Assembly (NCBI GenBank): GCA_016287385.1
Contig: JAEEWM010000004.1
Location: 1-64,000 of the forward strand
Length of the DNA stretch: 64,000 bases
From: Clostridiaceae bacterium
GTDB lineage: Bacteria > Bacillota > Clostridia > Oscillospirales > Acutalibacteraceae
Reading direction: 5' to 3'
Part shown: one piece after another, positions 1 through 64,000 of the stretch
How the letters are laid out: every line of letters starts with the position of its first letter
How positions within the stretch are numbered: the first letter of the stretch is position 1
The notes under the pieces: generated by a model
What the model saw: the letters and a program-made list of their open reading frames with translations, nothing else
Told to the model about the DNA's origin: nothing
The model's database searches: none
Position numbers and translations under genes: made by a program

Positions 1-70
1 CGGGATCAAAAACAGGATCGTTGTTTTCGTCAATCAATGCGTCGTAGTGCGACGAAACGTTATTGATCAT
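1..70 (-). CDS. N-terminus of a probable class I SAM-dependent methyltransferase (partial)
   Basis: Reading the minus strand from an ATG at 68-70 gives an open frame of 23 codons running off the window, beginning MINNVSSHYDALIDENNDPV. This opening resembles, from memory, the N-terminus of class I SAM-dependent methyltransferases of gut Clostridia that start with a Tyr-Asp-Leu-Ile-Asp segment and an Asn-Asp-Pro motif. No SAM-binding motif is visible because only the first residues are present. Its start overlaps the last 11 bases of the upstream four-helix-bundle gene, so the two are probably cotranscribed. The frame and coupling are seen; the family is an inference. Confidence 0.45.
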   Translation of the reverse strand, partial: MINNVSSHYDALIDENNDPVFDP

Positions 71-422
71 TTTTTGTGATTCCTTTCGCAGTAGAACACG
101 AGGCGATCAGAAGTCTGCGAATATTGCCGCATAATCTCTCAGTGTTTTTGTACTGTACTTCATCGATTCTTCCGGTTTCAAACATCAACTTCAGCCAATA
201 GCTTGTTTCGTTTGATTCTTTAAGGGCAATTTCGAGTTTAGAAATAAAATCCGCTTTACTGTGTGCATATTGTGCTTCGTGAATATTAGCGCCGACGGAT
301 GTTCCCGCGCGGGCGAATTGATCTGTTATATATGAACTTTTCGGCGTTTTAATGCTGTCCGCAAGGTTTACGACAGCGACGGCGAATTCAAAAGAAAGTT
401 CGAGCAGTTTATTATCGGACAT
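60..422 (-). CDS. Four-helix-bundle protein (23S rRNA IVS-protein / Avd-like family)
   Basis: A 120-residue, largely helical protein. The segment RAGTSVGANIHEAQYAHSKA followed by DFISKLEIALKESNETSYWL is the hallmark of the four-helix-bundle family (PF05635/TIGR02436), found inside some 23S rRNA intervening sequences, as free-standing genes, and as Avd accessory proteins of diversity-generating retroelements. Members are basic, pentameric, nucleic-acid-binding bundles; what free-standing ones do is unknown. It has its own promoter (TTGACT-N17-TATAAT, 454-482) and an AGAGGT ribosome site 7 bases before the ATG. It lies directly downstream of a hairpin array and tRNA-Lys on the same strand. A broken paralogue sits in the same setting at 24254-24429. 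Confidence 0.85.
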   Translation of the reverse strand: MSDNKLLELSFEFAVAVVNLADSIKTPKSSYITDQFARAGTSVGANIHEAQYAHSKADFISKLEIALKESNETSYWLKLMFETGRIDEVQYKNTERLCGNIRRLLIASCSTAKGITKNDQ

Positions 423-453
423 AATACATACCTCTTACTGTTTAACTGATAAA

Positions 454-482
454 ATTATACCTGATAATATGGAAAAAGTCAA
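454..482 (-). promoter_or_regulatory. Promoter of the four-helix-bundle gene
   Basis: On the minus strand TTGACT (477-482) and TATAAT (454-459) are separated by 17 bases. The -35 box touches the first linker of the hairpin array, so the array ends exactly where the promoter begins. Transcription would start near 447, upstream of the ATG at 422. Confidence 0.7.
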
Positions 483-658
483 TGATATACGGCTTCGCCG
501 CATGATATACCGCGCTTGCGCACGGCATGATATATTGCTCCTTCATCGCAATATGATATAATATCCGTTCCTTCATACGCCGCAGGCGTATATCATCGCA
601 CGAAGTGTGATATCATACCGAAGGTATATCATCCGTTCCGATAAGGAACGGATATCAT
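483..658. repeat. Array of short hairpins with TGATAT/ATATCA linkers (array 1)
   Basis: About eight short inverted repeats with unrelated stems are separated by a near-constant linker. Stems include GGCTTCGCC, CGCGCTTGCG, ACGCCgcaGGCGT, ACCgaaGGT and CCGTTCCgataaGGAACGG; most loops are short, often TTCG-like. In the left half the linker reads ATGATATA, in the right half TATATCAT, so orientation flips near 560. No reading frame of note. It fills the gap between the tRNA-Lys terminator and the promoter of the four-helix-bundle gene, and resembles array 2 at 24093-24221 in design but not in stem sequence. Confidence 0.85.
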
Positions 659-659
659 T

Positions 660-697
660 GAAAGAGTCCTCTTTTTTAGACAAAAGAGGACTCTTTC
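660..697 (-). terminator. Terminator of tRNA-Lys, 16-bp perfect stem
   Basis: GAAAGAGTCCTCTTTT (660-675) pairs with AAAAGAGGACTCTTTC (682-697) around a 6-base loop, directly after the tRNA CCA. Its core TCCTCTTTTGT is shared with the terminator behind tRNA-Leu(UAA) at 24051-24088, which also precedes a hairpin array. Confidence 0.8.
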
Positions 698-698
698 A

Positions 699-774
699 TG
701 GTGACCCATCGGGGATTTGAACCCCGGACACCTTGATTAAAAGTCAAGTGCTCTGCCAACTGAGCTAATGGATC
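699..774 (-). tRNA. tRNA-Lys(UUU)
   Basis: 76 bases on the minus strand. Acceptor GATCCAT pairs with ATGGGTC (one U-G pair), the D arm is AGCTCAGTTGGCAGAGCA, the anticodon loop reads CTTTTAA giving anticodon UUU, the T arm is CCGGGGTTCGAATCCCCG-like, and CCA is encoded. All arms are intact. Confidence 0.97.
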
Positions 775-791
775 AAATATGCAACAGTGTT

Positions 792-820
792 ATTATATCA
801 ATATGTTCACTTAATGTCAA
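792..820 (-). promoter_or_regulatory. Promoter of tRNA-Lys
   Basis: Consensus boxes on the minus strand, TTGACA (815-820) and TATAAT (792-797), with a 17-base spacer, placed 18 bases before the tRNA 5' end. Confidence 0.85.
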
Positions 821-841
821 GTGAAAAATTCATTCGTCTTT

Positions 842-877
842 GTAATTCCCGCCCCGTGATAAAGGAGCGGGAATTAC
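842..877 (-). terminator. Hairpin after the diguanylate cyclase gene
   Basis: An 11-bp inverted repeat (GTAATTCCCGC at 842-852, GCGGGAATTAC at 867-877) lies just past the stop of the GGDEF gene. There is no clear T-run after it on the minus strand, so it may be a weak terminator or a 3' protective structure. Confidence 0.45.
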
Positions 878-889
878 GGTGTGGAAATA

Positions 890-2272
890 TTACTTATCCT
901 CGTAGAACTTAATGCCGTTTTTGGTAGTTGATTTGATATCGTAGAGCGCCGCGTCGGCGTTTTTATAGAGCGTCTTGAACGAATATTTTGCCGAGCCGAA
1001 AGCCGCGCCGATGCTGAGAGTGAAGGGCGGGAGGTCGTCTGACGTCTCCGAAATCTTGCGCATTATAAAGGCAAGTTTGTTTTCAAGCTGTTCTTTATTT
1101 TCTGTGTTTAAGCCGTTGAGTATAACGGCGAACTCATCGCCGCCTATTCGGCAGATCGTATCGTCCGCCCTGAAAGAGGTGTGCAGCAGGTTTGCGACTT
1201 TTTTAAGCACATTGTCGCCGATAAGGTGACCGAACGAATCGTTGATTTCTTTGAAAGCGTCAATATCTACTATGAGAAAAGCAAGATTCTCGGTTGAATC
1301 AACGTCATTGTATAACGCGTCAAATACGCCGCGGTTATGTATACCGGTCAGGGAATCATGGGACGCCTCATAAGAGAGCTTTTCCTGATGAATCTTTATC
1401 TTTCCGAGAACTTCATTGTACATACGCGCAAAGGTGCGCATTTCCGTGGCGCCTTTCTCCGGCAGGGACATTTGATTAACTATAAGCTTGGAATTCTTCC
1501 GGAGCGGACGTATGATGAAAATTGAAGTGAAAGTAACGTTTATAGTGAGTATACTCAAAAGAACAATTATAAGTATCAACTGTATGTTTTGATAGCGCGC
1601 GAATATTCTGGAGTTTTGCTGCTCGCGGTCTTGCGTACCGGAAAGTATGTAATCGGTATAAACCGAAATGTTGTGATAAATATCAAGCTTATAGGCATTG
1701 TATTCATCGTCATTTAATATACTGCGCGCTTTTTTGTATTTTTCTTCCCGTGAAAGCGCCTTATCTTCATCTTTGAGTATTGTGTGCTTGATTTCTACGG
1801 GGTATTCGCTATCCGGCACGCCGTCCGCCTCTAAAACCAGGCGCATTGCGTAAAACTCAATATCCATAAGCTTTACAGAGCGCGCCACAGCCATTTCAAG
1901 GCGCGAGTCGTTGCCGTTGGCAGAATCGTAACGTTTTATAGTTTCAAGCGCCTTATCGCGGTTTTTATCCTGATTCGCTTCCTTAAAATAATTCTGCAAA
2001 TCGGCGATGTTGCCGTGTTCCGCAAAACTGCGGGCAAAATTAGTGAGGTCGTCCGACGCCTGATGAACATCCTCAGCCGCTTCACGGCAGGCGATATACT
2101 CATTTGTAGCGTCAATAAACTCAATGTAAGTTTCGTGCGCTTTGAATATTACCGCTGAAAGGGAAAGCACAATTATAACTGTCAGAATTATTATAAAAAA
2201 GTTAAATATTTCAAGCCGAAACCCGGAATTCTGATCCTTTTTTGCGATGTTTGCATCGGTGATGCCTGCCAT
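890..2272 (-). CDS. Membrane diguanylate cyclase (GGDEF)
   Basis: 460 residues. A transmembrane helix at about 25-47, an extracytoplasmic helical sensor region of about 180 residues, a second transmembrane helix near 230-252, a HAMP-like linker, then a C-terminal GGDEF domain from about residue 295 (SHDSLTGIHNRGVF). The active-site loop CRIGGDEFAV is intact and RADD five residues before it is an RxxD inhibitory I-site. It should make c-di-GMP from GTP with product feedback. It is divergent from the c-di-GMP riboswitch operon and so is its natural local source of signal. A possible promoter (TTGACT 2325-2330, TAAGAT 2302-2307) precedes it. The ligand sensed is unknown. Confidence 0.93.
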   Translation of the reverse strand: MAGITDANIAKKDQNSGFRLEIFNFFIIILTVIIVLSLSAVIFKAHETYIEFIDATNEYIACREAAEDVHQASDDLTNFARSFAEHGNIADLQNYFKEANQDKNRDKALETIKRYDSANGNDSRLEMAVARSVKLMDIEFYAMRLVLEADGVPDSEYPVEIKHTILKDEDKALSREEKYKKARSILNDDEYNAYKLDIYHNISVYTDYILSGTQDREQQNSRIFARYQNIQLILIIVLLSILTINVTFTSIFIIRPLRKNSKLIVNQMSLPEKGATEMRTFARMYNEVLGKIKIHQEKLSYEASHDSLTGIHNRGVFDALYNDVDSTENLAFLIVDIDAFKEINDSFGHLIGDNVLKKVANLLHTSFRADDTICRIGGDEFAVILNGLNTENKEQLENKLAFIMRKISETSDDLPPFTLSIGAAFGSAKYSFKTLYKNADAALYDIKSTTKNGIKFYEDK

Positions 2273-2393
2273 ATTATCCCACCTTAAATGTAACTGTATT
2301 TATCTTAATTAAAGTATTCATAAAAGTCAAGCATTAAAGTTTGGTAGTGTCGGCGGAACGAATAATAATTGGAAGAATTTTTGAAAAAAGTGT

Positions 2394-2421
2394 TGACAAA
2401 ATGAAAAATATGTGTTATATT
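2394..2421 (+). promoter_or_regulatory. Promoter of the c-di-GMP riboswitch operon
   Basis: TTGACA (2394-2399) and TATATT (2416-2421), spacer 16, with a TG one base before the -10 box (extended -10). The start would be near 2428, just before the aptamer. Confidence 0.75.
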
Positions 2422-2431
2422 ACCAGTGTAA

Positions 2432-2510
2432 AAAGTTTGATATGTTTGGCAAACCCGTCGAAAGACGGCGGCGCAAAACTATAGGGCCCGGTGAGGGCAG
2501 CCAGTTGCAA
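2432..2510 (+). promoter_or_regulatory. Cyclic-di-GMP-I (GEMM-I) riboswitch
   Basis: The segment contains the GEMM-I landmarks in order: GGCAAACC, a GNRA-type hairpin (CCGTCGAAAGACGG), GCGCAAA in the GACGCAAAG position, a GGGCCC-containing stem, and GGGCAGCCAGTTGC in place of the conserved (T/G)AGC-CxGGxTxxC strand. This aptamer class binds c-di-GMP. It is followed without gap by an intrinsic terminator and a fresh ribosome site, so control is most likely by termination. Whether ligand turns the genes on or off cannot be decided by eye. The first gene downstream is a degenerate EAL protein and the neighbours on both sides are c-di-GMP enzymes, which agrees with the call. Confidence 0.88.
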
Positions 2511-2538
2511 CGAATCGCTTGATCGTTGCTTTTTTTAT
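2507..2538 (+). terminator. Expression-platform terminator of the riboswitch
   Basis: GCAACGA (2507-2513) pairs with TCGTTGC (2523-2529), followed by eight T. The 5' arm of the stem overlaps the 3' edge of the aptamer, the usual layout of a transcription-terminating riboswitch. Confidence 0.8.
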
Positions 2539-2558
2539 TGTCAGGGGAGGCGAGAACG

Positions 2559-3485
2559 ATGTCTGAAACAGAAAATAAAGTTCCCTCCGCCGAAGAGACA
2601 GCGAACGTTACAAACGAAAGTTTTGAGAATACCGAAGATCAGGTAAACGAATCCGCCCCGGTTGTGTCCGGTGACTCCGCTCCCGGCGAAAGCGACGCCC
2701 GCTTCGTTAAGATGACGATTGATTCCGGTATTGCTCCCATAGAGATTCGCTATTCACAAATAAATTCATGCTATCGCAAGCTTCCTGTGGCTTATCGTTC
2801 TTTTACATATATAAATAGTGTGGTCGAAGGTATTATTTCTCCGGAAAAATACGCTTACGCCGCCGATGAAACCGAAACAGGCGTCCGCTTGGCAAAGTAC
2901 AACATCAAAGCGGCGATGAAAGCGATAGAGAAGTTCATAATAGCCGGCAGGAATATTGAGTTTGTATCTGTCCGCGTTCCGGCGCGTTTGGTTCTTGAAA
3001 CCGATTTTTACGGTGCGATTAAATCAATTATCGATGAATACGGATTTCAGTTTCCCGATAAGTTATGCCTTGAATTCCCGAGAACGCTTCTTTTCGAGGA
3101 TGAGGAAAAGGCGAGAATGGCGATACTGAGTATGAAGCTTCTTAAGGTCAAAACAATGATGACCGGCTGCGGCGCGAAAGATTCCCCGGTGACACCGCTT
3201 ATAAATCTTCCGGTTGATTATCTGTTGCTTTCCGATTTTGTCACAACGCTTTCGGACAGCCGCGATAAGGGAACTACCGTATCGGCGTTTATAGCTTTTC
3301 TTCGGGGGCTGCAGTGCAACGTGATAGGTGACGGTGTTTATAATGATGAGCAGATAACCGCGCTCTCACGCGCCGACTGCTTCGGTTACATACCGTCCTC
3401 CGGATACAAGGGCAGTGTTGAACACGGCAGACTGAGGATGCCGCTTGATGAAGCGATAGCCCAACGCGAAGAGGAGGAGTTCTGA
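2559..3485 (+). CDS. Degenerate EAL-domain protein, first gene of riboswitch operon
   Basis: 308 residues from the ATG at 2559, which has GGGGAGG 9 bases before it; the longer open frame from 2526 starts inside the terminator. An acidic disordered N-terminus of about 55 residues is followed by an EAL-like fold: VSVRVPARLVLETDFY matches the NxS/A-x-L strand, LCLEFPRTLL stands where LEITES should be, LPVDYLLL where LPxDxLKID should be, and NVIGDGVYNDEQ where AEGVET should be. The EAL signature, the DDFGTG loop and the metal-binding Glu/Asp are missing, so it should not hydrolyse c-di-GMP. It may bind the nucleotide or act as a scaffold. Its stop overlaps the next start (TGATG). Confidence 0.75.
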   Translation: MSETENKVPSAEETANVTNESFENTEDQVNESAPVVSGDSAPGESDARFVKMTIDSGIAPIEIRYSQINSCYRKLPVAYRSFTYINSVVEGIISPEKYAYAADETETGVRLAKYNIKAAMKAIEKFIIAGRNIEFVSVRVPARLVLETDFYGAIKSIIDEYGFQFPDKLCLEFPRTLLFEDEEKARMAILSMKLLKVKTMMTGCGAKDSPVTPLINLPVDYLLLSDFVTTLSDSRDKGTTVSAFIAFLRGLQCNVIGDGVYNDEQITALSRADCFGYIPSSGYKGSVEHGRLRMPLDEAIAQREEEEF

Positions 3486-4219
3486 TGGCCAAGGAAAACA
3501 GAGTTGGCGTCAGTATCCGCCGAACAGCCGATGAGGTTAAGAATTACCGCAAATGGATGCGGCTTATACCGATAGCGATCGGCATAGCGATACTGCTTCT
3601 TATAACCGGATACGTAATTTCGGTTCTTTATATGAGATACGGCGCTTTTACGGTGAGCGTAAACAAGTTTGACCATAATGATTATGCGCTTACACTTTCC
3701 AGCACAGGCGATTTCGATTCTAAAACCTCTCGCCTTAATGCGGAGATTTCCGAATCTGTCACGAATATCGACGGTGAGCGGGATCTTCCCGACGGTCTTG
3801 ATAATATTGACGGAGAGCATAACGGTGAAAATTACGTTGCATATACCTTTTATTGCGGCAATATGGGCAAAAAAGTGTTAAATTACGAATATGAGTTATA
3901 CATTGCCAATATGACATATGAGATCGAAAAGGCAGTGCGCGTTACGCTTTACGTAGACGGCAAACCTACAACCTATGCCTATCCGCGTACCGACGGCGTC
4001 GACGGTCCCGAGCCGGGCACGGTGCCTTTTAAGTCCGGAAGTGTAATTACAAACGCTCAGATAGCGAATTTCAAGCCGGGCGACAAAACTAAGTTTACGG
4101 TCGTCATTTGGCTTGAAGGTCCCGATCCGGACTGTGTTGATAAGATCCTCGGCGGCAAATTCAAAATTGATATGACAATAGACGTTTTAACTGCCGGCGA
4201 TTATGAAGACAGGGCGTAG
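3485..4219 (+). CDS. Single-pass membrane protein with TasA/camelysin-like outer domain
   Basis: 244 residues. A basic cytoplasmic start of about 30 residues, one transmembrane helix (about 29-52, LIPIAIGIAILLLITGYVIS), then a beta-rich outer domain. The segment KPGDKTKFTVVIWLEGPDPD followed by a conserved Cys and GGKFKIDM resembles the closing strands of SipW-dependent surface proteins of Clostridia (TasA/camelysin type). It has no cleavable signal, so it probably stays anchored and could nucleate or tether the secreted protein encoded next. Translationally coupled to the degenerate EAL gene. The family link is an inference from motif similarity. Confidence 0.6.
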   Translation: MAKENRVGVSIRRTADEVKNYRKWMRLIPIAIGIAILLLITGYVISVLYMRYGAFTVSVNKFDHNDYALTLSSTGDFDSKTSRLNAEISESVTNIDGERDLPDGLDNIDGEHNGENYVAYTFYCGNMGKKVLNYEYELYIANMTYEIEKAVRVTLYVDGKPTTYAYPRTDGVDGPEPGTVPFKSGSVITNAQIANFKPGDKTKFTVVIWLEGPDPDCVDKILGGKFKIDMTIDVLTAGDYEDRA

Positions 4220-4301
4220 CCCGAAAAATTCAGTATTGATTTTTGCCGATGGCGGTCGGCAAGTCAAGATATAAACTTTTTTCAAAAGGAGAAAAACGAA
4301 A

Positions 4302-5099
4302 ATGAAAATGAAGAAACTCATACCTGCTCTTTGCATGCTGCTTGTTTCTGCCATTCTTCTTGGTACATCGACCTACGCATGGTTTTCGATGAACAAGACT
4401 GTTACCGCAGAGAGTATGTCCATCACCGCGACTTCTGCTAATCCGTATCTTCTGATTAGCGAGACAGAAACCGGTACATTTGATACCGACGCTGACGCTA
4501 TGGTCGTTACCCCGGCTGCTGCTACAGCTCTTAAGCTTGTAACTCCGCTGAACGTTGCGAGCAATATTGCTCACTATGCTACTCTGGCAAACAAGAACAA
4601 TGATCCTGATCCGGTTACAACCACACCTACCAAGTTCACCAATGCTGCAAGCGTTCTTTGGGGCACCACAACCAGTTCTAATCCTGCACAAGTTCAGGAT
4701 GCTAACGTTCCCGATCTCGTAGGCGGAACCGGCTTTGATAACGGCACCCTTGCTAATTACGCACAGGTAAGCGAGCTTTGGTTCAAGGTTGCCGCTCCCG
4801 ATCAGACAGGTACAAACTTACATCTCAGTGACGTTACATTTACCGATGCCGGCAGCAACGATATTGCTGACGCTGCAAGAGTTCTTATCGTTTCTGAAAC
4901 TGGTAAGTATGTTCTTTATGATTGCGGTACGGATACTATGACCGGCGACACAACAAGCTTGATCGCTACCGTTAACACAACACCTCAGAAGCTTACTGTT
5001 TACTTCTATTTCGACGGTACAGACGCTGAGTCTTTCACAGACAATGCTCAGAACATTGATGACGCTGTAACTGCAACATTTGAGTTCCAGATCGACTAA
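4302..5099 (+). CDS. Secreted surface protein with SipW-type signal peptide (TasA/camelysin-like)
   Basis: 265 residues. The N-terminus MKMKKLIPALCMLLVSAILL then GTSTYAWFSMNKTVTA is the alternate signal typical of proteins matured by SipW/ER-type peptidases. The mature part is Thr/Ala/Asp-rich, beta-type, almost lysine-poor, with no catalytic motif, and ends with a strand KLTVYFYFDGTDAES. The codon and residue bias (many GCT/ACA codons) suggests high expression. A good SD (AAGGAG, 4287-4292) precedes it and two hairpins follow. It is the likely structural subunit of a fibre or matrix layer; the two signal peptidases downstream are its probable processors. Confidence 0.75.
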   Translation: MKMKKLIPALCMLLVSAILLGTSTYAWFSMNKTVTAESMSITATSANPYLLISETETGTFDTDADAMVVTPAAATALKLVTPLNVASNIAHYATLANKNNDPDPVTTTPTKFTNAASVLWGTTTSSNPAQVQDANVPDLVGGTGFDNGTLANYAQVSELWFKVAAPDQTGTNLHLSDVTFTDAGSNDIADAARVLIVSETGKYVLYDCGTDTMTGDTTSLIATVNTTPQKLTVYFYFDGTDAESFTDNAQNIDDAVTATFEFQID

Positions 5100-5113
5100 T
5101 TTAATTTAATTTT

Positions 5114-5207
5114 CCGGCGCGGGCTTTTTGCCCGCCCGGAACTCTGCACTAATATTTGGCGCTAAATATTACTGTTACGACCGGTGGACGCGACCGGTCG
5201 TTTTTAT
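5114..5207 (+). terminator. Two hairpins ending the first riboswitch transcript
   Basis: A GC-rich hairpin (CCGGCGCGGGC/GCCCGCCCGG, 5114-5139) without T-run, then CGACCGGT (5178-5185) pairing with ACCGGTCG (5193-5200) followed by TTTTTATT. The second is a standard intrinsic terminator. The double structure could protect the 3' end of the abundant surface-protein mRNA. Confidence 0.75.
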
Positions 5208-5279
5208 TGGAGCGCATTTGGTTATGTATACTCTGTTTTATGTAAATCTGTTTTTTTATGTCTTAGAACGTTATTTTTC

Positions 5280-5308
5280 TTGACATTCCGGTAATTATGT
5301 ATTATATT
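5280..5308 (+). promoter_or_regulatory. Second promoter of the locus, before the first signal peptidase
   Basis: TTGACA (5280-5285) and TATATT (5303-5308) with a 17-base spacer. It separates transcription of the signal peptidase-AAA-EAL genes from the riboswitch unit. No aptamer is visible between it and the ATG at 5375. Confidence 0.75.
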
Positions 5309-5374
5309 TACTATATATAGGTATGACTATATGTATTTTGTGCTGTTTAGCATAACGGAATGTGAGGATTAAAT

Positions 5375-6391
5375 ATGGCTAAAGGAAGTTCATCCGCAAA
5401 AAAGGTCTTTTCGGTAATCGTCAACGTGGTAATCTGGCTGTTTGTTATATTTGCTATTATCGTGACAGTCCTTACCTTTGCCGCGACGTCGAATAAAGAT
5501 AACGTACCTGAATTAGGCGGCAGGGTGCTTTTGAAGGTTGAAAGTGATTCAATGGAGCCGACCTTTAAGAAGGGCGATCTGATTATCGGCAAGAAGCTTA
5601 CCGATGAGGAAAAGTTTAACCTCAAACCGAAAAGTGCCGATTATGAAGGCGATATTGTTACATACGAGGCCGATTTGGCAAACGATAACTCGCCTCCGTT
5701 CGAGCTTAACTCACATAGAATTGTTGATAGGGTTGACGGTGACAAGGGCTTTGCCGTTTCTTACGATACTATGGGTGACGGCAACAACGGTATCAAGATG
5801 GATTTTGATAAAAACATTAAACCCTCGAACGTCAAATATAAGTACACTGGTATCCGTATACCCTTTGTCGGCAACGTGCTTAGTTTCTTACAGACTCAGA
5901 AGGGCTTTTTGATCGCGATAGTTTTGCCGATGGTTCTGTTCTTCCTCTATGAACTTATAAGATTCGTTAAGCGTTTCACCGAGATAAAGAACGAAGGCAA
6001 AGCGGAAATGACCGCCGAAGATGAGGAACGCATTAAGCAACAGGCGGTTGCGGAGTACCTCAAGGCGCAGAGCGCCGCGGCGGAGGCGACAAAGGCACAG
6101 CCGCCGACCGACCAAACCGAGACGCCGGCGGAGGAAGCACCCGCAGAAGAAGCATCGGAGGAAGCGCCGGCAGTTGAGGAAGAATCAGAAGCTGCGCAGG
6201 AGGAACCTGCACAACCTGAGAAAGCCGAGCCCGTTGAGCAACCCGCCGAAGAACCGGAGGGCGACCCTGCGGCAAAAGCCGATACACCGGTTGAAGATAC
6301 CGAAGTTCCCGCTGAGGATGCTGCTGAGGCGTCGACGGAAGCCGCACAGGCGACCGATGAACCCGCAACGGCAGAGACTTCCGAAGAATAA
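5375..6391 (+). CDS. SipW/ER-type signal peptidase I with long acidic tail
   Basis: 338 residues. Transmembrane helix about 10-35, then KVESDSMEPTFKKGDLI with the catalytic Ser in SMEPT, and LNSHRIVDRV carrying the His that replaces the usual Lys in the ER/SipW class. GDGNN matches box E. A second membrane helix lies near 172-193. The last 120 residues are an Ala/Glu/Pro-rich acidic cytoplasmic tail, which is unusual for a signal peptidase; the shorter paralogue at 9811 lacks it. It should cleave alternate signal peptides such as that of the 4302 protein. The tail could dock another component such as the AAA ATPase; this is speculation. Confidence 0.88.
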   Translation: MAKGSSSAKKVFSVIVNVVIWLFVIFAIIVTVLTFAATSNKDNVPELGGRVLLKVESDSMEPTFKKGDLIIGKKLTDEEKFNLKPKSADYEGDIVTYEADLANDNSPPFELNSHRIVDRVDGDKGFAVSYDTMGDGNNGIKMDFDKNIKPSNVKYKYTGIRIPFVGNVLSFLQTQKGFLIAIVLPMVLFFLYELIRFVKRFTEIKNEGKAEMTAEDEERIKQQAVAEYLKAQSAAAEATKAQPPTDQTETPAEEAPAEEASEEAPAVEEESEAAQEEPAQPEKAEPVEQPAEEPEGDPAAKADTPVEDTEVPAEDAAEASTEAAQATDEPATAETSEE

Positions 6392-6404
6392 TGTTTTAAG
6401 TCAT

Positions 6405-6461
6405 AAAAACACATCCGTAACCGCGCTGGCTTTTCGCCTTGTGCGAAAGGGTGTGTTTTTA
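6405..6461 (+). terminator. Possible hairpin between signal peptidase and AAA genes
   Basis: AAAAACACA pairs with TGTGTTTTT across about 39 bases that hold a smaller CGC-TTTTCG-type hairpin. It may cause partial termination, or mark a processing site inside the operon. Confidence 0.35.
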
Positions 6462-6553
6462 GTAGGCACGGTGTTTAAGTAATGCCGCACGCGGTCCGGA
6501 TTATAACAAACCGACAACATTTTTTACAATTCATTTAGGAGTTTATATCTGTT

Positions 6554-8143
6554 ATGGATGCTTTTTTAACGTGGTTTTTTGATTTCATGACCGATTTCCT
6601 TCAAGCGATCTGGAAGGGCGTTTCGGGACTTTTCGGCGCGATTTCATTCCTGTTCAATTTCAAATCGATATTCAATCAGCTGGCAAATTATAAGAGCAAT
6701 TTTGACGTGCTCGGCTGGGTGATGTGCGTATTGGTAATAATACTTATCTACGGCATAATGGTAGGTCTTGTTTTCCTCATAGTTATTGCGGCGAGAAAGT
6801 ATATTCGTTTCCGCAGAACGCTTGTAGGTAACGAAGACTTACTTGAGGAAATCGCCGACCTGCACCGTGACGTTGTACGTCTTAACGCGGAAAAGGAACG
6901 CATTATCAATATGAAGATCGATCCTACCGGCGTTACCTACGATCAGCTTCGCGATATGTTTGAGGCGAACAGACCCGAGGTTGAAGCCGCCGCGGTCACT
7001 GCGGGTGAGCAAGGTTCTACGGAGAACGGCGAACAGACCCTCAGTGTCGGATCACCCGATGATAAGCGCTTCTTCCGTCTTTCCGCGGTTGACGATAAGT
7101 ATACCTATTACGTTGCGCCCGACTATGACCGCACGATGTCGCTTGAACAGATTTGCGACGATATCCGCAATTTCGCCTGCTCGCGCTCCAACCTTTATTA
7201 TGAGCTTAAAACGATACGCCTTATGATAGCCGGTCTTGCTTCCACAAAGCTGATACTGCTTCAGGGTATTTCGGGTACAGGTAAAACCTCGTTGCCGTAT
7301 ATGCTCGGCAAATACTTCCAGAACGACGCGACAATAGCGTCGGTGCAGCCTTCCTGGCGTGACCGTACCGAACTTTTCGGTTACTTCAACGAATTTACCA
7401 AGAAGTTTAACGAAACAGAAGTCTTAAAGCGTATTTACGAGGCTTCGTACAACGACGATATCAACGTAATCATCCTCGATGAGATGAATATAGCCCGTGT
7501 TGAATACTATTTCGCGGAAATGCTTTCAATACTTGAAATGCCGAATCCGGAGGAATGGAAAATCGAGCTTGTTCCGTCATCCTGGCCGGGCGACCCCGCG
7601 CATTTGCCTGACGGTAAATTGCAGATACCGCAGAACGTGTGGTACATCGGTACCGCGAATAACGACGATTCGACTTTTGCGGTTTCCGATAAGGTTTATG
7701 ACCGTGCGCTCGTAATAAATCTTGACAGTAAGGGCGTTCCGTTCACGGCGCCCGATACCAAGCCGAAGTTTATAAGCTACTCCTACATTGAAGAACTCTA
7801 TGCCAAGGCGATTAACGAGCATCCGGTAGATCCTAAAACGCTCGAAAATATCAGTAAGCTTGACCTTTACGTTATTGAAAAATTCCGTATTGCTTTCGGT
7901 AACCGTATTATGAAACAGCTTCAGGTGTTCGTACCGGTATTTGTCGCCTGCGGAGGTACGGAGCTCGAAGGTATAGATTATATCCTTGCGACAAAGGTTT
8001 TCAGAAAGTTTGAAGGTCTTAACCTTTCGCTTATACGCGATGAGATAAGAGGACTTATCCTGTTTATGGACAGTCTTTTCGGCAAGGGCACGATGAAAGA
8101 GTGCACCGAGTACCTGCAAAGACTGCAGAAATCAATGTATTGA
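6554..8143 (+). CDS. Membrane-tethered McrB-like AAA+ ATPase
   Basis: 529 residues. An amphipathic N-terminus, a transmembrane helix at about 50-75 (VMCVLVIILIYGIMVGLVFL), a coiled coil to about 115, and a AAA+ domain from about 200. Walker A LLQGISGTGKTS is near residue 237, Walker B NVIILDEMN near 305, and the sensor-1 stretch YIGTANNDDSTF matches the GTxNxxDxS element of McrB-type ATPases. There is no methylcytosine-binding domain, and the membrane anchor is unlike a restriction NTPase. It sits between two signal peptidase genes and directly before an uncharacterised partner. It may energise assembly or remodelling at the membrane. Confidence 0.75.
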   Translation: MDAFLTWFFDFMTDFLQAIWKGVSGLFGAISFLFNFKSIFNQLANYKSNFDVLGWVMCVLVIILIYGIMVGLVFLIVIAARKYIRFRRTLVGNEDLLEEIADLHRDVVRLNAEKERIINMKIDPTGVTYDQLRDMFEANRPEVEAAAVTAGEQGSTENGEQTLSVGSPDDKRFFRLSAVDDKYTYYVAPDYDRTMSLEQICDDIRNFACSRSNLYYELKTIRLMIAGLASTKLILLQGISGTGKTSLPYMLGKYFQNDATIASVQPSWRDRTELFGYFNEFTKKFNETEVLKRIYEASYNDDINVIILDEMNIARVEYYFAEMLSILEMPNPEEWKIELVPSSWPGDPAHLPDGKLQIPQNVWYIGTANNDDSTFAVSDKVYDRALVINLDSKGVPFTAPDTKPKFISYSYIEELYAKAINEHPVDPKTLENISKLDLYVIEKFRIAFGNRIMKQLQVFVPVFVACGGTELEGIDYILATKVFRKFEGLNLSLIRDEIRGLILFMDSLFGKGTMKECTEYLQRLQKSMY

Positions 8144-8297
8144 TATTTTGATTTGCGTTGCGTGCTTACGGCATCGGGCGGTGTTATCCGCCCGTGCACG
8201 GTTAAATTAGGCTTTTACCGTATTTAACTCGCAATTACCGTTGCCGTGGCGCATCGGCGCAAATTATGGCTTTATTTCCGGCAGAGGAGGCGTACAA

Positions 8298-9836
8298 GTG
8301 GCGGAAGAACAAAAAAACAATAACGGCGAAAGTACCTTTCGCCGTGTTTATAACGATACGACCTTCTTCGTAGACAGTATAGTTGAAGAATATGACGTAT
8401 TCCCGGCGATACTCGCCATGATGCGTGACGGAAATGCTACGATAGAACTGAAAAAGCGGTATTTACTGCGTGCTATCGACGAGGCATGGGTCAATATTAT
8501 TGAGGATACGCTGCCTTCGCTCGATATGATAATTCGCAACCCCTCAAGATTTATTGAGGAGCGTGAGGAAGTGCTGCCGATAGAATTGTCCCGCAACATT
8601 TCGGTTAATTCTATAAAGCACCTGTCCCAGCATACAAATCTTATTTCAAAAATCGAGGGCGATAAGATTATTCCCTCAAAGATTCTTAACGTTTTCCGCG
8701 AGGAAACGATGCAGACTTATGAAAATAAGTTTATAAACACCCTTATAAACCGCCTTTACGCCTTCGTTAACCGCAGATACGAGATAGCGAAAAAGGCGGG
8801 GCAGGATGAAAAAACCACAAGTATCGAGTTTAAGGATACATTCAACCACGATGACGTCAGGGTAAGCATGAATTTCCGTCTTGAAATCGCCCAGGAATCG
8901 GGCACTTACGATGATGACAAGGCGGAGCGCAATTACAGCCGGACTACCGATTTATGGCGCAGAGTAGAGAAGCTTAACAGCATCGTTTCGGCGTATGCCG
9001 ATTCCGATTTTGTCCGCGAAATGGGGCAGAGTTACATTCGCCCGCCGGTTATGCGCACCAACGCGATACTTAAGAACAAGGATTTGCGCCAGTGTCTCGC
9101 CCTCTGGCAGTTTATTGAAAGCTATGAGAGCGCCGGTTACAGTATGATAATTCAGGAGGACCTTGAGGACGTTGATGAAGAGTACATAAAGGAACTCTAC
9201 TCAACGCTGGCGCTTCAATATCTGATTTTCAGATACAATATCAAAAATGAGTTTGACGCGGATAAAACCCTTGCTTCTTCGCTTTCCGATAAAGTTATAT
9301 CGCCGAAAATTATCGGTGAGTTGACTAAAACCTCGGAGGATTCGTATGATATTATCGAGGAGCATTTGCCTGATTCACCGGCGATGAAGCGTTACAATAC
9401 GCTTACGCCTGACGACCGTTTAATGCTCAAAGCGCTTGAAATCGCGCTTGACGCCGCGGATATGATAGGCGAAGAGGAAGTCGAGCATCCGTATGTTCCG
9501 GAACCCGACCCGGTACCCGAAGTCACGGTGCCCGAAGAGGAGCCCGAGCAGCCGGAGACCTACGACCGCGAGCCGCAAGCCGCCGCGTCCGGCTCCGCCG
9601 ACGGTGAAGTCCCGGCAGCAGCCGCGCCGCTTAAGGTTAAAATAAGCGAAAGCAAGCGCCCGGAAAATGTAAAGCGTATTGGCGTAAAAGTCAAAGCCGA
9701 AAGTGAAGATGCGCCGGAAATCGCACCTGTAAAGGTAAAAGTGAGCGAGCGCACGAAAACGCGTAATATTAAGCATATTAACGTTAAAACAAAACCCGAG
9801 GGTGAAAATGATGAAAATACCACCCAAGATTCATAA
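8298..9836 (+). CDS. Uncharacterised partner of the McrB-like ATPase
   Basis: 512 residues from the GTG at 8298, which has AGGAGG 7 bases upstream; the longer frame from 8241 has no ribosome site. I do not recognise the family with confidence. The middle (TYENKFINTLINRLYAFVNR) recalls DUF2357-type proteins that accompany McrB-like ATPases, where the McrC nuclease would be. No PD-(D/E)XK nuclease motif is evident. The last 110 residues are Pro/Glu-rich and end in two imperfect 32-residue repeats (PLKVKISESKR..., PVKVKVSERTK...), basic in character. No membrane helix. Its end overlaps the next signal peptidase gene. Confidence 0.55.
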   Translation: MAEEQKNNNGESTFRRVYNDTTFFVDSIVEEYDVFPAILAMMRDGNATIELKKRYLLRAIDEAWVNIIEDTLPSLDMIIRNPSRFIEEREEVLPIELSRNISVNSIKHLSQHTNLISKIEGDKIIPSKILNVFREETMQTYENKFINTLINRLYAFVNRRYEIAKKAGQDEKTTSIEFKDTFNHDDVRVSMNFRLEIAQESGTYDDDKAERNYSRTTDLWRRVEKLNSIVSAYADSDFVREMGQSYIRPPVMRTNAILKNKDLRQCLALWQFIESYESAGYSMIIQEDLEDVDEEYIKELYSTLALQYLIFRYNIKNEFDADKTLASSLSDKVISPKIIGELTKTSEDSYDIIEEHLPDSPAMKRYNTLTPDDRLMLKALEIALDAADMIGEEEVEHPYVPEPDPVPEVTVPEEEPEQPETYDREPQAAASGSADGEVPAAAAPLKVKISESKRPENVKRIGVKVKAESEDAPEIAPVKVKVSERTKTRNIKHINVKTKPEGENDENTTQDS

Positions 9837-10464
9837 AATACTTACCGCCGTTACTTACGTAATTGTGGCAGCTTTGATACTTTTTGTTTCGGTTATACTG
9901 TTTTTCAGAATAAGCGGCAGGACTTTCTGGATGTTTGACAGAACGCTTATGTGGGTTAAAACCGGCAGCATGGAACCGACTATTCCGGCAAGGAGTTATA
10001 TACTCGTTAAAAAGATTGACGGCAACGACGTAAAGGTCGGCGATATAATAACCTTTAAGTCGGAAAATCTGGGCGGTGAGCTTAACACTCACAGGGTAGT
10101 CGAACCGGACCCGAACAGGCTAATAGGCGCGAATGAGATTGTTACCAAGGGCGATAACAACTACGAAAAAGACGCCCCCATAAATCGCAGCAGCGTCGTT
10201 GGCATACATCAAAGAAATTTACCGGTTTTATCGTTCTTCGGGCGGTTTTTTACCACTCCGGTAGGTATTACGGTTACAATTCTGATAGTTCTCGCGGTTA
10301 TGATTTTCCTGTATTTTGAAGATATTGCCGCACTGGTAAACACGGTTACCGGTAAAAAGAATGAAAAGCGAAAACAGGAAAAATTTGACGAGCTTGTCAA
10401 GGCGGAGGTTGAACGGCTTAAAGCACAAAACCGGGATACGGACGTCGACGGTAAAAACGATTAA
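9811..10464 (+). CDS. Second SipW/ER-type signal peptidase I
   Basis: About 217 residues. GTG 9802, ATG 9808 and ATG 9811 are possible starts; GAGGG at 9798-9802 best fits 9811. Transmembrane helix about 12-35, VKTGSMEPTIPARSYILV with catalytic Ser, LNTHRVVEPD with the ER-type His, KGDNNYEKDAPI as box E, and a C-terminal helix around 155-175 followed by a charged tail. Overlaps the end of the preceding gene, so is coupled to it. A second peptidase in one locus suggests either two substrates or specialisation by the tail of the first one. Confidence 0.88.
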   Translation: MKIPPKIHKILTAVTYVIVAALILFVSVILFFRISGRTFWMFDRTLMWVKTGSMEPTIPARSYILVKKIDGNDVKVGDIITFKSENLGGELNTHRVVEPDPNRLIGANEIVTKGDNNYEKDAPINRSSVVGIHQRNLPVLSFFGRFFTTPVGITVTILIVLAVMIFLYFEDIAALVNTVTGKKNEKRKQEKFDELVKAEVERLKAQNRDTDVDGKND

Positions 10465-10481
10465 AAGAAATAGGTGATGAT

Positions 10482-10712
10482 ATGTTTGAAGAATCAATAA
10501 TCAAAAAGAAAATTAAGAAGTCTAAAAAGTATATCGAAATGCTTGAGAAAAAGCGCGCCCGTTCTCAGGCGGCGCTTGTAACCGCCATACTTTCTAATCA
10601 AACGCCCGGTGACGAGGATGTCGAGTACTTTAACCGTTTTACCGAGCTTATTGAGGCGGAGCGAAACAAGATGCACGGGTTTATGAAAGACCTTGAAGAT
10701 TTGAAAAAATAA
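10482..10712 (+). CDS. Small coiled-coil hypothetical protein
   Basis: 76 residues, very rich in Lys and Glu, helical throughout (KKSKKYIEMLEKKRARSQAA), with no membrane segment or known motif. It has a GGTGAT ribosome site and lies 17 bases after the signal peptidase and 18 bases before the GGDEF-EAL gene, so it belongs to the operon. Function unknown. Confidence 0.6.
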   Translation: MFEESIIKKKIKKSKKYIEMLEKKRARSQAALVTAILSNQTPGDEDVEYFNRFTELIEAERNKMHGFMKDLEDLKK

Positions 10713-10730
10713 TTTTACAGGAGATTTACT

Positions 10731-13022
10731 ATGCAAAAGAGGGTTACGAGTCGTATAAACAGTATTGTAATAATCGTAATGTGCCTTGTAAGCATAGTTC
10801 TCGTGGGCAGTAGTGCCGCTATGCTTACAGGTTACTCTAAAACCTTGCACAGCGGCGCTGAAATTTTAGGTCTTGTTTACTCGAAACAGACTTCGGATGA
10901 CTTTACAAAAGCCATGAACTCATACCGGACGAGATCTGAGACGTTTGCGGAAAACCTTATGGAAACACCGATACAGTCTATTGATGAGCTCACCCACAGT
11001 ATCGGTCGTGTAAACAAGCAGGCGCAGTTTAAGGAAATAATGTTTATACGCTATTTCAGGGACGGAGTTGAGTATTCTCTCGGCGACAGGGAATTCGATA
11101 TGACCAAGGAGTCAAAATCGGTTCTGGTCGGAGCCAGGACCGGTGAGACTTTTTGCGCCGGCGTTGTTGAGGACTATAATCAGAGTATCAGTGCGGTCGC
11201 TTACTGCGTGCCGATTAAGAATTGCCCGTATGCGGACTGCATTGTTTTATACTATCCGACAGGTCCGTTTTTCGAATTGGTTACCCCCTCGGAGGACAGC
11301 GAAAAGTATTCACAGCTTACGACTATCTGCTCGGCAGAGGGCGAAATTGTTTCAATAGTCTATAAAAATAAGAACGGCGCTTTCGAGGTCCAGCAGCACA
11401 ACAATATCTATGAGATATTAAAGGCGAGAATTAACGACAAAAAGACGATTGACAATATGCGCACCCTGGTATCGGACGGAAGTTCCGGCTCATTTTCGGT
11501 TAAAATCGCCGGTGACGATAACGTTGTTTCGGTTCTCGGTATAAGTGAACACGGCACTTCGCCGTTTTCGGTCGTTGCGGTTTACAAATCAAACGACGTT
11601 TACAGTGCGGCGTACTCCACCGTAAGCACTGTTTTGGCAGAGCTCGCAATATTCTTCGTTATGCTCATATTTGCCGCGATATACTTCATTATAAGCTTCC
11701 GTGCAAGCGAAATGCGTATGCGCCACATCAGAGAATACAACGAGGATATCGGTTGCCCGACGAGGGTTAAGTTTGAACGGGTCGGCGCCGAAATTTTGAG
11801 GCAGAACTTCGGCTCGCAATTTGCGGTTATAGTTGTTGACATCCGCCATTTCGACTATATGACCGACCAGATGGGCAACGAAAAAATGATTGAAGAACTG
11901 CGCCGTATGAAGGAGTTTTACAGCCGATTCTTACAGGTCCACGAAACCTACGGTTATGCCGGTAACGGTCGATTCTTATTACTGCTTCATTACCGTGATG
12001 ACACAGCGCTCGGCGAGCGACTCAAAGCGCTCACCACCTATCTCGGCATTTCCAAGGTGACGGCCTCCGGAGAGCGTATCACCCTTTCGGCGTACGGCGG
12101 TATTTATAAGACTTCCGGCGACCGTGAGACTACGGTCGAAAGAATGGTTGAGCGTGCAATTTCCGCCGCGAACGCAACAAGCTATCCCTTTGACTTTGAT
12201 TCGTTCCGCGTATATAACGAGCGGTTGCATTCACGCAACGCCATGAATGAGTACATTGAAGTCAACATGCAGAAAGCCCTTGATGACAACCTGTTCAAGG
12301 TCTTCTATCAGCCGAAATACAATATAGAAGGCGACAGACCTGACGGCTGCGAGGCGCTTGTGCGTTGGTATAACCCCGATACCGACGAATATATGCAGCC
12401 GAATATATTTTTACCGCTTTTTGAGCAGAACAGATTTATTGTAAAACTTGATAAATATGTTTACGAGCAGGTTTGCAAATATATTGCAAATACTGTTGCG
12501 GAACACAGGCAGCTCTATCCGATATCGGTAAACGTTTCGCGTATTACGGCGTCAGAGCCGGACTTCGTTCCTTACTACATAGCTATTAAGGAAAAATACA
12601 ATGTTGCGGATAATTATCTTACCATAGAGTTTACCGAAAGCTTCGCTTTTGAAGATTATGAGCGCCTCCGTGAAACAGTTTCGACGCTTCATAAGAACGG
12701 TTTCCGTTGCTCCATAGACGACTTCGGCTCCGGATTTTCTTCCTACAATATTCTTAAAGAACTGCCGATGGACGAAATAAAGCTTGACCGTTTCTTTATT
12801 GTTAAGGGCTTTTCGGAAGATCGCGATCTTAAAGTGCTTTCAAGTGTTATACGGCTCGGTCGTGAGCTTAACATGAAGGTCACGCAGGAAGGTGTGGAAA
12901 CAATAGACCAGATGATGCTTCTTAAAAAGCTCGGTTGTAACGTTATTCAGGGTTATTATTACTCTAAGCCGCTTGTTCAGGGCGACTATGACGATTTCCT
13001 TACGCGAAAGTTTATGCTTTAA
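10731..13022 (+). CDS. Membrane c-di-GMP phosphodiesterase: sensor, degenerate GGDEF, EAL
   Basis: 763 residues. Transmembrane helix about 10-32, an outer sensor domain (possibly Cache type) to about 285, a second helix around 290-325, a GGDEF-like domain whose loop reads GYAGNGRFLLLL instead of GGDEF, then an EAL domain. The EAL part keeps FYQPKYN, CEALVRW (EAL), SVNVSR, EFTES, SIDDFGSGFSSY, DEIKLDRFF, TQEGVET and QGYYYSKP, so it should hydrolyse c-di-GMP to pGpG. Last gene of the locus; with the cyclase at 890-2272 it frames the riboswitch system with opposing activities. Confidence 0.92.
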   Translation: MQKRVTSRINSIVIIVMCLVSIVLVGSSAAMLTGYSKTLHSGAEILGLVYSKQTSDDFTKAMNSYRTRSETFAENLMETPIQSIDELTHSIGRVNKQAQFKEIMFIRYFRDGVEYSLGDREFDMTKESKSVLVGARTGETFCAGVVEDYNQSISAVAYCVPIKNCPYADCIVLYYPTGPFFELVTPSEDSEKYSQLTTICSAEGEIVSIVYKNKNGAFEVQQHNNIYEILKARINDKKTIDNMRTLVSDGSSGSFSVKIAGDDNVVSVLGISEHGTSPFSVVAVYKSNDVYSAAYSTVSTVLAELAIFFVMLIFAAIYFIISFRASEMRMRHIREYNEDIGCPTRVKFERVGAEILRQNFGSQFAVIVVDIRHFDYMTDQMGNEKMIEELRRMKEFYSRFLQVHETYGYAGNGRFLLLLHYRDDTALGERLKALTTYLGISKVTASGERITLSAYGGIYKTSGDRETTVERMVERAISAANATSYPFDFDSFRVYNERLHSRNAMNEYIEVNMQKALDDNLFKVFYQPKYNIEGDRPDGCEALVRWYNPDTDEYMQPNIFLPLFEQNRFIVKLDKYVYEQVCKYIANTVAEHRQLYPISVNVSRITASEPDFVPYYIAIKEKYNVADNYLTIEFTESFAFEDYERLRETVSTLHKNGFRCSIDDFGSGFSSYNILKELPMDEIKLDRFFIVKGFSEDRDLKVLSSVIRLGRELNMKVTQEGVETIDQMMLLKKLGCNVIQGYYYSKPLVQGDYDDFLTRKFML

Positions 13023-13033
13023 CGCTTTGCTTC

Positions 13034-13058
13034 GGGCGGCAGTTTTGCCGCCCTTTTT
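13034..13058 (+). terminator. Terminator of the c-di-GMP locus
   Basis: GGGCGGCA and TGCCGCCC around a TTT-type loop, followed by TTTTT. It closes the operon 12 bases after the phosphodiesterase stop. Confidence 0.9.
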
Positions 13059-13079
13059 ATCGCGTTACAGAAATAACTC

Positions 13080-13108
13080 TTGATTTTATATACTACTTGT
13101 TGTATAAT
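13080..13108 (+). promoter_or_regulatory. Promoter of tRNA-Leu(CAA)
   Basis: TTGATT (13080-13085), 17-base spacer, TATAAT (13103-13108). The tRNA begins 53 bases downstream, so a 5' leader of about 45 bases must be removed. Confidence 0.75.
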
Positions 13109-13161
13109 CGTTAAGGCGTTCGGCAAGCCGCATTTTCGGCGTCGTCGCCTATTAAAACCTT

Positions 13162-13248
13162 GCCGGAATGATGGAATTGGCAGACGTGCTGGACTCAAAA
13201 TCCAGTCCTGGCGACAGGGTGCGGGTTCAAGTCCCGCTTCCGGCACCA
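13162..13248 (+). tRNA. tRNA-Leu(CAA)
   Basis: 87 bases, class II with a long variable arm. Acceptor GCCGGAA/TTCCGGC, anticodon stem CTGGA/TCCAG with loop CTCAAAA giving CAA, T arm GCGGGTTCAAGTCCCGC, encoded CCA. Confidence 0.97.
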
Positions 13249-13249
13249 C

Positions 13250-13280
13250 GCGAAAGGCAAGTCTGACGGCTTGCCTTTCG
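13250..13280 (+). terminator. Hairpin after tRNA-Leu(CAA)
   Basis: CGAAAGGCAAG pairs with CTTGCCTTTCG, 11 bp, directly after the CCA end. The T-run is poor (GTATAATC), so termination may be partial and read into degV. Confidence 0.55.
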
Positions 13281-13310
13281 TATAATCAGTGTTATTTAGG
13301 AGAGAGCAAT

Positions 13311-14171
13311 ATGGCTGAAAAAATCGTAATCACAAGTGACAGTACCACCGATCTGAGTCCGGAACTTATTGAGAGATACGGCATAAAAACATTGCCTATG
13401 AGAATTACTCTCGGTGATAAAACATACCGCGATACTATAGATATCGTGCCGGATGATATTTACGAGCACCAGAGAAAATACGGTGAACTGCCGAAGACCT
13501 GCGCCACGAACGTGGGGGAGTGCACTGACTTTTTCAAGCCGTTTGTCGATGAGGGCTTTTCGGTCATCCATTTTACTATCAGCTCCGAAATGTCCTCAAC
13601 CTACAACAACTCGGTTATCGCGGCGTCTGAATTTGATAACGTATATATTGTTGACACAAAGAATCTTTCTACGGGCGGCGGTCTTTTGATGCTCGCCGCG
13701 TGCGATATGATTAAAGCAGGAAAATCCGCAAAGGAAATAGCTGATGAATGTACAAGGCTTGCGGCTTACGTTGACGCCTCGTTTGTTATTGACAGTCTTG
13801 AATACCTTTATAAGGGCGGCAGATGTTCGGCTCTTTCCGTGATGGGCGCAAATCTTCTTAAACTTAAGCCCTGTATTGAAGTTAAAAACGGCAAAATGGG
13901 TGTTGGCAAGAAGTATCGCGGCAAATTTGCCGAGGTTTTGAAGCAATATACTGAAGACAGGCTGGCGAATAGGGAAGACCTCGTTAAGACCCGTGTTTTC
14001 ATTACTCACGCGGGCTGTGCGAAGGATGTTGTCGACAGCATCGCGCAGATTGTTAAGTCAAAGGGCATTTTTGATGAGGTTTACGTCACCCGCGCCGGCT
14101 GCACTGTTTCGTCACACTGCGGTGCAAACACGCTCGGTGTTCTGTTTATCAGAAATTCCGAGGTAAAGTAA
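13311..14171 (+). CDS. DegV family fatty-acid-binding protein
   Basis: 286 residues from the ATG at 13311, with AGGAGAG 5 bases before; the longer open frame from 13080 runs through the tRNA and is not real. The start KIVITSDSTTDLSPE, the central FVIDSLEYLYKGGRCSAL and the C-terminal GCTVSSHCGANTLGV are standard DegV motifs. DegV proteins bind fatty acids, and the FakB members pass them to the kinase FakA to make acyl phosphate for phospholipid synthesis. No fakA gene is nearby. Cytoplasmic. Confidence 0.92.
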   Translation: MAEKIVITSDSTTDLSPELIERYGIKTLPMRITLGDKTYRDTIDIVPDDIYEHQRKYGELPKTCATNVGECTDFFKPFVDEGFSVIHFTISSEMSSTYNNSVIAASEFDNVYIVDTKNLSTGGGLLMLAACDMIKAGKSAKEIADECTRLAAYVDASFVIDSLEYLYKGGRCSALSVMGANLLKLKPCIEVKNGKMGVGKKYRGKFAEVLKQYTEDRLANREDLVKTRVFITHAGCAKDVVDSIAQIVKSKGIFDEVYVTRAGCTVSSHCGANTLGVLFIRNSEVK

Positions 14172-14326
14172 TATACCGCCCTGTAACCGAAAAAACGCTT
14201 TTATCATAGTATAAAGCAGGGGCGTTTGCAGGATCCTGCTTTTTCGGCGGTAGCAGGTTGCTATCTATAAGTACCGGATGGCCCCATAATTATAAAGGCT
14301 CTCTCCGAAAGGAGAGAGCTGTTTTT
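14172..14326 (+). ncRNA. Structured intergenic RNA ending in a terminator (unassigned)
   Basis: The 319 bases between degV and serC carry a compact set of inverted repeats: TACCGCC (14174-14180) with GGCGGTA (14246-14252), GAAAAA with TTTTTC inside it, a GCTTT/AAAGC hairpin (14197-14217), a perfect palindrome GCAGGATCCTGC (14228-14239), a TAGCA/TGCTA hairpin, and a terminator GCTCTCTCC-GAAA-GGAGAGAGC-TGTTTTT (14298-14326). It ends before the serC promoter, so it is either the 3' UTR of degV or a small RNA. It does not match a riboswitch class I know; 6S RNA was considered but not shown. Confidence 0.45.
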
Positions 14327-14428
14327 ATGAGGAAAGCGCTTTTTGATGATTATTGATAATATTTTAACAAACTTCTTAAAATTCCGCGTGTTTTTTCAAA
14401 AAACATTGACAAATTATTAACAAATCTA

Positions 14429-14457
14429 TTGACAGATGAGTACAATGTATATATAAT
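14429..14457 (+). promoter_or_regulatory. Promoter of serC-serA
   Basis: Perfect consensus, TTGACA (14429-14434), 17-base spacer, TATAAT (14452-14457). The start lies near 14464, leaving a short leader with GGAGG (14478-14482) and no room for a riboswitch. Confidence 0.92.
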
Positions 14458-14490
14458 AGCCGTGTTACATTAATTTTGGAGGTAATTTTT

Positions 14491-15573
14491 ATGTCAAGAG
14501 TTTATAATTTCAGTGCCGGTCCTTCAATGCTTCCTGAGGAAGTTTTGAAGACCGCGGCAGATGAGTTGCTTGAATACGGCACGACCGGTCAGTCGGTAAT
14601 GGAGATGTCGCACCGCTCAAAGGAGTACGACGCTATTATCAAAGAGGCGGAAGCCGATTTAAGGGATATTATGAATATTCCGGAAAACTATGAGGTTCTG
14701 TTCTTGCAGGGAGGTGCTTCGACCCAGTTTGCAATGGTGCCGCTTAACCTTATGAGTAAAAACAATAAGGCGGATTTCATCGTCACCGGCCAGTGGGCAA
14801 ACAAGGCGTATAAAGAGGCGGCACGTTACGGCGAAGCGCGCGTTGTTGCTTCAAGCGCCGATAAGACCTACTCCTACATTCCGAAGACTACGGCAGCTGA
14901 TTTTGACAAGGAAGCCGATTACGTTCATATTTGTATGAACAACACGATTTACGGCACCAAATTCCACGAATTGCCGGACGTTGGCGATATTCCACTTGTT
15001 GCCGATATTTCGAGCTGTATTCTTTCCGAACCTATCGATGTTTCCAAGTTCGGTATCCTTTATGCTGGCGCGCAGAAAAACGTTGCTCCCGCCGGCGTTA
15101 CTATCGTTATTATCCGCAAGGACCTTATCGGTAACGCGATGGATATCACACCGACTATGCTCAACTACCAGACGCACGCCGAAAACGGCTCGATGTTCAA
15201 TACGCCGCCTTGCTACTGCATCTATGTGGCGGGACTTGTCTTCAAATGGATAAAGAAGCTCGGCGGACTTACCGAGATGAAGAAAATCAATGAAGAAAAA
15301 GCAAAGATACTTTACGATTTTCTTGACGGCAGTAAGCTCTTTAAGGGCACGGTTGTTCCCGAGGACCGTTCACTTATGAATGTTCCGTTCATCACCGGTG
15401 ATGAGGCACTTGACGCCAAATTCGTCGCCGAGGCGAAAGCGGCGGGATTTGTCAATCTTAAAGGTCACAGAAGCGTGGGAGGTATGCGCGCTTCAATTTA
15501 TAACGCAATGCCGGTTGAAGGCGTAAAGAAACTTGTTGAGTTTATGAAAAAATTTGAAGAGGAAAATGCGTAA
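14491..15573 (+). CDS. serC: Phosphoserine aminotransferase
   Basis: 360 residues, start ATG 14491 behind GGAGG. Fold-type I PLP enzyme converting 3-phosphohydroxypyruvate and glutamate to phosphoserine. SRVYNFSAGPSMLPEEVL opens the protein, EMSHRSKEYD and LFLQGGASTQF are family motifs, and GAQKNVAPAG holds the PLP lysine. The C-terminus KGHRSVGGMRASIYNAMP is typical. The stop overlaps the serA start, so the first two steps of serine synthesis are coupled. Confidence 0.97.
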   Translation: MSRVYNFSAGPSMLPEEVLKTAADELLEYGTTGQSVMEMSHRSKEYDAIIKEAEADLRDIMNIPENYEVLFLQGGASTQFAMVPLNLMSKNNKADFIVTGQWANKAYKEAARYGEARVVASSADKTYSYIPKTTAADFDKEADYVHICMNNTIYGTKFHELPDVGDIPLVADISSCILSEPIDVSKFGILYAGAQKNVAPAGVTIVIIRKDLIGNAMDITPTMLNYQTHAENGSMFNTPPCYCIYVAGLVFKWIKKLGGLTEMKKINEEKAKILYDFLDGSKLFKGTVVPEDRSLMNVPFITGDEALDAKFVAEAKAAGFVNLKGHRSVGGMRASIYNAMPVEGVKKLVEFMKKFEEENA

Positions 15574-16733
15574 TGTATAAGATTAAAACTTACAATAAAA
15601 TTTCTAAAGTCGGTCTTACCGCGTTTGACGATAAATACACGGTAGGTGATGAAGTTGAAAACGCGGACGGCGCCATTGTCCGTTCCGCGGCTCTTCATGA
15701 CACCCAGTTCCCGGAGTCTCTTAAAGCCATAGCGCGCGCCGGCGCCGGGACAAACAATATTCCGGTCGACCGTTGCAGTGAGAACGGCATTGTTGTATTC
15801 AATACTCCGGGTGCAAACGCGAACGCGGTAAAAGAGCTTGTTATCGCAGGTATGCTCATTTCATCCCGCAGGGTTATTCCCGCTATCGAATGGGCTAAAA
15901 CATTGAAGGGTCAGGGAGACGAAGTAGGCAAGCTTGTTGAAAAAGGCAAGGGCGCTTTTACAGGTCCCGAGCTCAAGGGCAAAACGCTCGGTGTTATAGG
16001 TCTCGGCGCTATCGGCGTACTTGTAGCAAACGCCGCAAATCATCTCGGCATGACCGTTTACGGATATGACCCGTATCTTTCGGTGAATTCCGCCTGGAAT
16101 CTTACTCATAACGCGGTTCATATTTACGATATCAACGAGATTTTCAAGCAGTGCGATTATATTACGGTTCACGTGCCGCTTGTTGATTCCACAAAGAATA
16201 TGATAAACAAGGATACAATAAACCTTATGAAGAACGGCGTGCGTATTCTTAACTTTGCCCGCGCGGGTCTCGTCAATTCCGCCGATATTAAAGCCGCGCT
16301 TGAAAGCGGCAAAGTCGCGGCTTACGTTACCGATTTTCCGACCGATGATGTTCTCGACGTTGACGGCGTTATAGCGATACCGCACCTCGGCGCTTCCACA
16401 CCCGAGTCAGAAGACAACTGCGCGGCTATGGCGGCTAAGGAGCTTATCGATTATATCGAAAACGGTAATATAACAAACTCTGTTAATCTGCCTGAAATAG
16501 TAATGCCCCGCAGCAGTGAAAAGCGTATATGCGTCATCCACAAAAATATTCCGAATATGCTGACTTCAATCACGGGAATCGTCGCGGCTAACAACGTTAA
16601 TATTGAAAATATGCTCAATAAGTCAAGAGGCGATTTCGCCTATACCATGCTCGATGTAAGCGGTATCGACGAAAACGAGGTTACGGAAAAAATCAAAGCG
16701 GTTGAAGGCATTATTCGCGTACGTATAATCTGA
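15573..16733 (+). CDS. serA: D-3-phosphoglycerate dehydrogenase with ACT domain
   Basis: 386 residues. Oxidises 3-phosphoglycerate to 3-phosphohydroxypyruvate with NAD. Substrate domain halves flank a Rossmann fold with GVIGLGAIGVLVANAA; the catalytic Arg is in ARAGAGTNNIP and the Glu/His pair in the DFPTDD...AIPHLGASTPESE region. A short C-terminal ACT domain (RICVIHKNIPNMLTSITGIV) probably binds serine for feedback. The form is of the compact clostridial type. Start overlaps the serC stop (TAATG). Confidence 0.95.
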   Translation: MYKIKTYNKISKVGLTAFDDKYTVGDEVENADGAIVRSAALHDTQFPESLKAIARAGAGTNNIPVDRCSENGIVVFNTPGANANAVKELVIAGMLISSRRVIPAIEWAKTLKGQGDEVGKLVEKGKGAFTGPELKGKTLGVIGLGAIGVLVANAANHLGMTVYGYDPYLSVNSAWNLTHNAVHIYDINEIFKQCDYITVHVPLVDSTKNMINKDTINLMKNGVRILNFARAGLVNSADIKAALESGKVAAYVTDFPTDDVLDVDGVIAIPHLGASTPESEDNCAAMAAKELIDYIENGNITNSVNLPEIVMPRSSEKRICVIHKNIPNMLTSITGIVAANNVNIENMLNKSRGDFAYTMLDVSGIDENEVTEKIKAVEGIIRVRII

Positions 16734-16761
16734 TTTCAAATAAAACATGAGGTGAAGAACA

Positions 16762-18273
16762 ATGTTGGTATTTGCATTTGTCCTGTATTTTATCCTGGTT
16801 TTGGCAATCGGCGTATTCTTCTACGTTAAGAACATCAAAAACAACAGCGAAGGTGAGTATTTCCTCGGCGGCAGGAGTATGGGTCCGTGGGTGACGGCGC
16901 TAAGTGCTCAGGCCTCTGATATGAGCGCGTGGCTGCTTATGGGTCTGCCGGGAAGCGTGCTGGCGTTCGGTCTCGGTCAGGCGTGGATAGGCATAGGTCT
17001 TGCTCTCGGCACCGCGGCAAACTGGATATTCGTTGCAAGGCGTCTGCGCCGTTTTTCGGCGGCTGCCAACGATTCGATAACCTTGCCGCAATACCTTTCC
17101 AACCGTTTTGTTACCGGCGGAAAAACCTTGCAGGTTATAAGCGCTGTTATATTCCTTGTATGCTTTACGGTTTACGTTGCTTCAAGCTTCGTTGCCGGTA
17201 GAGATGTTTTCACGAGCGTTTTCCCTGATATCGGCGGGCAGACAGCGCTTCTAATCTTTGCTGCCATTATTATACTTTATACTTTTCTCGGCGGCTTCAA
17301 GGCGGTTTGCTGGACCGACTTCTTCCAGGGTCTTTTAATGCTTGCGGCACTTATCGCGGTACCGCTGGTTCTGTACTATGCAAAAAATCTTGACTTTTCA
17401 AAGCTTCAAGACGTTTACAGCTATTATGACGAAAGCAAAAAGGATTACGTTGAATGTGCTTTCAGTACGAACCTGTTCGGCGCGAAGTGGCAGGATATTG
17501 TTTCGGGTCTCGCGTGGGGACTCGGCTATTTCGGTATGCCGCATATTCTCGTAAGATTTATGTCGATAAAGAAGTCTTCTATGGTAAAAAAGAGCGCGAC
17601 AGTCGCTATAATTTGGGTAATTATCGCTCTTTCCGCGGCTATCTTAATAGCCGTTTTAGGCAGAGCGTATATCGGCGGCGAGCTTTTGCGTAACGGCAAT
17701 CAGAAGCTCGTGTTTATTGAATTGGCGAGAAAGCTTTTCCCCGGCTTTATTACGGGTCTGCTTTTAGCGGCTATAATCGCTGCTTCAATGAGTACGGCGG
17801 ACAGTCAGCTGCTTGTTGCTTCTTCTTCATTTACAAGCGATATTTACAAGCCCATAATTCGCAAGAAGGCGTCTGACAATGAGACGGTTTGGGTAGGTCG
17901 CGTAACGATAATTATAGTCGCGGTCATAGCTTACTTCATTGCAAGCGCAAAGGGAAGCGGTGCTCAGGCGATTATGAATTTGGTTGAAAACGCATGGGGC
18001 GGCTTCGGCGCGTCGTTCGGTCCGGTCGTTATACTCTCGCTCTTCTGGAAGCGTATGACGTATAAGGGCGCGGTTGCCGGTATCACGGCAGGTGCCCTGA
18101 CTGACGTATGCTGGCTTATCTGGATAAAAGAGGCAACAGGCGTTTATGAGCTTCTGCCCGGCTTTATCGTAGGTATGATAGCTTGCGTTATAGTATCGCT
18201 TATTGATAAGCAACCGTCTGATGAAGTTAAAGCGCTTTTCGGGCGCGCAACCGATAAGTCTGTTGACGACTGA
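16762..18273 (+). CDS. putP: Sodium/proline symporter, PutP type
   Basis: 503 residues with about 13 membrane helices, SSS family. Key motifs are SAQASDMSAWLLMGLPG near residue 50 (sodium and proline sites), FLGGFKAVCWTDFFQG, and SMSTADSQLLVASSSF around residue 340. It imports proline with sodium. Ribosome site GAGGTG before the ATG at 16762. It follows serA by 28 bases and may share that transcript. Confidence 0.93.
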   Translation: MLVFAFVLYFILVLAIGVFFYVKNIKNNSEGEYFLGGRSMGPWVTALSAQASDMSAWLLMGLPGSVLAFGLGQAWIGIGLALGTAANWIFVARRLRRFSAAANDSITLPQYLSNRFVTGGKTLQVISAVIFLVCFTVYVASSFVAGRDVFTSVFPDIGGQTALLIFAAIIILYTFLGGFKAVCWTDFFQGLLMLAALIAVPLVLYYAKNLDFSKLQDVYSYYDESKKDYVECAFSTNLFGAKWQDIVSGLAWGLGYFGMPHILVRFMSIKKSSMVKKSATVAIIWVIIALSAAILIAVLGRAYIGGELLRNGNQKLVFIELARKLFPGFITGLLLAAIIAASMSTADSQLLVASSSFTSDIYKPIIRKKASDNETVWVGRVTIIIVAVIAYFIASAKGSGAQAIMNLVENAWGGFGASFGPVVILSLFWKRMTYKGAVAGITAGALTDVCWLIWIKEATGVYELLPGFIVGMIACVIVSLIDKQPSDEVKALFGRATDKSVDD

Positions 18274-18285
18274 TAAATGCGATAA

Positions 18286-18315
18286 CCTCTTGTGCCGTAA
18301 ATGCGGCGCAAGAGG
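18286..18315 (+). terminator. Hairpin between putP and the lipoprotein gene
   Basis: CCTCTTGTGCCG pairs with CGGCGCAAGAGG around TAAATG. There is no T-run, so it may attenuate rather than stop transcription into the next gene. Confidence 0.5.
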
Positions 18316-18347
18316 CGCTTTGCACTTCAATATAAGGAGACTTTATT

Positions 18348-18725
18348 ATGAAAAAGATTGTTTCTTTACTGTTGGTACTTCTTCTTTGCTGTTTTGCCCT
18401 TACCGCCTGCGGTGATTCCGAAAAAGCCGATTCAAAATCAGGCGCCGATAATGCCGCGTCGAGCGAAAAGGAAGTCGCCGACGTTAATCCGATTGTCGGT
18501 ACCTGGAAGTATAATGGCAGTTCGCTTAACTACACCTACGTTTTCAAAGCCGACGGTACCGGTACGTATTTCGGAGAAGATTTTACCTACACGGTTGACG
18601 GGAACAAGCTTTCGATACTTTATGAGGGTAATACCGAGCCTTTCGTAACCGAATTTGAAATTGACGGTGACCGCCTCAATGTAAAAGACAGTTTCGGTTC
18701 GGATACTATCTATATTAAGCAGTAG
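18348..18725 (+). CDS. Small lipoprotein with lipocalin/DUF5640-like beta domain
   Basis: 125 residues. Signal peptide with lipobox LTAC at residues 18-21, a Ser/Ala/Asp linker, then a beta-rich domain: [39 protein letters not shown] and [19 protein letters not shown]. Such short barrels (DUF5640-like) are common in Clostridia lipoproteins; ligand unknown. Lies on the outer face of the membrane. Confidence 0.75.
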
Positions 18726-18738
18726 CGAAAACTTATTC

Positions 18739-18767
18739 TTGAAAAAGCAGACCTCCTGTGTTATATT
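18739..18767 (+). promoter_or_regulatory. Promoter of rubrerythrin
   Basis: TTGAAA (18739-18744), 17-base spacer, TATATT (18762-18767). The spacer contains GACCTCC, the exact reverse complement of the GGAGGTC ribosome site 40 bases downstream. Confidence 0.75.
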
Positions 18768-18801
18768 TTCCTTAAAGGAAAAGACATGGGAGGTCGATTT
18801 T

Positions 18802-19338
18802 ATGAGTAAATATTCAGGCACAAAAACCGAAAAGAATCTGCAGGCGGCGTTTGCCGGGGAATCACAGGCGCGAAACAAGTACACATATTTTGCTTCAAAG
18901 GCAAAAAAAGAGGGCTTTGAGCAGATAGCGGCTATTTTCCTTTCAACCGCGGATAACGAAAAAGAGCACGCAAAAATGTGGTTTAAGGAGCTTGAAGGTA
19001 TCGGCGATACCGCACAGAATCTCGCCGCCGCGGCGGATGGCGAAAACTACGAGTGGACCGATATGTACGAGGGCTTCGCAAAAACCGCCGAGGAAGAGGG
19101 CTTTACCGAGCTTGCCGAGAAATTCCGCGCGGTTGGTCTCATAGAAAAGCACCATGAGGAACGTTATCGCGCGCTTCTTAAAAACGTAGAGGCGCAGGAA
19201 GTGTTCAAAAAGAGCGAGGTCAAGGTATGGGAGTGCCGTAACTGCGGTCATATTGTAGTTGGCACCGCCGCACCGGAAATATGCCCCGTTTGCGCCCACC
19301 CGCAGGCTTATTTCGAGATAGTAAAAGAGAATTATTGA
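18802..19338 (+). CDS. rbr: Rubrerythrin
   Basis: 178 residues from the ATG at 18802. An N-terminal diiron four-helix ferritin-like domain with the Glu ligands in [24 protein letters not shown], and [12 protein letters not shown]; a C-terminal rubredoxin domain with CRNCG and CPVCAHP. It reduces hydrogen peroxide in anaerobes using electrons passed through the rubredoxin centre. Monocistronic: own promoter and a strong terminator. Confidence 0.96.
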
Positions 19339-19357
19339 TTATTCTTTAATGTATGAT

Positions 19358-19397
19358 ACGCGCCCCTGAAAGAGTTGCTCTTTCAGGGGCGCGTTTA
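19358..19397 (+). terminator. Terminator of rubrerythrin
   Basis: A 17-bp perfect stem, ACGCGCCCCTGAAAGAG with CTCTTTCAGGGGCGCGT, followed by TTTA. It is strong enough to act in both directions. Confidence 0.85.
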
Positions 19398-19439
19398 TGG
19401 TACCGTTTTAACTGTCAAAGACTGCAGATATATTGCATA

Positions 19440-19471
19440 AAACCGCCCCGGGTTCAAATGAACCCGGGGCG
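19440..19471 (-). terminator. Terminator of ppdK
   Basis: CGCCCCGGGTTC (19444-19455) pairs with GAACCCGGGGCG (19460-19471); on the minus strand it is followed by GTTTTATG. Confidence 0.85.
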
Positions 19472-19497
19472 ACTGTTATCGTAATGATGATAACAAA

Positions 19498-22140
19498 TTA
19501 TTTCTTATCCTTTATCGCTGCCTGAGCTGCGGAAAGTCTTGCTATCGGAACGCGGAAGGGTGAGCAGGATACGTAATCAAGGCCGATATTGTGGCAGAAC
19601 TCGATGGACGAAGGATCGCCGCCGTGCTCGCCGCAGATGCCGCAGTGAAGCGTGCTTCTTACCGCCTTACCGTTCTTAACGGCAAGTTCCATAAGCTGAC
19701 CTACGCCGGTTGTATCAAGGCGAGCGAACGGATCAGACTCGAAAATCTTGTTGGCGTAGTATGCCGGCAGGAATTTGCCCGCGTCGTCACGGCTGAAGCC
19801 AAATGTCATCTGAGTAAGGTCGTTGGTGCCGAAGCAGAAGAACTCAGCCTCTTTCGCGATATCGGCCGCTGTGAGCGCCGCACGCGGAATCTCGATCATC
19901 GTGCCGACTTCATATTTAAGGTCGCTGCCTGCCGCCGTGATAACCTCATCAGCAGTCTTAACAACTACATCCTTAACGAACTTAAGCTCTTTAACTTCGC
20001 AAGCAAGCGGTATCATGATCTCGGGAACGATGCTCCAGTCGTTATGGCGCGCCTTAACGGCGATAGCCGCCTTAATAACCGCCTTGGTCTGCATCTTGGC
20101 AATTTCCGGATAGGTAACAGCAAGACGGCAGCCGCGGTGACCCATCATCGGGTTGAACTCGTGGAGGTCGTTTATAACCTGCTTGATGTAAGCAACGGTC
20201 TTGCCCTGAGTTTTGGCGAGAGCTTCAATATCGGCTTCCTCGGTGGGAACAAACTCGTGGAGCGGGGGATCGAGGAAACGGATGGTTACAGGGTAACCGC
20301 CGAGCGCCTCGAAGAGACCTTCAAAGTCCGCCTGCTGCATGGGCTCTATTTTGGCAAGAGCGGCTTCGCGCTCTTCAACCGTTTCAGAGCAGATCATCTC
20401 GCGGAAAGCGCCGATTCTGTCGGGATCGAAGAACATATGCTCAGTCCTGCAAAGACCGATGCCCTGAGCGCCGAGCTCGGCGGCGCGTTTAGCGTCAGCC
20501 GGGGTGTCGGCATTGGTGCGAACCTTAAGCTTTCTGAACTTATCGGCAAGTTGCATTATTCTGCCGAAGTAACCGCTGTTCGGGTCTGCCGGAACGGTCG
20601 GAATAACGCAATCATAGATGTTACCGGTCGAACCGTCGAGAGAAAGACCGTCGCCCTCTTTGAATACCTTGCCGGCAAGGGTGAACTGTTTATTCTCTTC
20701 ATCCATCTTTATATCGCCGCAGCCGGATACACAGCAAGTACCCATACCGCGGGCGACAACCGCCGCGTGAGAGGTCTGACCGCCGCGAACGGTGAGTATG
20801 CCCTGAGCATACTTCATACCTTCGATATCCTCAGGCGAGGTTTCAAGGCGAACGAGTATTACTTTTTCGCCGGCCTTGCCTTTTTCGGCGGCGTCTTCCG
20901 CAGTGAATACTATTTTACCTGCGGCGGCGCCGGGAGAGGCGGCAATACCTTTGCCGACTACATTGTTCTTGTCGGCTTCTTTGAGCGCCTTCGGATCAAA
21001 GGTCGGGTGGAGAAGCATATCAAGACTCTTTGCGTCTATCTGCATTACCGCTTCTTCTTCGCTTATCATGCCTTCATCAATAAGGTCGCAGGCAATCTTG
21101 ATAGCGGCGGCGGCGGTACGCTTACCGTTACGGGTCTGAAGCATAAAGAGCTTACCGTGCTCAATGGTGAATTCCATATCCTGCATATCGCGGTAATGAT
21201 TTTCAAGAGTTTTGCAAACATTCTGGAACTCGTCAAACGCCGCGGGGAACTTGTCCTTCATCTCGCTGATCGGCATCGGAGTACGAACGCCGGCAACAAC
21301 GTCTTCACCCTGAGCGTTGGTGAGGAATTCGCCCATAAGACCTTTTTCGCCGGTGGCGGGGTTACGGGTAAAGGCAACACCGGTACCGCAATCGTCACCC
21401 ATGTTACCGAAAGCCATCATCTGTACGTTAACCGCGGTACCCCAGGAATAGGGAATATCATGGTCCATACGGTAGATGTTGGCGCGCGGGTTGTCCCAGG
21501 AGCGGAAAACGGCTTTGATAGCCTCGAACAACTGCTCTTTCGGGTCGGACGGGAAGTCCTTACCGAGCTGGTTCTTATATTCGGCTTTGAACTGATTTGC
21601 AAGCTCTTTGAGATCATCCGCGGTAAGCTCAACGTCATAGGTGACGCCTTTCTTTTCCTTCATCTCATCGATGAGCTTTTCAAAATACTTCTTGCCGACC
21701 TCCATAACAACATCGGAGAACATCTGAATAAATCTGCGGTAGCAGTCCCACGCCCAACGGGGATTGTTTGATTTTTCGGCTATAACGTCGACAACTTGAT
21801 CGTTAAGACCGAGGTTAAGAATAGTATCCATCATACCGGGCATTGAAGCACGCGCACCGGAACGAACGGAAACGAGGAGCGGGTTTTCAAGGTCGCCGAA
21901 CTTTTTGCCGGTGATGCCTTCCATCTTCTCGATGTACTCCATGATTTGCGCCTGAATTTCAGGATTGATCTGACGACCGTCTTCATAATACTGCGTGCAG
22001 GCCTCTGTAGAAATTGTGAAGCCCTGCGGAACGGGAAGACCGATACTTGTCATCTCTGCAAGGTTTGCACCCTTGCCGCCGAGGAGCTCGCGCATCTGCG
22101 CATTACCTTCGCTGAAAAGGTAAACATACTTGTGACTCAT
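19498..22140 (-). CDS. ppdK: Pyruvate, phosphate dikinase
   Basis: 880 residues from the ATG at 22140, which has AGGAGG 9 bases upstream; the TTG at 22147 touches the ribosome site and is rejected. Interconverts pyruvate, ATP and phosphate with PEP, AMP and pyrophosphate. N-terminal ATP-grasp domain (GGKGANLAEM, SVRSGARASMPGMMDTI), swivelling domain with catalytic His in GGQTSHAAVVARGMG, C-terminal TIM barrel with the catalytic Cys in GICGEHGGDPSS. Full length. Used in anaerobes for glycolysis or PEP supply. Confidence 0.97.
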   Translation of the reverse strand: MSHKYVYLFSEGNAQMRELLGGKGANLAEMTSIGLPVPQGFTISTEACTQYYEDGRQINPEIQAQIMEYIEKMEGITGKKFGDLENPLLVSVRSGARASMPGMMDTILNLGLNDQVVDVIAEKSNNPRWAWDCYRRFIQMFSDVVMEVGKKYFEKLIDEMKEKKGVTYDVELTADDLKELANQFKAEYKNQLGKDFPSDPKEQLFEAIKAVFRSWDNPRANIYRMDHDIPYSWGTAVNVQMMAFGNMGDDCGTGVAFTRNPATGEKGLMGEFLTNAQGEDVVAGVRTPMPISEMKDKFPAAFDEFQNVCKTLENHYRDMQDMEFTIEHGKLFMLQTRNGKRTAAAAIKIACDLIDEGMISEEEAVMQIDAKSLDMLLHPTFDPKALKEADKNNVVGKGIAASPGAAAGKIVFTAEDAAEKGKAGEKVILVRLETSPEDIEGMKYAQGILTVRGGQTSHAAVVARGMGTCCVSGCGDIKMDEENKQFTLAGKVFKEGDGLSLDGSTGNIYDCVIPTVPADPNSGYFGRIMQLADKFRKLKVRTNADTPADAKRAAELGAQGIGLCRTEHMFFDPDRIGAFREMICSETVEEREAALAKIEPMQQADFEGLFEALGGYPVTIRFLDPPLHEFVPTEEADIEALAKTQGKTVAYIKQVINDLHEFNPMMGHRGCRLAVTYPEIAKMQTKAVIKAAIAVKARHNDWSIVPEIMIPLACEVKELKFVKDVVVKTADEVITAAGSDLKYEVGTMIEIPRAALTAADIAKEAEFFCFGTNDLTQMTFGFSRDDAGKFLPAYYANKIFESDPFARLDTTGVGQLMELAVKNGKAVRSTLHCGICGEHGGDPSSIEFCHNIGLDYVSCSPFRVPIARLSAAQAAIKDKK

Positions 22141-22277
22141 TGAAGTCAACCTCCTAATAATATTTTATGGACAAACCATATTTACAAATTAAGTATGCAA
22201 AGACAAAACTCTGCATATCCAATTTATTATAACACAATATTTGGAAAAATAAAGCATTTTTTTCGCAAAACCCTGTT

Positions 22278-22313
22278 AAAAAAATAACAAAGCGGCGGAT
22301 TTGCAAATCCGCC
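22278..22313 (-). terminator. Terminator of the ECF S-component gene
   Basis: A perfect palindrome GGCGGATTTGCAAATCCGCC (22294-22313) followed on the minus strand by a T-rich run ending in seven T. Confidence 0.8.
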
Positions 22314-22322
22314 GGAAAAATA

Positions 22323-22937
22323 TCAGAATATTCTCACGTTAAACCGCTTTTCAACCACTTTGACAACGCGGTAAATCACGGGCGAGAGAACCGAGTTAAG
22401 GAGAAATTCAAAGAGAAAATTCAAACCGATAAGTGTGACTAAAACGTAGAAGAAAACGTTGTTATCACCGGACCATACAAACAGAGTGTCCTTAAAGAAT
22501 GTGAACATGGCGAAAATAAAAATCCCGGTGTTGATAATCGGAGCGGAAACCGCGGCGAGAATAACCGCCAACTGCATATTCTTTTTCTTTAATGCCGCGG
22601 CGATAAGACCGGGTACGTATCCCGCCATCATCGCCTTGCCCATGCAGGTAACTATCGTGAGAATCGGCGAGGCGTTAAAAAGAATGTGACCGCCCTGGTC
22701 AATGCCCGAAATGCAACCGATAACAGTGACCGCGCCGAAAACAGCGCCGAGTATTGAACCGAAGCCCGGTCCGAGCAGTACGGCGCCCAGAACAACCGGT
22801 ACTAAAACGAGCGTAAGCGGAAACTGACCGATTTTAATGAAATAACTGATAAACTGCAATACGATTACCAGTGCACTGAAAATGCCGAGCAGCGCAAGTA
22901 CGTGCGGGTCTCTGTAATTAACTTTTTCTTTTTTCAT
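22323..22937 (-). CDS. ECF transporter S component, probably for pantothenate
   Basis: 204 residues from the ATG at 22937, with GGAGGTAATAAA just before; a longer frame from 22979 lacks a ribosome site. Six predicted membrane helices with the S-component look (FPLTLVLVPVVLGAVLLGPG, then GSILGAVFGAV). It would bind a vitamin and dock on a shared EcfA-EcfT module encoded elsewhere. Being directly downstream of coaX, a pantothenate kinase, suggests pantothenate as cargo. A further possibility is another vitamin such as riboflavin, but the position argues for pantothenate. Confidence 0.75.
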   Translation of the reverse strand: MKKEKVNYRDPHVLALLGIFSALVIVLQFISYFIKIGQFPLTLVLVPVVLGAVLLGPGFGSILGAVFGAVTVIGCISGIDQGGHILFNASPILTIVTCMGKAMMAGYVPGLIAAALKKKNMQLAVILAAVSAPIINTGIFIFAMFTFFKDTLFVWSGDNNVFFYVLVTLIGLNFLFEFLLNSVLSPVIYRVVKVVEKRFNVRIF

Positions 22938-23014
22938 TTTATTACCTCCGATACTGTCCGCAAAAGCGGTACAGTTCATAAAATTTGCATTATCCGAAAA
23001 GGATAAATAATGCC

Positions 23015-23779
23015 TTATTTGTTGCGCTCGTAGATCTCGCGCAAGCCCTCAAGGAGCAGGTTCTCATCATAAATGACGTCGTGCTTGCAGTGGGTAACTA
23101 TCTCCCTTGAAAGGCCGCCTGTGGCTACAACCGTGGGGAAACATCCGAGCTCGTCCGAAATCTGGCTGATAAGCCCGTCAAGCATAGCCGCTGCACCGAA
23201 CACAAGCCCGGACTGCATACTGTCAACAGTATTTGTGCCTATAACGCTCTTTGGCGCGCTGATACTCACGCTCGGCAACGCCGCGGTGTTTTCAGTAAGC
23301 GCTTTAAGCGTGAGCCGTACTCCTGCCGCGATAACGCCGCCGCGATAGGTTGCGTTTTCGTCTATCACGCTGATCGTGGTAGCGGTTCCCATATCAATAA
23401 CGATGCAGGGAAGCGTATATTCGTTTATCGCGCCGACGGCGCCGGCTACAAGGTCCGCGCCGAGTTGTGCCGGATTATCTATTTTAATGTTAAGCCCGGT
23501 TTTAACGCCGGGACCGAGTTCGAGCGGTACGATGTCGCAGAGAAAAGATACTGCCTGCCGCAAAGCCGTTGCAACGGTCGGCACAACAGAAGCTATGATA
23601 CAGTCCTCAATATCCTTATGACCGTATCCGTGCAGTTCGAGTATATTCTTTAAGTCAATCGCGTACTGGTCGGCAGTCGTTTTACTGTCGGTAGCGAGTC
23701 TGCCGGTAAACAGTAAAACCTGTTCGTCATATACGCCGAGAGTGATATTGGTGTTTCCTATATCGACCGCAAGCAGCAT
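23015..23779 (-). CDS. coaX: Type III pantothenate kinase
   Basis: 254 residues, full length. ASKHA-fold kinase that phosphorylates pantothenate in the first step of CoA synthesis. Phosphate motifs MLLAVDIGNTNITLGVYD at the start and CIVIDMGTATTISVID in the middle; GADLVAGAVGA and GLVFGAAAMLDGLI are typical. Start ATG 23779 has GGAGCG before it. Cotranscribed with the ECF component 78 bases downstream. Confidence 0.95.
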   Translation of the reverse strand: MLLAVDIGNTNITLGVYDEQVLLFTGRLATDSKTTADQYAIDLKNILELHGYGHKDIEDCIIASVVPTVATALRQAVSFLCDIVPLELGPGVKTGLNIKIDNPAQLGADLVAGAVGAINEYTLPCIVIDMGTATTISVIDENATYRGGVIAAGVRLTLKALTENTAALPSVSISAPKSVIGTNTVDSMQSGLVFGAAAMLDGLISQISDELGCFPTVVATGGLSREIVTHCKHDVIYDENLLLEGLREIYERNK

Positions 23780-23923
23780 GCTATCGCTCCTTTCAAACTT
23801 CTCCTGAACATTTTAACATTATTTAATGTCAAATGCAATATAATTACATACAAATTTTCACACGGACTGTGCGGGTTTTGAGGCAAAATAACGGTTAAAA
23901 TTATACTTATAAAGCGTTTTTAC

Positions 23924-23952
23924 TTGACAAAACGGTGCGTTTAAGATATTAT
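23924..23952 (+). promoter_or_regulatory. Promoter of tRNA-Leu(UAA)
   Basis: TTGACA (23924-23929), 17-base spacer, TATTAT (23947-23952), 9 bases before the tRNA. Confidence 0.85.
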
Positions 23953-23961
23953 ACTTTATGC

Positions 23962-24048
23962 GCCGCTGTGGCGGAATAGGCAGACGCAAGGGACTTAAAA
24001 TCCCTCGGTAGCAATACCGTACCGGTTCAAGTCCGGTCAGCGGCACCA
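23962..24048 (+). tRNA. tRNA-Leu(UAA)
   Basis: 87 bases, class II. Acceptor GCCGCTG/CAGCGGC, anticodon loop CTTAAAA giving UAA, long variable arm CGGTAGCAATACCG, T arm CCGGTTCAAGTCCGG, encoded CCA. Confidence 0.97.
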
Positions 24049-24050
24049 TC

Positions 24051-24088
24051 AAAAAATCCTCTTTTGTTTACCAAAAGAGGATTTTTTT
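24051..24088 (+). terminator. Terminator of tRNA-Leu(UAA), 16-bp perfect stem
   Basis: AAAAAATCCTCTTTTG (24051-24066) pairs with CAAAAGAGGATTTTTT (24072-24087), starting two bases after the CCA. The TCCTCTTTTGT core and the bases before and after match the tRNA-Lys terminator at 660-697. Confidence 0.9.
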
Positions 24089-24092
24089 GAAC

Positions 24093-24221
24093 GATGTGTT
24101 CCACGCCGCGGAACGTGATATTTCCTTCGAAAGTGATGTGCACCTTGTGCGTGATGTTTGGCTTCGCCAAGTGATGTGCCCTTCGGGCGTGATGTGTGCC
24201 TTTTGCACGAGCGGCGGCAAA
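24093..24221 (+). repeat. Array of short hairpins with GTGATGT linkers (array 2)
   Basis: Six hairpins in a row joined by GTGATGT or GTGATAT: GTTCC/GGAAC, TTC/GAA, GCAC/GTGC, TTGGC/GCCAA, GCCC/GGGC and GTGC/GCAC, loops mostly CTT or TTC. The array ends with ACATCAC, the inverse of the linker. Stems differ from each other and from array 1, while linker length, hairpin size and setting are the same. It lies between the tRNA-Leu terminator and the broken four-helix-bundle gene. Confidence 0.85.
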
Positions 24222-24253
24222 CATCACTAAAAAACAAGGAGTATAAGTAAAGC

Positions 24254-24429
24254 CAGAATCAAAACTTCGTGATTTATCAATGAACTTTTCAATACAAATA
24301 ATTAACATTGTAAAAGAACTGAAAGCCAAACATGAATCTGTGATTTCCAAACAGATAGGGCGTTCGGGCGCTTTGGGCAAAGAAAAATCCGCCTTGAAAA
24401 AGGCGGATTTTTGGTCGGAATGTTCATAA
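24254..24429 (+). pseudogene. Broken four-helix-bundle protein gene
   Basis: In one frame the plus strand reads PESKLRDLSMNFSIQIINIV, then KELKAKHESVISKQIGRSG, which matches the N-terminal third of the four-helix-bundle family and parallels the intact protein at 60-422 (AVAVVNLADSI...ITDQFARAGTS). After the GRSG at 24369 homology stops and the frame runs into a hairpin and a TAA at 24427. The start codon is also lost: AAGGAG at 24236-24241 is followed by GTATAAGTAAAG instead of an ATG. So the gene lacks both its start and its C-terminal two thirds. Confidence 0.75.
24383..24412 (-). terminator. Terminator between the broken gene and the HelD-like gene
   Basis: AAAAATCCGCCTT (24383-24395) pairs with AAGGCGGATTTTT (24400-24412). 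T-runs occur on both strands. It lies 30 bases past the helicase stop and inside the frame of the broken four-helix gene. Confidence 0.75.
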
Positions 24430-24442
24430 CGCAAGTGAAATT

Positions 24443-26548
24443 TTACTTTATTATATATAACTCGCTCAATGCTCTTGTGTATGCTATATATCTTTCGTTT
24501 TTATTCATTTGATTATCAAAAACAAAAACAACATCATACTCTAAGCCCTTTGCTTGTTTTACTGTCAACACATTGGCTTTATCGTCTGCTGACAAATCGT
24601 TAAATGTGCAAAACTCTTTTATCTCAGTTGGAATCTGGTCATAATCATTACATATTATGGCAGTTCGATTGCCGAGTATTAAACTAAGCAGAACTTTCCA
24701 AACTAATGTTTCGCACGATATTTTTTCTACATCTTTCGTTTTTAAACCAAATGAAAAATTCAGCATAGCGAGTTTTTCATTATAGAACTGTACTATTTCT
24801 TCGCTATTTCTATAATTCTCATTTAAGACAAATTTCTCTGCTTGAATATGATTTAATAAATAATCCCAAGCTTCAATGTTGCAACCACTCGGTATTTGCT
24901 GGTTAATATCGCCGTATATATTCAATTTGGCTTTACCATCGTTTATCCGTACCATCAGAATATACTGCAATAAAGATATATCTTGTCCCTCGTCAATGCA
25001 TAAATAAGTATCTTGTTGGCTACCCATTAAAGGACCGTAGTACAAAAATAGTGCCAAAACCTTTGAATATAGTATGGAATCTGTAAGTGGCACATGATTG
25101 CCGGAAACCTTAATACTATTTATGCCAAGGTTACGAAGGGTCTCATCAATGGCATGATCAAGTTTTACTAAACTTCCTTCCTGCGCATAGTTGAGCTTTG
25201 GAGGTATTTTTTCTATTGCTTCTTTTAATTTGTTGGCAAACTTATTAGAATAAATGATTTCTCTAACTTCCTTTGAAAAATCATCCGTTAAGTAATCTTC
25301 TAACCTATAAGGCAAATCATCACTTTTCGCAGTATGTGCAATTCTATACCTTGAAATTACATCTATCCAATATTTTCCGATAGTCATTTTAGGTATTTCT
25401 TCTATACGAAGGTTTTTAGACAACTCATCAATGAAAATATTAAAATTGTTATTCGGTGTGATTATTCTAATCCTTTTGTAATCCATATTAGGATTATTAA
25501 ATTTCATATTTGCAAGTCTGTGCAACAGAATCATTGTTTTACCGCTACCTGCACAACCTTGAACGATTAAATTCTTCTGGAAATCATATTCGATAATAGC
25601 ATTCTGATTCAATTGAATAGAACGAATAATATTGGTAATATTCTTTTCGCCTTTCTTTTCTTCAAGAATCTTCAAAAGGTATAAGTCGGTTATATTCTCT
25701 TTTGTTGCATCAGAAGTTACGTTAAACTCATCATATACTTCAATAAGTTCACTGTCTTTGATATCTATGTTCCGGCGCAATTGTATTGCGTAAGTAATTC
25801 CATTATATGCAAAAGATGAGAGTCTTTTTTCTCGATATCTTCTACCAACTTCAGACCATACTGAAAAAACTGAGCAAGAGCTATCTTTGCTATTATACGA
25901 TTCCTCGCCTATATAAGCGGTAATGGTTTCACTGCCCGATTTTGTGTCCATCCTTGCATAATAGGGACGCTTCTTTATACTTTGCAGAAGAAAAACCTTA
26001 TCTTCCTTTTCACGATTCTTTTTAACTGTTTCTCGCCATTCAAGCTTTTGGTCAAAATCCATCCACCAAGTCTCATTATCCACTTTTTTTATGCCCTTAG
26101 AAGTTTCAACGATATCACCATCAATGGAGGTTTTAACCTTCTCAAGATGTCTCTTTTCTTGATCAAATGCGCTATCATTTTTTATAAAATCGTCTTCGGC
26201 GGGCGCAGAGTAATACTGCTCGTATGAATTGACCTTTTTTCCTTTTGCTAAATCATAAATATAGTTTGCTAAATCAGGATTCTTTTTGCCAAATAAGCCG
26301 CAATAAAAAATATCTCCTAATTTATGCAGATTTTCAAAACTTCTATCGCTGTAAACCTTTTTTGTAAGAGCAATTATTTCCTTAACATCAACAACCTTCT
26401 TATCTATGCAGTCATATCCATCAGAACTATAGACTTCTTTATCACATGTCGTCCCATTTGACCGAAGAGCGACCAACGCCTTTTCCAAGCAATGTATTAG
26501 CCACAGGTTATCTTTTGACGGATAGTCTGACGGTTTCTTTTCTCCCAT
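24443..26548 (-). CDS. HelD-like superfamily I helicase/ATPase
   Basis: 701 residues from the ATG at 26548 (AAGGAG 9 bases before). A long charged N-terminus, then KKRPYYARMDTKSGSETITA, which parallels the PYFGRIDF region of HelD, followed by a UvrD-like core: Walker A IVQGCAGSGKTMILLHRLA near residue 330, Walker B YLCIDEGQDISLLQYIL, and C-terminal motifs VLTVKQAKGLEYDVVFV and ERYIAYTRALSELYII. HelD proteins are motors that clear stalled RNA polymerase; actinobacterial relatives give rifamycin resistance. It is plainly AT-richer than neighbours and lies between two tRNA genes, so probably acquired. UvrD-type repair helicase is less likely. Confidence 0.8.
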   Translation of the reverse strand: MGEKKPSDYPSKDNLWLIHCLEKALVALRSNGTTCDKEVYSSDGYDCIDKKVVDVKEIIALTKKVYSDRSFENLHKLGDIFYCGLFGKKNPDLANYIYDLAKGKKVNSYEQYYSAPAEDDFIKNDSAFDQEKRHLEKVKTSIDGDIVETSKGIKKVDNETWWMDFDQKLEWRETVKKNREKEDKVFLLQSIKKRPYYARMDTKSGSETITAYIGEESYNSKDSSCSVFSVWSEVGRRYREKRLSSFAYNGITYAIQLRRNIDIKDSELIEVYDEFNVTSDATKENITDLYLLKILEEKKGEKNITNIIRSIQLNQNAIIEYDFQKNLIVQGCAGSGKTMILLHRLANMKFNNPNMDYKRIRIITPNNNFNIFIDELSKNLRIEEIPKMTIGKYWIDVISRYRIAHTAKSDDLPYRLEDYLTDDFSKEVREIIYSNKFANKLKEAIEKIPPKLNYAQEGSLVKLDHAIDETLRNLGINSIKVSGNHVPLTDSILYSKVLALFLYYGPLMGSQQDTYLCIDEGQDISLLQYILMVRINDGKAKLNIYGDINQQIPSGCNIEAWDYLLNHIQAEKFVLNENYRNSEEIVQFYNEKLAMLNFSFGLKTKDVEKISCETLVWKVLLSLILGNRTAIICNDYDQIPTEIKEFCTFNDLSADDKANVLTVKQAKGLEYDVVFVFDNQMNKNERYIAYTRALSELYIIK

Positions 26549-26734
26549 ATCTGCTTTCTCCTTGCAATAAAAAAGTGTGTGCAACCGAAGTCACACACAC
26601 CGAAAAACGCGACTTCGATTTGCTACCACACAAAATTCTTGGCACTTCACAGAAGATGCTAAAGAAGAAGTCTGCATTTTTACCGAGATAAAAATACAAC
26701 TCCTGCGAAATACCATATTGAATTTTGTGTGGTA
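26549..26734 (-). promoter_or_regulatory. Attenuator-like leader of the HelD-like gene
   Basis: The 186-base leader (minus strand) begins with TACCACACAAAATTC (26720-26734) and carries its perfect complement 81 bases later (26624-26638). Then CGAAGTC (26611-26617) can pair with GACTTCG (26586-26592), and this overlaps a terminator GTGTGTG/CACACAC followed by six T (26569-26600). The ribosome site AAGGAG comes after the terminator. Mutually exclusive hairpins before the gene are the design of an attenuator. Short frames in the leader (ATG at 26672-26674, reading MQTSSLASSVKCQEFCVVAN, 23 codons; or TTG after GCAGGAG) could be a leader peptide. Confidence 0.6.
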
Positions 26735-26739
26735 TGATC

Positions 26740-26768
26740 ATTATATCACACCATATAAAAAATGGCAA
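26740..26768 (-). promoter_or_regulatory. Promoter of the HelD-like gene
   Basis: On the minus strand TTGCCA (26763-26768), 17-base spacer, TATAAT (26740-26745). Transcription would start at about 26733, exactly at the first arm of the 15-base inverted repeat. Confidence 0.8.
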
Positions 26769-26785
26769 TATTAAATCTCACAAAG

Positions 26786-26894
26786 CCCACTCATGACATC
26801 TTTACAACACGGCTGAAAGTGTCATAGTGGGTTACGCACTTTAAGTGCGTAACCGTTGATACCAACTGAAAAGAGCAGACCGAAAAGTCTGCTC
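26786..26894. repeat. Three consecutive hairpins downstream of tRNA-Pro
   Basis: CCCACTcATGACA (26786-26798) pairs with TGTCATAGTGGG (26820-26831); then GTTACGCACTTTAAGTGCGTAAC (26831-26853); then GAGCAGACcgaaaaGTCTGCTC (26873-26894), which on the minus strand is followed by TTTTC and may be a second tRNA-Pro terminator. No coding capacity is seen. The region separates the helicase promoter from tRNA-Pro. Confidence 0.65.
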
Positions 26895-26912
26895 ACATAC
26901 AAAGAAATATTG

Positions 26913-26958
26913 AAATAAAAATAGAGTATTCATAACTCAATTGCGTTATGAATACTCT
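26913..26958 (-). terminator. Terminator of tRNA-Pro
   Basis: AGAGTATTCATAAC (26923-26936) pairs with GTTATGAATACTCT (26945-26958); on the minus strand it is followed by ATTTTTATTTC. It starts four bases after the CCA. Confidence 0.85.
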
Positions 26959-26961
26959 AAA

Positions 26962-27037
26962 TGGTCGAGGTGACAGGACTCGAACCTGCGGCATCCAGTT
27001 CCCAAAACTGGCGCGCTACCAACTGCGCTACACCTCG
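26962..27037 (-). tRNA. tRNA-Pro(UGG)
   Basis: 76 bases on the minus strand. Acceptor CGAGGTG/CACCTCG, D arm GCGCAGTTGGTAGCGC, anticodon stem CCAGT/ACTGG with loop TTTGGGA giving UGG, T arm CAGGTTCGAGTCCTG, encoded CCA. The 5' half and upstream sequence are duplicated at 27201-27310. Confidence 0.96.
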
Positions 27038-27111
27038 ATAATTATATTGAATTTTGAAAAGTCGGGCTTAATTGCGAAAAGACCGTTTTGGTAACCCACC
27101 TTGCGGTGCCC
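27019..27111. repeat. Direct repeat copy A (tRNA-Pro 5' part plus upstream flank)
   Basis: 93 bases identical by eye to 27218-27310, offset 199. The copy spans the first 19 bases of tRNA-Pro and 74 bases of upstream flank, including an AATATAAT box three bases from the tRNA. Confidence 0.9.
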
Positions 27112-27200
27112 AAAAGTTTTCTCACCTTGGAGCGGTGAAAACTTTTGACCGCTGCGCTTCGACCTGCTCGCTGAATCGTCCGCCGGACGCGCTCGCGGTC

Positions 27201-27237
27201 TCACCCAAAACCGGCAGCCAACTGCGCTACACCTCGA
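27201..27237 (-). pseudogene. 5' fragment of a second tRNA-Pro
   Basis: On the minus strand this repeats the tRNA-Pro acceptor 5' strand and D-arm start (CGAGGTGTAGCGCAGTTGG), then CTGCCGGTTTTGGGTGA, a diverged and shortened version of the D arm and anticodon arm that still shows TTTTGGG. There is no T arm or 3' acceptor strand. It cannot make a tRNA and marks an incomplete duplication. Confidence 0.75.
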
Positions 27238-27310
27238 TAATTATATTGAATTTTGAAAAGTCGGGCTTAATTGCGAAAAGACCGTTTTGGTAACCCACCT
27301 TGCGGTGCCC
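27218..27310. repeat. Direct repeat copy B (tRNA-Pro fragment plus upstream flank)
   Basis: Second copy of the 93-base repeat at 27019-27111. The 106 bases between the copies (27112-27217) hold an AAAAGTTTTC/GAAAACTTTT inverted repeat and GC-rich sequence with no gene. Confidence 0.9.
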
Positions 27311-27439
27311 GAATGAGTATTGAATATCAAAATCGGCAATGGTTATTATACAGAAATCGGCGTATATTGTCAAGAATTATTAAATTATGGAATAACGCTT
27401 CTTTATTGCGGCAAAAATAGGAAATAAAGGAGTGTTTTT

Positions 27440-28762
27440 ATGAATAAGAGAACGTTTGTGAGATTTGTTTCGTTTTTCAGCGCGGCAATACTTATCGCCT
27501 TTGGTATGTACGTTAAAGAATCGCGTAAAAGCGGCAGATACAGGCAGATAATAGAGAACGGCTACGCTGGCGCTTTTGATGAATTGAGTTCAAGTCTTAA
27601 CGATATTTCCGCAAATCTGATTAAAATCACATATGTATCAGCGCCTAAGCAAATGGCGTCTTACGCAAGCGAAATTTACAGTCAGGCACAGCTTGCAAAG
27701 GGCGCGCTTTACAAATTGCCGACAGGTGAGAATGACCTTTCTACGGTGTATAAATTTCTTTCACAGGTGGGCAACTATACGCTTTCGGTCTCGAAAGATG
27801 TGATAAGCGGTAAGGGAATAACGGATAAACAGCGCGATGAGCTTAAAAGTCTTTCCGGAGCCGCCAAAGCGATAACCGAAGCCATAGAGCAAAGCAATAT
27901 GGACTATAACAACCCCGAATACTGGGCGGACGAGATAGAAGGAAAAGTAAAAAATTCGCTTGATAAAAAGAATCTGGGCTCGGCTCTTGACGAGCTTGAA
28001 AGTAATCTTTCCGATTACCCGACGCTTATTTATGACGGCCCTTATTCCGACCATATTCTCGAAAAGAATCCGCTTATGACGGCAAATGCAAGGGAATTTT
28101 CAAAAACTCAGGCACAGGAAGTCGCCGTTACCGTGACAGGGGATAAGAGTATTGAGTATTCGGGTATGCAAAACGGTAAAATCGAATGCTATCGCTTTGG
28201 AAACAGTAATGTCACCGCCACTGTAAGTAAAGCGGGCGGATACGCCGTTTATATGAGAAAATCACGAACCGTAGGCGACCATGAGCTGACCTATGAGAAA
28301 ATGATAGAGAAAGCCAAAAGGTATCTTGAGGATATCGGATTTCAGAATATGGTTGACACCTATTACTTTACCGACGCGGGTATATGCGTTATCAATTTCG
28401 CGTATCTTGACGGACAAACCGTTTGCTATACCGATTTGATAAAGGTCGGCGTTGCCGTTGATAACGGAGAGATTATGCTGCTTGAAACGGTAGGATACCT
28501 CACAAATCACACTCTGCGCGCTTTTGAGGGACTGTCCGCGACCGCCGATGAAGCGCGCGCCGCCGTCAGCGACCTTCTTACGGTTGAAAATACCGCCGTA
28601 GCTCTTATCCCCACAAACGGCGGCGGGGAAGTGCGGTGTTACGAGTTTACCTGTAAAGACGCGGAGGGTACGGATATTATGATATACGTCAACGCTAAAA
28701 ATCTTGACGTTGAGCAGATATATATTCTCCTTAAAACCGACGGTGGCACGCTGGTGAAATAG
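27440..28762 (+). CDS. ypeB: Spore germination protein YpeB
   Basis: 440 residues. One N-terminal membrane helix (about 7-24), a helical YpeB domain (NGYAGAFDELSSSLNDISAN), then PepSY-like modules in the second half (YLEDIGFQNMVDTYYFTDAG, VCYTDLIKVGVAVDNGEIML). In spores YpeB stabilises the cortex-lytic enzyme SleB. No sleB lies next to it, although the two usually form an operon. The ATG at 27440 has AAAGGAG 8 bases before. Its presence is the best sign here of a spore former. A weak start of ATTG repeats gives no clear sigma-G promoter. Confidence 0.88.
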   Translation: MNKRTFVRFVSFFSAAILIAFGMYVKESRKSGRYRQIIENGYAGAFDELSSSLNDISANLIKITYVSAPKQMASYASEIYSQAQLAKGALYKLPTGENDLSTVYKFLSQVGNYTLSVSKDVISGKGITDKQRDELKSLSGAAKAITEAIEQSNMDYNNPEYWADEIEGKVKNSLDKKNLGSALDELESNLSDYPTLIYDGPYSDHILEKNPLMTANAREFSKTQAQEVAVTVTGDKSIEYSGMQNGKIECYRFGNSNVTATVSKAGGYAVYMRKSRTVGDHELTYEKMIEKAKRYLEDIGFQNMVDTYYFTDAGICVINFAYLDGQTVCYTDLIKVGVAVDNGEIMLLETVGYLTNHTLRAFEGLSATADEARAAVSDLLTVENTAVALIPTNGGGEVRCYEFTCKDAEGTDIMIYVNAKNLDVEQIYILLKTDGGTLVK

Positions 28763-28800
28763 TATTGACGGCATCAAAAAAATGTGTTAAAACATTATTT

Positions 28801-29154
28801 ATGAACAGTATTAAACACATTTTTGAACCAAACCCGCTCGCGTGCGGTCAGGCGGTGATAGCAATGATCACCGGCGCCGACGTCGCGGAAATAATCCGGC
28901 TCGCCGGAACGGAGAGGGAAACCACGCTTGCCGATATGAAGAGACTGCTTTCGCTTTACGGATTATCGCTTTCCGGCGAGAGGAGGCAGGCGGAAAGCGT
29001 TTCACAACTGCCCGAAACCGCACTTTTAAGCCTTGAAACGCCTAAATGTTGGCACTGGTCGCTTTACGCCCGCGGCAAGATCTACGACCCGGAGCACGGC
29101 GTGCTCGACGGCTTTCCCGAATCGAACAGAAAATACTTTTGGGAAATAAAATAG
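28801..29154 (+). CDS. Small C39-like papain-fold protein
   Basis: 117 residues from the ATG at 28801 (the frame from 28765 adds residues without support). NPLACGQAVIAMITGADVAE places a Cys after an Asn-Pro-Leu-Ala stretch, as in C39-like peptidases (usually with Gln a few residues before). CWHWSLYARG gives the His, and YDPEHGVLDG the Asp. That is the order of a Cys-His-Asp triad in bacteriocin-processing and related C39 domains, but the Gln before the Cys is missing. It has no transporter domain or signal. A role in cleaving a peptide or amide is possible; the substrate is not evident. Confidence 0.6.
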   Translation: MNSIKHIFEPNPLACGQAVIAMITGADVAEIIRLAGTERETTLADMKRLLSLYGLSLSGERRQAESVSQLPETALLSLETPKCWHWSLYARGKIYDPEHGVLDGFPESNRKYFWEIK

Positions 29155-29164
29155 ATAAAAATGC

Positions 29165-29196
29165 GGACGCGTATCAAAAAAGATACGCGTCCTTTG
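29165..29196 (+). terminator. Terminator of the C39-like gene
   Basis: GGACGCGTATC pairs with GATACGCGTCC around six A, followed by TTTG. It separates convergent genes. Confidence 0.8.
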
Positions 29197-29215
29197 ATAT
29201 TCCGGTCAGAACCGG

Positions 29216-31813
29216 TTATTCTGTCCTGAGTGCTATTACCGGGTCTTTCTTTGCCGCTATCCGCGAGGGGATAAGACCCGCTATAAAGGTCAGCAGTACG
29301 CTTATGACGACGAGAGCTATTCCTCCCGCCGTAGGCAGCACCGCCAAACCGCCTATCGTTGTTATGGCTTTGATTATGGCGTTTATCGGTATAAGCAGTA
29401 AAAGCGTTATTCCTATTCCGATAGCTCCGGCGAAAAGACCGATGATTATCGTTTCGGCATTGAATACATTTGAAATATCCCGCTTTGAAGCGCCCATTGC
29501 GCGGAGTATGCCGATTTCCTTTGTGCGTTCGAGCACCGAAATATAAGTTATAATACCTATCATAATTGATGATACTATAAGCGAAATGCTTACGAAGGCT
29601 ATCAGTATATAGCTTATGGCGTTGATAATCGTGCTGACGGAAGAAAGCATAAGTCCGATGTAATCGGTATAGGTTATGCGATCCGGCTCTTCGGCCTTTT
29701 CATTGTAAGCGTTTATAATATCGGAAAGACTTTCTTTGGCTTTGAAATCTTTTGGATAAAGGCTTATACGACTCGGCATTGAAAGGTCGGATATACCTAT
29801 TTTTTCGCAGTTGCCTTCATAGGTCGAAACGCTGAGCCCGGCTTTGAGCTGGGTTTCAAATTTTGAAACAATCTGCTTTTCCGTGTAACCTTCTGCCTGC
29901 ATTGAAACGATATACTCATTGTATTTTGCAACCGCTTCCTGCGGGAGAGTGGCGAGAAAAGCGTTAAGGTCATCCATGGTATATTCCGTGTCGTTTGCAA
30001 AGGGCAGACCGGTGAATACGTCTGTGTCGGGATGTTCCTTCTGTTCTTTTGCGATCTCAGTCTGATTTATTTCATTTATGACTTCCGTCATAAGCGAACT
30101 CAGGTAACCTACGCTGCCGCTTGCCGCGGTATTTGCGGAATTGCTTTGCGCTTTTAAGATACCTACGACTTTAATCTCGCGCGATTTTTCAAGGATATCG
30201 TGAATATAAAGCTCATCCTCGCTCATATCCTGCCAGAGTCCCAAATCGTTCTTTTGGTAATAATCGGTGTTCAGAAGCAGTTTGAAACGAAGTCCAAGTA
30301 TCCGGTCGAAAGTATATGAGGTTTCCTGCGGCTTTTCAAGTTTCTCGCCGTTTTGAGCTTTCTTTATCATTTCGGTAAGCTCGCTTGCGTCTTTAAGACC
30401 CAGTGAGTACAACGTGTAATCGCTTATCCGGTTGTTTTTATCGACAATAACGACTACTTCATTTGAGTTTTGAGGCATAGAGCCCGCCAGAACCTCGTAT
30501 TGCTTTTCAAGCAGTTCTTTATTGTCGAGCAGCTCCTGCCATACATTATTATCGCTAGTAGTCATGGTTGAGGAATAGGGTGTGCTGCCTTCGGTAAAAC
30601 CGAGAAGCTCAAGTATCCCGCTCGGATTTACGCGGTATCCGTCGGGCGTGTATATATTGAGAGTCGTTTTGTAAGAGTATTTTATATCGGAGCAATAGTC
30701 CTTTATATTGTCTTTTCCGCTTTCGATATACTCTTTGAATTTTTTAAGATTATTTGTCCGCGAACCGTTAATCATCGAAGTCATCATATCTGTCATGATA
30801 TTATTGGAATAAATCATTTCGTCGCTGCGACCGGACTGTTCTTCGCTGTTCTTCATTAGTTCGGTTATAACGTCGCCGAAATCGATACCGCTTTGCTCAA
30901 TTGCTATGGGGTAACTTGAAAGCGTATCCTCTTCAACGCGGTCAATATAGGCGTTTACGCCGCTTGAAAGTGAGAGTATAAGCGCGATACCTATAATACC
31001 TATCGAGCCGGCAAAGGCGGTAAGAACGGTTCTCGCCTTTTTGGTCATGAGGTTGTTAAGCGAAAGCGAAAACGCCGTAAGCCAGGACATTGACGGCTTT
31101 TTGACCTTGCTCTCGTCCTTCACGGCGGAGGGTATGGTGAACGGGTCGGTATCGCCGGTGATTTTACCGTCTAAAAGATTAATTATTCTTGTGGAATAAC
31201 GGTTGGCAAGGTCGGGATTATGGGTTACCATGATTACGAGCCGGTCTCTTGAAATCTCTTTCAAAAGTTCCATTATCTGTATGCTTGTTTCACTGTCAAG
31301 CGCGCCGGTCGGTTCATCCGCAAGCAGTATTCCCGGGTTGTTTACAAGGGCGCGCGCTATAGCGACCCTTTGCATCTGACCGCCCGACATCTGATTCGGC
31401 TTTTTGTTTAGCTGGTCGCCGAGGCCGACGCGTTCAAGAGCTTCTTTTGCGCGTTTTCTGCGCTCGGCACGTTTGACGCCCGAAAGAGTAAGCGAAAGCT
31501 CTACGTTTTTAAGCACGCTTTGGTGGGGAATAAGATTATAACTCTGGAACACAAAACCGATAGTATGGTTTCTGTAAGTGTTCCAGTCCTTATCGCGGTA
31601 TTTTTTTGTCGAAACACCGGACACTTCCATATCGCCGCTCTCATACCGGTCAAGTCCGCCGATAATGTTGAGCAGAGTGGTTTTGCCGCAACCCGAGGGT
31701 CCGAGCACCGATACGAACTCGCTGTCCCTGAAAGCGATGCTTACGTCATTGAGCGCAATTACTTCCGTATCGCCGGTTTTGTAGATTTTTTTGATGTTTT
31801 TAAGTTCAAGCAT
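29216..31813 (-). CDS. ABC transporter, ATPase fused to FtsX-like permease
   Basis: 865 residues. N-terminal MacB/LolD-type ATPase: Walker A GPSGCGKTTL near residue 38, QSYNLIPHQSVLKN Q-loop region, signature MSGGQMQRVAIARAL near 143, Walker B LLADEPTGALDSET. Permease half: one helix at about 260-285, a large extracytoplasmic domain of about 420 residues, then three helices near 735-850 with the FtsX motif YISVLERTKEIGILRAMGAS. Such fused proteins export antimicrobial peptides or lipoproteins, or act as mechanotransmitters. An extended -10 promoter TGCTATAAT lies at 31843-31851 (minus). No two-component system adjoins it. Confidence 0.92.
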   Translation of the reverse strand: MLELKNIKKIYKTGDTEVIALNDVSIAFRDSEFVSVLGPSGCGKTTLLNIIGGLDRYESGDMEVSGVSTKKYRDKDWNTYRNHTIGFVFQSYNLIPHQSVLKNVELSLTLSGVKRAERRKRAKEALERVGLGDQLNKKPNQMSGGQMQRVAIARALVNNPGILLADEPTGALDSETSIQIMELLKEISRDRLVIMVTHNPDLANRYSTRIINLLDGKITGDTDPFTIPSAVKDESKVKKPSMSWLTAFSLSLNNLMTKKARTVLTAFAGSIGIIGIALILSLSSGVNAYIDRVEEDTLSSYPIAIEQSGIDFGDVITELMKNSEEQSGRSDEMIYSNNIMTDMMTSMINGSRTNNLKKFKEYIESGKDNIKDYCSDIKYSYKTTLNIYTPDGYRVNPSGILELLGFTEGSTPYSSTMTTSDNNVWQELLDNKELLEKQYEVLAGSMPQNSNEVVVIVDKNNRISDYTLYSLGLKDASELTEMIKKAQNGEKLEKPQETSYTFDRILGLRFKLLLNTDYYQKNDLGLWQDMSEDELYIHDILEKSREIKVVGILKAQSNSANTAASGSVGYLSSLMTEVINEINQTEIAKEQKEHPDTDVFTGLPFANDTEYTMDDLNAFLATLPQEAVAKYNEYIVSMQAEGYTEKQIVSKFETQLKAGLSVSTYEGNCEKIGISDLSMPSRISLYPKDFKAKESLSDIINAYNEKAEEPDRITYTDYIGLMLSSVSTIINAISYILIAFVSISLIVSSIMIGIITYISVLERTKEIGILRAMGASKRDISNVFNAETIIIGLFAGAIGIGITLLLLIPINAIIKAITTIGGLAVLPTAGGIALVVISVLLTFIAGLIPSRIAAKKDPVIALRTE

Positions 31814-31888
31814 AATGACTCTCCAAATAGCAGTATAGTGCTATTATAGCAACAATACTTTACAAAATTGTTAAATAAATAAAAACAA

Positions 31889-31917
31889 TTGCCAAAATTA
31901 AAAAAAAGTGCTATAAT
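31889..31917 (+). promoter_or_regulatory. Promoter of the class A PBP gene
   Basis: TTGCCA (31889-31894), 17-base spacer ending TGC, TATAAT (31912-31917), so also an extended -10. Confidence 0.85.
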
Positions 31918-31955
31918 ATCTTGATGTGGCAAAACGATTGCGGAGGTGAGATACT

Positions 31956-34244
31956 GTGAAAAAACCGTTTAACTGGTTTTGTGTTTTTATTACTGCGGTT
32001 ATTTTGGTTTTCGCAGTGCTATTCATACGGGCTCCGAAAGATTTTTTCAATACCGTTGATGAAATGGTGAACGGCAATCAGGTAGTAACCGATATCAAAA
32101 ACTACGAGCTTAATATGACCTCTATCGTTTATGCGCAAAACGAATCGGGCGATTGGGTGGAATATCAGCGACTGCACGGTGAAGAGAACCGCATTTGGGT
32201 TGATATTGACCACATCCCGCAAAAACTTATCGACGCGTTTATTGCAATCGAGGACCAGCGTTTTTATGAGCATGACGGCGTTGATTGGAAGCGTACCGGT
32301 TCGGCGTTTCTCAATTATCTGCCCTTCGTGAATATATATGATTCAAATCAGGGCGGCTCTACGATAACTCAACAGTTGGTCAAGAATATAACTGACGACC
32401 GCGATAAAGACGCTGCAAGAAAACTGAGAGAAATTGCCCGCGCTATCGTTGTGGAGAAGAAACTCAGTAAAAAGGAGATACTTGAAGCATACCTCAACAC
32501 GATTTCGCTCGGCAACGGAATATGCGGTGTACAGGTTGCGGCTAATTACTACTTCAACAAAGACGTTTCACAGTTATCCTACGCCGAATGTGCTTCAATA
32601 GCATCGATTACAAAGAATCCTTCAAAATATAATCCGGATACAAACCCCGAAAGCAACCGCGCACGGCGCAAATACGTGCTTGATAAAATGCTGGAATTCG
32701 GCACCATTAAGCAAAAGGATTATGAGGAAGCCGTTAAGAGCGAGGTTGTTATAAACGATACCCAGCAGAAGAACTTTGAAATACCTATAAACAATTATTT
32801 CATTGACGCGCTGATAAGTGAGGTTTCCGCGGACCTGGCGGCGGCAAAAGGCATTTCCGTCGAATCAGCGTCACGGCTTTTGTATAACGGCGGTTATCGG
32901 ATTTACGCCACCGTCGATTCCGGCATCCAAGCGAAAATGGAGGATGTGTTCAAACAGGCGGATAAGTATTTTCCCTTGAAATCGCGTGCAAACAGGGAAA
33001 CTGCCATGCAGGCGGCTATGACGATAGTCGATTACGCCGGCAATATAAAAGGTGTTGTCGGAGGAGCGGGGGAAAAGAAGGAAAACAGGGGACTCAACAG
33101 GGCGATGGAATCTCCGCGTCAGCCTGGCTCTACCATGAAGCCGCTCGGCGTCTACGCACTTGCGATAGACAGGGGAATCGTCGCTTATTCGGGCGTCGTT
33201 AAGGACGCGCCGGTGCCGAATTATTACGGAGGCGGCAGAGCCGGTCCGCGCGAATGGTACGGAGATTATGAAGGCAGAATAACGCTGCGTCGTGCCATTT
33301 CTCACTCCGCAAACACGATACCCGTTCAGCTTATTAGCAAGATAGGTCTCGAAGAGTCCTACGCGTTTTTGAAAAACGATTTGAATCTTTCGTATCTTAC
33401 GGAGGTTGACATAAACCCCGCTTCGCTGGCAATAGGCGGATGTCAGTACGGCATTACAACGACCCAGTCCGCCGCGGCGTACGCTATTTTCGGAAATCAC
33501 GGTGTTTATTACGCGCCCAAGACCTACGTCAAGGTCCTTGACGCAGACGATAACGTGGTTCTTTCACGCGAATCGGGTAAGCAGGTGTTAAAGCCGGAAT
33601 CCGCTGATATAATGAATAAACTGCTTCAAGGCGTTATATACGACCCGGGCGGTACCGGGTATATGCTTTCACGTTACGCCAATATGCGCGCGTATGCTAA
33701 AACAGGCACTTCCTCCGAGGCAAACGACTCATGGGTTGTAGGCGGTACGCCGTATTATGTGGGAAGCGTATGGTGCGGATTTGACCATCCGGAAAATATG
33801 TGGAACACTTCATATTCGTCCGTGGTGTGGAAAGCGGTAATGTCCTCTGTGCATGAAGGGCTTGAAGTCAAGGAGTTTGAAATGACCGAGAATATACCGA
33901 TGGCAAGGTTTTGCAAATTTTCGGGTCTTCGGGCCGGTTCTTCCTGCGGTGATACAGAGTGGGGATATTGTGTTCCGGACGTTTATTACAAATACTGTAA
34001 CGGCGTTCATATAGACGAGGACGCCGAAAAAGAGAAAGCAGAAAAAGAAAAGGAAAATAAAAACACTTCCTCAAAAACGGATTCGTCCAAACAGAGCACG
34101 TCGTCGGGCGCATCCTCCAATACCGAAAGCGGCAATTCCTCGGATACCTCATCGGGTGAGAACGATTCATCCGGCACGTCTTCGGATACGTCATCGGGTA
34201 CTTCTTCCGGCGGAACCACACCGAATGATACCTCGCATAACTGA
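31956..34244 (+). CDS. Class A penicillin-binding protein (PBP1A type)
   Basis: 762 residues, GTG start at 31956 behind CGGAGGTG. One N-terminal membrane helix, GT51 glycosyltransferase (IAIEDQRFYEHDGVDWKR, GGSTITQQLVKN, EAYLNTISLGNGICGVQ), then a transpeptidase with SxxK in QPGSTMKPLGVYA, SxN in SHSANTIPVQ and KTG in AKTGTSSEANDSW. It polymerises and crosslinks peptidoglycan. The last 70 residues are a Ser/Thr/Asn-rich low-complexity tail outside the cell, preceded by a Lys/Glu-rich linker and Cys pairs (SCGDTEWGYC) that could form a disulphide. Confidence 0.95.
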   Translation: MKKPFNWFCVFITAVILVFAVLFIRAPKDFFNTVDEMVNGNQVVTDIKNYELNMTSIVYAQNESGDWVEYQRLHGEENRIWVDIDHIPQKLIDAFIAIEDQRFYEHDGVDWKRTGSAFLNYLPFVNIYDSNQGGSTITQQLVKNITDDRDKDAARKLREIARAIVVEKKLSKKEILEAYLNTISLGNGICGVQVAANYYFNKDVSQLSYAECASIASITKNPSKYNPDTNPESNRARRKYVLDKMLEFGTIKQKDYEEAVKSEVVINDTQQKNFEIPINNYFIDALISEVSADLAAAKGISVESASRLLYNGGYRIYATVDSGIQAKMEDVFKQADKYFPLKSRANRETAMQAAMTIVDYAGNIKGVVGGAGEKKENRGLNRAMESPRQPGSTMKPLGVYALAIDRGIVAYSGVVKDAPVPNYYGGGRAGPREWYGDYEGRITLRRAISHSANTIPVQLISKIGLEESYAFLKNDLNLSYLTEVDINPASLAIGGCQYGITTTQSAAAYAIFGNHGVYYAPKTYVKVLDADDNVVLSRESGKQVLKPESADIMNKLLQGVIYDPGGTGYMLSRYANMRAYAKTGTSSEANDSWVVGGTPYYVGSVWCGFDHPENMWNTSYSSVVWKAVMSSVHEGLEVKEFEMTENIPMARFCKFSGLRAGSSCGDTEWGYCVPDVYYKYCNGVHIDEDAEKEKAEKEKENKNTSSKTDSSKQSTSSGASSNTESGNSSDTSSGENDSSGTSSDTSSGTSSGGTTPNDTSHN

Positions 34245-34263
34245 ATTAACTGTTTATAAAAAT

Positions 34264-34303
34264 CGCGCCCCCGGCAAAAGCCGGAGGCGCGTACTGTTTT
34301 TTA
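34264..34303 (+). terminator. Terminator of the PBP gene
   Basis: CGCGCCCCCGGC pairs with GCCGGAGGCGCG (one mismatch) around AAAA, then TACTG and six T. Confidence 0.75.
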
Positions 34304-34309
34304 CAGATG

Positions 34310-35710
34310 TCACTCGGAATCGTTTTTCTCACCGTAAATAGTCTTCATTATCTTCTTCTCGTTGTATGCCGAAAGCACAAGCGCGCCGAGAACACAGAAC
34401 GAGACCGCTACAAACGCGACGCAGGTAAGACCGGTGGCGGAAGCGGTGATTTCATTTGAGCTTTTATCCTGATGAGTGGTGCCGATAATAGCCAGGGAGG
34501 TGAATACCAGCATAGCGATGGACTGTCCCCATTTCATCGCAAACGTACGCGCCGCAAAGAACATACCCTCGCGGTTTTCGCCGGTTTCGATACCGTCCGC
34601 TTCGGATATATCCGCAACTATTGACTGCGGTATTATGCCGAGCAGAGCCATGGGGAACGCGGCTACCACGCAGATTATAACCCCGTAAAGTATACCGGGG
34701 AGGGGAATGAATTTTATCATTGCCGTGATGAGATAGGCGACTGAAAGTCCCAAAAAGCCGGTAATGGTCAGTTTCTTTTTACCGAATTTTCTTACAAATC
34801 CCGATACAAACGGATAGAAAACGGCGCTAAGCACCGTCATGCCGCCCATAAATATCATAGTATAGCTTTCATCAAGTTCCATGGATACTTTCACAAAGAA
34901 GGGAAGACCCGTCTGGAAAAGAGTAAGTCCTATCCAGTACATGATATCCGAACCGGCAAATATACGGAAATCCTTGTTTCTGAATGTGGCGGCAAGCGAT
35001 TTGAAGGCGTTTGTGCTTGACGGCTTGGTATCGACAAATTCCTTTTCGTTGAGCAAAAAAGTGGGTATGAGCATGGCGACACACGCCAGAACTGCAATAA
35101 CTATGAAACAAATACGGTAACTCCAGTTAAATCCAACCGCACCGCGCAGCATTCCGGCGAACAGGAAGGGAGTATATGAAATCAGCGTGCCCGCAAAAAA
35201 CGTAAGCGAAATCGCTGTTGAGATAAACATTCTGTCGTCCTGGGTTTTTCCGAATTCCGAAATGAGGGCGTTGTAAGGCGTGCAGTACATCGTCATGAAC
35301 AAATAGAAAAGCAGGATGAATACCAGTATCCACACAACGTTTATTTTGCTTATTTCATTGACCGGCGCGCAGAAAAGCAGCACCGTTACGACCGAAAGCG
35401 GAATTGCCGCCTTTTGCATAAATGGTATTCTTCTGCCGCGTTTATTGGTGCTTCTGTCACTCAGATTTGCGATGAGCGGGTCGGTCACCGCGTCAAATAT
35501 ACGGCTTACTGCGGTAATAATTCCAAGCACGGTCAGAAAGCCGAAAACTACAAGTCCGGGTGTGATAAACTGCGTGGCGCCCTCTTTAAGGTCGTTTGCC
35601 GTGGGCAGATAAAAGGTTACAAACCAGGCAGTTATCAGGCCGCTCAGCATTGACCAGCCGAGCTGTCCTACGGCGAAAATAATCATTTGCTTTTTAGTAA
35701 GTCTTTTCAT
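34310..35710 (-). CDS. GPH/MFS-type sugar transporter
   Basis: 466 residues counted from the ATG at 35710 (MKRLTKKQMIIFAVGQLGWS). Twelve predicted helices with the glycoside-pentoside-hexuronide:cation symporter look (DAVTDPLIANLSDRSTNKRG matches the DxxxDPxxGxxxDR motif; TMYCTPYNALISEFGKTQDD matches the second loop motif). It probably imports a sugar or glycoside with a cation. The only Shine-Dalgarno-like sequence, CGGAGGG, is about 36 bases before that ATG; the open frame continues upstream to 35812, so the true start is uncertain. No sugar enzyme gene adjoins. Confidence 0.8.
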   Translation of the reverse strand: MKRLTKKQMIIFAVGQLGWSMLSGLITAWFVTFYLPTANDLKEGATQFITPGLVVFGFLTVLGIITAVSRIFDAVTDPLIANLSDRSTNKRGRRIPFMQKAAIPLSVVTVLLFCAPVNEISKINVVWILVFILLFYLFMTMYCTPYNALISEFGKTQDDRMFISTAISLTFFAGTLISYTPFLFAGMLRGAVGFNWSYRICFIVIAVLACVAMLIPTFLLNEKEFVDTKPSSTNAFKSLAATFRNKDFRIFAGSDIMYWIGLTLFQTGLPFFVKVSMELDESYTMIFMGGMTVLSAVFYPFVSGFVRKFGKKKLTITGFLGLSVAYLITAMIKFIPLPGILYGVIICVVAAFPMALLGIIPQSIVADISEADGIETGENREGMFFAARTFAMKWGQSIAMLVFTSLAIIGTTHQDKSSNEITASATGLTCVAFVAVSFCVLGALVLSAYNEKKIMKTIYGEKNDSE

Positions 35711-35843
35711 GGCAATTTGAAATATTATGTCTGAATAATATTTCCCTCCGATTAAATTATTTTGCGACCGCATCAGACTGCGGCTTTTCAGATAAAGAAA
35801 CCGCAGTGACATGTGATATATCGATGCGGTTTACGAAGTTTGA

Positions 35844-37352
35844 TTATTTAATGTTTGTCAGTGATGTTTCTTTTTGTATTACGTCATGCGCGCCGCCCTC
35901 GACAATACTTGTGGCGGAAACGAGCGTAAGCTTTGCTTTCTTTCTGAAATCTTCAAGACAAAGCGCGCCGCAGTTGCACATAGTCGATTTGATTTTGCTG
36001 AGTGACATCTGTACATTATCTTTCAGTGAGCCGGCGTACGGAACGTATGAGTCAACGCCCTCTTCAAAGGATAGCTTTTTATCGCCGCCCATATCGTATC
36101 TCTGCCAGTTACGTGCGCGGTTCGAGCCTTCGCCCCAATATTCCTTATAATAATTGCCGCCGATGGCAACGCGGTTTGTGGGACTTTCATCAAAACGGGC
36201 AAAGTATCTGCCGAGCATAAGGAAATCAGCGCCCATGGCAAGCGCAAGTGTCATATGATGGTCGTAAACTATGCCGCCGTCCGAACATACCGGAACGTAA
36301 ACTCCCGTTTCCTTGAAATATTCGTCTCGGGCGTGGCAAACGTCAATAAGCGCGGTTGCCTGACCTCTGCCGATGCCTTTCGTCTCACGCGTAATGCATA
36401 TTGAGCCGCCGCCGATACCCACCTTTACGAAATCTGCGCCGCAGTCAGCCAGAAATCTGAAGCCCTCACCGTCTACAACATTTCCGGCGCCTACTTTAAC
36501 AGTATCGCCGTAGCGGTCTCTTATCCAGCTTATCGTCCTGCTCTGCCATTCGCTGAATCCTTCGGACGAGTCTATACAAAGCACGTCCGCGCCCGCCTCT
36601 ATAAGAGCGGGAACGCGCTCTTCATAGTCGCGTGTATTTATACCGGCGCCTACAACGTAGCGCTTGTGCTCGTCGAGCAGTTCATTCGGGTTTTCCTTGT
36701 GGGCGTCATAATCCTTACGGAAAACGAAGTATTTGAGATTGCCGAATTTATCGACTATCGGAAGCGAATTGAGTTTATGCTCCCATATAATATCATTTGC
36801 CTGTTTTAAGGTTGTATCCTCATCTGCTGTGACGAGTTTTTCAAGCGGCGTCATAAATTCGGTCACTTTAAGTGAGGTCTCCATACGGCTGACTCTGTAA
36901 TCACGGCTTGTAACTATACCGAGCAGTCTGCCGTTTGCAGTTGCGTCTGAAGTGATTGCGATAGTCGAGTGCCCGTTCTTTTCTTTTATACGTATAACGT
37001 CCGCAAGCGTATCCTCCGGTGAGAGGTTTGAATCGCTTACAACAAATCCGGCTTTATAGGATTTTGCCCTTGCCACCATAGCCGCCTCGTCCTCTACCGA
37101 CTGCGAGCCGTATATAAAAGAAATTCCGCCTTCGCGTGCAAGAGCAACGGCAAGCTTATCGCCTGATACTGATTGCATGATAGCGGAAGTCAAAGGAATA
37201 TTCATGGTTATTGCGGGCGCCTCGCCTTTGCGATATTTAACAAGCGCCGTTTTGAGAGATACATTCGACGGTATGCAGTTTGATGAGGAATAGCCCGGCA
37301 CAAGCAGATACTCGTTGAATGTATGTGATGTTTCATTGAAAAAATAAGCCAT
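35844..37352 (-). CDS. guaB: IMP dehydrogenase
   Basis: 502 residues. TIM barrel with two inserted CBS domains at about 95-215 ([33 protein letters not shown]). The active loop [20 protein letters not shown] carries the catalytic Cys, and [16 protein letters not shown] contacts the phosphate. It oxidises IMP to XMP with NAD, the rate-limiting step to GMP. The N-terminus and slightly long loop belong to a clostridial form. Separated from the GPH gene by a short gap on the same strand. Confidence 0.95.
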
Positions 37353-37439
37353 ATTAACGCCTCCGTGTGTTGTTTACTAAATTATATTACTTTACGGAAC
37401 ATAAGTCAAACAAAAAATGTATTTGCGGATAAATTGTGC

Positions 37440-37468
37440 TTGACAAAGGGGACGTGAAAATATATAAT
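37440..37468 (+). promoter_or_regulatory. Promoter of yceD-rpmF
   Basis: Consensus TTGACA (37440-37445), 17-base spacer, TATAAT (37463-37468). A small hairpin GTGAC/GTCAC lies just after the expected start. Confidence 0.92.
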
Positions 37469-37500
37469 ATCATTTGTGACTGTGGGTCACGGGTGATTTT

Positions 37501-37998
37501 ATGACGCTTGATTTAAGGCGAATCTTCGCAACCGATAATTCGGTGCTTGATATCGACGGGTCGCTTGATATGAGCGACGTTGATATTTATTACGGTTTCC
37601 CACTCAAAAAACCGGTTAAATATCACGGCACGGTTTCAAACAGTTCAAGCATGGTAAATCTCAATCTGCAAATTGATTTCGAGGTTTGCGCGCCCTGTGA
37701 CCGTTGCGGCGTTTTGGCTTCTGAATGTCACAGCGTTACGATAGATAAATCGCTTGCCGCTTCTTTACAGAGACAGGAGAGCGACACGATAATCGTCGTA
37801 CCGGATATGCGGCTTGAAGTGGACGAGTTGGTATATTCAGAAGTTATTCTAAATCTGCCGACCAAGCATTTGTGCAAGGAGGACTGTAAGGGCCTTTGCC
37901 AGAAATGCGGTAAAAATCTTAACGAGGGTAAGTGCGGCTGCGATTCAAGTGAGCCCGATCCGCGTTTTGAAAAACTGAGGGAATTGCTCAATAATTGA
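37501..37998 (+). CDS. yceD: YceD family protein (DUF177), 23S rRNA accumulation
   Basis: 165 residues. The Zn-type cysteines CAPCDRCG and the C-terminal KHLCKEDCKGLCQKCGKNLN are typical of DUF177/YceD, which supports 23S rRNA accumulation and ribosome assembly. It lies 26 bases upstream of rpmF, the conserved neighbour in most bacteria. Confidence 0.92.
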   Translation: MTLDLRRIFATDNSVLDIDGSLDMSDVDIYYGFPLKKPVKYHGTVSNSSSMVNLNLQIDFEVCAPCDRCGVLASECHSVTIDKSLAASLQRQESDTIIVVPDMRLEVDELVYSEVILNLPTKHLCKEDCKGLCQKCGKNLNEGKCGCDSSEPDPRFEKLRELLNN

Positions 37999-38024
37999 TT
38001 CTATGTTTTTAAGGAGGCGCTATT

Positions 38025-38210
38025 ATGGCAGTACCTAAGAGAAAAACTTCAAAAGCGAGAAGAGATAAGAGAAGAAGTAACGTGTGGAAGTTGACCGCTC
38101 CTGCGCTGGTTCGTTGCAGCAGCTGCGGTGAATACAAACGCCCGCACAGACTTTGTCCTGCCTGCGGTAAATACAATAACCGCGAGGTCATAAAGATCGA
38201 AGAAAAATAA
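38025..38210 (+). CDS. rpmF: Ribosomal protein bL32
   Basis: 61 codons. MAVPKRKTSKARRDKRRSN followed by CSSCGEYKRPHRLCPACGKY, the zinc-ribbon form with four Cys. Component of the large ribosomal subunit. AAGGAGG precedes the ATG. Confidence 0.98.
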   Translation: MAVPKRKTSKARRDKRRSNVWKLTAPALVRCSSCGEYKRPHRLCPACGKYNNREVIKIEEK

Positions 38211-38216
38211 TTGAAG

Positions 38217-38247
38217 GGGGAGGAGGTTAAATCCTCCTCCTTTTTTA
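38217..38247 (+). terminator. Terminator of yceD-rpmF
   Basis: GGGGGAGGAGG pairs with CCTCCTCC around TTAAAT, followed by TTTTTTAC. Readthrough could still feed the radical SAM gene. Confidence 0.8.
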
Positions 38248-38273
38248 CTTGACGGAACTGGAGGTGAGTCGGC

Positions 38274-39590
38274 ATGTCTGTAATCATCAAGGGCGTACAG
38301 GACGGGAGTGTTGCCGCCGGCAGTAAAATTGCGCCGGGTGATAAATTGCTTTCGCTTAACGGCAATGAAATAATGGACGTGCTCGACTACAGGTTTTATC
38401 AGAACAACGAAAACGTTATTGCGCTTGTCGAGGATAAAAACGGCAACGTTCAAAAATACCGTTTCAAAAAAGATGAGTACGATGAATTGGGGCTTCTGTT
38501 TGAAACATATCTTATGGACAAACAGCATTCCTGTAAGAACAAGTGCATTTTTTGTTTTATAGATCAGCTTCCGAAAGGACTTCGCGAGAGTTTGTATTTT
38601 AAGGATGACGATTCACGCCTTTCGTTCCTTTTCGGCAACTATATCACTCTTACGAATATTACCGAGCATGAAATCGAGCGCATAATTAAAATGCATATAA
38701 GCCCGATAAATATTTCGGTGCATACAACCAATCCCGAGCTTCGCGTTAAAATGATGAAAAACAAAAACGCCGGGAAGGTGCTGCAAATAATCAACAGGTT
38801 TAACGAAGCGGGTATCGCTATGAACAGCCAGCTGGTGCTTTGCCCCGGGTATAACGACGGTATGGAGCTTGAAAAGACGCTCCAAGACCTTACTCGCCTC
38901 GAAAACATGAAATGCATAGCCGCGGTACCGGTGGGACTTACCAGATACCGCGAGGGTTTGTGCGAAATAACGCCGTTTGATAAACACAGCGCGGGTCGCG
39001 CCCTAGATATCATTGATAAATACGGCGACAAATGTGTTGAAACCTACGGCGAGAGGCGCGTTTACGCCTCGGATGAATTCTATTTGCTGTCCGGCAGAAA
39101 AATGCCCGACGCCTCGTATTACGGCGATTTTTTGCAGCTTGAAAACGGTGTTGGGCTTTGGGCGCTGCTCCAGTCGGAGGCGGAAAACGCGTTAGATGAA
39201 ATCGGGTGTTGTACGATAAATCGGAAAATCAGTCTTGCCACCGGTGTGGCGGCTTACGGGCTGATAAGATATATTTGCGACCTTTGTGAGCAAAAAAATC
39301 CGGGACTTACCTGCAACGTGTATGCGATTAAAAACGATTTTTTCGGAGAGCGAATAACGGTGAGCGGTCTTGTTACCGCTACCGATATAATAAAGCAGCT
39401 TAAAGATAAAGATCTGGGAGAAGAACTGCTCATACCCGCCGCGATGCTCAGAAAGCAACGCGATATGTTTTTGGACAGTATCACCGTGGATGACCTGTCC
39501 GAGGCGCTCGGCGTACCGGTAAACTACACGGAAAATGACGGGTATGATTTAATTGACAGTATTTTGAACAGGAGAAATAACAATGGCTAA
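38274..39590 (+). CDS. PDZ-radical SAM protein (DUF512 family)
   Basis: 438 residues. An N-terminal PDZ-like domain (VAAGSKIAPGDKLLSLNGNE), radical SAM cluster CKNKCIFCFIDQLPKGLRE (CxxxCxxC), then the DUF512 domain (TIGR03279 family). The family sits next to der in most Firmicutes, as here (8-base overlap with der). Its substrate is not established; links to cytochrome or ribosome maturation have been proposed. Start ATG 38274 with GGAGGTGAG before. A hairpin GGAGGAGG...CCTCCTCC with T-run at 38217-38246 ends rpmF upstream. Confidence 0.9.
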   Translation: MSVIIKGVQDGSVAAGSKIAPGDKLLSLNGNEIMDVLDYRFYQNNENVIALVEDKNGNVQKYRFKKDEYDELGLLFETYLMDKQHSCKNKCIFCFIDQLPKGLRESLYFKDDDSRLSFLFGNYITLTNITEHEIERIIKMHISPINISVHTTNPELRVKMMKNKNAGKVLQIINRFNEAGIAMNSQLVLCPGYNDGMELEKTLQDLTRLENMKCIAAVPVGLTRYREGLCEITPFDKHSAGRALDIIDKYGDKCVETYGERRVYASDEFYLLSGRKMPDASYYGDFLQLENGVGLWALLQSEAENALDEIGCCTINRKISLATGVAAYGLIRYICDLCEQKNPGLTCNVYAIKNDFFGERITVSGLVTATDIIKQLKDKDLGEELLIPAAMLRKQRDMFLDSITVDDLSEALGVPVNYTENDGYDLIDSILNRRNNNG

Positions 39591-40908
39591 ACCTATCGTT
39601 GCTATCGTCGGCAGACCGAACGTCGGCAAATCGACCTTGTTTAACAAGCTAATAGGTAAACGGCTTTCAATCGTTGACGACACCCCCGGCGTTACCCGTG
39701 ACAGGATATACGGCGACGCCGAATGGCGCGGAAGAAAAATTATGCTCGTGGATACGGGCGGTATTGAGCCGAAAACCGACGATGTAATACTTGCCGGTAT
39801 GCGCGCGCAGGCGCAGCTTGCCATTGATACCGCGTCGGTTATCGTAATGGTCGTTGATTTGAAGTCGGGTGTTACCGCTACTGATTGTGAAATTGCCTCC
39901 ATGCTTCAAAAAAGCGGAAAACCGGTGGTTTTGTGTGTGAATAAATGCGACGGTCTCGGCGATACTCCGCCTGAGTTTTATGAATTCTACAACCTTGGCC
40001 TCGGCGACCCGATTGCCGTTTCCTCGGTGCATGGCCACGGTACCGGCGACCTTTTGGACGCGGTGTTTGAAAATATAACGGAAACTCAGTTTGACGATAC
40101 AGACGCGGATGTTATAAACGTCGCGGTTATCGGTAAGCCGAACGCGGGTAAGTCCTCACTTGTCAATAAGATTTGCGGCGAGGAACGGTCTATCGTTTCG
40201 GAAATCGCCGGCACTACGCGCGACGCGATAGATACCTTTGTTGAAAACAGGTTCGGTAAATATAATATGATAGATACCGCCGGTTTGCGCAGGAACAGCC
40301 GTATTGACGATAAAATCGAAAAGTACAGCGTTCTTCGGGCAAAAATGGCTATTGAACGAGCCGACGTTTGTGTTATAATGATAGACGGAACAGACGGCTT
40401 CACCGAGCAGGATTCCAAAGTCGCGGGTCTTGCGCTTGAACAGGGTAAGGCTTGTATCATCGCCGTAAACAAGTGGGATATCGTTGAAAAAGACGGGCAG
40501 ACTATGGACGCCTACAGGAAGCGCCTGATGAATGATTTTTCGTTTATGACATACGCTCCGATAATATTCATATCCGCAAAAACGGGACAGCGTCTCGATA
40601 AGCTTTTTGAGCTTGTGAATTATGTGCGTGACCAGAACACCATGCGTATTTCAACGGGCAAGCTCAACGATATTCTCGCTGACGCCACCTCGCGCGTACA
40701 ACCGCCGACCGATAAGGGCAAACGTCTTAAAATTTACTATATTACTCAGGCGTCGACCTGTCCGCCGACCTTTGTTTGTTTTTGCAATAACAGTGAGCTT
40801 TTCCATTTTTCGTATCAGAGATATCTTGAAAACCAGATAAGGTCTGTATTCGGACTTGAAGGTACTCCGGTAAGGTTTATAATTCGCGAAAGGGGCGAAA
40901 AGACTTGA
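39583..40908 (+). CDS. der: Ribosome-assembly GTPase Der (EngA)
   Basis: 441 residues, two GTPase domains in tandem: G1 GRPNVGKSTLF with DTGGIE, and GKPNAGKSSLV with DTAGLRR; NKCD and NKWD give the G4 boxes. A C-terminal KH-like domain follows (STCPPTFVCFCNNSELFHFS). Acts in 50S subunit maturation. Overlaps the radical SAM gene and the plsY start. Confidence 0.97.
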   Translation: MAKPIVAIVGRPNVGKSTLFNKLIGKRLSIVDDTPGVTRDRIYGDAEWRGRKIMLVDTGGIEPKTDDVILAGMRAQAQLAIDTASVIVMVVDLKSGVTATDCEIASMLQKSGKPVVLCVNKCDGLGDTPPEFYEFYNLGLGDPIAVSSVHGHGTGDLLDAVFENITETQFDDTDADVINVAVIGKPNAGKSSLVNKICGEERSIVSEIAGTTRDAIDTFVENRFGKYNMIDTAGLRRNSRIDDKIEKYSVLRAKMAIERADVCVIMIDGTDGFTEQDSKVAGLALEQGKACIIAVNKWDIVEKDGQTMDAYRKRLMNDFSFMTYAPIIFISAKTGQRLDKLFELVNYVRDQNTMRISTGKLNDILADATSRVQPPTDKGKRLKIYYITQASTCPPTFVCFCNNSELFHFSYQRYLENQIRSVFGLEGTPVRFIIRERGEKT

Positions 40909-41540
40909 TTATTCTTCTTGCGGTGTCAGCGGTTATAGCGGCGTATTTGCTCGGCAGTATAAATTTTGCCGTAATCTTTACACGAGCGTATAAAAACACG
41001 GATATACGTGAGCAGGGCAGCGGAAACGCCGGTACGACCAACGTTATGCGCGTCGGCGGCGTTGTGCCGGGACTGCTTACCTTTTTCGGCGACGCGCTAA
41101 AAGGCTTTGCGGCGTGTATGATAGGAAAATTGATTTTCGCTCACGTCGCGGAAGTTTACGATTATACCGTTTTTCTTCCGCTTTCCGGTGCGTATATCTG
41201 CGGTGTTTTCTGTATGTTCGGACATATCTGTCCGCTCTTTTTCAACTTTAAGGGCGGCAAAGGCGTCGCTACCGCGGTCGGCATTTTCGCGGTATGCTGT
41301 CCGATAGCGGTGATTATCGGCCTTGCGGTTTTTGCGCTGGTTACGCTTTTGAGCAAATACGTTTCCCTGGGGTCGCTTACCGCGACGGTCGTTGTTGTCG
41401 TGCTTGCAACGGTTTTCCCGCTTGATAACACACCTGTAATAATACAGGTGATATGCTGCCTGCTTATGGCGCTTATGATTTTTTACAAACACAGAGGTAA
41501 TATCAAACGTCTGCTTTCCGGTACGGAAAGAAAAATATGA
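40905..41540 (+). CDS. plsY: Acyl-phosphate:glycerol-3-phosphate acyltransferase
   Basis: 211 residues, TTG start at 40905 overlapping the der stop. Five membrane helices; the conserved loops are GSINFAVIF with REQGSGNAGTTNVMRVGG, GHICPLFFNFKGGKGVAT and the C-terminal FYKHRGNIKRLLSGTE. It acylates glycerol-3-phosphate, the first step of phospholipid synthesis, and precedes gpsA, which supplies the substrate. Confidence 0.95.
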   Translation: MIILLAVSAVIAAYLLGSINFAVIFTRAYKNTDIREQGSGNAGTTNVMRVGGVVPGLLTFFGDALKGFAACMIGKLIFAHVAEVYDYTVFLPLSGAYICGVFCMFGHICPLFFNFKGGKGVATAVGIFAVCCPIAVIIGLAVFALVTLLSKYVSLGSLTATVVVVVLATVFPLDNTPVIIQVICCLLMALMIFYKHRGNIKRLLSGTERKI

Positions 41541-41555
41541 TAACGGGAGTTTCAC

Positions 41556-42536
41556 ATGGCTAAAATTACGGTTTTGGGTACCGGCGGGTGGGGAATAGCA
41601 CTCGCGATATCCGCACATAAAGCGGGGCACGACGTATATATGTGGTCCGCCTTTCAGAATGAAATTGATTTGCTCTGTAAAAAACGTCAGAACGAAAAAC
41701 TGCTTCCGGGTGTGACAATACCGGAGGAAATAATTTTTTCGGGCGACATTTCGGTGGCGCAAAACTCCGATATTACAATAATCGCCGTTCCGTCGATAGC
41801 GGTTGGCTCTGTGGCGGCGCAACTCAAAGGAGTCGAATCTCACGGTATAGTCGTAAACGTTGCCAAGGGCTTTGACCCGAAAACCGATTTAAGACTTTCG
41901 CAGACTATCTCGGCGGTTTTGCCGGATGACTGTATAGTCGTTCTGTCCGGACCTTCTCACGCCGAGGAGGTTGCGAGATTTATACCCACCACGCTTGTGG
42001 CGGCGTCTAACAGTCTTGTCGGCGCCGAGCTTGTTCAGAATATGCTTTCGACCGAGTTCTTGCGGATATATACTTCGGATGACGTAATAGGCGTTGAACT
42101 CGGCGGCGCGCTTAAAAATATTGTCGCTATCTGCGCCGGCATATGCGACGGTCTCGGCCTCGGCGACAATACAAAAGCCGCGCTCATTACAAGAGGACTT
42201 TCGGAAATGATGCGGCTTGGCGTATGCATGGGAGCAAATGAGCGGACCTTTTACGGTCTTGCCGGCGTCGGCGATTTGATAGTCACCTGTATGTCAAGGC
42301 ACAGCCGCAACAACCGGTTCGGTAACCTTGTCGGCTCGGGTGTCGCCGTAAAGGATGCGCTCAATACGGTGGGCACCGTTGAAGGTTACTTCGCGGCTGA
42401 AATTGTAAAGCGGCTTGCGGATAGGTATAATCTGTCCCTTGCGCTTATGGATGAGTGCTATATGATACTTTATAAGAACCGGGATGTCTCGAATGTCGTC
42501 AGGGATTTAATGTTGCGTCCGAAGCACAAGGAGTGA
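41556..42536 (+). CDS. gpsA: Glycerol-3-phosphate dehydrogenase (NAD(P)+)
   Basis: 326 residues. N-terminal Rossmann GTGGWGIALAISAHKAGHD, AKGFDP, LSGPSHAEEVAR, and the catalytic Lys in LGGALKNIVAICAGICDGLG. Makes glycerol-3-phosphate from dihydroxyacetone phosphate. It forms der-plsY-gpsA, a common Firmicutes arrangement. Confidence 0.97.
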   Translation: MAKITVLGTGGWGIALAISAHKAGHDVYMWSAFQNEIDLLCKKRQNEKLLPGVTIPEEIIFSGDISVAQNSDITIIAVPSIAVGSVAAQLKGVESHGIVVNVAKGFDPKTDLRLSQTISAVLPDDCIVVLSGPSHAEEVARFIPTTLVAASNSLVGAELVQNMLSTEFLRIYTSDDVIGVELGGALKNIVAICAGICDGLGLGDNTKAALITRGLSEMMRLGVCMGANERTFYGLAGVGDLIVTCMSRHSRNNRFGNLVGSGVAVKDALNTVGTVEGYFAAEIVKRLADRYNLSLALMDECYMILYKNRDVSNVVRDLMLRPKHKE

Positions 42537-42556
42537 CGGCAGGAAGATTTTTTTAC

Positions 42557-42585
42557 TTGCAAATATTCTCCGGTAACAGTATAAT
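42557..42585 (+). promoter_or_regulatory. Promoter of the CapD-like gene
   Basis: TTGCAA (42557-42562), 17-base spacer, TATAAT (42580-42585), 26 bases before the TTG start. Confidence 0.85.
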
Positions 42586-42611
42586 AGTCATTGCATGGAG
42601 GTGTACAACCT

Positions 42612-44600
42612 TTGAGAAAAATACGTGATAGTATTAAAAGATTTCTTGACGCTCTGCACATTAAGCATTGGCATTTGGTTACGACTTTTCTTATTCTCTA
42701 TGATATTGTTGCGGTCAACGGCGGTTATTTTCTCGCGCTTTGGTTCAGATTTGACTGCCGCGTAAGCAACATATACGAGCCGTTTCTCAAAAACTATTTG
42801 AAATTTGCTCCTATTTATACTTTGTTTTGTATAGGAACCTTTCTTGCGTTAAAGCTTTATAACAGTATATGGCGTTTTGCAAGTTACCGCGAGCTGGTGC
42901 ACGTCTTCTTTTCGAGTGTTATAACCTCGGTTTTTCACACTCTGTTTATTACGCTGCTGTTCGGAAGAATGCCGATATCATATTATGCGTTCGGCGCGCT
43001 TTTCCAGTTCGCTTTTATTCTCGCGGTAAGGTTTTCCTACCGACTGGTACTGTTGCTTCGCGAAACACGCAAACCGCTGTCGGGAGAAAACAGCAACGTT
43101 ATGATAATCGGCGCCGGCAGCGCGGGCGCTATGATTTTGCGCGATATAAACAGCACCGATAAAATCAGCGGCGAGAAAGTTGTTTGCATTATCGACGATA
43201 ACAGCAACAAATGGGGCAGGTATATTGACGGCGTTCCCATTGTCGGCGGAAGAGAAGCAATTTTTTACAATGTAAAAAAGTATAACGTCGGTAAGATTTA
43301 TATTTCGATACCGAGCGCTTCTCCGCAGGACAGACGCGATATTCTTAGCATTTGCAACGAGACCGGCTGTGATATCAAGAGCCTTCCCGGCGTTTATCAG
43401 ATATTGAACGGTGAGGTTACCGCAAGTAATCTTAAAACCGTCACGATAGAGGATCTTCTCGGCCGCGATCCGATAAACATTCAAAACGAAGACACTTTCA
43501 GTTATATCAAAGATAATACGGTGCTTGTTACCGGCGGCGGCGGTTCGATAGGCAGTGAGCTTTGCCGTCAGGTTGCGGCGCACCACCCGAAAAAACTGAT
43601 AATCCTCGATATATATGAAAACAACGCGTACGATATACAGCAGGAGCTCCTGCATAATTTTCCGGAGCTTGATCTTGATGTGCTAATCGGTTCGGTGCGC
43701 GACAGTCGCAGACTGGATAATGTTTTTTCAAAATATCATCCCGATATCGTTTATCACGCCGCGGCGCATAAGCATGTTCCGCTTATGGAGGACAGCCCGT
43801 GCGAGTCAATTAAAAACAATGTAGTCGGCACATACAAAACCGCCTATGCCGCGGTAAAATACGCCTGTAAGCGGTTTATACTCATAAGCACCGATAAGGC
43901 GGTCAACCCGACCAATATCATGGGCGCGAGCAAGCGGCTCTGCGAAATGGTGATTCAGGCGTTTTCAAGACTGCTTACCGAGGATAAGTCGGAGGCGATT
44001 TATCCGCTTTACGAGCATTACGATGAGTTTTTTGACGAAAACAAAGTGGGACTTAAAGCAACTGTAAAAACCGAGTTTGTCGCCGTTCGTTTCGGCAACG
44101 TCCTCGGAAGTAACGGTTCGGTCGTTCCGAAATTCAAAAAGCAGATAGAAAGCGGCGGACCGGTTACGGTAACGCACCCCGATATCATCCGGTACTTTAT
44201 GACCATTCCCGAGGCGGTAAGTCTTGTGCTTGAAGCCGGCGCGTACGCGAAAGGCGGCGAAATATTCGTACTTGATATGGGCGACCCGGTTAAAATCGTT
44301 GACCTCGCGCGTAATCTTATAAGACTTTCGGGCTACATTCCCGATGTTGATATAAAGATAGAGTATACAGGACTTCGACCGGGTGAAAAGCTCTATGAAG
44401 AGAAACTTATGGATTCAGAGGGACTTGAACGCACCGAGAATAAGCTTATCCACATTTGCAAACCGATGGATTTTGACCCGAAAAAGCTTATTAAAGACGT
44501 TTCCGATTTAATGGACGTTTGTTACAGTGAGGATGAAAAAATACGCGAGTACGTCAAAAAAATCGTGCCCACGTATCATCCGGCAGATAACAGACCGTAA
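42612..44600 (+). CDS. Membrane UDP-sugar 4,6-dehydratase (CapD/WbpM-like)
   Basis: 662 residues from a TTG at 42612, 8 bases after GGAGGTG; the frame from 42591 includes the ribosome site itself. Four N-terminal membrane helices, a CoA-binding-like Rossmann module (MIIGAGSAGAMILRDI), then an extended SDR: TGGGGSIGSELCRQV for NAD, HAAAHKHVPLMEDSP, STDKAVNPTNIMGASKR with Met in the catalytic Tyr place as in this class. Makes 4-keto-6-deoxy sugars from UDP-HexNAc for capsule, glycan or glycoprotein. Stands alone with its own promoter and terminator. Confidence 0.93.
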   Translation: MRKIRDSIKRFLDALHIKHWHLVTTFLILYDIVAVNGGYFLALWFRFDCRVSNIYEPFLKNYLKFAPIYTLFCIGTFLALKLYNSIWRFASYRELVHVFFSSVITSVFHTLFITLLFGRMPISYYAFGALFQFAFILAVRFSYRLVLLLRETRKPLSGENSNVMIIGAGSAGAMILRDINSTDKISGEKVVCIIDDNSNKWGRYIDGVPIVGGREAIFYNVKKYNVGKIYISIPSASPQDRRDILSICNETGCDIKSLPGVYQILNGEVTASNLKTVTIEDLLGRDPINIQNEDTFSYIKDNTVLVTGGGGSIGSELCRQVAAHHPKKLIILDIYENNAYDIQQELLHNFPELDLDVLIGSVRDSRRLDNVFSKYHPDIVYHAAAHKHVPLMEDSPCESIKNNVVGTYKTAYAAVKYACKRFILISTDKAVNPTNIMGASKRLCEMVIQAFSRLLTEDKSEAIYPLYEHYDEFFDENKVGLKATVKTEFVAVRFGNVLGSNGSVVPKFKKQIESGGPVTVTHPDIIRYFMTIPEAVSLVLEAGAYAKGGEIFVLDMGDPVKIVDLARNLIRLSGYIPDVDIKIEYTGLRPGEKLYEEKLMDSEGLERTENKLIHICKPMDFDPKKLIKDVSDLMDVCYSEDEKIREYVKKIVPTYHPADNRP

Positions 44601-44605
44601 ATTTT

Positions 44606-44630
44606 AAGCGCCGCTTTTGCGGCGCTTTTT
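44606..44630 (+). terminator. Terminator of the CapD-like gene
   Basis: AAGCGCCGC pairs with GCGGCGCTT around TTTT, followed by TTTG. It lies between convergent stops and can serve both strands. Confidence 0.85.
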
Positions 44631-44631
44631 G

Positions 44632-45465
44632 TTATCCGTTTATTCGTTCTATAAGATAGGGAAGTACGGGTTCAAATTTAACTCCGTACCAGTGCTCTGC
44701 GTCGCTCACTGTGTTTTGGATGCACTTTAATGTGTAATCCGCGGCAATTACGGCGGAGTCGTATGAACCTTTGCCGGAAAGCAGAGCACCCACAAACGCG
44801 GAAGCGTAAACGTCGCCCGTACCGTGACTGTTCTTTGAAACCTTCGTATGCTTGTAATATTTCTTTTCACCGTTTTCGTAAACCATAACGCCGGTGGTAT
44901 CGCTGCCGAAGCTGACGCCGGTAAGTATTACGGTTTTTGCGCCGTTTCGAGCGAGGGCTTTAAGTATTTCGTCAATATAACTTTCGTCATAGCTTTCTTT
45001 ATACTCAACGCCTGTGAGGAAGCATGCCTCGGTTATGTTGGGCAAAATGATATCCGCGGAATATACGAGCGTTTTCATTTCCTCAACAAACGCCATATCA
45101 AATCCGGTATAGAGCTTGCCGTTATCCGCCATGGCGGGGTCTACTATTTTGATAAGTCCGTCTTTGCCGAGTGTTTTGAACATATCCTTAACGTAATTGA
45201 TTTGTGCGGCGCTGCCGAGATAGCCGGTGTAAATCGCGTCAAACTTAATGTTCTCCTCCTGCCAGTGAGCCGCTATTTTCGGGATTTCAGCAGTAAGGTC
45301 GCAGACGGTGAAATTCTTAAAACCGCCGGTATGTGTTGAAAGCACCGCCGAAGGCAGTATCACTGTTTCAAGACCCGCCGCCGAAAGTATCGGCAGAGCG
45401 ACAGTCAGCGAGCATTGGCCGAAGCAGGAAATATCCTGTACCGTTAAAACTCTTTTGTAACTCAT
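44632..45465 (-). CDS. pdxY: Pyridoxamine/pyridoxal kinase
   Basis: 277 residues from the ATG at 45465, with GGAG before; the frame from 45507 has no ribosome site. Ribokinase fold: VQDISCFGQCSLTVALPILS at the start, DAIYTGYLGSAAQI, DPAMADNGKLY for phosphate, and KNSHGTGDVYASAFVGALLSG with the catalytic Asp near the anion hole. Phosphorylates B6 vitamers to feed PLP salvage. Divergent from a PLP-binding MocR regulator, which is the usual PdxR-type pairing. Confidence 0.9.
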   Translation of the reverse strand: MSYKRVLTVQDISCFGQCSLTVALPILSAAGLETVILPSAVLSTHTGGFKNFTVCDLTAEIPKIAAHWQEENIKFDAIYTGYLGSAAQINYVKDMFKTLGKDGLIKIVDPAMADNGKLYTGFDMAFVEEMKTLVYSADIILPNITEACFLTGVEYKESYDESYIDEILKALARNGAKTVILTGVSFGSDTTGVMVYENGEKKYYKHTKVSKNSHGTGDVYASAFVGALLSGKGSYDSAVIAADYTLKCIQNTVSDAEHWYGVKFEPVLPYLIERING

Positions 45466-45487
45466 AGTATCAACTCCAAAAAAAATC

Positions 45488-45516
45488 TTGCAATTTTTAT
45501 AACGCAATTATATAAT
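45488..45516 (+). promoter_or_regulatory. Promoter of the MocR-type regulator
   Basis: TTGCAA (45488-45493), 17-base spacer, TATAAT (45511-45516). The same AT-rich 100 bases must hold the divergent pdxY promoter; a likely minus-strand TATAAT overlaps at the same place, so the regulator could control both. Confidence 0.75.
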
Positions 45517-45565
45517 GTTTTGGTAATATTAAAATATTCAAAACAGGAGTTTTTTATAAGACCAG

Positions 45566-46639
45566 ATGAAATATTTAATTGATAAGCAGGCGAGTAAACC
45601 GGTTTACTTGCAGATTTACGAGCAGATAAGAAGCGATATTACCGAGCGTGTCCTGAAATACGGGGATAAGCTGCCGTCAAAACGGCTAATCGGAGAGGAA
45701 CTCGGCGTCAGCGTTATTTCGGTTGAGCATGCGTATTCGCTTCTCATCGATGAGGGCTATATTATACCGCGTGAGCGCAGCGGCTATTTTGTATGTTACA
45801 GTGAATCGGGCGGTTTTTTACATCCGATATCAGATATGCCCGTGCACCGAAAGCCGGCGGGTGCGGCGCTTGAAAACGATTTTCCTTTCTCGGTATACAC
45901 GAAGACAATGCGCAGGGTAATAAGCGAATACGGCGACGAGATAATGCAAAAATGCCAAAACAGCGGACATGCCGAATTTAAGAAAGCGATAAGCGATTAT
46001 CTCGCCAGAAGCAGGGGAATAAAGGTAAGCGAAAGCCGTATAGTTGTCGGTTCCGGCGCCGAGTATTTGTACGGTATCATTATTCAGATGCTCGGACGTG
46101 ACCGCATATACGCAACGGAAAAACCGTCCTATGAAAAAATCGAGGCGGTATACAAGGCAAACGGCGTGAAATACGAGCTTTTGGAACTTGGGGTTGACGG
46201 TATAAACAGCATAGCGCTCAGCGCTACCGGCGCCTCGGTACTTCACATAACGCCTTACAGAAGTTATCCGAGCGGCATTACGGCGAGTGCTTCGAAAAGA
46301 CACGAATACCTACGCTGGGCGGCGGGGGATAGATTTATAATTGAGGAGGACTTCGAGTCGGAATTCAGCGTCCTCTCAAAGCCGGAGGAAACTTTGTTCT
46401 CAATGAGCAGAAACGATAACGTAATATATCTTAACACCTTTTCGAAAACAATTTCGCCGGCGGTGAGGACGGGATATATGATTCTGCCGGAAAAGCTGGT
46501 AAGCGTATTTGAAAAGCGGGTGGGTTTTTATTCGTGCAGTGTGCCGGTTTTTGAGCAGCTCGTGCTGGCAAACTTTATTATGAGCGGCGATTTTGAACGT
46601 CACATAAACCGTGTGCGGCGAAAAAAGAGGAGAGGTTAG
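45566..46639 (+). CDS. MocR/PdxR-type GntR regulator with shortened aminotransferase domain
   Basis: 357 residues where the family is usually 450-500. N-terminal GntR winged helix (KPVYLQIYEQIRSDITERVL, GDKLPSKRLIGEELGVS), linker, then a fold-type I aminotransferase-like domain with PLP Lys in LNTFSKTISPAVRTGYMIL. The protein stops soon after GDFERHINRVRRKK, where relatives continue for about 100 residues of the small domain. The stop lies inside the terminator hairpin of the convergent mtaB gene, so the 3' end seems to have been deleted. The ribosome site (CAGGAG) is 17 bases from the ATG. Probably PdxR-like, B6 responsive; activity uncertain. Confidence 0.8.
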   Translation: MKYLIDKQASKPVYLQIYEQIRSDITERVLKYGDKLPSKRLIGEELGVSVISVEHAYSLLIDEGYIIPRERSGYFVCYSESGGFLHPISDMPVHRKPAGAALENDFPFSVYTKTMRRVISEYGDEIMQKCQNSGHAEFKKAISDYLARSRGIKVSESRIVVGSGAEYLYGIIIQMLGRDRIYATEKPSYEKIEAVYKANGVKYELLELGVDGINSIALSATGASVLHITPYRSYPSGITASASKRHEYLRWAAGDRFIIEEDFESEFSVLSKPEETLFSMSRNDNVIYLNTFSKTISPAVRTGYMILPEKLVSVFEKRVGFYSCSVPVFEQLVLANFIMSGDFERHINRVRRKKRRG

Positions 46640-46649
46640 CCCTCTCCTC
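46621..46649 (-). terminator. Terminator of mtaB
   Basis: GAGGAGAGG (46627-46635) pairs with CCTCTCCTC (46641-46649), followed on the minus strand by TTTTTT. The hairpin includes the MocR stop codon and touches the mtaB stop. Confidence 0.85.
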
Positions 46650-47925
46650 ATACTATTTCACCGATGACGTAATCGTCAAACGCCCCGGTAATTCTTACAT
46701 TGAAGATTTGACCTTTAAGGTCGCTCGGGGCTTTAACACATACTCTTGTATAGTTTGGCGTATAGCCCTCGTTTACGCCGTTTTTTTCTGTCTCGAACAA
46801 AACCGGGAATACGCCGCCGACCTGACTGTTTAAGAAATCTTTTTCACTTTGCTTTGCCGCAAGCGCCATAGCGCCGGCACGCCTGCGCTTCACCGCGTTA
46901 GTTACCTGATTCGGCAGACCGTCGGCTACGGTTCCCGCTCTCCTCGAATAAGCGAAAATGTGTGCGCGGGCAAAGCGTATTTTCTTTACGAAATCAACGC
47001 TTTCCGCGAACTCCTCATCGGTTTCGCCGGCAAATCCGACCATTATATCGGTCGTAATGGAGGCATTGTCGAAAACACTTCTTATCCTGCGTACCAAATC
47101 ATAGTAAAAAGCCGTGTCATAGCGGCGGTTCATTCGCTTCAGCGTTTCATCACAACCCGACTGAAGCGACAGGTGGAACTGCGGACAGAATTTTTCCTGT
47201 TTTGCAAGCCGGAGCAACGTTTCATCGGTAATACAGTCCGGTTCAAGCGAGCCGAGCCTTACACGTTTTACGCCGCTTACCGAACAAACTGCGTCAACCG
47301 CGTCGCATAGGCTCAAACCGGTGCCGAGCCCGTAAGACGAGAGATTTATACCGACAAGAACTATTTCAATATAGCCGTTATTCGCGAGTGCTTCCGCTTC
47401 GCTTTTTATGCTTTCGAGCGAACGGGACCTTACAAAGCCGCGCGCTTTCGGTATAATGCAGTATGAACAATATCTGTTGCAACCGTCTTCAATTTTCATA
47501 AAAGCCCGGGTGCGCTCTGAAAAGCCGGTTATTGTAAGACCTGTGTACCCGTCGCCGGTTTTGTGCTCGTCTACTTTGAATATTTTGCTGTCGTTATAGC
47601 AGTTTACGGCGTTTATAACAGCACAAGCGTCACGGTTGCCGATTATAATATCCGCTTCTTTAAGATCCCGCGCTTTTTCCGGAAACGCCTGTACCATACA
47701 TCCGGTGAGCACAATGACCGCGCCGGGGCTGTCTTTCCTTGCACGGTTCAGCAACTGTCGCGTTTTTCTGTCGCTTTCGGCGGTAACGGTGCAGGAATTT
47801 ATAATTACCGCGTCCGCGTCCGATGATTCATCGGCGGTATGACCGAGTTTAATTATCGCTTCCTTCATCGCCTGTGTCTCGTACTGATTCACTTTGCATC
47901 CGAGCGTTCTGAAATGAAAATTCAA
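46648..47925 (-). CDS. mtaB: tRNA t6A37 methylthiotransferase
   Basis: 425 residues. N-terminal UPF0004 domain (FRTLGCKVNQYETQAM), radical SAM cluster CNRYCSYCIIPKARGFVRSR, and a C-terminal TRAM-like domain (ETEKNGVNEGYTPNYTRVCV). The GCKVNQYE start marks MtaB rather than MiaB. Adds a methylthio group to t6A at position 37 of tRNAs. Two Fe4S4 clusters; cytoplasmic. Confidence 0.95.
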   Translation of the reverse strand: MNFHFRTLGCKVNQYETQAMKEAIIKLGHTADESSDADAVIINSCTVTAESDRKTRQLLNRARKDSPGAVIVLTGCMVQAFPEKARDLKEADIIIGNRDACAVINAVNCYNDSKIFKVDEHKTGDGYTGLTITGFSERTRAFMKIEDGCNRYCSYCIIPKARGFVRSRSLESIKSEAEALANNGYIEIVLVGINLSSYGLGTGLSLCDAVDAVCSVSGVKRVRLGSLEPDCITDETLLRLAKQEKFCPQFHLSLQSGCDETLKRMNRRYDTAFYYDLVRRIRSVFDNASITTDIMVGFAGETDEEFAESVDFVKKIRFARAHIFAYSRRAGTVADGLPNQVTNAVKRRRAGAMALAAKQSEKDFLNSQVGGVFPVLFETEKNGVNEGYTPNYTRVCVKAPSDLKGQIFNVRITGAFDDYVIGEIV

Positions 47926-47995
47926 ATAATCACCTCAACTTATGCCTGTTGAGAAACATTATAAACAAATCCGCGCATTTTTTCAATATTTATAA

Positions 47996-48024
47996 TTGTA
48001 ATTACTTCAAAAGTATGCTATAAT
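47996..48024 (+). promoter_or_regulatory. Promoter of the alpha/beta hydrolase
   Basis: TTGTAA (47996-48001), 17-base spacer ending TGC, TATAAT (48019-48024). Confidence 0.8.
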
Positions 48025-48050
48025 CATAAAAAATACCGGTAGGTGAAATA

Positions 48051-48989
48051 ATGACTGCTTTATTTATTATTCTTGCGGCTTTGGTTCTTTTGTTTTCAGC
48101 ACTGATCGCCGCGTTTTTCTTTTACACATTTGTTCGCAGAAACAAAGAATCGCGCCTTATTTTCAAGCCGGGCGATGAGGAGTATTTCGGCAAATACTAT
48201 AAGCCGATAGCCGACGGCGCAAATTACATTATGTCACAAAAATACGAAGAGCATTATATCAAAAGTTATGACGGATTGACTCTTTACGGCAGATATCTTA
48301 AAAACGGTGACAGCAAAAAGACGGTAATGCTGTTTCACGGATACCGCTCGTGCGGTGAAAAAGACTTTTCCGGCAGCTTTAAGTTTTTGGTAGATAACGG
48401 TTTCAACATCCTTCTTGTCGATCAGAGGTCCCACGAGGCAAGCGAAGGAAAGCTTATTACATTCGGCGTAAAAGAGAGCCGCGACGTTATTACGTGGCTT
48501 GAATATCTGCTTAAAACGTATGGCGACGATAAGGAAGTATTTATTGAGGGACTTTCGATGGGCGCGGCTACCGTGCTGTTTTCCGCACGTTTTGATATGC
48601 CGGAAAACGTAAAGGGTATAATCGCCGACTGCGGGTTTGATTCGCCCGAAAAAATTATCCGTAAAGTTTCAAAACAAAATTTCGGCATAAACGGCTTTTT
48701 GATTATGCCGGTGCTCGACGTTTTTTGCAGACTTTTCGGTAAATTCAGCGTTTACGAAGTATCCTCCGAAACGGCTCTTAAAAACTTCAAAAAGCCGGTT
48801 CTCTTCATTCACGGCACGGGGGACTCCTTTGTGCCGTATGAAATGAGTGAGGCGGGCTTTAAGGCGGCTAACGAACCGAAGTTTATATGCCTTGTTGACG
48901 GCGCTATGCACGGTATGAGTTATCTGGTCGATACTCCGAAAGTGCAGAAAGCGTTTACCGATTTTATCGAATTTTGCGAAAAGCGGTAA
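48051..48989 (+). CDS. Membrane-anchored alpha/beta hydrolase
   Basis: 312 residues. One N-terminal membrane helix (about 3-26), then an alpha/beta hydrolase domain: FHGYRSCGEKDFSG oxyanion loop, nucleophile Ser in IEGLSMGAATVLF (GxSxG), Asp near FIHGTGDSFVP, His in DGAMHGMSY. A YqkD/BAAT-like esterase family member. Substrate unknown; likely at the membrane face. Confidence 0.88.
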   Translation: MTALFIILAALVLLFSALIAAFFFYTFVRRNKESRLIFKPGDEEYFGKYYKPIADGANYIMSQKYEEHYIKSYDGLTLYGRYLKNGDSKKTVMLFHGYRSCGEKDFSGSFKFLVDNGFNILLVDQRSHEASEGKLITFGVKESRDVITWLEYLLKTYGDDKEVFIEGLSMGAATVLFSARFDMPENVKGIIADCGFDSPEKIIRKVSKQNFGINGFLIMPVLDVFCRLFGKFSVYEVSSETALKNFKKPVLFIHGTGDSFVPYEMSEAGFKAANEPKFICLVDGAMHGMSYLVDTPKVQKAFTDFIEFCEKR

Positions 48990-48996
48990 TATTTTC

Positions 48997-49025
48997 TTGT
49001 AATTGATGCGCTTTTATGGTAAAAT
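48997..49025 (+). promoter_or_regulatory. Promoter of the E2-like gene
   Basis: TTGTAA, 17-base spacer, TAAAAT between the hydrolase stop and the E2-like start. Confidence 0.65.
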
Positions 49026-49051
49026 ACTTAAAAATTTTTAATAAAGGTGTG

Positions 49052-49897
49052 TTTATGAGAGCAGACGGAAGGAAACTGAAAAACATCGATCCGATGTATA
49101 AGGTCGCGGCATACGTAATGAATAAGCGTTACGACGCCATGAACATGGTTACCATCGATATACCCTTAGAGCATATCAGCGAGTATTTGAAGGAAAAACG
49201 CAGGCAAGGCGTAAACATAAGTCATATAGCGGTAATTTTGGCGGCGTACGTCCGCGTGGCGGCGGAGTTTCCGGAGCTGAACCGCTTTTTCGTAAACAGA
49301 AAGGCGTATGCGAGAAAGGAGCTTTCCGTTTCAATGGTCGTGCTCAAAGCCGGTTCGGCGGATAACGGCACGATGTCCAAAATGTACTTTGATAAGAAAA
49401 ACACCATTTTCGAAGTCAATGATGTAATCAACAAGTACGTTGACGAAAACCGCAACGCGCCGGATAACAACGGTACGGAAAAGCTTATCAAGGTTTTGCT
49501 CAGCGTACCCGGTGTTTTGCCGATAGGCGTATCGCTTTTCAAGTTTATGGATAAGCACGGCTTACTGCCGAAAAAAATAATTGATATGTCGCCGTTCCAC
49601 GCGAGTCTTCTTATTTCAAACCTCGCGTCGATACGAACAAATCATATTTTTCACCACGTATATGAGTTCGGCACTACGAGTCTGGGTATTACAATGGGTA
49701 ACGCCCGCGAAATTGCCAAACGTAAAGGAGACCGGATAATCTTTGAAAGATGTATGCCGCTCGGCGTGGTTATGGATGAACGTATCGCCTCGGGCAGTTA
49801 TTTCGCCATGGCTTTCAGAAAAATGCGTATGTATTTGCGTAATCCCGAGTTGCTTGAGGTTCCGGCGGAAATTGTAAACGATGACCCCGGCCTTTGA
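49052..49897 (+). CDS. E2-like (2-oxoacid dehydrogenase/CAT fold) protein without catalytic residues
   Basis: 281 residues from the ATG at 49052, behind AAAGGTG; the frame from 49016 has no ribosome site. The fold is that of the E2 acyltransferase/chloramphenicol acetyltransferase core: ISHIAVILAAYVRVAAEFPELNR, SVSMVVLKAGSADN, NLASIRTNHIFHHVYEFGTT. The active HRxxDG motif is replaced by MDERIASGSYFA, so the His and Asp are missing. There is no lipoyl or E1-binding domain. Thus probably not an acyltransferase; role unknown. It precedes fba, perhaps by chance. Confidence 0.72.
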   Translation, partial: FMRADGRKLKNIDPMYKVAAYVMNKRYDAMNMVTIDIPLEHISEYLKEKRRQGVNISHIAVILAAYVRVAAEFPELNRFFVNRKAYARKELSVSMVVLKAGSADNGTMSKMYFDKKNTIFEVNDVINKYVDENRNAPDNNGTEKLIKVLLSVPGVLPIGVSLFKFMDKHGLLPKKIIDMSPFHASLLISNLASIRTNHIFHHVYEFGTTSLGITMGNAREIAKRKGDRIIFERCMPLGVVMDERIASGSYFAMAFRKMRMYLRNPELLEVPAEIVNDDPGL

Positions 49898-49950
49898 TTT
49901 TGCAAATTTTTATCAATTCATTTGATAATAGAATATGCGGAGGTATAAAA

Positions 49951-50814
49951 ATGTTAGTATCAGCAAAAGAAATGCTTAACAAAGCAAAAGCGGGCAAGTA
50001 TGCCGTAGGTCAGTTCAATATCAATAATCTTGAATGGACCAAGGCGATTCTTCTTACCGCGCAGGAGCAGAATTCACCGGTTATTCTCGGTGTTTCGGAG
50101 GGCGCGGGTAAGTATATGTGCGGCTTTAAGACAGTGGCGGATATGGTTAAAGCAATGATCGACGAGCTCGGCATTACCGTTCCCGTCGCGCTTCATCTTG
50201 ACCACGGCTCTTATGAAGGCGCAAAGAAGTGTATTGAAGCCGGCTTTTCTTCTATAATGTTTGACGGCTCTCATTATCCGATTGAGGAAAATATTGCCAA
50301 AACCCGGGAGCTTGTCGGTGTATGTGAAGAACTCGGTCTGTCTATTGAGGCGGAAGTCGGCGCGATAGGCGGCGAGGAAGACGGTGTAATCGGCGGCGGC
50401 GAAGTAGCCGATCCGGGCGAGTGCAAAATGATCGCTGATTTAGGCGTTACAATGCTTGCCGCGGGTATCGGAAACATCCACGGAAAATATCCGGCGAACT
50501 GGGCGGGTCTCAGATTTGATACGCTCGACGCGATACAGCAGCTTACCGGCACCATGCCGCTCGTTCTTCACGGCGGCACCGGCATTCCCGCCGATATGAT
50601 CAAAAAGGCAATTTCGCTCGGCGTTTCAAAAATCAACGTAAATACCGAATGTCAGCTTGCATTTGCCGCGGCTACAAGAGAATACATAGAAGCCGGAAAA
50701 GACCTTGAGGGCAAGGGCTTTGACCCGCGTAAACTTTTAGCGCCCGGCGTTGAGGCGATAAAGGCGACCGTTAAAGAAAAAATGGAGCTTTTCGGCTCGG
50801 TCAACAAGGCGTAA
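49951..50814 (+). CDS. fba: Class II fructose-bisphosphate aldolase
   Basis: 287 residues, ATG 49951 with CGGAGG before. Zinc TIM-barrel aldolase: LHLDHGSYEGAKKCIEAG with the metal His, MFDGSHYPIEEN, AEVGAIGGEEDG, VLHGGTGIPADMIKKA and SKINVNTECQLAF. Splits fructose 1,6-bisphosphate into glyceraldehyde phosphate and dihydroxyacetone phosphate. Followed by a strong terminator. Confidence 0.97.
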   Translation: MLVSAKEMLNKAKAGKYAVGQFNINNLEWTKAILLTAQEQNSPVILGVSEGAGKYMCGFKTVADMVKAMIDELGITVPVALHLDHGSYEGAKKCIEAGFSSIMFDGSHYPIEENIAKTRELVGVCEELGLSIEAEVGAIGGEEDGVIGGGEVADPGECKMIADLGVTMLAAGIGNIHGKYPANWAGLRFDTLDAIQQLTGTMPLVLHGGTGIPADMIKKAISLGVSKINVNTECQLAFAAATREYIEAGKDLEGKGFDPRKLLAPGVEAIKATVKEKMELFGSVNKA

Positions 50815-50825
50815 AAACGTTTTTT

Positions 50826-50858
50826 CAAGAGCGGAAACCCCGCTCTTGATTTTTTTTT
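50826..50858 (+). terminator. Terminator of fba
   Basis: CAAGAGCGG pairs with CCGCTCTTG around AAACC, followed by a T-run of nine. Confidence 0.93.
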
Positions 50859-50906
50859 CGAAATGTAATACAATATACAATACAGATTTCCTCTAAGGAG
50901 TAGTGT

Positions 50907-51413
50907 ATGGATACTTTTTGCGAACAACTGGTAAAAGTGAAAAAGGGTGCTAAATTTTATCTCGGTACCATAGGTCTGTGGTTTGTGGTACTGCTGGTTT
51001 TTTCAATTCCGTTTTTTTATCCTCCGATTATGACCTTTGCTTTGATACTGACCGCCGCCGCGGGCTACGGCGCTTATTACCTTATGGGCTTTCTTTCGAT
51101 AGAGTACGAGTATATAATTACCGAGGATATTCTTGATATCGACATAATATATTCAAAGCGCTCGAGAAAACGTCTGGCTTCGTTCAAATTATCGGAAGTT
51201 GAAAGCATTGAAAAGTATAACGGCGCCCAGCTCGACAAGCGCAGATACAAAAAAATAATCGTTGCCTGCAACAAAGATTTCAAAGATGCATACAAATTTG
51301 TTTTCAGCGGTGATTCCGGCCTTAAAGTCGCGGTTATTGAGCCGAACGAGAGAACAAGAACCGAAATGCTTAAAACCATACCGAGATTTGTGGGTAATAA
51401 TGCGTTCAAATAA
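50907..51413 (+). CDS. Two-helix membrane protein, DUF6106-like
   Basis: 168 residues. Two adjacent membrane helices at about 22-65 (LWFVVLLVFSIPFFYPPIMT) followed by a beta-rich cytoplasmic domain (EYEYIITEDILDIDIIYSKR) with a PH-like look. I recognise it as a clostridial family of unknown function, from memory DUF6106. It precedes nnr by 13 bases and shares its transcript. Confidence 0.7.
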   Translation: MDTFCEQLVKVKKGAKFYLGTIGLWFVVLLVFSIPFFYPPIMTFALILTAAAGYGAYYLMGFLSIEYEYIITEDILDIDIIYSKRSRKRLASFKLSEVESIEKYNGAQLDKRRYKKIIVACNKDFKDAYKFVFSGDSGLKVAVIEPNERTRTEMLKTIPRFVGNNAFK

Positions 51414-51426
51414 TGCGGAGAAATTT

Positions 51427-52890
51427 ATGAAAGTTTTAACTTCTGTTCAAATTAAATTCGCGGAAAAATCGGCCGTAGAACACGGCCTTTTTTCTTATGC
51501 GGTGCTCATGAAAAACGCGGGAGAAGCCGTGTTTGAAGAAATAATTAAAAGATATGCCGTAGTAGGTAAAAAAGTTTTAATAATCGCAGGTTGCGGAAAT
51601 AACGGCGGCGATGGCGCGGTTATAGCCGACAGATTAAACGGCGCGGGTGCGTTCGTAACTATGTGTTATCCAATGGGAAGACCGGATACGGAAACTGCCC
51701 GCCGGTACGCGGAAGCTGTTGAGAATCTGCCGGTTTGCAGGGCGGTTACCGATAATTACGATATTTATATAGACGCTCTCTTCGGTACCGGTTTTAATAA
51801 ACCTTTGACGCAGGAAACGGCTTATCTTATCGACAGTGTAAACGCGAAACCGGGTATAAAAATTGCCGTTGATTTGCCGAGCGGACTGTTTTGCGACGGC
51901 GGTATGGCTCAAACCGCTTTCAGGGCTGATCTTACCGTTACCTTTATCGGTTATAAGCTATGTCAGCTTTTACCGCCTACATCCTCATTTTGCGGCGAGG
52001 TATGCTTTTGCAGTCTTGACGTACCTACAGAAGATGATTACGCCTATAATATTATTCTTCCGCCGAAGGTAAGAATATGCGATAAAAACTCGCATAAAGG
52101 CACATTCGGCACCGCGTTGCTGCTTTGCGGCAGTTACGGTATGTGCGGTGCGCTGATACTAAGCGCAAAGGCGGCGGTTACCTGCGGCGCCGGTATTGTA
52201 AAGGCAATAGTGTGCGATAAAAATTACGCCGCGTTTACATCCTCGGTTCCGGAGGCGGTAACAGTCCCGGTGGAAACCGCGGCAAGCGGCGCGCCGGTAG
52301 TGTATGACAAGACCATGCTTTCCGCTTTGTCCGGGGCAAATTCTCTGCTTGTGGGTTGCGGTATCGGTCGCTCAGATGAAGCAAAAGCCGCGGTCAAAAA
52401 GGCATTGCTTTATACGAATGTTCCTGCCGTAATCGACGCCGATGGCATAAACGCCGTGGCGGGCGACATAAGTATATTAAAGAACGTTAACTCCGAAGTT
52501 ATACTTACGCCGCACCCCGGCGAAATGGCAAGACTCCTTAATACAACTGTTGAAGATGTCGAGGCAAACCGGGTTGTCGCCGCTAAGAGATTTGCCTGTG
52601 ATAACGGTTGCATAGTGGTCCTTAAAGGCGCAAATACCATAGTCGCCGCACCGAACGGCGAGGTTTATTTTAATGTCACCGGTAATTACGGTATGGCAAA
52701 AGGCGGCAGCGGCGACGTGCTTGGCGGCATCATCGCGGCATTGCTCGCAAACGGATATGACGCCCTTACGGCGGCGCTTACGGCGGTATATGTGCACGGA
52801 AAAGCGGGCGACGCCGCGGCTGAAAAGTACACGAAACGTACAATGACGCCGTGCGATATAATAGGAGAGTTAAAGTTCATTTCATTTTAA
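51427..52890 (+). CDS. nnr: Bifunctional NAD(P)H-hydrate repair enzyme
   Basis: 487 residues from the ATG at 51427; the longer frame from 51262 is antisense noise within the previous gene. N-terminal epimerase (GCGNNGGDGAVIADRLNGAG, DALFGTGFNKPLT, AVDLPSGL) and C-terminal ADP-dependent dehydratase (GSYGMCGALILSAKAAVTCG, DADGINAVA, VLTPHPGEMARL, MAKGGSGDVLGGIIAALLA). Repairs hydrated NAD(P)H. Its natural pairing with acpS is not seen here. Confidence 0.95.
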   Translation: MKVLTSVQIKFAEKSAVEHGLFSYAVLMKNAGEAVFEEIIKRYAVVGKKVLIIAGCGNNGGDGAVIADRLNGAGAFVTMCYPMGRPDTETARRYAEAVENLPVCRAVTDNYDIYIDALFGTGFNKPLTQETAYLIDSVNAKPGIKIAVDLPSGLFCDGGMAQTAFRADLTVTFIGYKLCQLLPPTSSFCGEVCFCSLDVPTEDDYAYNIILPPKVRICDKNSHKGTFGTALLLCGSYGMCGALILSAKAAVTCGAGIVKAIVCDKNYAAFTSSVPEAVTVPVETAASGAPVVYDKTMLSALSGANSLLVGCGIGRSDEAKAAVKKALLYTNVPAVIDADGINAVAGDISILKNVNSEVILTPHPGEMARLLNTTVEDVEANRVVAAKRFACDNGCIVVLKGANTIVAAPNGEVYFNVTGNYGMAKGGSGDVLGGIIAALLANGYDALTAALTAVYVHGKAGDAAAEKYTKRTMTPCDIIGELKFISF

Positions 52891-52904
52891 TATGAGGTGA
52901 TACT

Positions 52905-53420
52905 TTGAAAATCAAACTTCTGGTTGCGGTTTTGGTACTTTTCGCAGTGCTTTCCGGCTGTAAGAAAGCCGCACAGCCGCACGGCACGGTCCTGACCTCA
53001 ATATCGTTCAGCGCGGATATCAAATACTATAACGAAAGTTATTCCGCCGATTGCGTGATAGACGAAAGCGGTCGTTTCTCCGCTGTTGTTACAAAGCCGG
53101 AAAATCTTTCGGGGTTGCGTTTTGAGTTTGACGGTGAAAAATGCGAGGTCAATTTCGGCGATCTGAATCTTTCGGATGAGAGCGTGTATATGCCTCAAAA
53201 CTCCGTTGTCAGCACTATAAACAAAATATTTACTCAGTGCCGGCGCGCCACGAACGGAGAGAGCAGACATAATTTCAGGATTAAGGGCAAGTGTGACGGC
53301 AAAAAGTATGCGCTTACCGTTTCACCGTCCGGTCTGCCCATATCGCTTGAAGTGCCGGATCTCGGGCTTCAGGTTGATTTCAATAACGTATCTTTGCTTA
53401 ATTCAAAAGTCGAAGGCTGA
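52905..53420 (+). CDS. Hypothetical lipoprotein
   Basis: 171 residues from a TTG at 52905, with GAGGTGA before. Signal peptide with lipobox LSGC at residues 18-21, then a beta-rich domain (TSISFSADIKYYNESYSADC) of about 145 residues similar in build to LolA/LppX-type lipoproteins, with an even number of strands. No further assignment. It ends in a hairpin that includes its stop codon. Confidence 0.7.
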   Translation: MKIKLLVAVLVLFAVLSGCKKAAQPHGTVLTSISFSADIKYYNESYSADCVIDESGRFSAVVTKPENLSGLRFEFDGEKCEVNFGDLNLSDESVYMPQNSVVSTINKIFTQCRRATNGESRHNFRIKGKCDGKKYALTVSPSGLPISLEVPDLGLQVDFNNVSLLNSKVEG

Positions 53421-53437
53421 ACGTCTTCGACTTTTTA
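53404..53437 (+). terminator. Terminator of nnr-lipoprotein operon
   Basis: AAAAGTCGAAG pairs with CTTCGACTTTT and is followed by TACG; T-rich end within the stem. The stop codon TGA lies in the loop. Confidence 0.8.
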
Positions 53438-53450
53438 CGTTTGTATTACC

Positions 53451-53480
53451 TTGACATTTAACAATATAATTGTTATAATA
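53451..53480 (+). promoter_or_regulatory. Promoter of the yicC-to-prkC operon
   Basis: TTGACA (53451-53456), 18-base spacer, TATAAT (53475-53480). It is the only good promoter seen before a run of tightly packed genes to the window end. Confidence 0.82.
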
Positions 53481-53514
53481 CTATAAATATATTGGGGCGG
53501 TATGCCTTTGGGAG

Positions 53515-54402
53515 TTGATTGTCACGGTATACAGTATGACCGGGTTCGGGCGAAGTAAAACCGTTGAGGACGGATACGAAATACTTGTCGAGATTAAATC
53601 CGTTAATCACCGGTATTTTGAATACAGTTCGCGTATTGCCCGACCGTTTCAGTTTTTGGATGAAAAAGTCAAACAGCTTTGTAAGCAGAGCATAGCGCGC
53701 GGTAAGGTCGAGGTCGGCGTTTCAATTTCCGATAATTCCGAAAACTCCGTTACGCTTGAGCTTAACGAGGCGTACGCCAACGCATACATTGCCGCGCTTA
53801 AAAAGCTTTCGGAAAAGTACAAGCTTAAAAACGATTTGAAGCTGTCGTCGGTTGTCAACAACAGTGAACTGTTTACCGTGAAAAAATCCGAGACCGATGA
53901 GGAGCGTCTGACGGGGCTTGTATGCCGTACCGTGACCGACGCGATAGACAGTTTTAACACAATGCGTGCCGCCGAAGGCGAAAAGCTTGTGACTGACGTA
54001 ACCGAACGCGCGGGTTATATTCTCGAAAGGGTTGCCGAGGTTGAAAAGCGTTCGCCCGAAACCGTTAAAGAATACAGGGAGCGACTTGAAAACAAGATAA
54101 AAGAACTGCTCGGCGATACAAATGTAGATGAACAGCGCCTGCTTACCGAAACGGCGATATTTGCCGATAAAATCGCGGTGGCGGAGGAAACGGTCAGGCT
54201 TCGCAGCCACATTTCCGCGTTGCTTTCGCTTTTTGATACCGGCGGCGATATCGGCAAAAAACTTGATTTCATCGTGCAGGAAATGAACCGTGAAACAAAT
54301 ACTATCGGTTCAAAAGCGCAGGATATCGAAATCGGCAAGATAGTAGTAGATATAAAATCTGAAATAGAAAAAATAAGAGAACAAATTCAGAATATCGAAT
54401 AA
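53515..54402 (+). CDS. yicC: YicC family endoribonuclease-like protein
   Basis: 295 residues. N-terminal [19 protein letters not shown] and the C-terminal DUF1732 region ([19 protein letters not shown] then [20 protein letters not shown]) define YicC/YloC, an RNase that acts on small RNAs in E. coli and B. subtilis. The start is uncertain: the TTG at 53515 abuts GGGAG, while the ATG at 53536 is 21 bases downstream of it and would cut the conserved SMTGFG motif. First gene of the operon. Confidence 0.9.
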
Positions 54403-54413
54403 AGGTGGAATTA

Positions 54414-54682
54414 TGAAACTTGTAAATATCGGTTTTGGTAATATGGTGGCGGCAAACCGTATGGTTGCAATAGTAAGCCCTGAGTCCGCGCCGATAAAGC
54501 GAATCGTTCAGGATGCAAAAGAGCGCGGCACGCTTATAGACGCAACTCACGGCAGAAGGACCCGCGCTGTCATTATTACAGACAGCGACCATATAATTCT
54601 CACCTATCTGCAATCCGAGACCGTTGCAAGCCGAATAATCGAGGATGACGCTATCGATGAAGAGGAGGATGAAAATGAGTAG
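54414..54682 (+). CDS. remA: Extracellular matrix regulator RemA (DUF370)
   Basis: 89 residues. [28 protein letters not shown] and [19 protein letters not shown] are diagnostic. In B. subtilis RemA is a DNA-binding activator of biofilm matrix and osmoprotection genes; here it sits in its conserved place between yicC and gmk. It may be relevant to the matrix-type locus at 2.5-13 kb. Overlaps the gmk start by 8 bases. Confidence 0.95.
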
Positions 54683-55286
54683 GGGAAGATTATTTATAAT
54701 CTCCGGTCCGTCAGGTTCCGGCAAGGATACGCTGATGACCGAACTGTTCAAAATGCGTCCCGAGCTTAAATTTTCAATTTCGTCGATCACGCGCGATATC
54801 AGGGAAAACGAAAAGCCGGGTGAAAAATACAATTTTATTACCCGCGAGCAATTTGAGCGGATGATAGATAACGATCAGCTGCTTGAATATAACGTTTTCG
54901 TAGGGAACTATTACGGTACGCCGAAAGCACCTGTACTCGCGGCGATAGAAAACGGCGATGACATAATTGTTGAGGTCGATGTAAACGGCGCGGCGCAGAT
55001 AAGGGAAAAAATGCCGGAATCGACCAGCGTTTTCATACTTCCGCCGTCGTTTGAAGTATTAAAGAGCCGCCTCCAAAAGCGCGGTACCGAGAGTGATGAC
55101 AAGATAAAAGCAAGACTTGAGTGTGCTCTGGGTGAAATCGCAAGAGCCGGCGAATATGATTACGTTATAGTAAACGACGATTTGCAAAAGGCAGTAAACG
55201 AGCTTTCGGATATTATCCGGCTGGACCGCCTGAAATCAGACAGAAATCAAATTCTGATAAACAGTATTTTAGAAAAAGAGAGGTAA
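54675..55286 (+). CDS. gmk: Guanylate kinase
   Basis: 203 residues from the ATG at 54675 with GAGGAGG before; the frame from 54645 is within remA. P-loop [17 protein letters not shown], the SxTTR-like [17 protein letters not shown] and [13 protein letters not shown] are the family motifs. Phosphorylates GMP to GDP. The P-loop has Asp (GKDT) in place of the usual Ser/Gly, common in this group. Confidence 0.96.
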
Positions 55287-55291
55287 TTTTT

Positions 55292-55474
55292 ATGCTTAAT
55301 CCCGCAATCGGTAAACTTATTGACGAATACGACAACCGTTACCGTCTTGTAACCGATATTTCAAAGAGTGCCCGTGAGATTTCCGCGGAAGCGGAAAAAA
55401 ATGAGGAAATACTCATTGAGAAACCGGTCAGTATCGCCATTAACAAGTTGGCATCGGAAAAAGGTCTTATTTAA
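55292..55474 (+). CDS. rpoZ: RNA polymerase omega subunit
   Basis: 60 residues. MLNPAIGKLIDEYDNRYRLV followed by DISKSAREISAEA matches the short Firmicutes omega, and the conserved location after gmk supports it. Helps fold and recruit beta'. Confidence 0.92.
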   Translation: MLNPAIGKLIDEYDNRYRLVTDISKSAREISAEAEKNEEILIEKPVSIAINKLASEKGLI

Positions 55475-55489
55475 GCGGTAAACAAGGAC

Positions 55490-57919
55490 ATGTGTAAATT
55501 CACGGTTGCCCACGTTGTACTTGACGGCGCGGTCGGCGCTTACGATAAGATATATACCTACGCCGTGCCGGATGAGCTTTTGCAGCGTGCCGCGGCGGGT
55601 TGCCGCGTTTGCGTACCGTTTTCACGGTCTAACCGTACGAGGATCGGTCTTATCCTGTCACTCGATACGTGTGATGACGTTTCTGCGTATAAAAACATTG
55701 CTTCGGTTGTTGACGATACACCTATACTGAACGCGGAAATGCTTAAAATCTGCGCGTGGCTTCATGACAGTGTCTTTTGCACTTATTTTGACGCCGTTAA
55801 CGCCATGGTGCCCGCCGGTCTTAAATTCAAGCTGAAAGATTATTATTCGGCAAACGGCGAATTTGCCGACGTTTCACTTCTTGACGGCGGCGAGGCGGAG
55901 ATTTTCGGGTATTTGTCCGAAAACGGCGAGACCTCCGGCGACAAACTGAGAACCGTTTTTGAAAACTGCGCCGATTTGCTTTTTTCGCTTACTGATAAGT
56001 GCGCGGTTATCCATACCGTGACCCCGAAAAGGCAGACGGGTGATTTTACGCGGCGTTATGTCAGAGTAAGCGGGGATGAAGCCGAACCGGCGGTTAAGCT
56101 CACACCGCGGCAAAGCGAGGTATACGACGCGGCGCTTGCAGCCGGTGAGGTCAGTATAAAAGAATTGCAGTATTTTACCGGAGCTTCGGTTTCGGTTATA
56201 AACTCGCTTGTCGATAAAGGCGTTCTTGAAACCTTTGAAAAGCTTGAATTCCGTATGCCGCCGAGAAATACGGCGCCTGTCAGGTTGCCGGAAATTGATT
56301 TGAACGATGAGCAAACCGCGGCGTTTTCCGGACTTAAAGAGCAAATGTTTGCAGGTGCCGGCAAGGTGTCGCTTCTTTACGGTGTTACCGGCAGCGGCAA
56401 AACCCGGGTATTTATGAGGCTTGCGGATGAGGCGATAAAATCAAACCGCGGCGTTATAATCATGGTGCCTGAAATTGCTCTTACGCCGCAGATGATAGGA
56501 CTTTTCGGGTCACGTTACGGCAGCAGGGTAGCGGTATTTCACAGCGCAATGTCCGTAGGTCAGCGTATGGATGAATACAGGCGTATCGTTATGGGTAAGG
56601 CGCTTATAGCCATCGGTACCCGCAGCGCCGTATTCGCACCGTTTAAGGACCTTGGACTTATAGTGATTGACGAAGAGCAGGAGCACACCTATAAATCGGA
56701 AAAAAGCCCGCGCTTTCACGCGCGCGACATTGCAAAGCTTCGCGTTAAGTATCATAAGGCTCTGCTTTGTCTTTCAAGCGCAACTCCGTCTCTCGAAAGT
56801 TTTGCTCTCGCGAAAGCGGGTAAATACGGTCTGTTCAACTTAAAAAACAGATATAACGGGCTTTCGCTTCCCGAGGTAAGCGTGATAAATATGCGAGACG
56901 AGCTCGCTGGCGGTAATTCATCGAATATAAGCCGTAAACTGGCGGCGCTGATCGGTGAGCAGCTGGAGGCAAAAAAGCAGTCTATCATACTTCTCAACCG
57001 CCGGGGACACAATACCTACGTGTCCTGCCCATCCTGCGGATATGTTGCGACCTGTGATAACTGCAGTATTTCACTTACGTATCATTCGGCGAATAAGCGC
57101 CTGATGTGCCATTATTGCGGTTTTTCGGTTCCGTTATATAAAAAATGTCCCGAATGTTCAAACGAGTATCTCACTTTTTCGGGCGCCGGAACACAAAGGA
57201 TAACGGAGGAGCTGTCAGCGCTGTTTCCGTCGGCTCGGATATTGCGGCTCGACGCCGACAGCACAATGACCCGAAATTCATATTCGATAAATCTCGGCGA
57301 TTTTGCCGACGGTAAATACGACATCATGGTCGGCACACAAATGGTGGCGAAGGGTCTTGACTTTCCGAACGTTTCACTTGTGGGCGTTATCGGGGCAGAC
57401 AGGGCGCTTTCCGGCGACGATTACCGCGGGTATGAGCGCACCTTTGATCTGATTACCCAGGTTATCGGGCGCGCCGGCAGGGCTGACGGCAACGGGATAG
57501 CGGTTATTCAAACATCGGATACCGACAACCATGTTATTGACCTCGCAAAAAACCAGGATTATGAAGCGTTCTATAATGAAGAAATAATCGACAGAATGAA
57601 TAAAATTTTTCCGCCGTACTGTGACCTTTGCCTTGTATGGGCGCAGTCGCAAAGCGGCGATTCGGCACAGTCGGCGATATTTGAAATTTTCGGCGCGATT
57701 AAAAAAATGATTTCGGGGGATTATTCGGATCTGCATCTTATAATTCTCGGTCCGAACGCGGCGTACGTGCCGAAAGTCGGCGGTAAATACAGATACCGCA
57801 TGCTGATAAAGTGCAAAAATAACACGCGTTTTCGCGATATGATTTCAAAAGCGTGTGAAGGAATAGGAAAAGGCGATATATCGGTAGGGATAGATATAAA
57901 TCCCGAAAATATAATTTGA
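55490..57919 (+). CDS. priA: Primosomal replication helicase PriA
   Basis: 809 residues. N-terminal 3'-OH-binding domain (VVLDGAVGAYDKIYTYAVPD), Walker A LLYGVTGSGKTRVFM around residue 300, DEEQ-type box IVIDEEQEHTYKS, zinc sites CPSCGYVATCDNC and CHYCG with CPEC, motif V/VI MVGTQMVAKGLDFPNV and VIGRAGRAD. Restarts stalled replication forks. The winged-helix region at about 210-260 is intact. Contains no frameshift. Confidence 0.96.
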   Translation: MCKFTVAHVVLDGAVGAYDKIYTYAVPDELLQRAAAGCRVCVPFSRSNRTRIGLILSLDTCDDVSAYKNIASVVDDTPILNAEMLKICAWLHDSVFCTYFDAVNAMVPAGLKFKLKDYYSANGEFADVSLLDGGEAEIFGYLSENGETSGDKLRTVFENCADLLFSLTDKCAVIHTVTPKRQTGDFTRRYVRVSGDEAEPAVKLTPRQSEVYDAALAAGEVSIKELQYFTGASVSVINSLVDKGVLETFEKLEFRMPPRNTAPVRLPEIDLNDEQTAAFSGLKEQMFAGAGKVSLLYGVTGSGKTRVFMRLADEAIKSNRGVIIMVPEIALTPQMIGLFGSRYGSRVAVFHSAMSVGQRMDEYRRIVMGKALIAIGTRSAVFAPFKDLGLIVIDEEQEHTYKSEKSPRFHARDIAKLRVKYHKALLCLSSATPSLESFALAKAGKYGLFNLKNRYNGLSLPEVSVINMRDELAGGNSSNISRKLAALIGEQLEAKKQSIILLNRRGHNTYVSCPSCGYVATCDNCSISLTYHSANKRLMCHYCGFSVPLYKKCPECSNEYLTFSGAGTQRITEELSALFPSARILRLDADSTMTRNSYSINLGDFADGKYDIMVGTQMVAKGLDFPNVSLVGVIGADRALSGDDYRGYERTFDLITQVIGRAGRADGNGIAVIQTSDTDNHVIDLAKNQDYEAFYNEEIIDRMNKIFPPYCDLCLVWAQSQSGDSAQSAIFEIFGAIKKMISGDYSDLHLIILGPNAAYVPKVGGKYRYRMLIKCKNNTRFRDMISKACEGIGKGDISVGIDINPENII

Positions 57920-57928
57920 GGAGTTATT

Positions 57929-58363
57929 ATGGCAATTCGTAACATTGTGAAATACGGCGACGACGTTCTTCGCAAAACCTGCCGTTCACAACTGCAGTTT
58001 GATAAGCGTCTGCACGTTATACTTGACGATATGGCGCAGACGATGTACGAGGCGCAGGGCGTAGGTCTTGCGGCGCCGCAGGTCGGTATTTTGCGGCGGT
58101 TCTGCATTGTAGATGTGGGCGACGGTCTTATTGAGCTTGTAAATCCGGTACTTGTAAGCAGCTCCGGTGAACAAACCGATGAAGAGGGTTGCCTTTCACT
58201 GCCCGGCAAATATGCCGAAGTCACGCGACCCATGAACGTAACGGTACGCGCACAGGACAGATTCGGCAAAAACTTTGAAATCTCCGCAAGTGAACTGAAA
58301 GCTCGGGCGATACTTCATGAAATGGACCACCTTGACGGTATTCTGTATATCGACAGGGTATGA
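57929..58363 (+). CDS. def: Peptide deformylase
   Basis: 144 residues, short type. Motifs GVGLAAPQVGILRR, EEGCLSLPGKYAEV and ILHEMDHLDGILYID, where Cys and the HExDH pair bind the metal. Removes the formyl group from nascent proteins, and lies before fmt which adds it to Met-tRNA. Confidence 0.96.
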   Translation: MAIRNIVKYGDDVLRKTCRSQLQFDKRLHVILDDMAQTMYEAQGVGLAAPQVGILRRFCIVDVGDGLIELVNPVLVSSSGEQTDEEGCLSLPGKYAEVTRPMNVTVRAQDRFGKNFEISASELKARAILHEMDHLDGILYIDRV

Positions 58364-58376
58364 AAGGGTTGTTTTA

Positions 58377-59300
58377 ATGCGTATAGTTTTTATGGGTACG
58401 CCGCAGTACAGCGTGCCGACGGCCTCGGCGCTTCTTGACGCGGGGCACGAGGTTGCCGCGGTATTTTGCCAACCCGATAAGCCGGTCGGAAGAAAACAGA
58501 TCTTAACACCGCCGCCGGTAAAGACTTTTGCCGTAAGCAGAGGCATTTCGGTTTATCAGCCCGTGACTCTGCGAAACGGTGAGGCGTTCGAAATAATTAA
58601 GAGTATAGCGCCCGACGTTATAGTAGTCGTTGCCTACGGCAAGATTCTGCCTAAGGAAATACTTGATTTGCCTAAGTACGGATGTATTAACGGTCACGCG
58701 TCACTCCTGCCGAAGCTTCGCGGCGCGTCACCGATACAGTGGGCGATAGTGACGGGTGAGAAAAAAACCGGCGTAACGGTAATGCAGATGGACGAAGGCA
58801 TGGATACCGGGGACATTCTTTCGGTAATTGAAACGGATATTGCGCCTGACGATACAGCCGGGTCTTTGTTTGAAAAGCTTTCCCTCGTTACCGCCCGGCT
58901 CATTTCCAAAACACTGCTTTCGGTTGAGCGGGGAGCCGTTCATCCGATAAGTCAGGACGGCGCTCTTGCAACCTACGCGCCGGTCATTAAAAAGGAAATG
59001 GCGCATATTGATTTTTCAAAAAGCGCCGATGATATCTGCAACGCGATTCGCGGTTTCAACCCCTGGCCCTGCGCGTTTTGCTTTATTGACGGCAGACGAA
59101 TAAAGGTTTTAAGCGCGAAAAAGCAAAGCGGCGGCGACAAACCCGGCATTGTGACTGAAAGCGACGGTAAACTGGTTGTTTCCTGCGGTTTCGGCGGCGC
59201 GGTTGAATTATTGACGGTTCAGCCGGAGGGCTCAAAACCGATGTCTGCCGCACAAATGCTTAACGGTAAAAAAATACCGACGGGAACGGTCGTCAGCTGA
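58377..59300 (+). CDS. fmt: Methionyl-tRNA formyltransferase
   Basis: 307 residues from the ATG at 58377. MRIVFMGTPQYSVPTASAL, the catalytic GCINGHASLLPKLRGASPIQ with Asn-His, and GVTVMQMDEGMDTGDIL with the Asp. C-terminal OB-like domain for tRNA binding (VELLTVQPEGSKPMSAAQML). Formylates initiator Met-tRNA. Confidence 0.97.
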   Translation: MRIVFMGTPQYSVPTASALLDAGHEVAAVFCQPDKPVGRKQILTPPPVKTFAVSRGISVYQPVTLRNGEAFEIIKSIAPDVIVVVAYGKILPKEILDLPKYGCINGHASLLPKLRGASPIQWAIVTGEKKTGVTVMQMDEGMDTGDILSVIETDIAPDDTAGSLFEKLSLVTARLISKTLLSVERGAVHPISQDGALATYAPVIKKEMAHIDFSKSADDICNAIRGFNPWPCAFCFIDGRRIKVLSAKKQSGGDKPGIVTESDGKLVVSCGFGGAVELLTVQPEGSKPMSAAQMLNGKKIPTGTVVS

Positions 59301-59301
59301 T

Positions 59302-60570
59302 ATGATAAATCAACGAAAAATCGCCCTGGACGCACTGATAGCAGTCGGAGAAAACTACGGATTTTCAAATATCGTCCTTAATAACGCGCTGCAAAGTAAT
59401 GGCGTGAGCAATGAGGATAAACCTTTTATTACAGCGCTTTTCTACGGCGTTCTTGACAGACGCATGACCGTCGATTACTGCATATCGCGTTTTTTGAAAA
59501 AACCGCTTGAAAAAATGGCTCCGGTTACGCTTAACGCGCTTCGTCTCGCGGTGTTTCAGCTCCTGTTTATGGATAGAGTGCCGCAAAGCGCCGCGGTAAA
59601 CGAATCGGTAAATCTTGTAAAGAACTCAAAAGAACGTTATAACGCCGCTTTTACAAACGCGGTACTCAGGAGTTTTTTGAGAAATAAGCCGGAATTGCCC
59701 GGTGACAATTCCGTTTCTTCCCTTAAAATAAGGTATTCGTGCCCCGAATGGATTATTGAAAGTTTTATTAACGATTACGGAACGGACGAAACCGTCGTTT
59801 TGCTGGAGCACTTTTTGAGCGTGCCTAAAATCACCGTACGCGTAAACACATCGGCAATCTCCGAGACGGATTTTATTTCGGCGCTCAGCGGCAGGGGCAT
59901 TAACGTAAGCAGGGCGGAACTTGGCGGTTGTGTAATACTTGACGCCGGCACCGATACTCAATCACTTGAAGAATACAAAAACGGTCTTTTTCACGTTCAG
60001 GATATTCCTTCGCAGACCGCCGTCAAAATGCTTGATATTAAGACCGGTGACAGAGTGCTTGATATGTGCGCTTCGCCCGGCGGCAAATCGTTTACCGCCG
60101 CACAGTACGCGCTTTGCGGGCAAGTGGTCTCTTGCGATATTCACGAAAACAGGGTAAAGCTGATAAGCGACGGTGCCGCACGTCTTAAACTGAGCAACGT
60201 GACCGCTCTTGTGAGGGATTCACGGGTATTCGACGAAACGCTCGGTAAGTTTGATAAGATAATATGCGACGCACCGTGTTCGGGGCTGGGTGTTATACGC
60301 CGCAAACCCGAGATTAAGTATAAAAAAGACATCGATTTTTCTCTGCTTCAAAAAACGCAGAGGGAGATTCTCAATAACGCGGTGAACTATCTGAAGGATA
60401 ACGGCGCACTTCTTTATTCGACCTGCACTTTACGCCGCGGTGAGAATGAGGAAACAGTAGACACCTTTTTGGAAAGTCACAGCGGGTTTGAAAAAACCTT
60501 TGAGCATACCTTTTTACCTTCGACCGACAGTACAGACGGCTTTTATTGTGCCGTAATCAAGCGCAGGTGA
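59302..60570 (+). CDS. rsmB: 16S rRNA (cytosine-967-C5)-methyltransferase
   Basis: 422 residues. N-terminal NusB-like helical domain (RKIALDALIAVGENYGFS), then a SAM-fold domain: LDMCASPGGKSFTAAQYA, CDIHENRV, and catalytic IICDAPCSGLGVIRRKPEIK with Cys, then LYSTCTLRRGENEETVD with the second Cys. Methylates C967 in 16S rRNA. ATG immediately after the fmt stop. Confidence 0.95.
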   Translation: MINQRKIALDALIAVGENYGFSNIVLNNALQSNGVSNEDKPFITALFYGVLDRRMTVDYCISRFLKKPLEKMAPVTLNALRLAVFQLLFMDRVPQSAAVNESVNLVKNSKERYNAAFTNAVLRSFLRNKPELPGDNSVSSLKIRYSCPEWIIESFINDYGTDETVVLLEHFLSVPKITVRVNTSAISETDFISALSGRGINVSRAELGGCVILDAGTDTQSLEEYKNGLFHVQDIPSQTAVKMLDIKTGDRVLDMCASPGGKSFTAAQYALCGQVVSCDIHENRVKLISDGAARLKLSNVTALVRDSRVFDETLGKFDKIICDAPCSGLGVIRRKPEIKYKKDIDFSLLQKTQREILNNAVNYLKDNGALLYSTCTLRRGENEETVDTFLESHSGFEKTFEHTFLPSTDSTDGFYCAVIKRR

Positions 60571-60575
60571 TTTTT

Positions 60576-61628
60576 TTGAGTTTGACAGACATAAAATCTC
60601 TCGATACGGATGAGCTCGGTTCACTGCTCCTTGAAATGGGTGAGCCGTCATATCGCGCCAAGCAGATTTTTGTCTGGTTACAGTCCGGCGTTACCTCGTT
60701 CGATGAAATGACAAACATATCAAAAGACCTGCGGAAAAGATTAGGCGAGATATCGTATATTGCGGGAGCCGAGATATATCGCAAATTCGAATCACGGCTT
60801 GACGAAACCGTAAAATACGTCTTTCGGCTATACGACGGCGAGTTTATCGAAACGGTTTTAATGAAGTATAAGCACGGATATTCGATTTGCATTTCAACTC
60901 AGGTAGGTTGCAATATGGGGTGCAGATTCTGCGCGTCGGGCCTTTTCGGAAAAACGCGCGATTTGACCGCGTCGGAAATGCTTTCGCAGATAACCGCCGT
61001 TCAGAAGGACGCCGGCATACGTATTTCAAACGTTGTTATGATGGGTATGGGCGAGCCGCTTGAAAACTTTGATAACTCGGTAAAATTCTTAAAACTCGTA
61101 AGTTCCGGCGACGGACTCAATATCGGGCTCAGGCATATTTCGCTTTCTACTTGCGGTTACGTTACCGGCATTGATAAACTTGCCGCCGTAGATTTGCCGA
61201 TAACGCTTTCTGTTTCGCTTCACGCGCCTTTTGACGATATCAGGGATAAAATAATGCCGGTGAATAAAAAATGGAATATTGAGGCGCTTTTGGCGGCGTG
61301 TAAGCGTTATCAGCAGGTGACGACCCGTCGTATTTCTTTCGAGTATGCGCTGATTTCCGGTGTTAATGACAACAGAGTGTGCGCAGAGCAGCTTGCAAAA
61401 ATCACAAGGGGCATTATGTGCCATATAAATCTTATACCTGCAAATCCGGTTATTGAAAACTCGTTTTCAAAACCTGACGATAAAACCATCAACAATTTCA
61501 AAGATCTTCTGATCTCCTTTGGCTTGACCGCAACTGTGCGACGGACGCTCGGCGCGGATATCGAAGCGTCCTGCGGTCAACTGAGAAAGAAAATCAGAGA
61601 GGAGTCAAACGGTGCAATTATTCAGTAA
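60576..61628 (+). CDS. rlmN: 23S rRNA/tRNA (adenine-C2)-methyltransferase RlmN
   Basis: 350 residues from the TTG at 60576, 6 bases after CAGGTGA; the frame from 60546 overlaps rsmB without a ribosome site. Radical SAM cluster CNMGCRFCASGLFGKTRD, the N-terminal Cys in the family is mirrored by the C-terminal EASCGQLRKK, and GEPLENFDNSVKFLKL is typical. Methylates A2503 in 23S rRNA and A37 in some tRNAs. Confidence 0.96.
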   Translation: MSLTDIKSLDTDELGSLLLEMGEPSYRAKQIFVWLQSGVTSFDEMTNISKDLRKRLGEISYIAGAEIYRKFESRLDETVKYVFRLYDGEFIETVLMKYKHGYSICISTQVGCNMGCRFCASGLFGKTRDLTASEMLSQITAVQKDAGIRISNVVMMGMGEPLENFDNSVKFLKLVSSGDGLNIGLRHISLSTCGYVTGIDKLAAVDLPITLSVSLHAPFDDIRDKIMPVNKKWNIEALLAACKRYQQVTTRRISFEYALISGVNDNRVCAEQLAKITRGIMCHINLIPANPVIENSFSKPDDKTINNFKDLLISFGLTATVRRTLGADIEASCGQLRKKIREESNGAIIQ

Positions 61629-62346
61629 AACCGACGTCGGTAAGGTTCGCCTGACAAATCAGGACTGTGTTGACGCTTTTATGCTCACCGATAACGTCGC
61701 TTTCGCTATTGTTTGTGACGGAATGGGCGGAGCAAACGGCGGTGACATTGCGAGCACTACCGCGGTCAGGAGCATTTCGGAGTATGTAAAGAAGTCTTAT
61801 TCCGAAAAAATGAATAACGAAAAAACGGCTCAGCTGCTCAAAAACGCGATTTCCTCGGCAAACCTTGATGTTTTTGCGCTCGCGGAGTCGGACAATTCGC
61901 TTCAAGGTATGGGGACGACCGTTGTTGCGGCTGTCGTTACTCAAAGTTACGCGGTTATTTGCCATGTCGGCGACAGCAGGGCATACCTCATAAACGACGC
62001 GGTTATTCAGCTTACAACCGATCATTCGATAGTCCAGTCGCTCATCGAAAGCGGCGAGCTTACGCTCGACGAGGCGAAAACCCATCCCGAAAAGAACGTT
62101 ATAACACGCGCACTCGGCGTTGAGGAAAACATTTTCCCCGATTATTGCGTTGTTCCTCTCAAACCGACGGATAGTGTACTCCTTTGCTCGGACGGTCTGA
62201 CAAACTATGTTGATTCCGCAGATATTCTGAGCACTTTCGCAGAAAATAATATGGAAAATGTTGCCGACATACTGATTTCGGCGGCAAATTCAAACGGCGG
62301 CGGCGATAATATTTCAGTAGTTATCGTATCGCAGAACAGAGGGTGA
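61612..62346 (+). CDS. stp: PP2C-type protein phosphatase
   Basis: 244 residues, GTG start at 61612 overlapping the rlmN end. Metal-binding motifs: TNQDCVDAF, VCDGMGGANGGDIAS, CHVGDSRAYLI, LCSDGLTNYVD and GGGDNISVVIV. Dephosphorylates targets of the Ser/Thr kinase encoded next, with which it is always coupled in Firmicutes. Confidence 0.96.
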   Translation: MQLFSKTDVGKVRLTNQDCVDAFMLTDNVAFAIVCDGMGGANGGDIASTTAVRSISEYVKKSYSEKMNNEKTAQLLKNAISSANLDVFALAESDNSLQGMGTTVVAAVVTQSYAVICHVGDSRAYLINDAVIQLTTDHSIVQSLIESGELTLDEAKTHPEKNVITRALGVEENIFPDYCVVPLKPTDSVLLCSDGLTNYVDSADILSTFAENNMENVADILISAANSNGGGDNISVVIVSQNRG

Positions 62347-62350
62347 TTTT

Positions 62351-64000
62351 ATGGATAAATACGTAGGAAAGCGCCTTGACGGCAGATATGAAATTGAGGA
62401 AATAATCGGCGTCGGCGGTATGGCGGTCGTTTATAAGGCGTACGATAACGTCGAAAACCGTACGGTCGCTTTGAAAATACTCAAAGACGAATTCGTCGGA
62501 AATACCGATTTTATCAGACGTTTCAAAAACGAATCAAAGGCGATAGCAATGCTTTCGCACCCGAATATCGTTAAGGTTTACGACGTAAGCTTCGGTGATC
62601 TGATACAGTATATCGTTATGGAATATATAGACGGTATCACGCTTAAAGAGTATATCGAAAGCAGGGGAAGTCTGCGCTGGAACGACGCCGTGTACTTTAC
62701 AACGCAGATACTCCGCGGACTTCAGCACGCGCATGATAAAGGCATAATCCACCGTGACGTTAAGCCGCAGAATATTATGGTTTTATCAGACGGCACGATA
62801 AAGGTGACCGACTTCGGTATCGCCCGTTTTGCCCGCGGCGACCAGCGCACTGTGACCGATATGGCTATCGGTTCCGTGCACTATATAAGTCCGGAACAGG
62901 CAAGGGGAGATAAGACCGACGAAAAAGCCGACATATACTCCGTCGGCGTTATGCTCTATGAAATGCTGACCGGCAAGCTTCCGTTTGACGCGGACAGCGC
63001 GGTATCGGTCGCTATTATGCAGCTCCAGCGCGACCCGCAGCTGCCGACGGAAATTAACCCCTCGATACCGATAGGGCTTGAACAGATAACCATGCAGGCG
63101 ATGCAGAAGGCCTGTGAGCGCAGGTATCAGTCCGCCGCGGAAATGCTCTGCGACCTTGAAATACTCAAAAAAGACCCCTCCGCCACTTTCGGTCATTCTT
63201 ATTTTGTTGATAAATCGCCTACAAAGTATATTGACGCGCTGTCTTCGACTCCCGCCGCGTTGACGGAGGTTGACGATGATGACGACGAGGCGCTCGCGGC
63301 GTCAAAAAAGAACAGGATGATTGTTCCTATTCTTTCGGGCGTGGCGGTGGCGCTGATAGCGGCGATAGTCGTCCTCGGTATCATCTTTGTTCCGAAGCTT
63401 GTGGGAGGCACCGGCAAGGAAATCGATGTACCTGATTTTGAAGGGAAGACCGTCGAAGAAATCAAGGCGAGTAAGGATTACGATTTATTCTCCGTAGAGT
63501 GGAAATATGAGGCGAACGACGCTCCCGCGGGCACTGTTTTCAACCAGTCTCCAAACGGCGGCAGGAAAGCCAAAAAAGGCGAAAAGCTTACGCTTTATGT
63601 AAGTCAGGGCCCCGACGCAGTTAAGGTTCCCGACGTTATGGGAACCGAAGAGGTCTACGCCAAGACTCAGCTTACGACTCTTGTCTCGGAAGAGGATATT
63701 GTCGTAGAGTACGAGCAGAGTGACGAGTTTGACAAGGGTATGGTAATTCGTACCGAACCCGGCGCGGGCGAGTTGATTTCCAAGGGCACCAAGATTAAAG
63801 TGTATGTGAGTATGGGAATTGAAACTCCCCCTAAGAGCGTTCCAAATGTAATCAGCAATCAATACGATTACGCAAAGAAAACTATTGATGAAGCCGGATT
63901 AAAGTGCGAAAAAATCGATTATACGCTGAAAGAAGGCGACAAATATTATCCGGCAGGCTGCGTTGTAAAACAAGACCCGGACCCGAATGAGCTCGCAATG
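62351..64000 (+). CDS. prkC: Ser/Thr protein kinase with PASTA domains (partial)
   Basis: 550 codons visible, continuing past the window. Start ATG 62351 with GGGTGA before. Kinase domain: GVGGMAVVYKAYD P-loop, Lys in TVALKIL, HRDVKPQNIM catalytic loop, DFGIARF, SPEQARG, and Asp in ADIYSVGVMLYEML. Membrane helix near residues 322-350 (IVPILSGVAVALIAAIVVLG), then PASTA repeats from about 357, 421 and 493 outside the cell; these bind muropeptides. Controls spore germination and cell wall synthesis in relatives. The phosphatase upstream is its antagonist. Confidence 0.96.
   Translation, partial: MDKYVGKRLDGRYEIEEIIGVGGMAVVYKAYDNVENRTVALKILKDEFVGNTDFIRRFKNESKAIAMLSHPNIVKVYDVSFGDLIQYIVMEYIDGITLKEYIESRGSLRWNDAVYFTTQILRGLQHAHDKGIIHRDVKPQNIMVLSDGTIKVTDFGIARFARGDQRTVTDMAIGSVHYISPEQARGDKTDEKADIYSVGVMLYEMLTGKLPFDADSAVSVAIMQLQRDPQLPTEINPSIPIGLEQITMQAMQKACERRYQSAAEMLCDLEILKKDPSATFGHSYFVDKSPTKYIDALSSTPAALTEVDDDDDEALAASKKNRMIVPILSGVAVALIAAIVVLGIIFVPKLVGGTGKEIDVPDFEGKTVEEIKASKDYDLFSVEWKYEANDAPAGTVFNQSPNGGRKAKKGEKLTLYVSQGPDAVKVPDVMGTEEVYAKTQLTTLVSEEDIVVEYEQSDEFDKGMVIRTEPGAGELISKGTKIKVYVSMGIETPPKSVPNVISNQYDYAKKTIDEAGLKCEKIDYTLKEGDKYYPAGCVVKQDPDPNELAM

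What the first reader, a model, noticed from the sequence alone, without database searches (positions are those of the whole stretch)
60..698. tRNA - terminator - hairpin array - four-helix-bundle gene: a unit found twice in this window
Seen at 60-698 (behind tRNA-Lys) and 24049-24429 (behind tRNA-Leu): the same order and orientation, terminators sharing the core TCCTCTTTTGT starting within two or three bases of the CCA, hairpin arrays with a constant TGATAT or GTGATGT linker and different stems, and a gene of the same four-helix-bundle family. The protein family is known from 23S IVS elements and as Avd in diversity-generating retroelements. Inference: a small mobile or amplifying element that targets tRNA 3' ends, with the protein binding the array RNA or DNA.
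Basis: partly seen in the sequence, partly recalled or inferred. Interest (0 to 1): 0.8.

Follow-up and report, generated by a model that had tools for sequence, protein, structure and literature searches.

The report
Mobile gene cassettes behind tRNA genes
Directly behind the CCA end of many tRNA genes in gut and rumen Clostridia sits a mobile gene cassette made of a terminator, a mirrored row of hairpins, a four-helix-bundle gene and an exchangeable passenger gene, likely moved by a recombinase that has yet to be found.

Summary
The array is Rfam's Gut-1 (RF01706), filed as a noncoding RNA. Comparison of 158 loci with the four-helix-bundle (4HB) gene shows a modular mobile cassette: tRNA-CCA | terminator | linker-hairpin array and its inverted second half | promoter | 4HB gene | passenger gene overlapping the 4HB stop | 55-nt tail ending in CA | native terminator or next cassette. 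An 833-bp cassette of this genome is missing in a relative at the same site. Near-identical cassettes sit behind different tRNAs in different assemblies, and near-identical 5' modules carry unrelated passengers, homology ending at the 4HB stop. Linker sequence follows the 4HB clade. G-U pairing in the hairpins is strand-biased in opposite directions in the two halves, which suits a mirrored DNA site better than one RNA; a first, stronger version of that test did not survive a fair recount. No reverse transcriptase was found in this genome, no recombinase could be assigned, and 57 of 144 units showed no tRNA anchor. The papers searched hold no description.

The parts
699..774 (-). tRNA-Lys(ttt), the anchor of unit 1, ending in CCA
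   Evidence: ARAGORN
660..698 (-). terminator hairpin (H0) that starts at the first base after CCA
   Evidence: sequence; 75 of 77 distinct element starts behind a tRNA have a hairpin here
481..659 (-). hairpin array: direct TGATAT linkers (5' half), then reverse-complement linkers (3' half); 585-660 is Gut-1 (RF01706)
454..482 (-). predicted promoter TTGACT-17-TATAAT that abuts the last inverted linker
   Evidence: sequence; same layout in relatives
60..422 (-). four-helix-bundle gene (TIGR02436 / PF05635), 120 aa
1..70 (-). start of the passenger gene, overlapping the 4HB stop and cut by the contig end; same start as the methyltransferases behind L027-L030
23962..24048 (+). tRNA-Leu(taa), the anchor of unit 2
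24049..24089 (+). terminator hairpin of unit 2
24092..24230 (+). decayed array with GTGATGT-type linkers: 5' half and one inverted linker; weak Gut-1 match at 24131-24200 (36 bits)
24280..24429 (+). remnant of a 4HB gene (first 30 residues recognisable), no intact reading frame of the family

Best explanation
It is one copy of a modular mobile gene cassette that sits directly behind the CCA end of a tRNA gene and carries its own terminator, a mirrored array of linker-separated hairpins, a four-helix-bundle gene and an overlapping, exchangeable passenger gene, and it is likely moved in trans by a recombinase that was not identified here. Shown by comparison: the left boundary (first base after CCA); the right boundary (a tail of about 55 nt ending in CA, directly before the native terminator or the next cassette); presence and absence at one site; near-identical cassettes behind different tRNAs; unrelated passengers behind near-identical 5' modules, with the break at the 4HB stop. 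Inferred: the 4HB protein likely binds the 6-7 nt linkers, most likely as DNA; it would thereby control the promoter that abuts the last linker and hold the array together while the tail recombines with a tRNA 3' end. The passenger is predicted to be translated by coupling to the 4HB gene. The cassette's terminator would stand in for that of the tRNA, so that insertion would spare the tRNA.
For: Empty site: 833-bp block in L025 between CCA and TAAAAGAAACC, missing in relative G034 (L248), 47 bases identical right of the junction. Same cassette behind tRNA-His and tRNA-Tyr (L061/L073, 99.0% over 1354 bp); same 5' module behind tRNA-Glu and tRNA-Gly with unrelated passengers (L056/L077, 98.9% over 623 bp). 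In 511 of 609 pairs with unrelated passengers homology ends within 12 nt of the 4HB stop (the pairs are not independent, 57 loci). Passenger start at exactly -4 (ATGA) in 52 of 157 4HB genes, at -11 in 7, at -14 in 3; Shine-Dalgarno-like sequence before it in 50 of those 52 against 6 of 67 without a passenger. Tail at 33 places, 28 of them 108-1022 nt behind a 4HB stop, a hairpin right behind it in 29 of 32 complete cases, shuffles 0. tRNA orientation 79 to 1. Array upstream of 120 of 146 4HB genes, 0 of 146 shuffles. Linker follows the protein clade, 109 of 117 nearest neighbours, shuffles at most 74. Promoter-like sequence from the last inverted linker in 52 of 93 modules, shuffles 8. G-U bias mirrored between the two halves.
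Against: No recombinase is tied to the cassettes. The empty site is between species, not strains, and the block that is present or absent has an array, a NUDIX gene and a tail but no 4HB gene. 57 of 144 units have no detected anchor and 67 of 157 4HB genes have no passenger by my criterion. The 4HB protein of the window is not basic (15 K+R, 15 D+E). Linker and protein could go together by plain co-inheritance; between neighbours under 60% identity the linker is shared in only 12 of 117. A fair recount of internal G-T pairs shows no significant difference between array stems and terminators (7 of 432 against 33 of 1058, p 0.11).
Confidence: 0.66

Rival explanations
1. The array is a functional noncoding RNA (Gut-1 as filed), made by read-through from the tRNA or from a promoter of its own, and the 4HB protein binds it as RNA in the manner of Avd; mobility is secondary.
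For: Rfam match above the gathering score; Avd works with RNA (title of 8ub7/8ube: ribonucleoprotein); a fair count does not show fewer internal G-T pairs in array stems than in terminators.
Against: A strong terminator stands before the array and the promoter behind it. G-U pairs on the 4HB-sense strand are 11 of 1455 in the 5' half, fewer than on the opposite strand (45 of 1497), but 96 of 1630 in the 3' half against 16 of 1484; the flip holds for TGATAT and for the other linkers taken together. One transcript would not give opposite biases. About half of these G-U pairs lie at the outermost position, next to the linker, so linker edges may contribute.
Confidence: 0.15
2. REP/BIME-like repeats moved by a RAYT (HUH tyrosine transposase); 4HB and passenger genes are riders.
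For: Hairpins with a fixed short sequence at their foot recall REPs; the own genome has one RAYT-like gene (NF047646, 68.9 bits, below the cut-off of 80); insertion 3' of a short sequence without a visible duplication would suit single-strand transposition (recalled).
Against: No array beside that gene in the 1800 bases read around it (by eye); Y1_Tnp is found in 25 of 33 genus genomes with Gut-1 and in 5 of 8 without (my tally); RAYT-like matches in 2 of 80 named loci; the linkers are not GTAG/CGTC, the tags named in the abstract of PMC3733652 (search listing).
Confidence: 0.1
3. A site-specific tyrosine recombinase of the host or of a resident element (Xer-like or Tn916-like) moves the cassettes through tail and tRNA end, in the way of integron cassettes; the 4HB protein has no part in it and only regulates the passenger.
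For: The own genome has three tyrosine recombinases; fixed tail, fixed end CA and tandem cassettes look like site-specific recombination; arrays with passengers but without a 4HB gene exist (L025, L232).
Against: No GTTRRRY/RYYYAAC core within 12 nt of the junction in 32 tails; none of the three recombinases has a relative in the 80 named loci, though it could act from afar; the array and 4HB gene stay together while passengers change.
Confidence: 0.2
4. A retroelement related to diversity-generating retroelements, with the 4HB protein as Avd and the tail as the start of reverse transcription.
For: Avd fold; a conserved 3' tail.
Against: No RVT_1 match in the own genome (99.97% complete) and matches in only 10 of 41 genus genomes, while 33 of 41 have Gut-1 arrays.
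Confidence: 0.04

Closest known systems
Gut-1 RNA (Rfam RF01706; Weinberg et al. 2010, PMC2864571)
   Same: The array is this family by score.
   Different: Listed there as probable noncoding RNA of human gut sequences only (passages read). Here it is one half of a mirrored array inside a gene cassette, in 80 of 197 genomes of the order.
23S rRNA intervening-sequence protein / TIGR02436, PF05635
   Same: The protein is a member and has the 2rld/2gsc fold.
   Different: It is not inside an rRNA gene; it comes with its own array and a passenger gene behind tRNAs.
Avd of diversity-generating retroelements
   Different: No reverse transcriptase in the own genome.
Integron gene cassettes
   Same: Single exchangeable passenger genes with a fixed recombination end, also in tandem.
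   Different: Own promoter and 4HB gene in each full cassette, tRNA ends as targets, no attC core.
REP/BIME with RAYT
   Same: Hairpins with a fixed short sequence at the foot, in mirrored pairs.
   Different: Other linkers, ordered arrays of about seven hairpins, passenger genes; no array seen beside the RAYT-like gene.
tRNA-targeting integrative elements (ICE, IME, genomic islands)
   Same: Insertion at tRNA 3' ends.
   Different: About 0.8-1.7 kb, no integrase inside, no carried copy of the tRNA 3' end: tRNA end and tail share only CA.

Membership tests
Gut-1 RNA (RF01706) | covariance-model score above the gathering score | tested here: met
   55.4 bits against 50 at 585-660(-); unit 2 only 36 bits
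Gut-1 RNA (RF01706) | works as an RNA | tested here: inconclusive
   G-U strand bias flips between the halves; internal G-T rate does not differ significantly from terminators; transcription not testable
TIGR02436 / PF05635 four-helix-bundle (IVP) family | profile match above the curated cut-off | tested here: met
   92.3 bits, cut-off 24; PF05635 87.5 bits, cut-off 33.8
23S rRNA intervening sequence (IVS) | insertion inside a 23S rRNA gene | tested here: not met
   no rRNA match in the window; the unit lies behind tRNA-Lys
Diversity-generating retroelement | Avd-like fold of the accessory protein | tested here: met
Diversity-generating retroelement | reverse transcriptase | tested here: not met
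   no RVT_1 match in the own genome at E 0.001
Diversity-generating retroelement | template and variable repeats with adenine mutations | not tested
   not searched
Integron gene cassette | attC core GTTRRRY / RYYYAAC at the junction | tested here: not met
   0 of 32 tails within 12 nt of the junction; the core motif is recalled
Integron gene cassette | integron integrase in the genome | tested here: inconclusive
   three tyrosine recombinases; one scanned against NCBIfam, integron models 41.6 and 28.9 bits, cut-offs 265 and 435; the other two were not scanned (one search failed)
REP/BIME moved by RAYT | RAYT gene present | tested here: inconclusive
   NF047646 68.9 bits, cut-off 80
REP/BIME moved by RAYT | repeats beside the RAYT gene | tested here: not met
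   no array in L255 700-2500 (by eye)
tRNA-targeting integrative element | insertion at tRNA 3' ends | tested here: met
   79 of 144 units, all 79 tRNAs ending in CCA
tRNA-targeting integrative element | own integrase and a carried copy of the tRNA 3' end | tested here: not met
   the 833-bp insert holds array, NUDIX gene and tail only; its end and the tRNA end share only CA

The most novel reading that the evidence does not exclude
This is a new class of mobile gene cassette: an integron-like trade in single passenger genes, docked on tRNA ends across an order of gut Clostridia, with no integrase of its own. Its core machine is a four-helix-bundle protein paired with mirrored arrays of its own short DNA sites. 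The pairing is ancient, since the same protein family stands between mirrored 7-nt repeats on plasmids of Bacteroidota, Cyanobacteriota and Spirochaetota. Gut-1 'RNA' is the DNA of this machine.
Probability: 0.45. Interest if true: 0.92.

Novelty: categorically new. Interest (0 to 1): 0.83.

Why it matters
It would give a meaning to an Rfam family without a known function and a role outside rRNA and retroelements to the large 'four helix bundle / 23S rRNA IVP' family, and it would reveal a route by which gut Clostridia exchange single genes (acetyltransferases, methyltransferases, nucleotidyltransferases, phosphatases) at tRNA ends. It makes an open question testable: what do these Avd-like proteins bind, and which enzyme moves the cassettes?

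Tried and rejected
The score cut drops short stems that hold a mismatch, so the comparison was biased. With equal treatment and stems of at least 7 positions the rates are 7 of 432 and 33 of 1058, p 0.11. What remains is the opposite strand bias of the two halves.

Reverse transcriptase model: no match in G000. RAYT model: weak RAYT-like gene, no array beside it, no clear association across the genus. The three tyrosine recombinases of G000: no relative in the 80 named loci; serine recombinases and other transposases were not searched. Integron core: none in 32 tails. Passengers as a defence set: 17 PADLOC families match, mostly through methyltransferase domains (mad2, 5 of 45 members). Avd by sequence: not found; found by fold. 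CoaX orthologues as an empty-site test for unit 2: of 29 relatives' loci fetched, one (L196) has the orthologous tRNA-Leu(taa); it has no array, but what follows resembles another mobile insert, so the right boundary stays open. Flanks of five tRNA sites against six relatives: several sites are filled by other elements. Papers: no hit for 'Gut-1 RNA' or 'TIGR02436'; other searches listed nothing on this system (titles and starts of abstracts seen). Only the held open-licence library was searched. PMC10910872 names 23S rRNA IVP among CRISPR adaptation associations (figure legend passage).

Of 86 places listed I used 78 and dropped the 8 partial matches at the bottom. One search chose 4HB starts crudely. 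45 of the 62 passengers at -4, -11 or -14 were scanned. The tail profile was built from 19 seeds that I chose to end in CA, so 'all end in CA' is partly by construction, and the weakest tail has E 0.086. The linker classes come from my own list; 33 of 150 units fit none and were left out of the co-segregation count. The seven plasmid loci were taken from 25 records with a match (12 listed).

Full report
1. What is in the window. tRNA-Lys (699-774, minus strand) is followed at the first base after CCA by a terminator hairpin (660-698), a hairpin array (481-659), a promoter-like TTGACT-17-TATAAT (454-482) and a 120-aa gene of the TIGR02436 / PF05635 four-helix-bundle family (60-422). A further gene starts inside the 3' end of the 4HB gene (70-1) and is cut by the contig end; its 23 residues match the start of the methyltransferase found whole behind L027-L030. 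Behind tRNA-Leu(taa) there is a decayed copy: terminator, half an array and a remnant of the 5' end of a 4HB gene. Each array with its terminator folds better than all 200 shuffles.

2. The array has a name. Window 585-660 is Gut-1, RF01706. Weinberg et al. 2010 list Gut-1 as a noncoding RNA candidate found in human gut sequences only (PMC2864571, passages). In the own genome Gut-1 has 16 matches, several as plus/minus pairs, because a full array is a direct-linker half followed by an inverted-linker half. In the genus 33 of 41 genomes have it, in the order 80 of 197 genomes and 49 of 111 genera, with up to 22 matches in a genome. E. coli rings weakly among the 14 control genomes, below the cut-off.

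3. The array goes with the 4HB gene. I used 158 loci with a 4HB gene: 80 named ones and 78 from the own genome and genus. In 120 of 146 with enough sequence a repeated 6-mer with inverted copies (score 4 or more) lies upstream; downstream 14 of 146; in shuffled upstream sequence 0 of 146. Linkers differ: TGATAT, TGATGT, TGAAAT, TGAAGT, CGATAT, ATGTAAT, TTATTCA and others. The class follows the protein clade: nearest neighbours share it in 109 of 117 cases, shuffles at most 74; mean identity 0.77 within and 0.47 between classes; among neighbours under 60% identity it is shared in only 12 of 117. This fits recognition of the linker by the protein, but co-inheritance would look the same.

4. It is a cassette. 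In 52 of 157 4HB genes the next gene starts exactly at ATGA over the stop codon, in 7 at -11, in 3 at -14; 28 have a reading frame at other offsets and 67 have none by my criterion. A Shine-Dalgarno-like sequence stands before that point in 50 of the 52 and in 6 of the 67. 59 passengers of at least 40 aa fall in 38 clusters, 26 of them singletons; the larger clusters occur behind different tRNAs and some behind different linker classes. Of 45 scanned against Pfam, 5 match Acetyltransf_1, 5 Methyltransf_25, 2 NTP_transf_2, and one each His_Phos_1, LMWPc and VanZ, among 43 families matched in all, 25 of them listed. Behind the passenger stands a tail of two imperfect repeats of about 22 nt that ends in CA; a profile finds it at 33 places, 28 of them 108-1022 nt behind a 4HB stop and three in the own genome; in 29 of 32 complete cases a hairpin follows at once, in shuffles 0. 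That hairpin is the native terminator or the start of the next cassette.

5. It moves. (a) At the tRNA-Ser site of the own genome an 833-bp block, terminator-array-NUDIX gene-tail, stands between …CTCCGCCA and TAAAAGAAACC…; in relative G034 the flanks are joined, with 47 identical bases right of the junction (left flank 225 of 252 identical). This block has no 4HB gene and lies behind a second copy of the tRNA's 3' end. (b) L061 and L073 carry the same cassette (99.0% over 1354 bp) behind tRNA-His and tRNA-Tyr in different assemblies; L056 and L077 share a 5' module (98.9% over 623 bp) behind tRNA-Glu and tRNA-Gly but carry unrelated passengers. (c) In 609 pairs of loci with unrelated passengers (57 loci, so not independent) homology ends within 12 nt of the 4HB stop in 511. 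In 515 pairs at different tRNA types it most often starts at -2, within CCA (89); 188 start within 5 nt; another peak at -23 to -30 is the conserved T-arm. (d) At tRNA-Lys the relative G058 carries an array of another linker class, followed by what reads like a 4HB gene, at the same base (by eye).

6. tRNA ends. A same-strand tRNA ending in CCA lies 250-700 bp before the 4HB stop in 47 of 73 named and 32 of 71 genus loci, of 23 and 20 types; an opposite-strand one alone in 1 and 0; a tRNA within 450 bp downstream in 0 of 75 and 1 of 70. A copied tRNA 3' end is the anchor in 7 more, a tail in 1; 57 show none of these, and 14 loci are too short. Several of the 57 follow protein-coding sequence (L116, L117, L124, by eye). 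The tRNA end is the favoured, not the only place.

7. DNA or RNA. My first count of G-T pairs was biased and is withdrawn (see Tried and rejected). Folded as RNA, G-U pairs on the strand of the tRNA and 4HB gene make 11 of 1455 pairs in the 5' half (complement 45 of 1497) and 96 of 1630 in the 3' half (complement 16 of 1484); terminators 60 of 1368 (complement 14 of 1317), tRNAs 322 of 3219 (complement 162 of 3016). So terminators and tRNAs are biased to the sense strand, as RNAs should be, while the two halves of the array are biased in opposite directions, and this holds in the TGATAT class and in the others together. Relative to the linker the bias is the same in both halves. This suits a mirrored DNA site better than one transcript; outermost pairs contribute much, so I call it moderate evidence. 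The promoter-like sequence behind the array (52 of 93 modules, shuffles 8; -35 box 6 nt from the start of the last linker in 44 of 52; spacer 17 in 45) points the same way.

9. What moves it. Unknown. The own genome has no RVT_1 match, three tyrosine recombinases and one RAYT-like gene; none is tied to the cassettes. I hold a recombinase that acts in trans on tail and tRNA end to be most likely.

10. Verdict. The parts are known one by one; a cassette of this build is not described in the papers searched.

Noticed in passing
L022 ~2998-3175, L025 ~2877-3039, L019 1-176, L023, L024, L040, L119, L120, L235, L238, L248, L249: A second kind of insert at tRNA ends: behind the tRNA stands a terminator, an inverted copy of the T-arm, a few hairpins (often ...GTGGGCGTGTAG...) and then a direct copy of the tRNA's own 3' end with CCA. 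Both copies match the local tRNA. At tRNA-Thr it is present in G000 and G058 and absent in G012 and G060. Cassettes can land behind the copied CCA.
   Followed up: partly
L260-L266 (plasmids of Bacteroidota, Spirochaetota, Cyanobacteriota, Chloroflexota, Clostridia): 4HB genes between mirrored 7-nt repeats lie inside defence gene sets: between cas2 and cas1 (L263), DrmD and MmeI (L264), HsdS and HsdR (L266), a helicase and an N-6 DNA methylase (L265). This may explain the CRISPR association of '23S rRNA IVP' named in PMC10910872 (figure legend passage).
   Followed up: partly
window ~24413-24440; L021 ~3500-3540; L196, L233, L234: A shared TTCATAACGCAAGTGA sequence marks the end of another insert type at tRNA ends and beside cassettes.
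   Followed up: no
window 26880-27037(-): tRNA-Pro is followed by a similar TATTCATAACGCAATTGAGTTATGAATA hairpin, probably a relative of the insert named above.
   Followed up: no
L267 (MT835815.1), L268 (MT835590.1): Human faecal records labelled bacteriophage carry an array and a 4HB gene; in L267 they stand behind tRNA-Arg. The records may be chromosomal.
   Followed up: no
L232 and L025: Arrays followed directly by a passenger-like gene (methyltransferase-like by eye, NUDIX-like by eye) with no 4HB gene between, as if the 4HB gene were lost or supplied in trans.
   Followed up: partly
L255 1241-1900(+): RAYT-like gene of the own genome, without an array beside it.
   Followed up: partly
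window 2438-2512(+): c-di-GMP-I riboswitch directly before the reading frame at 2526-3485.
   Followed up: no
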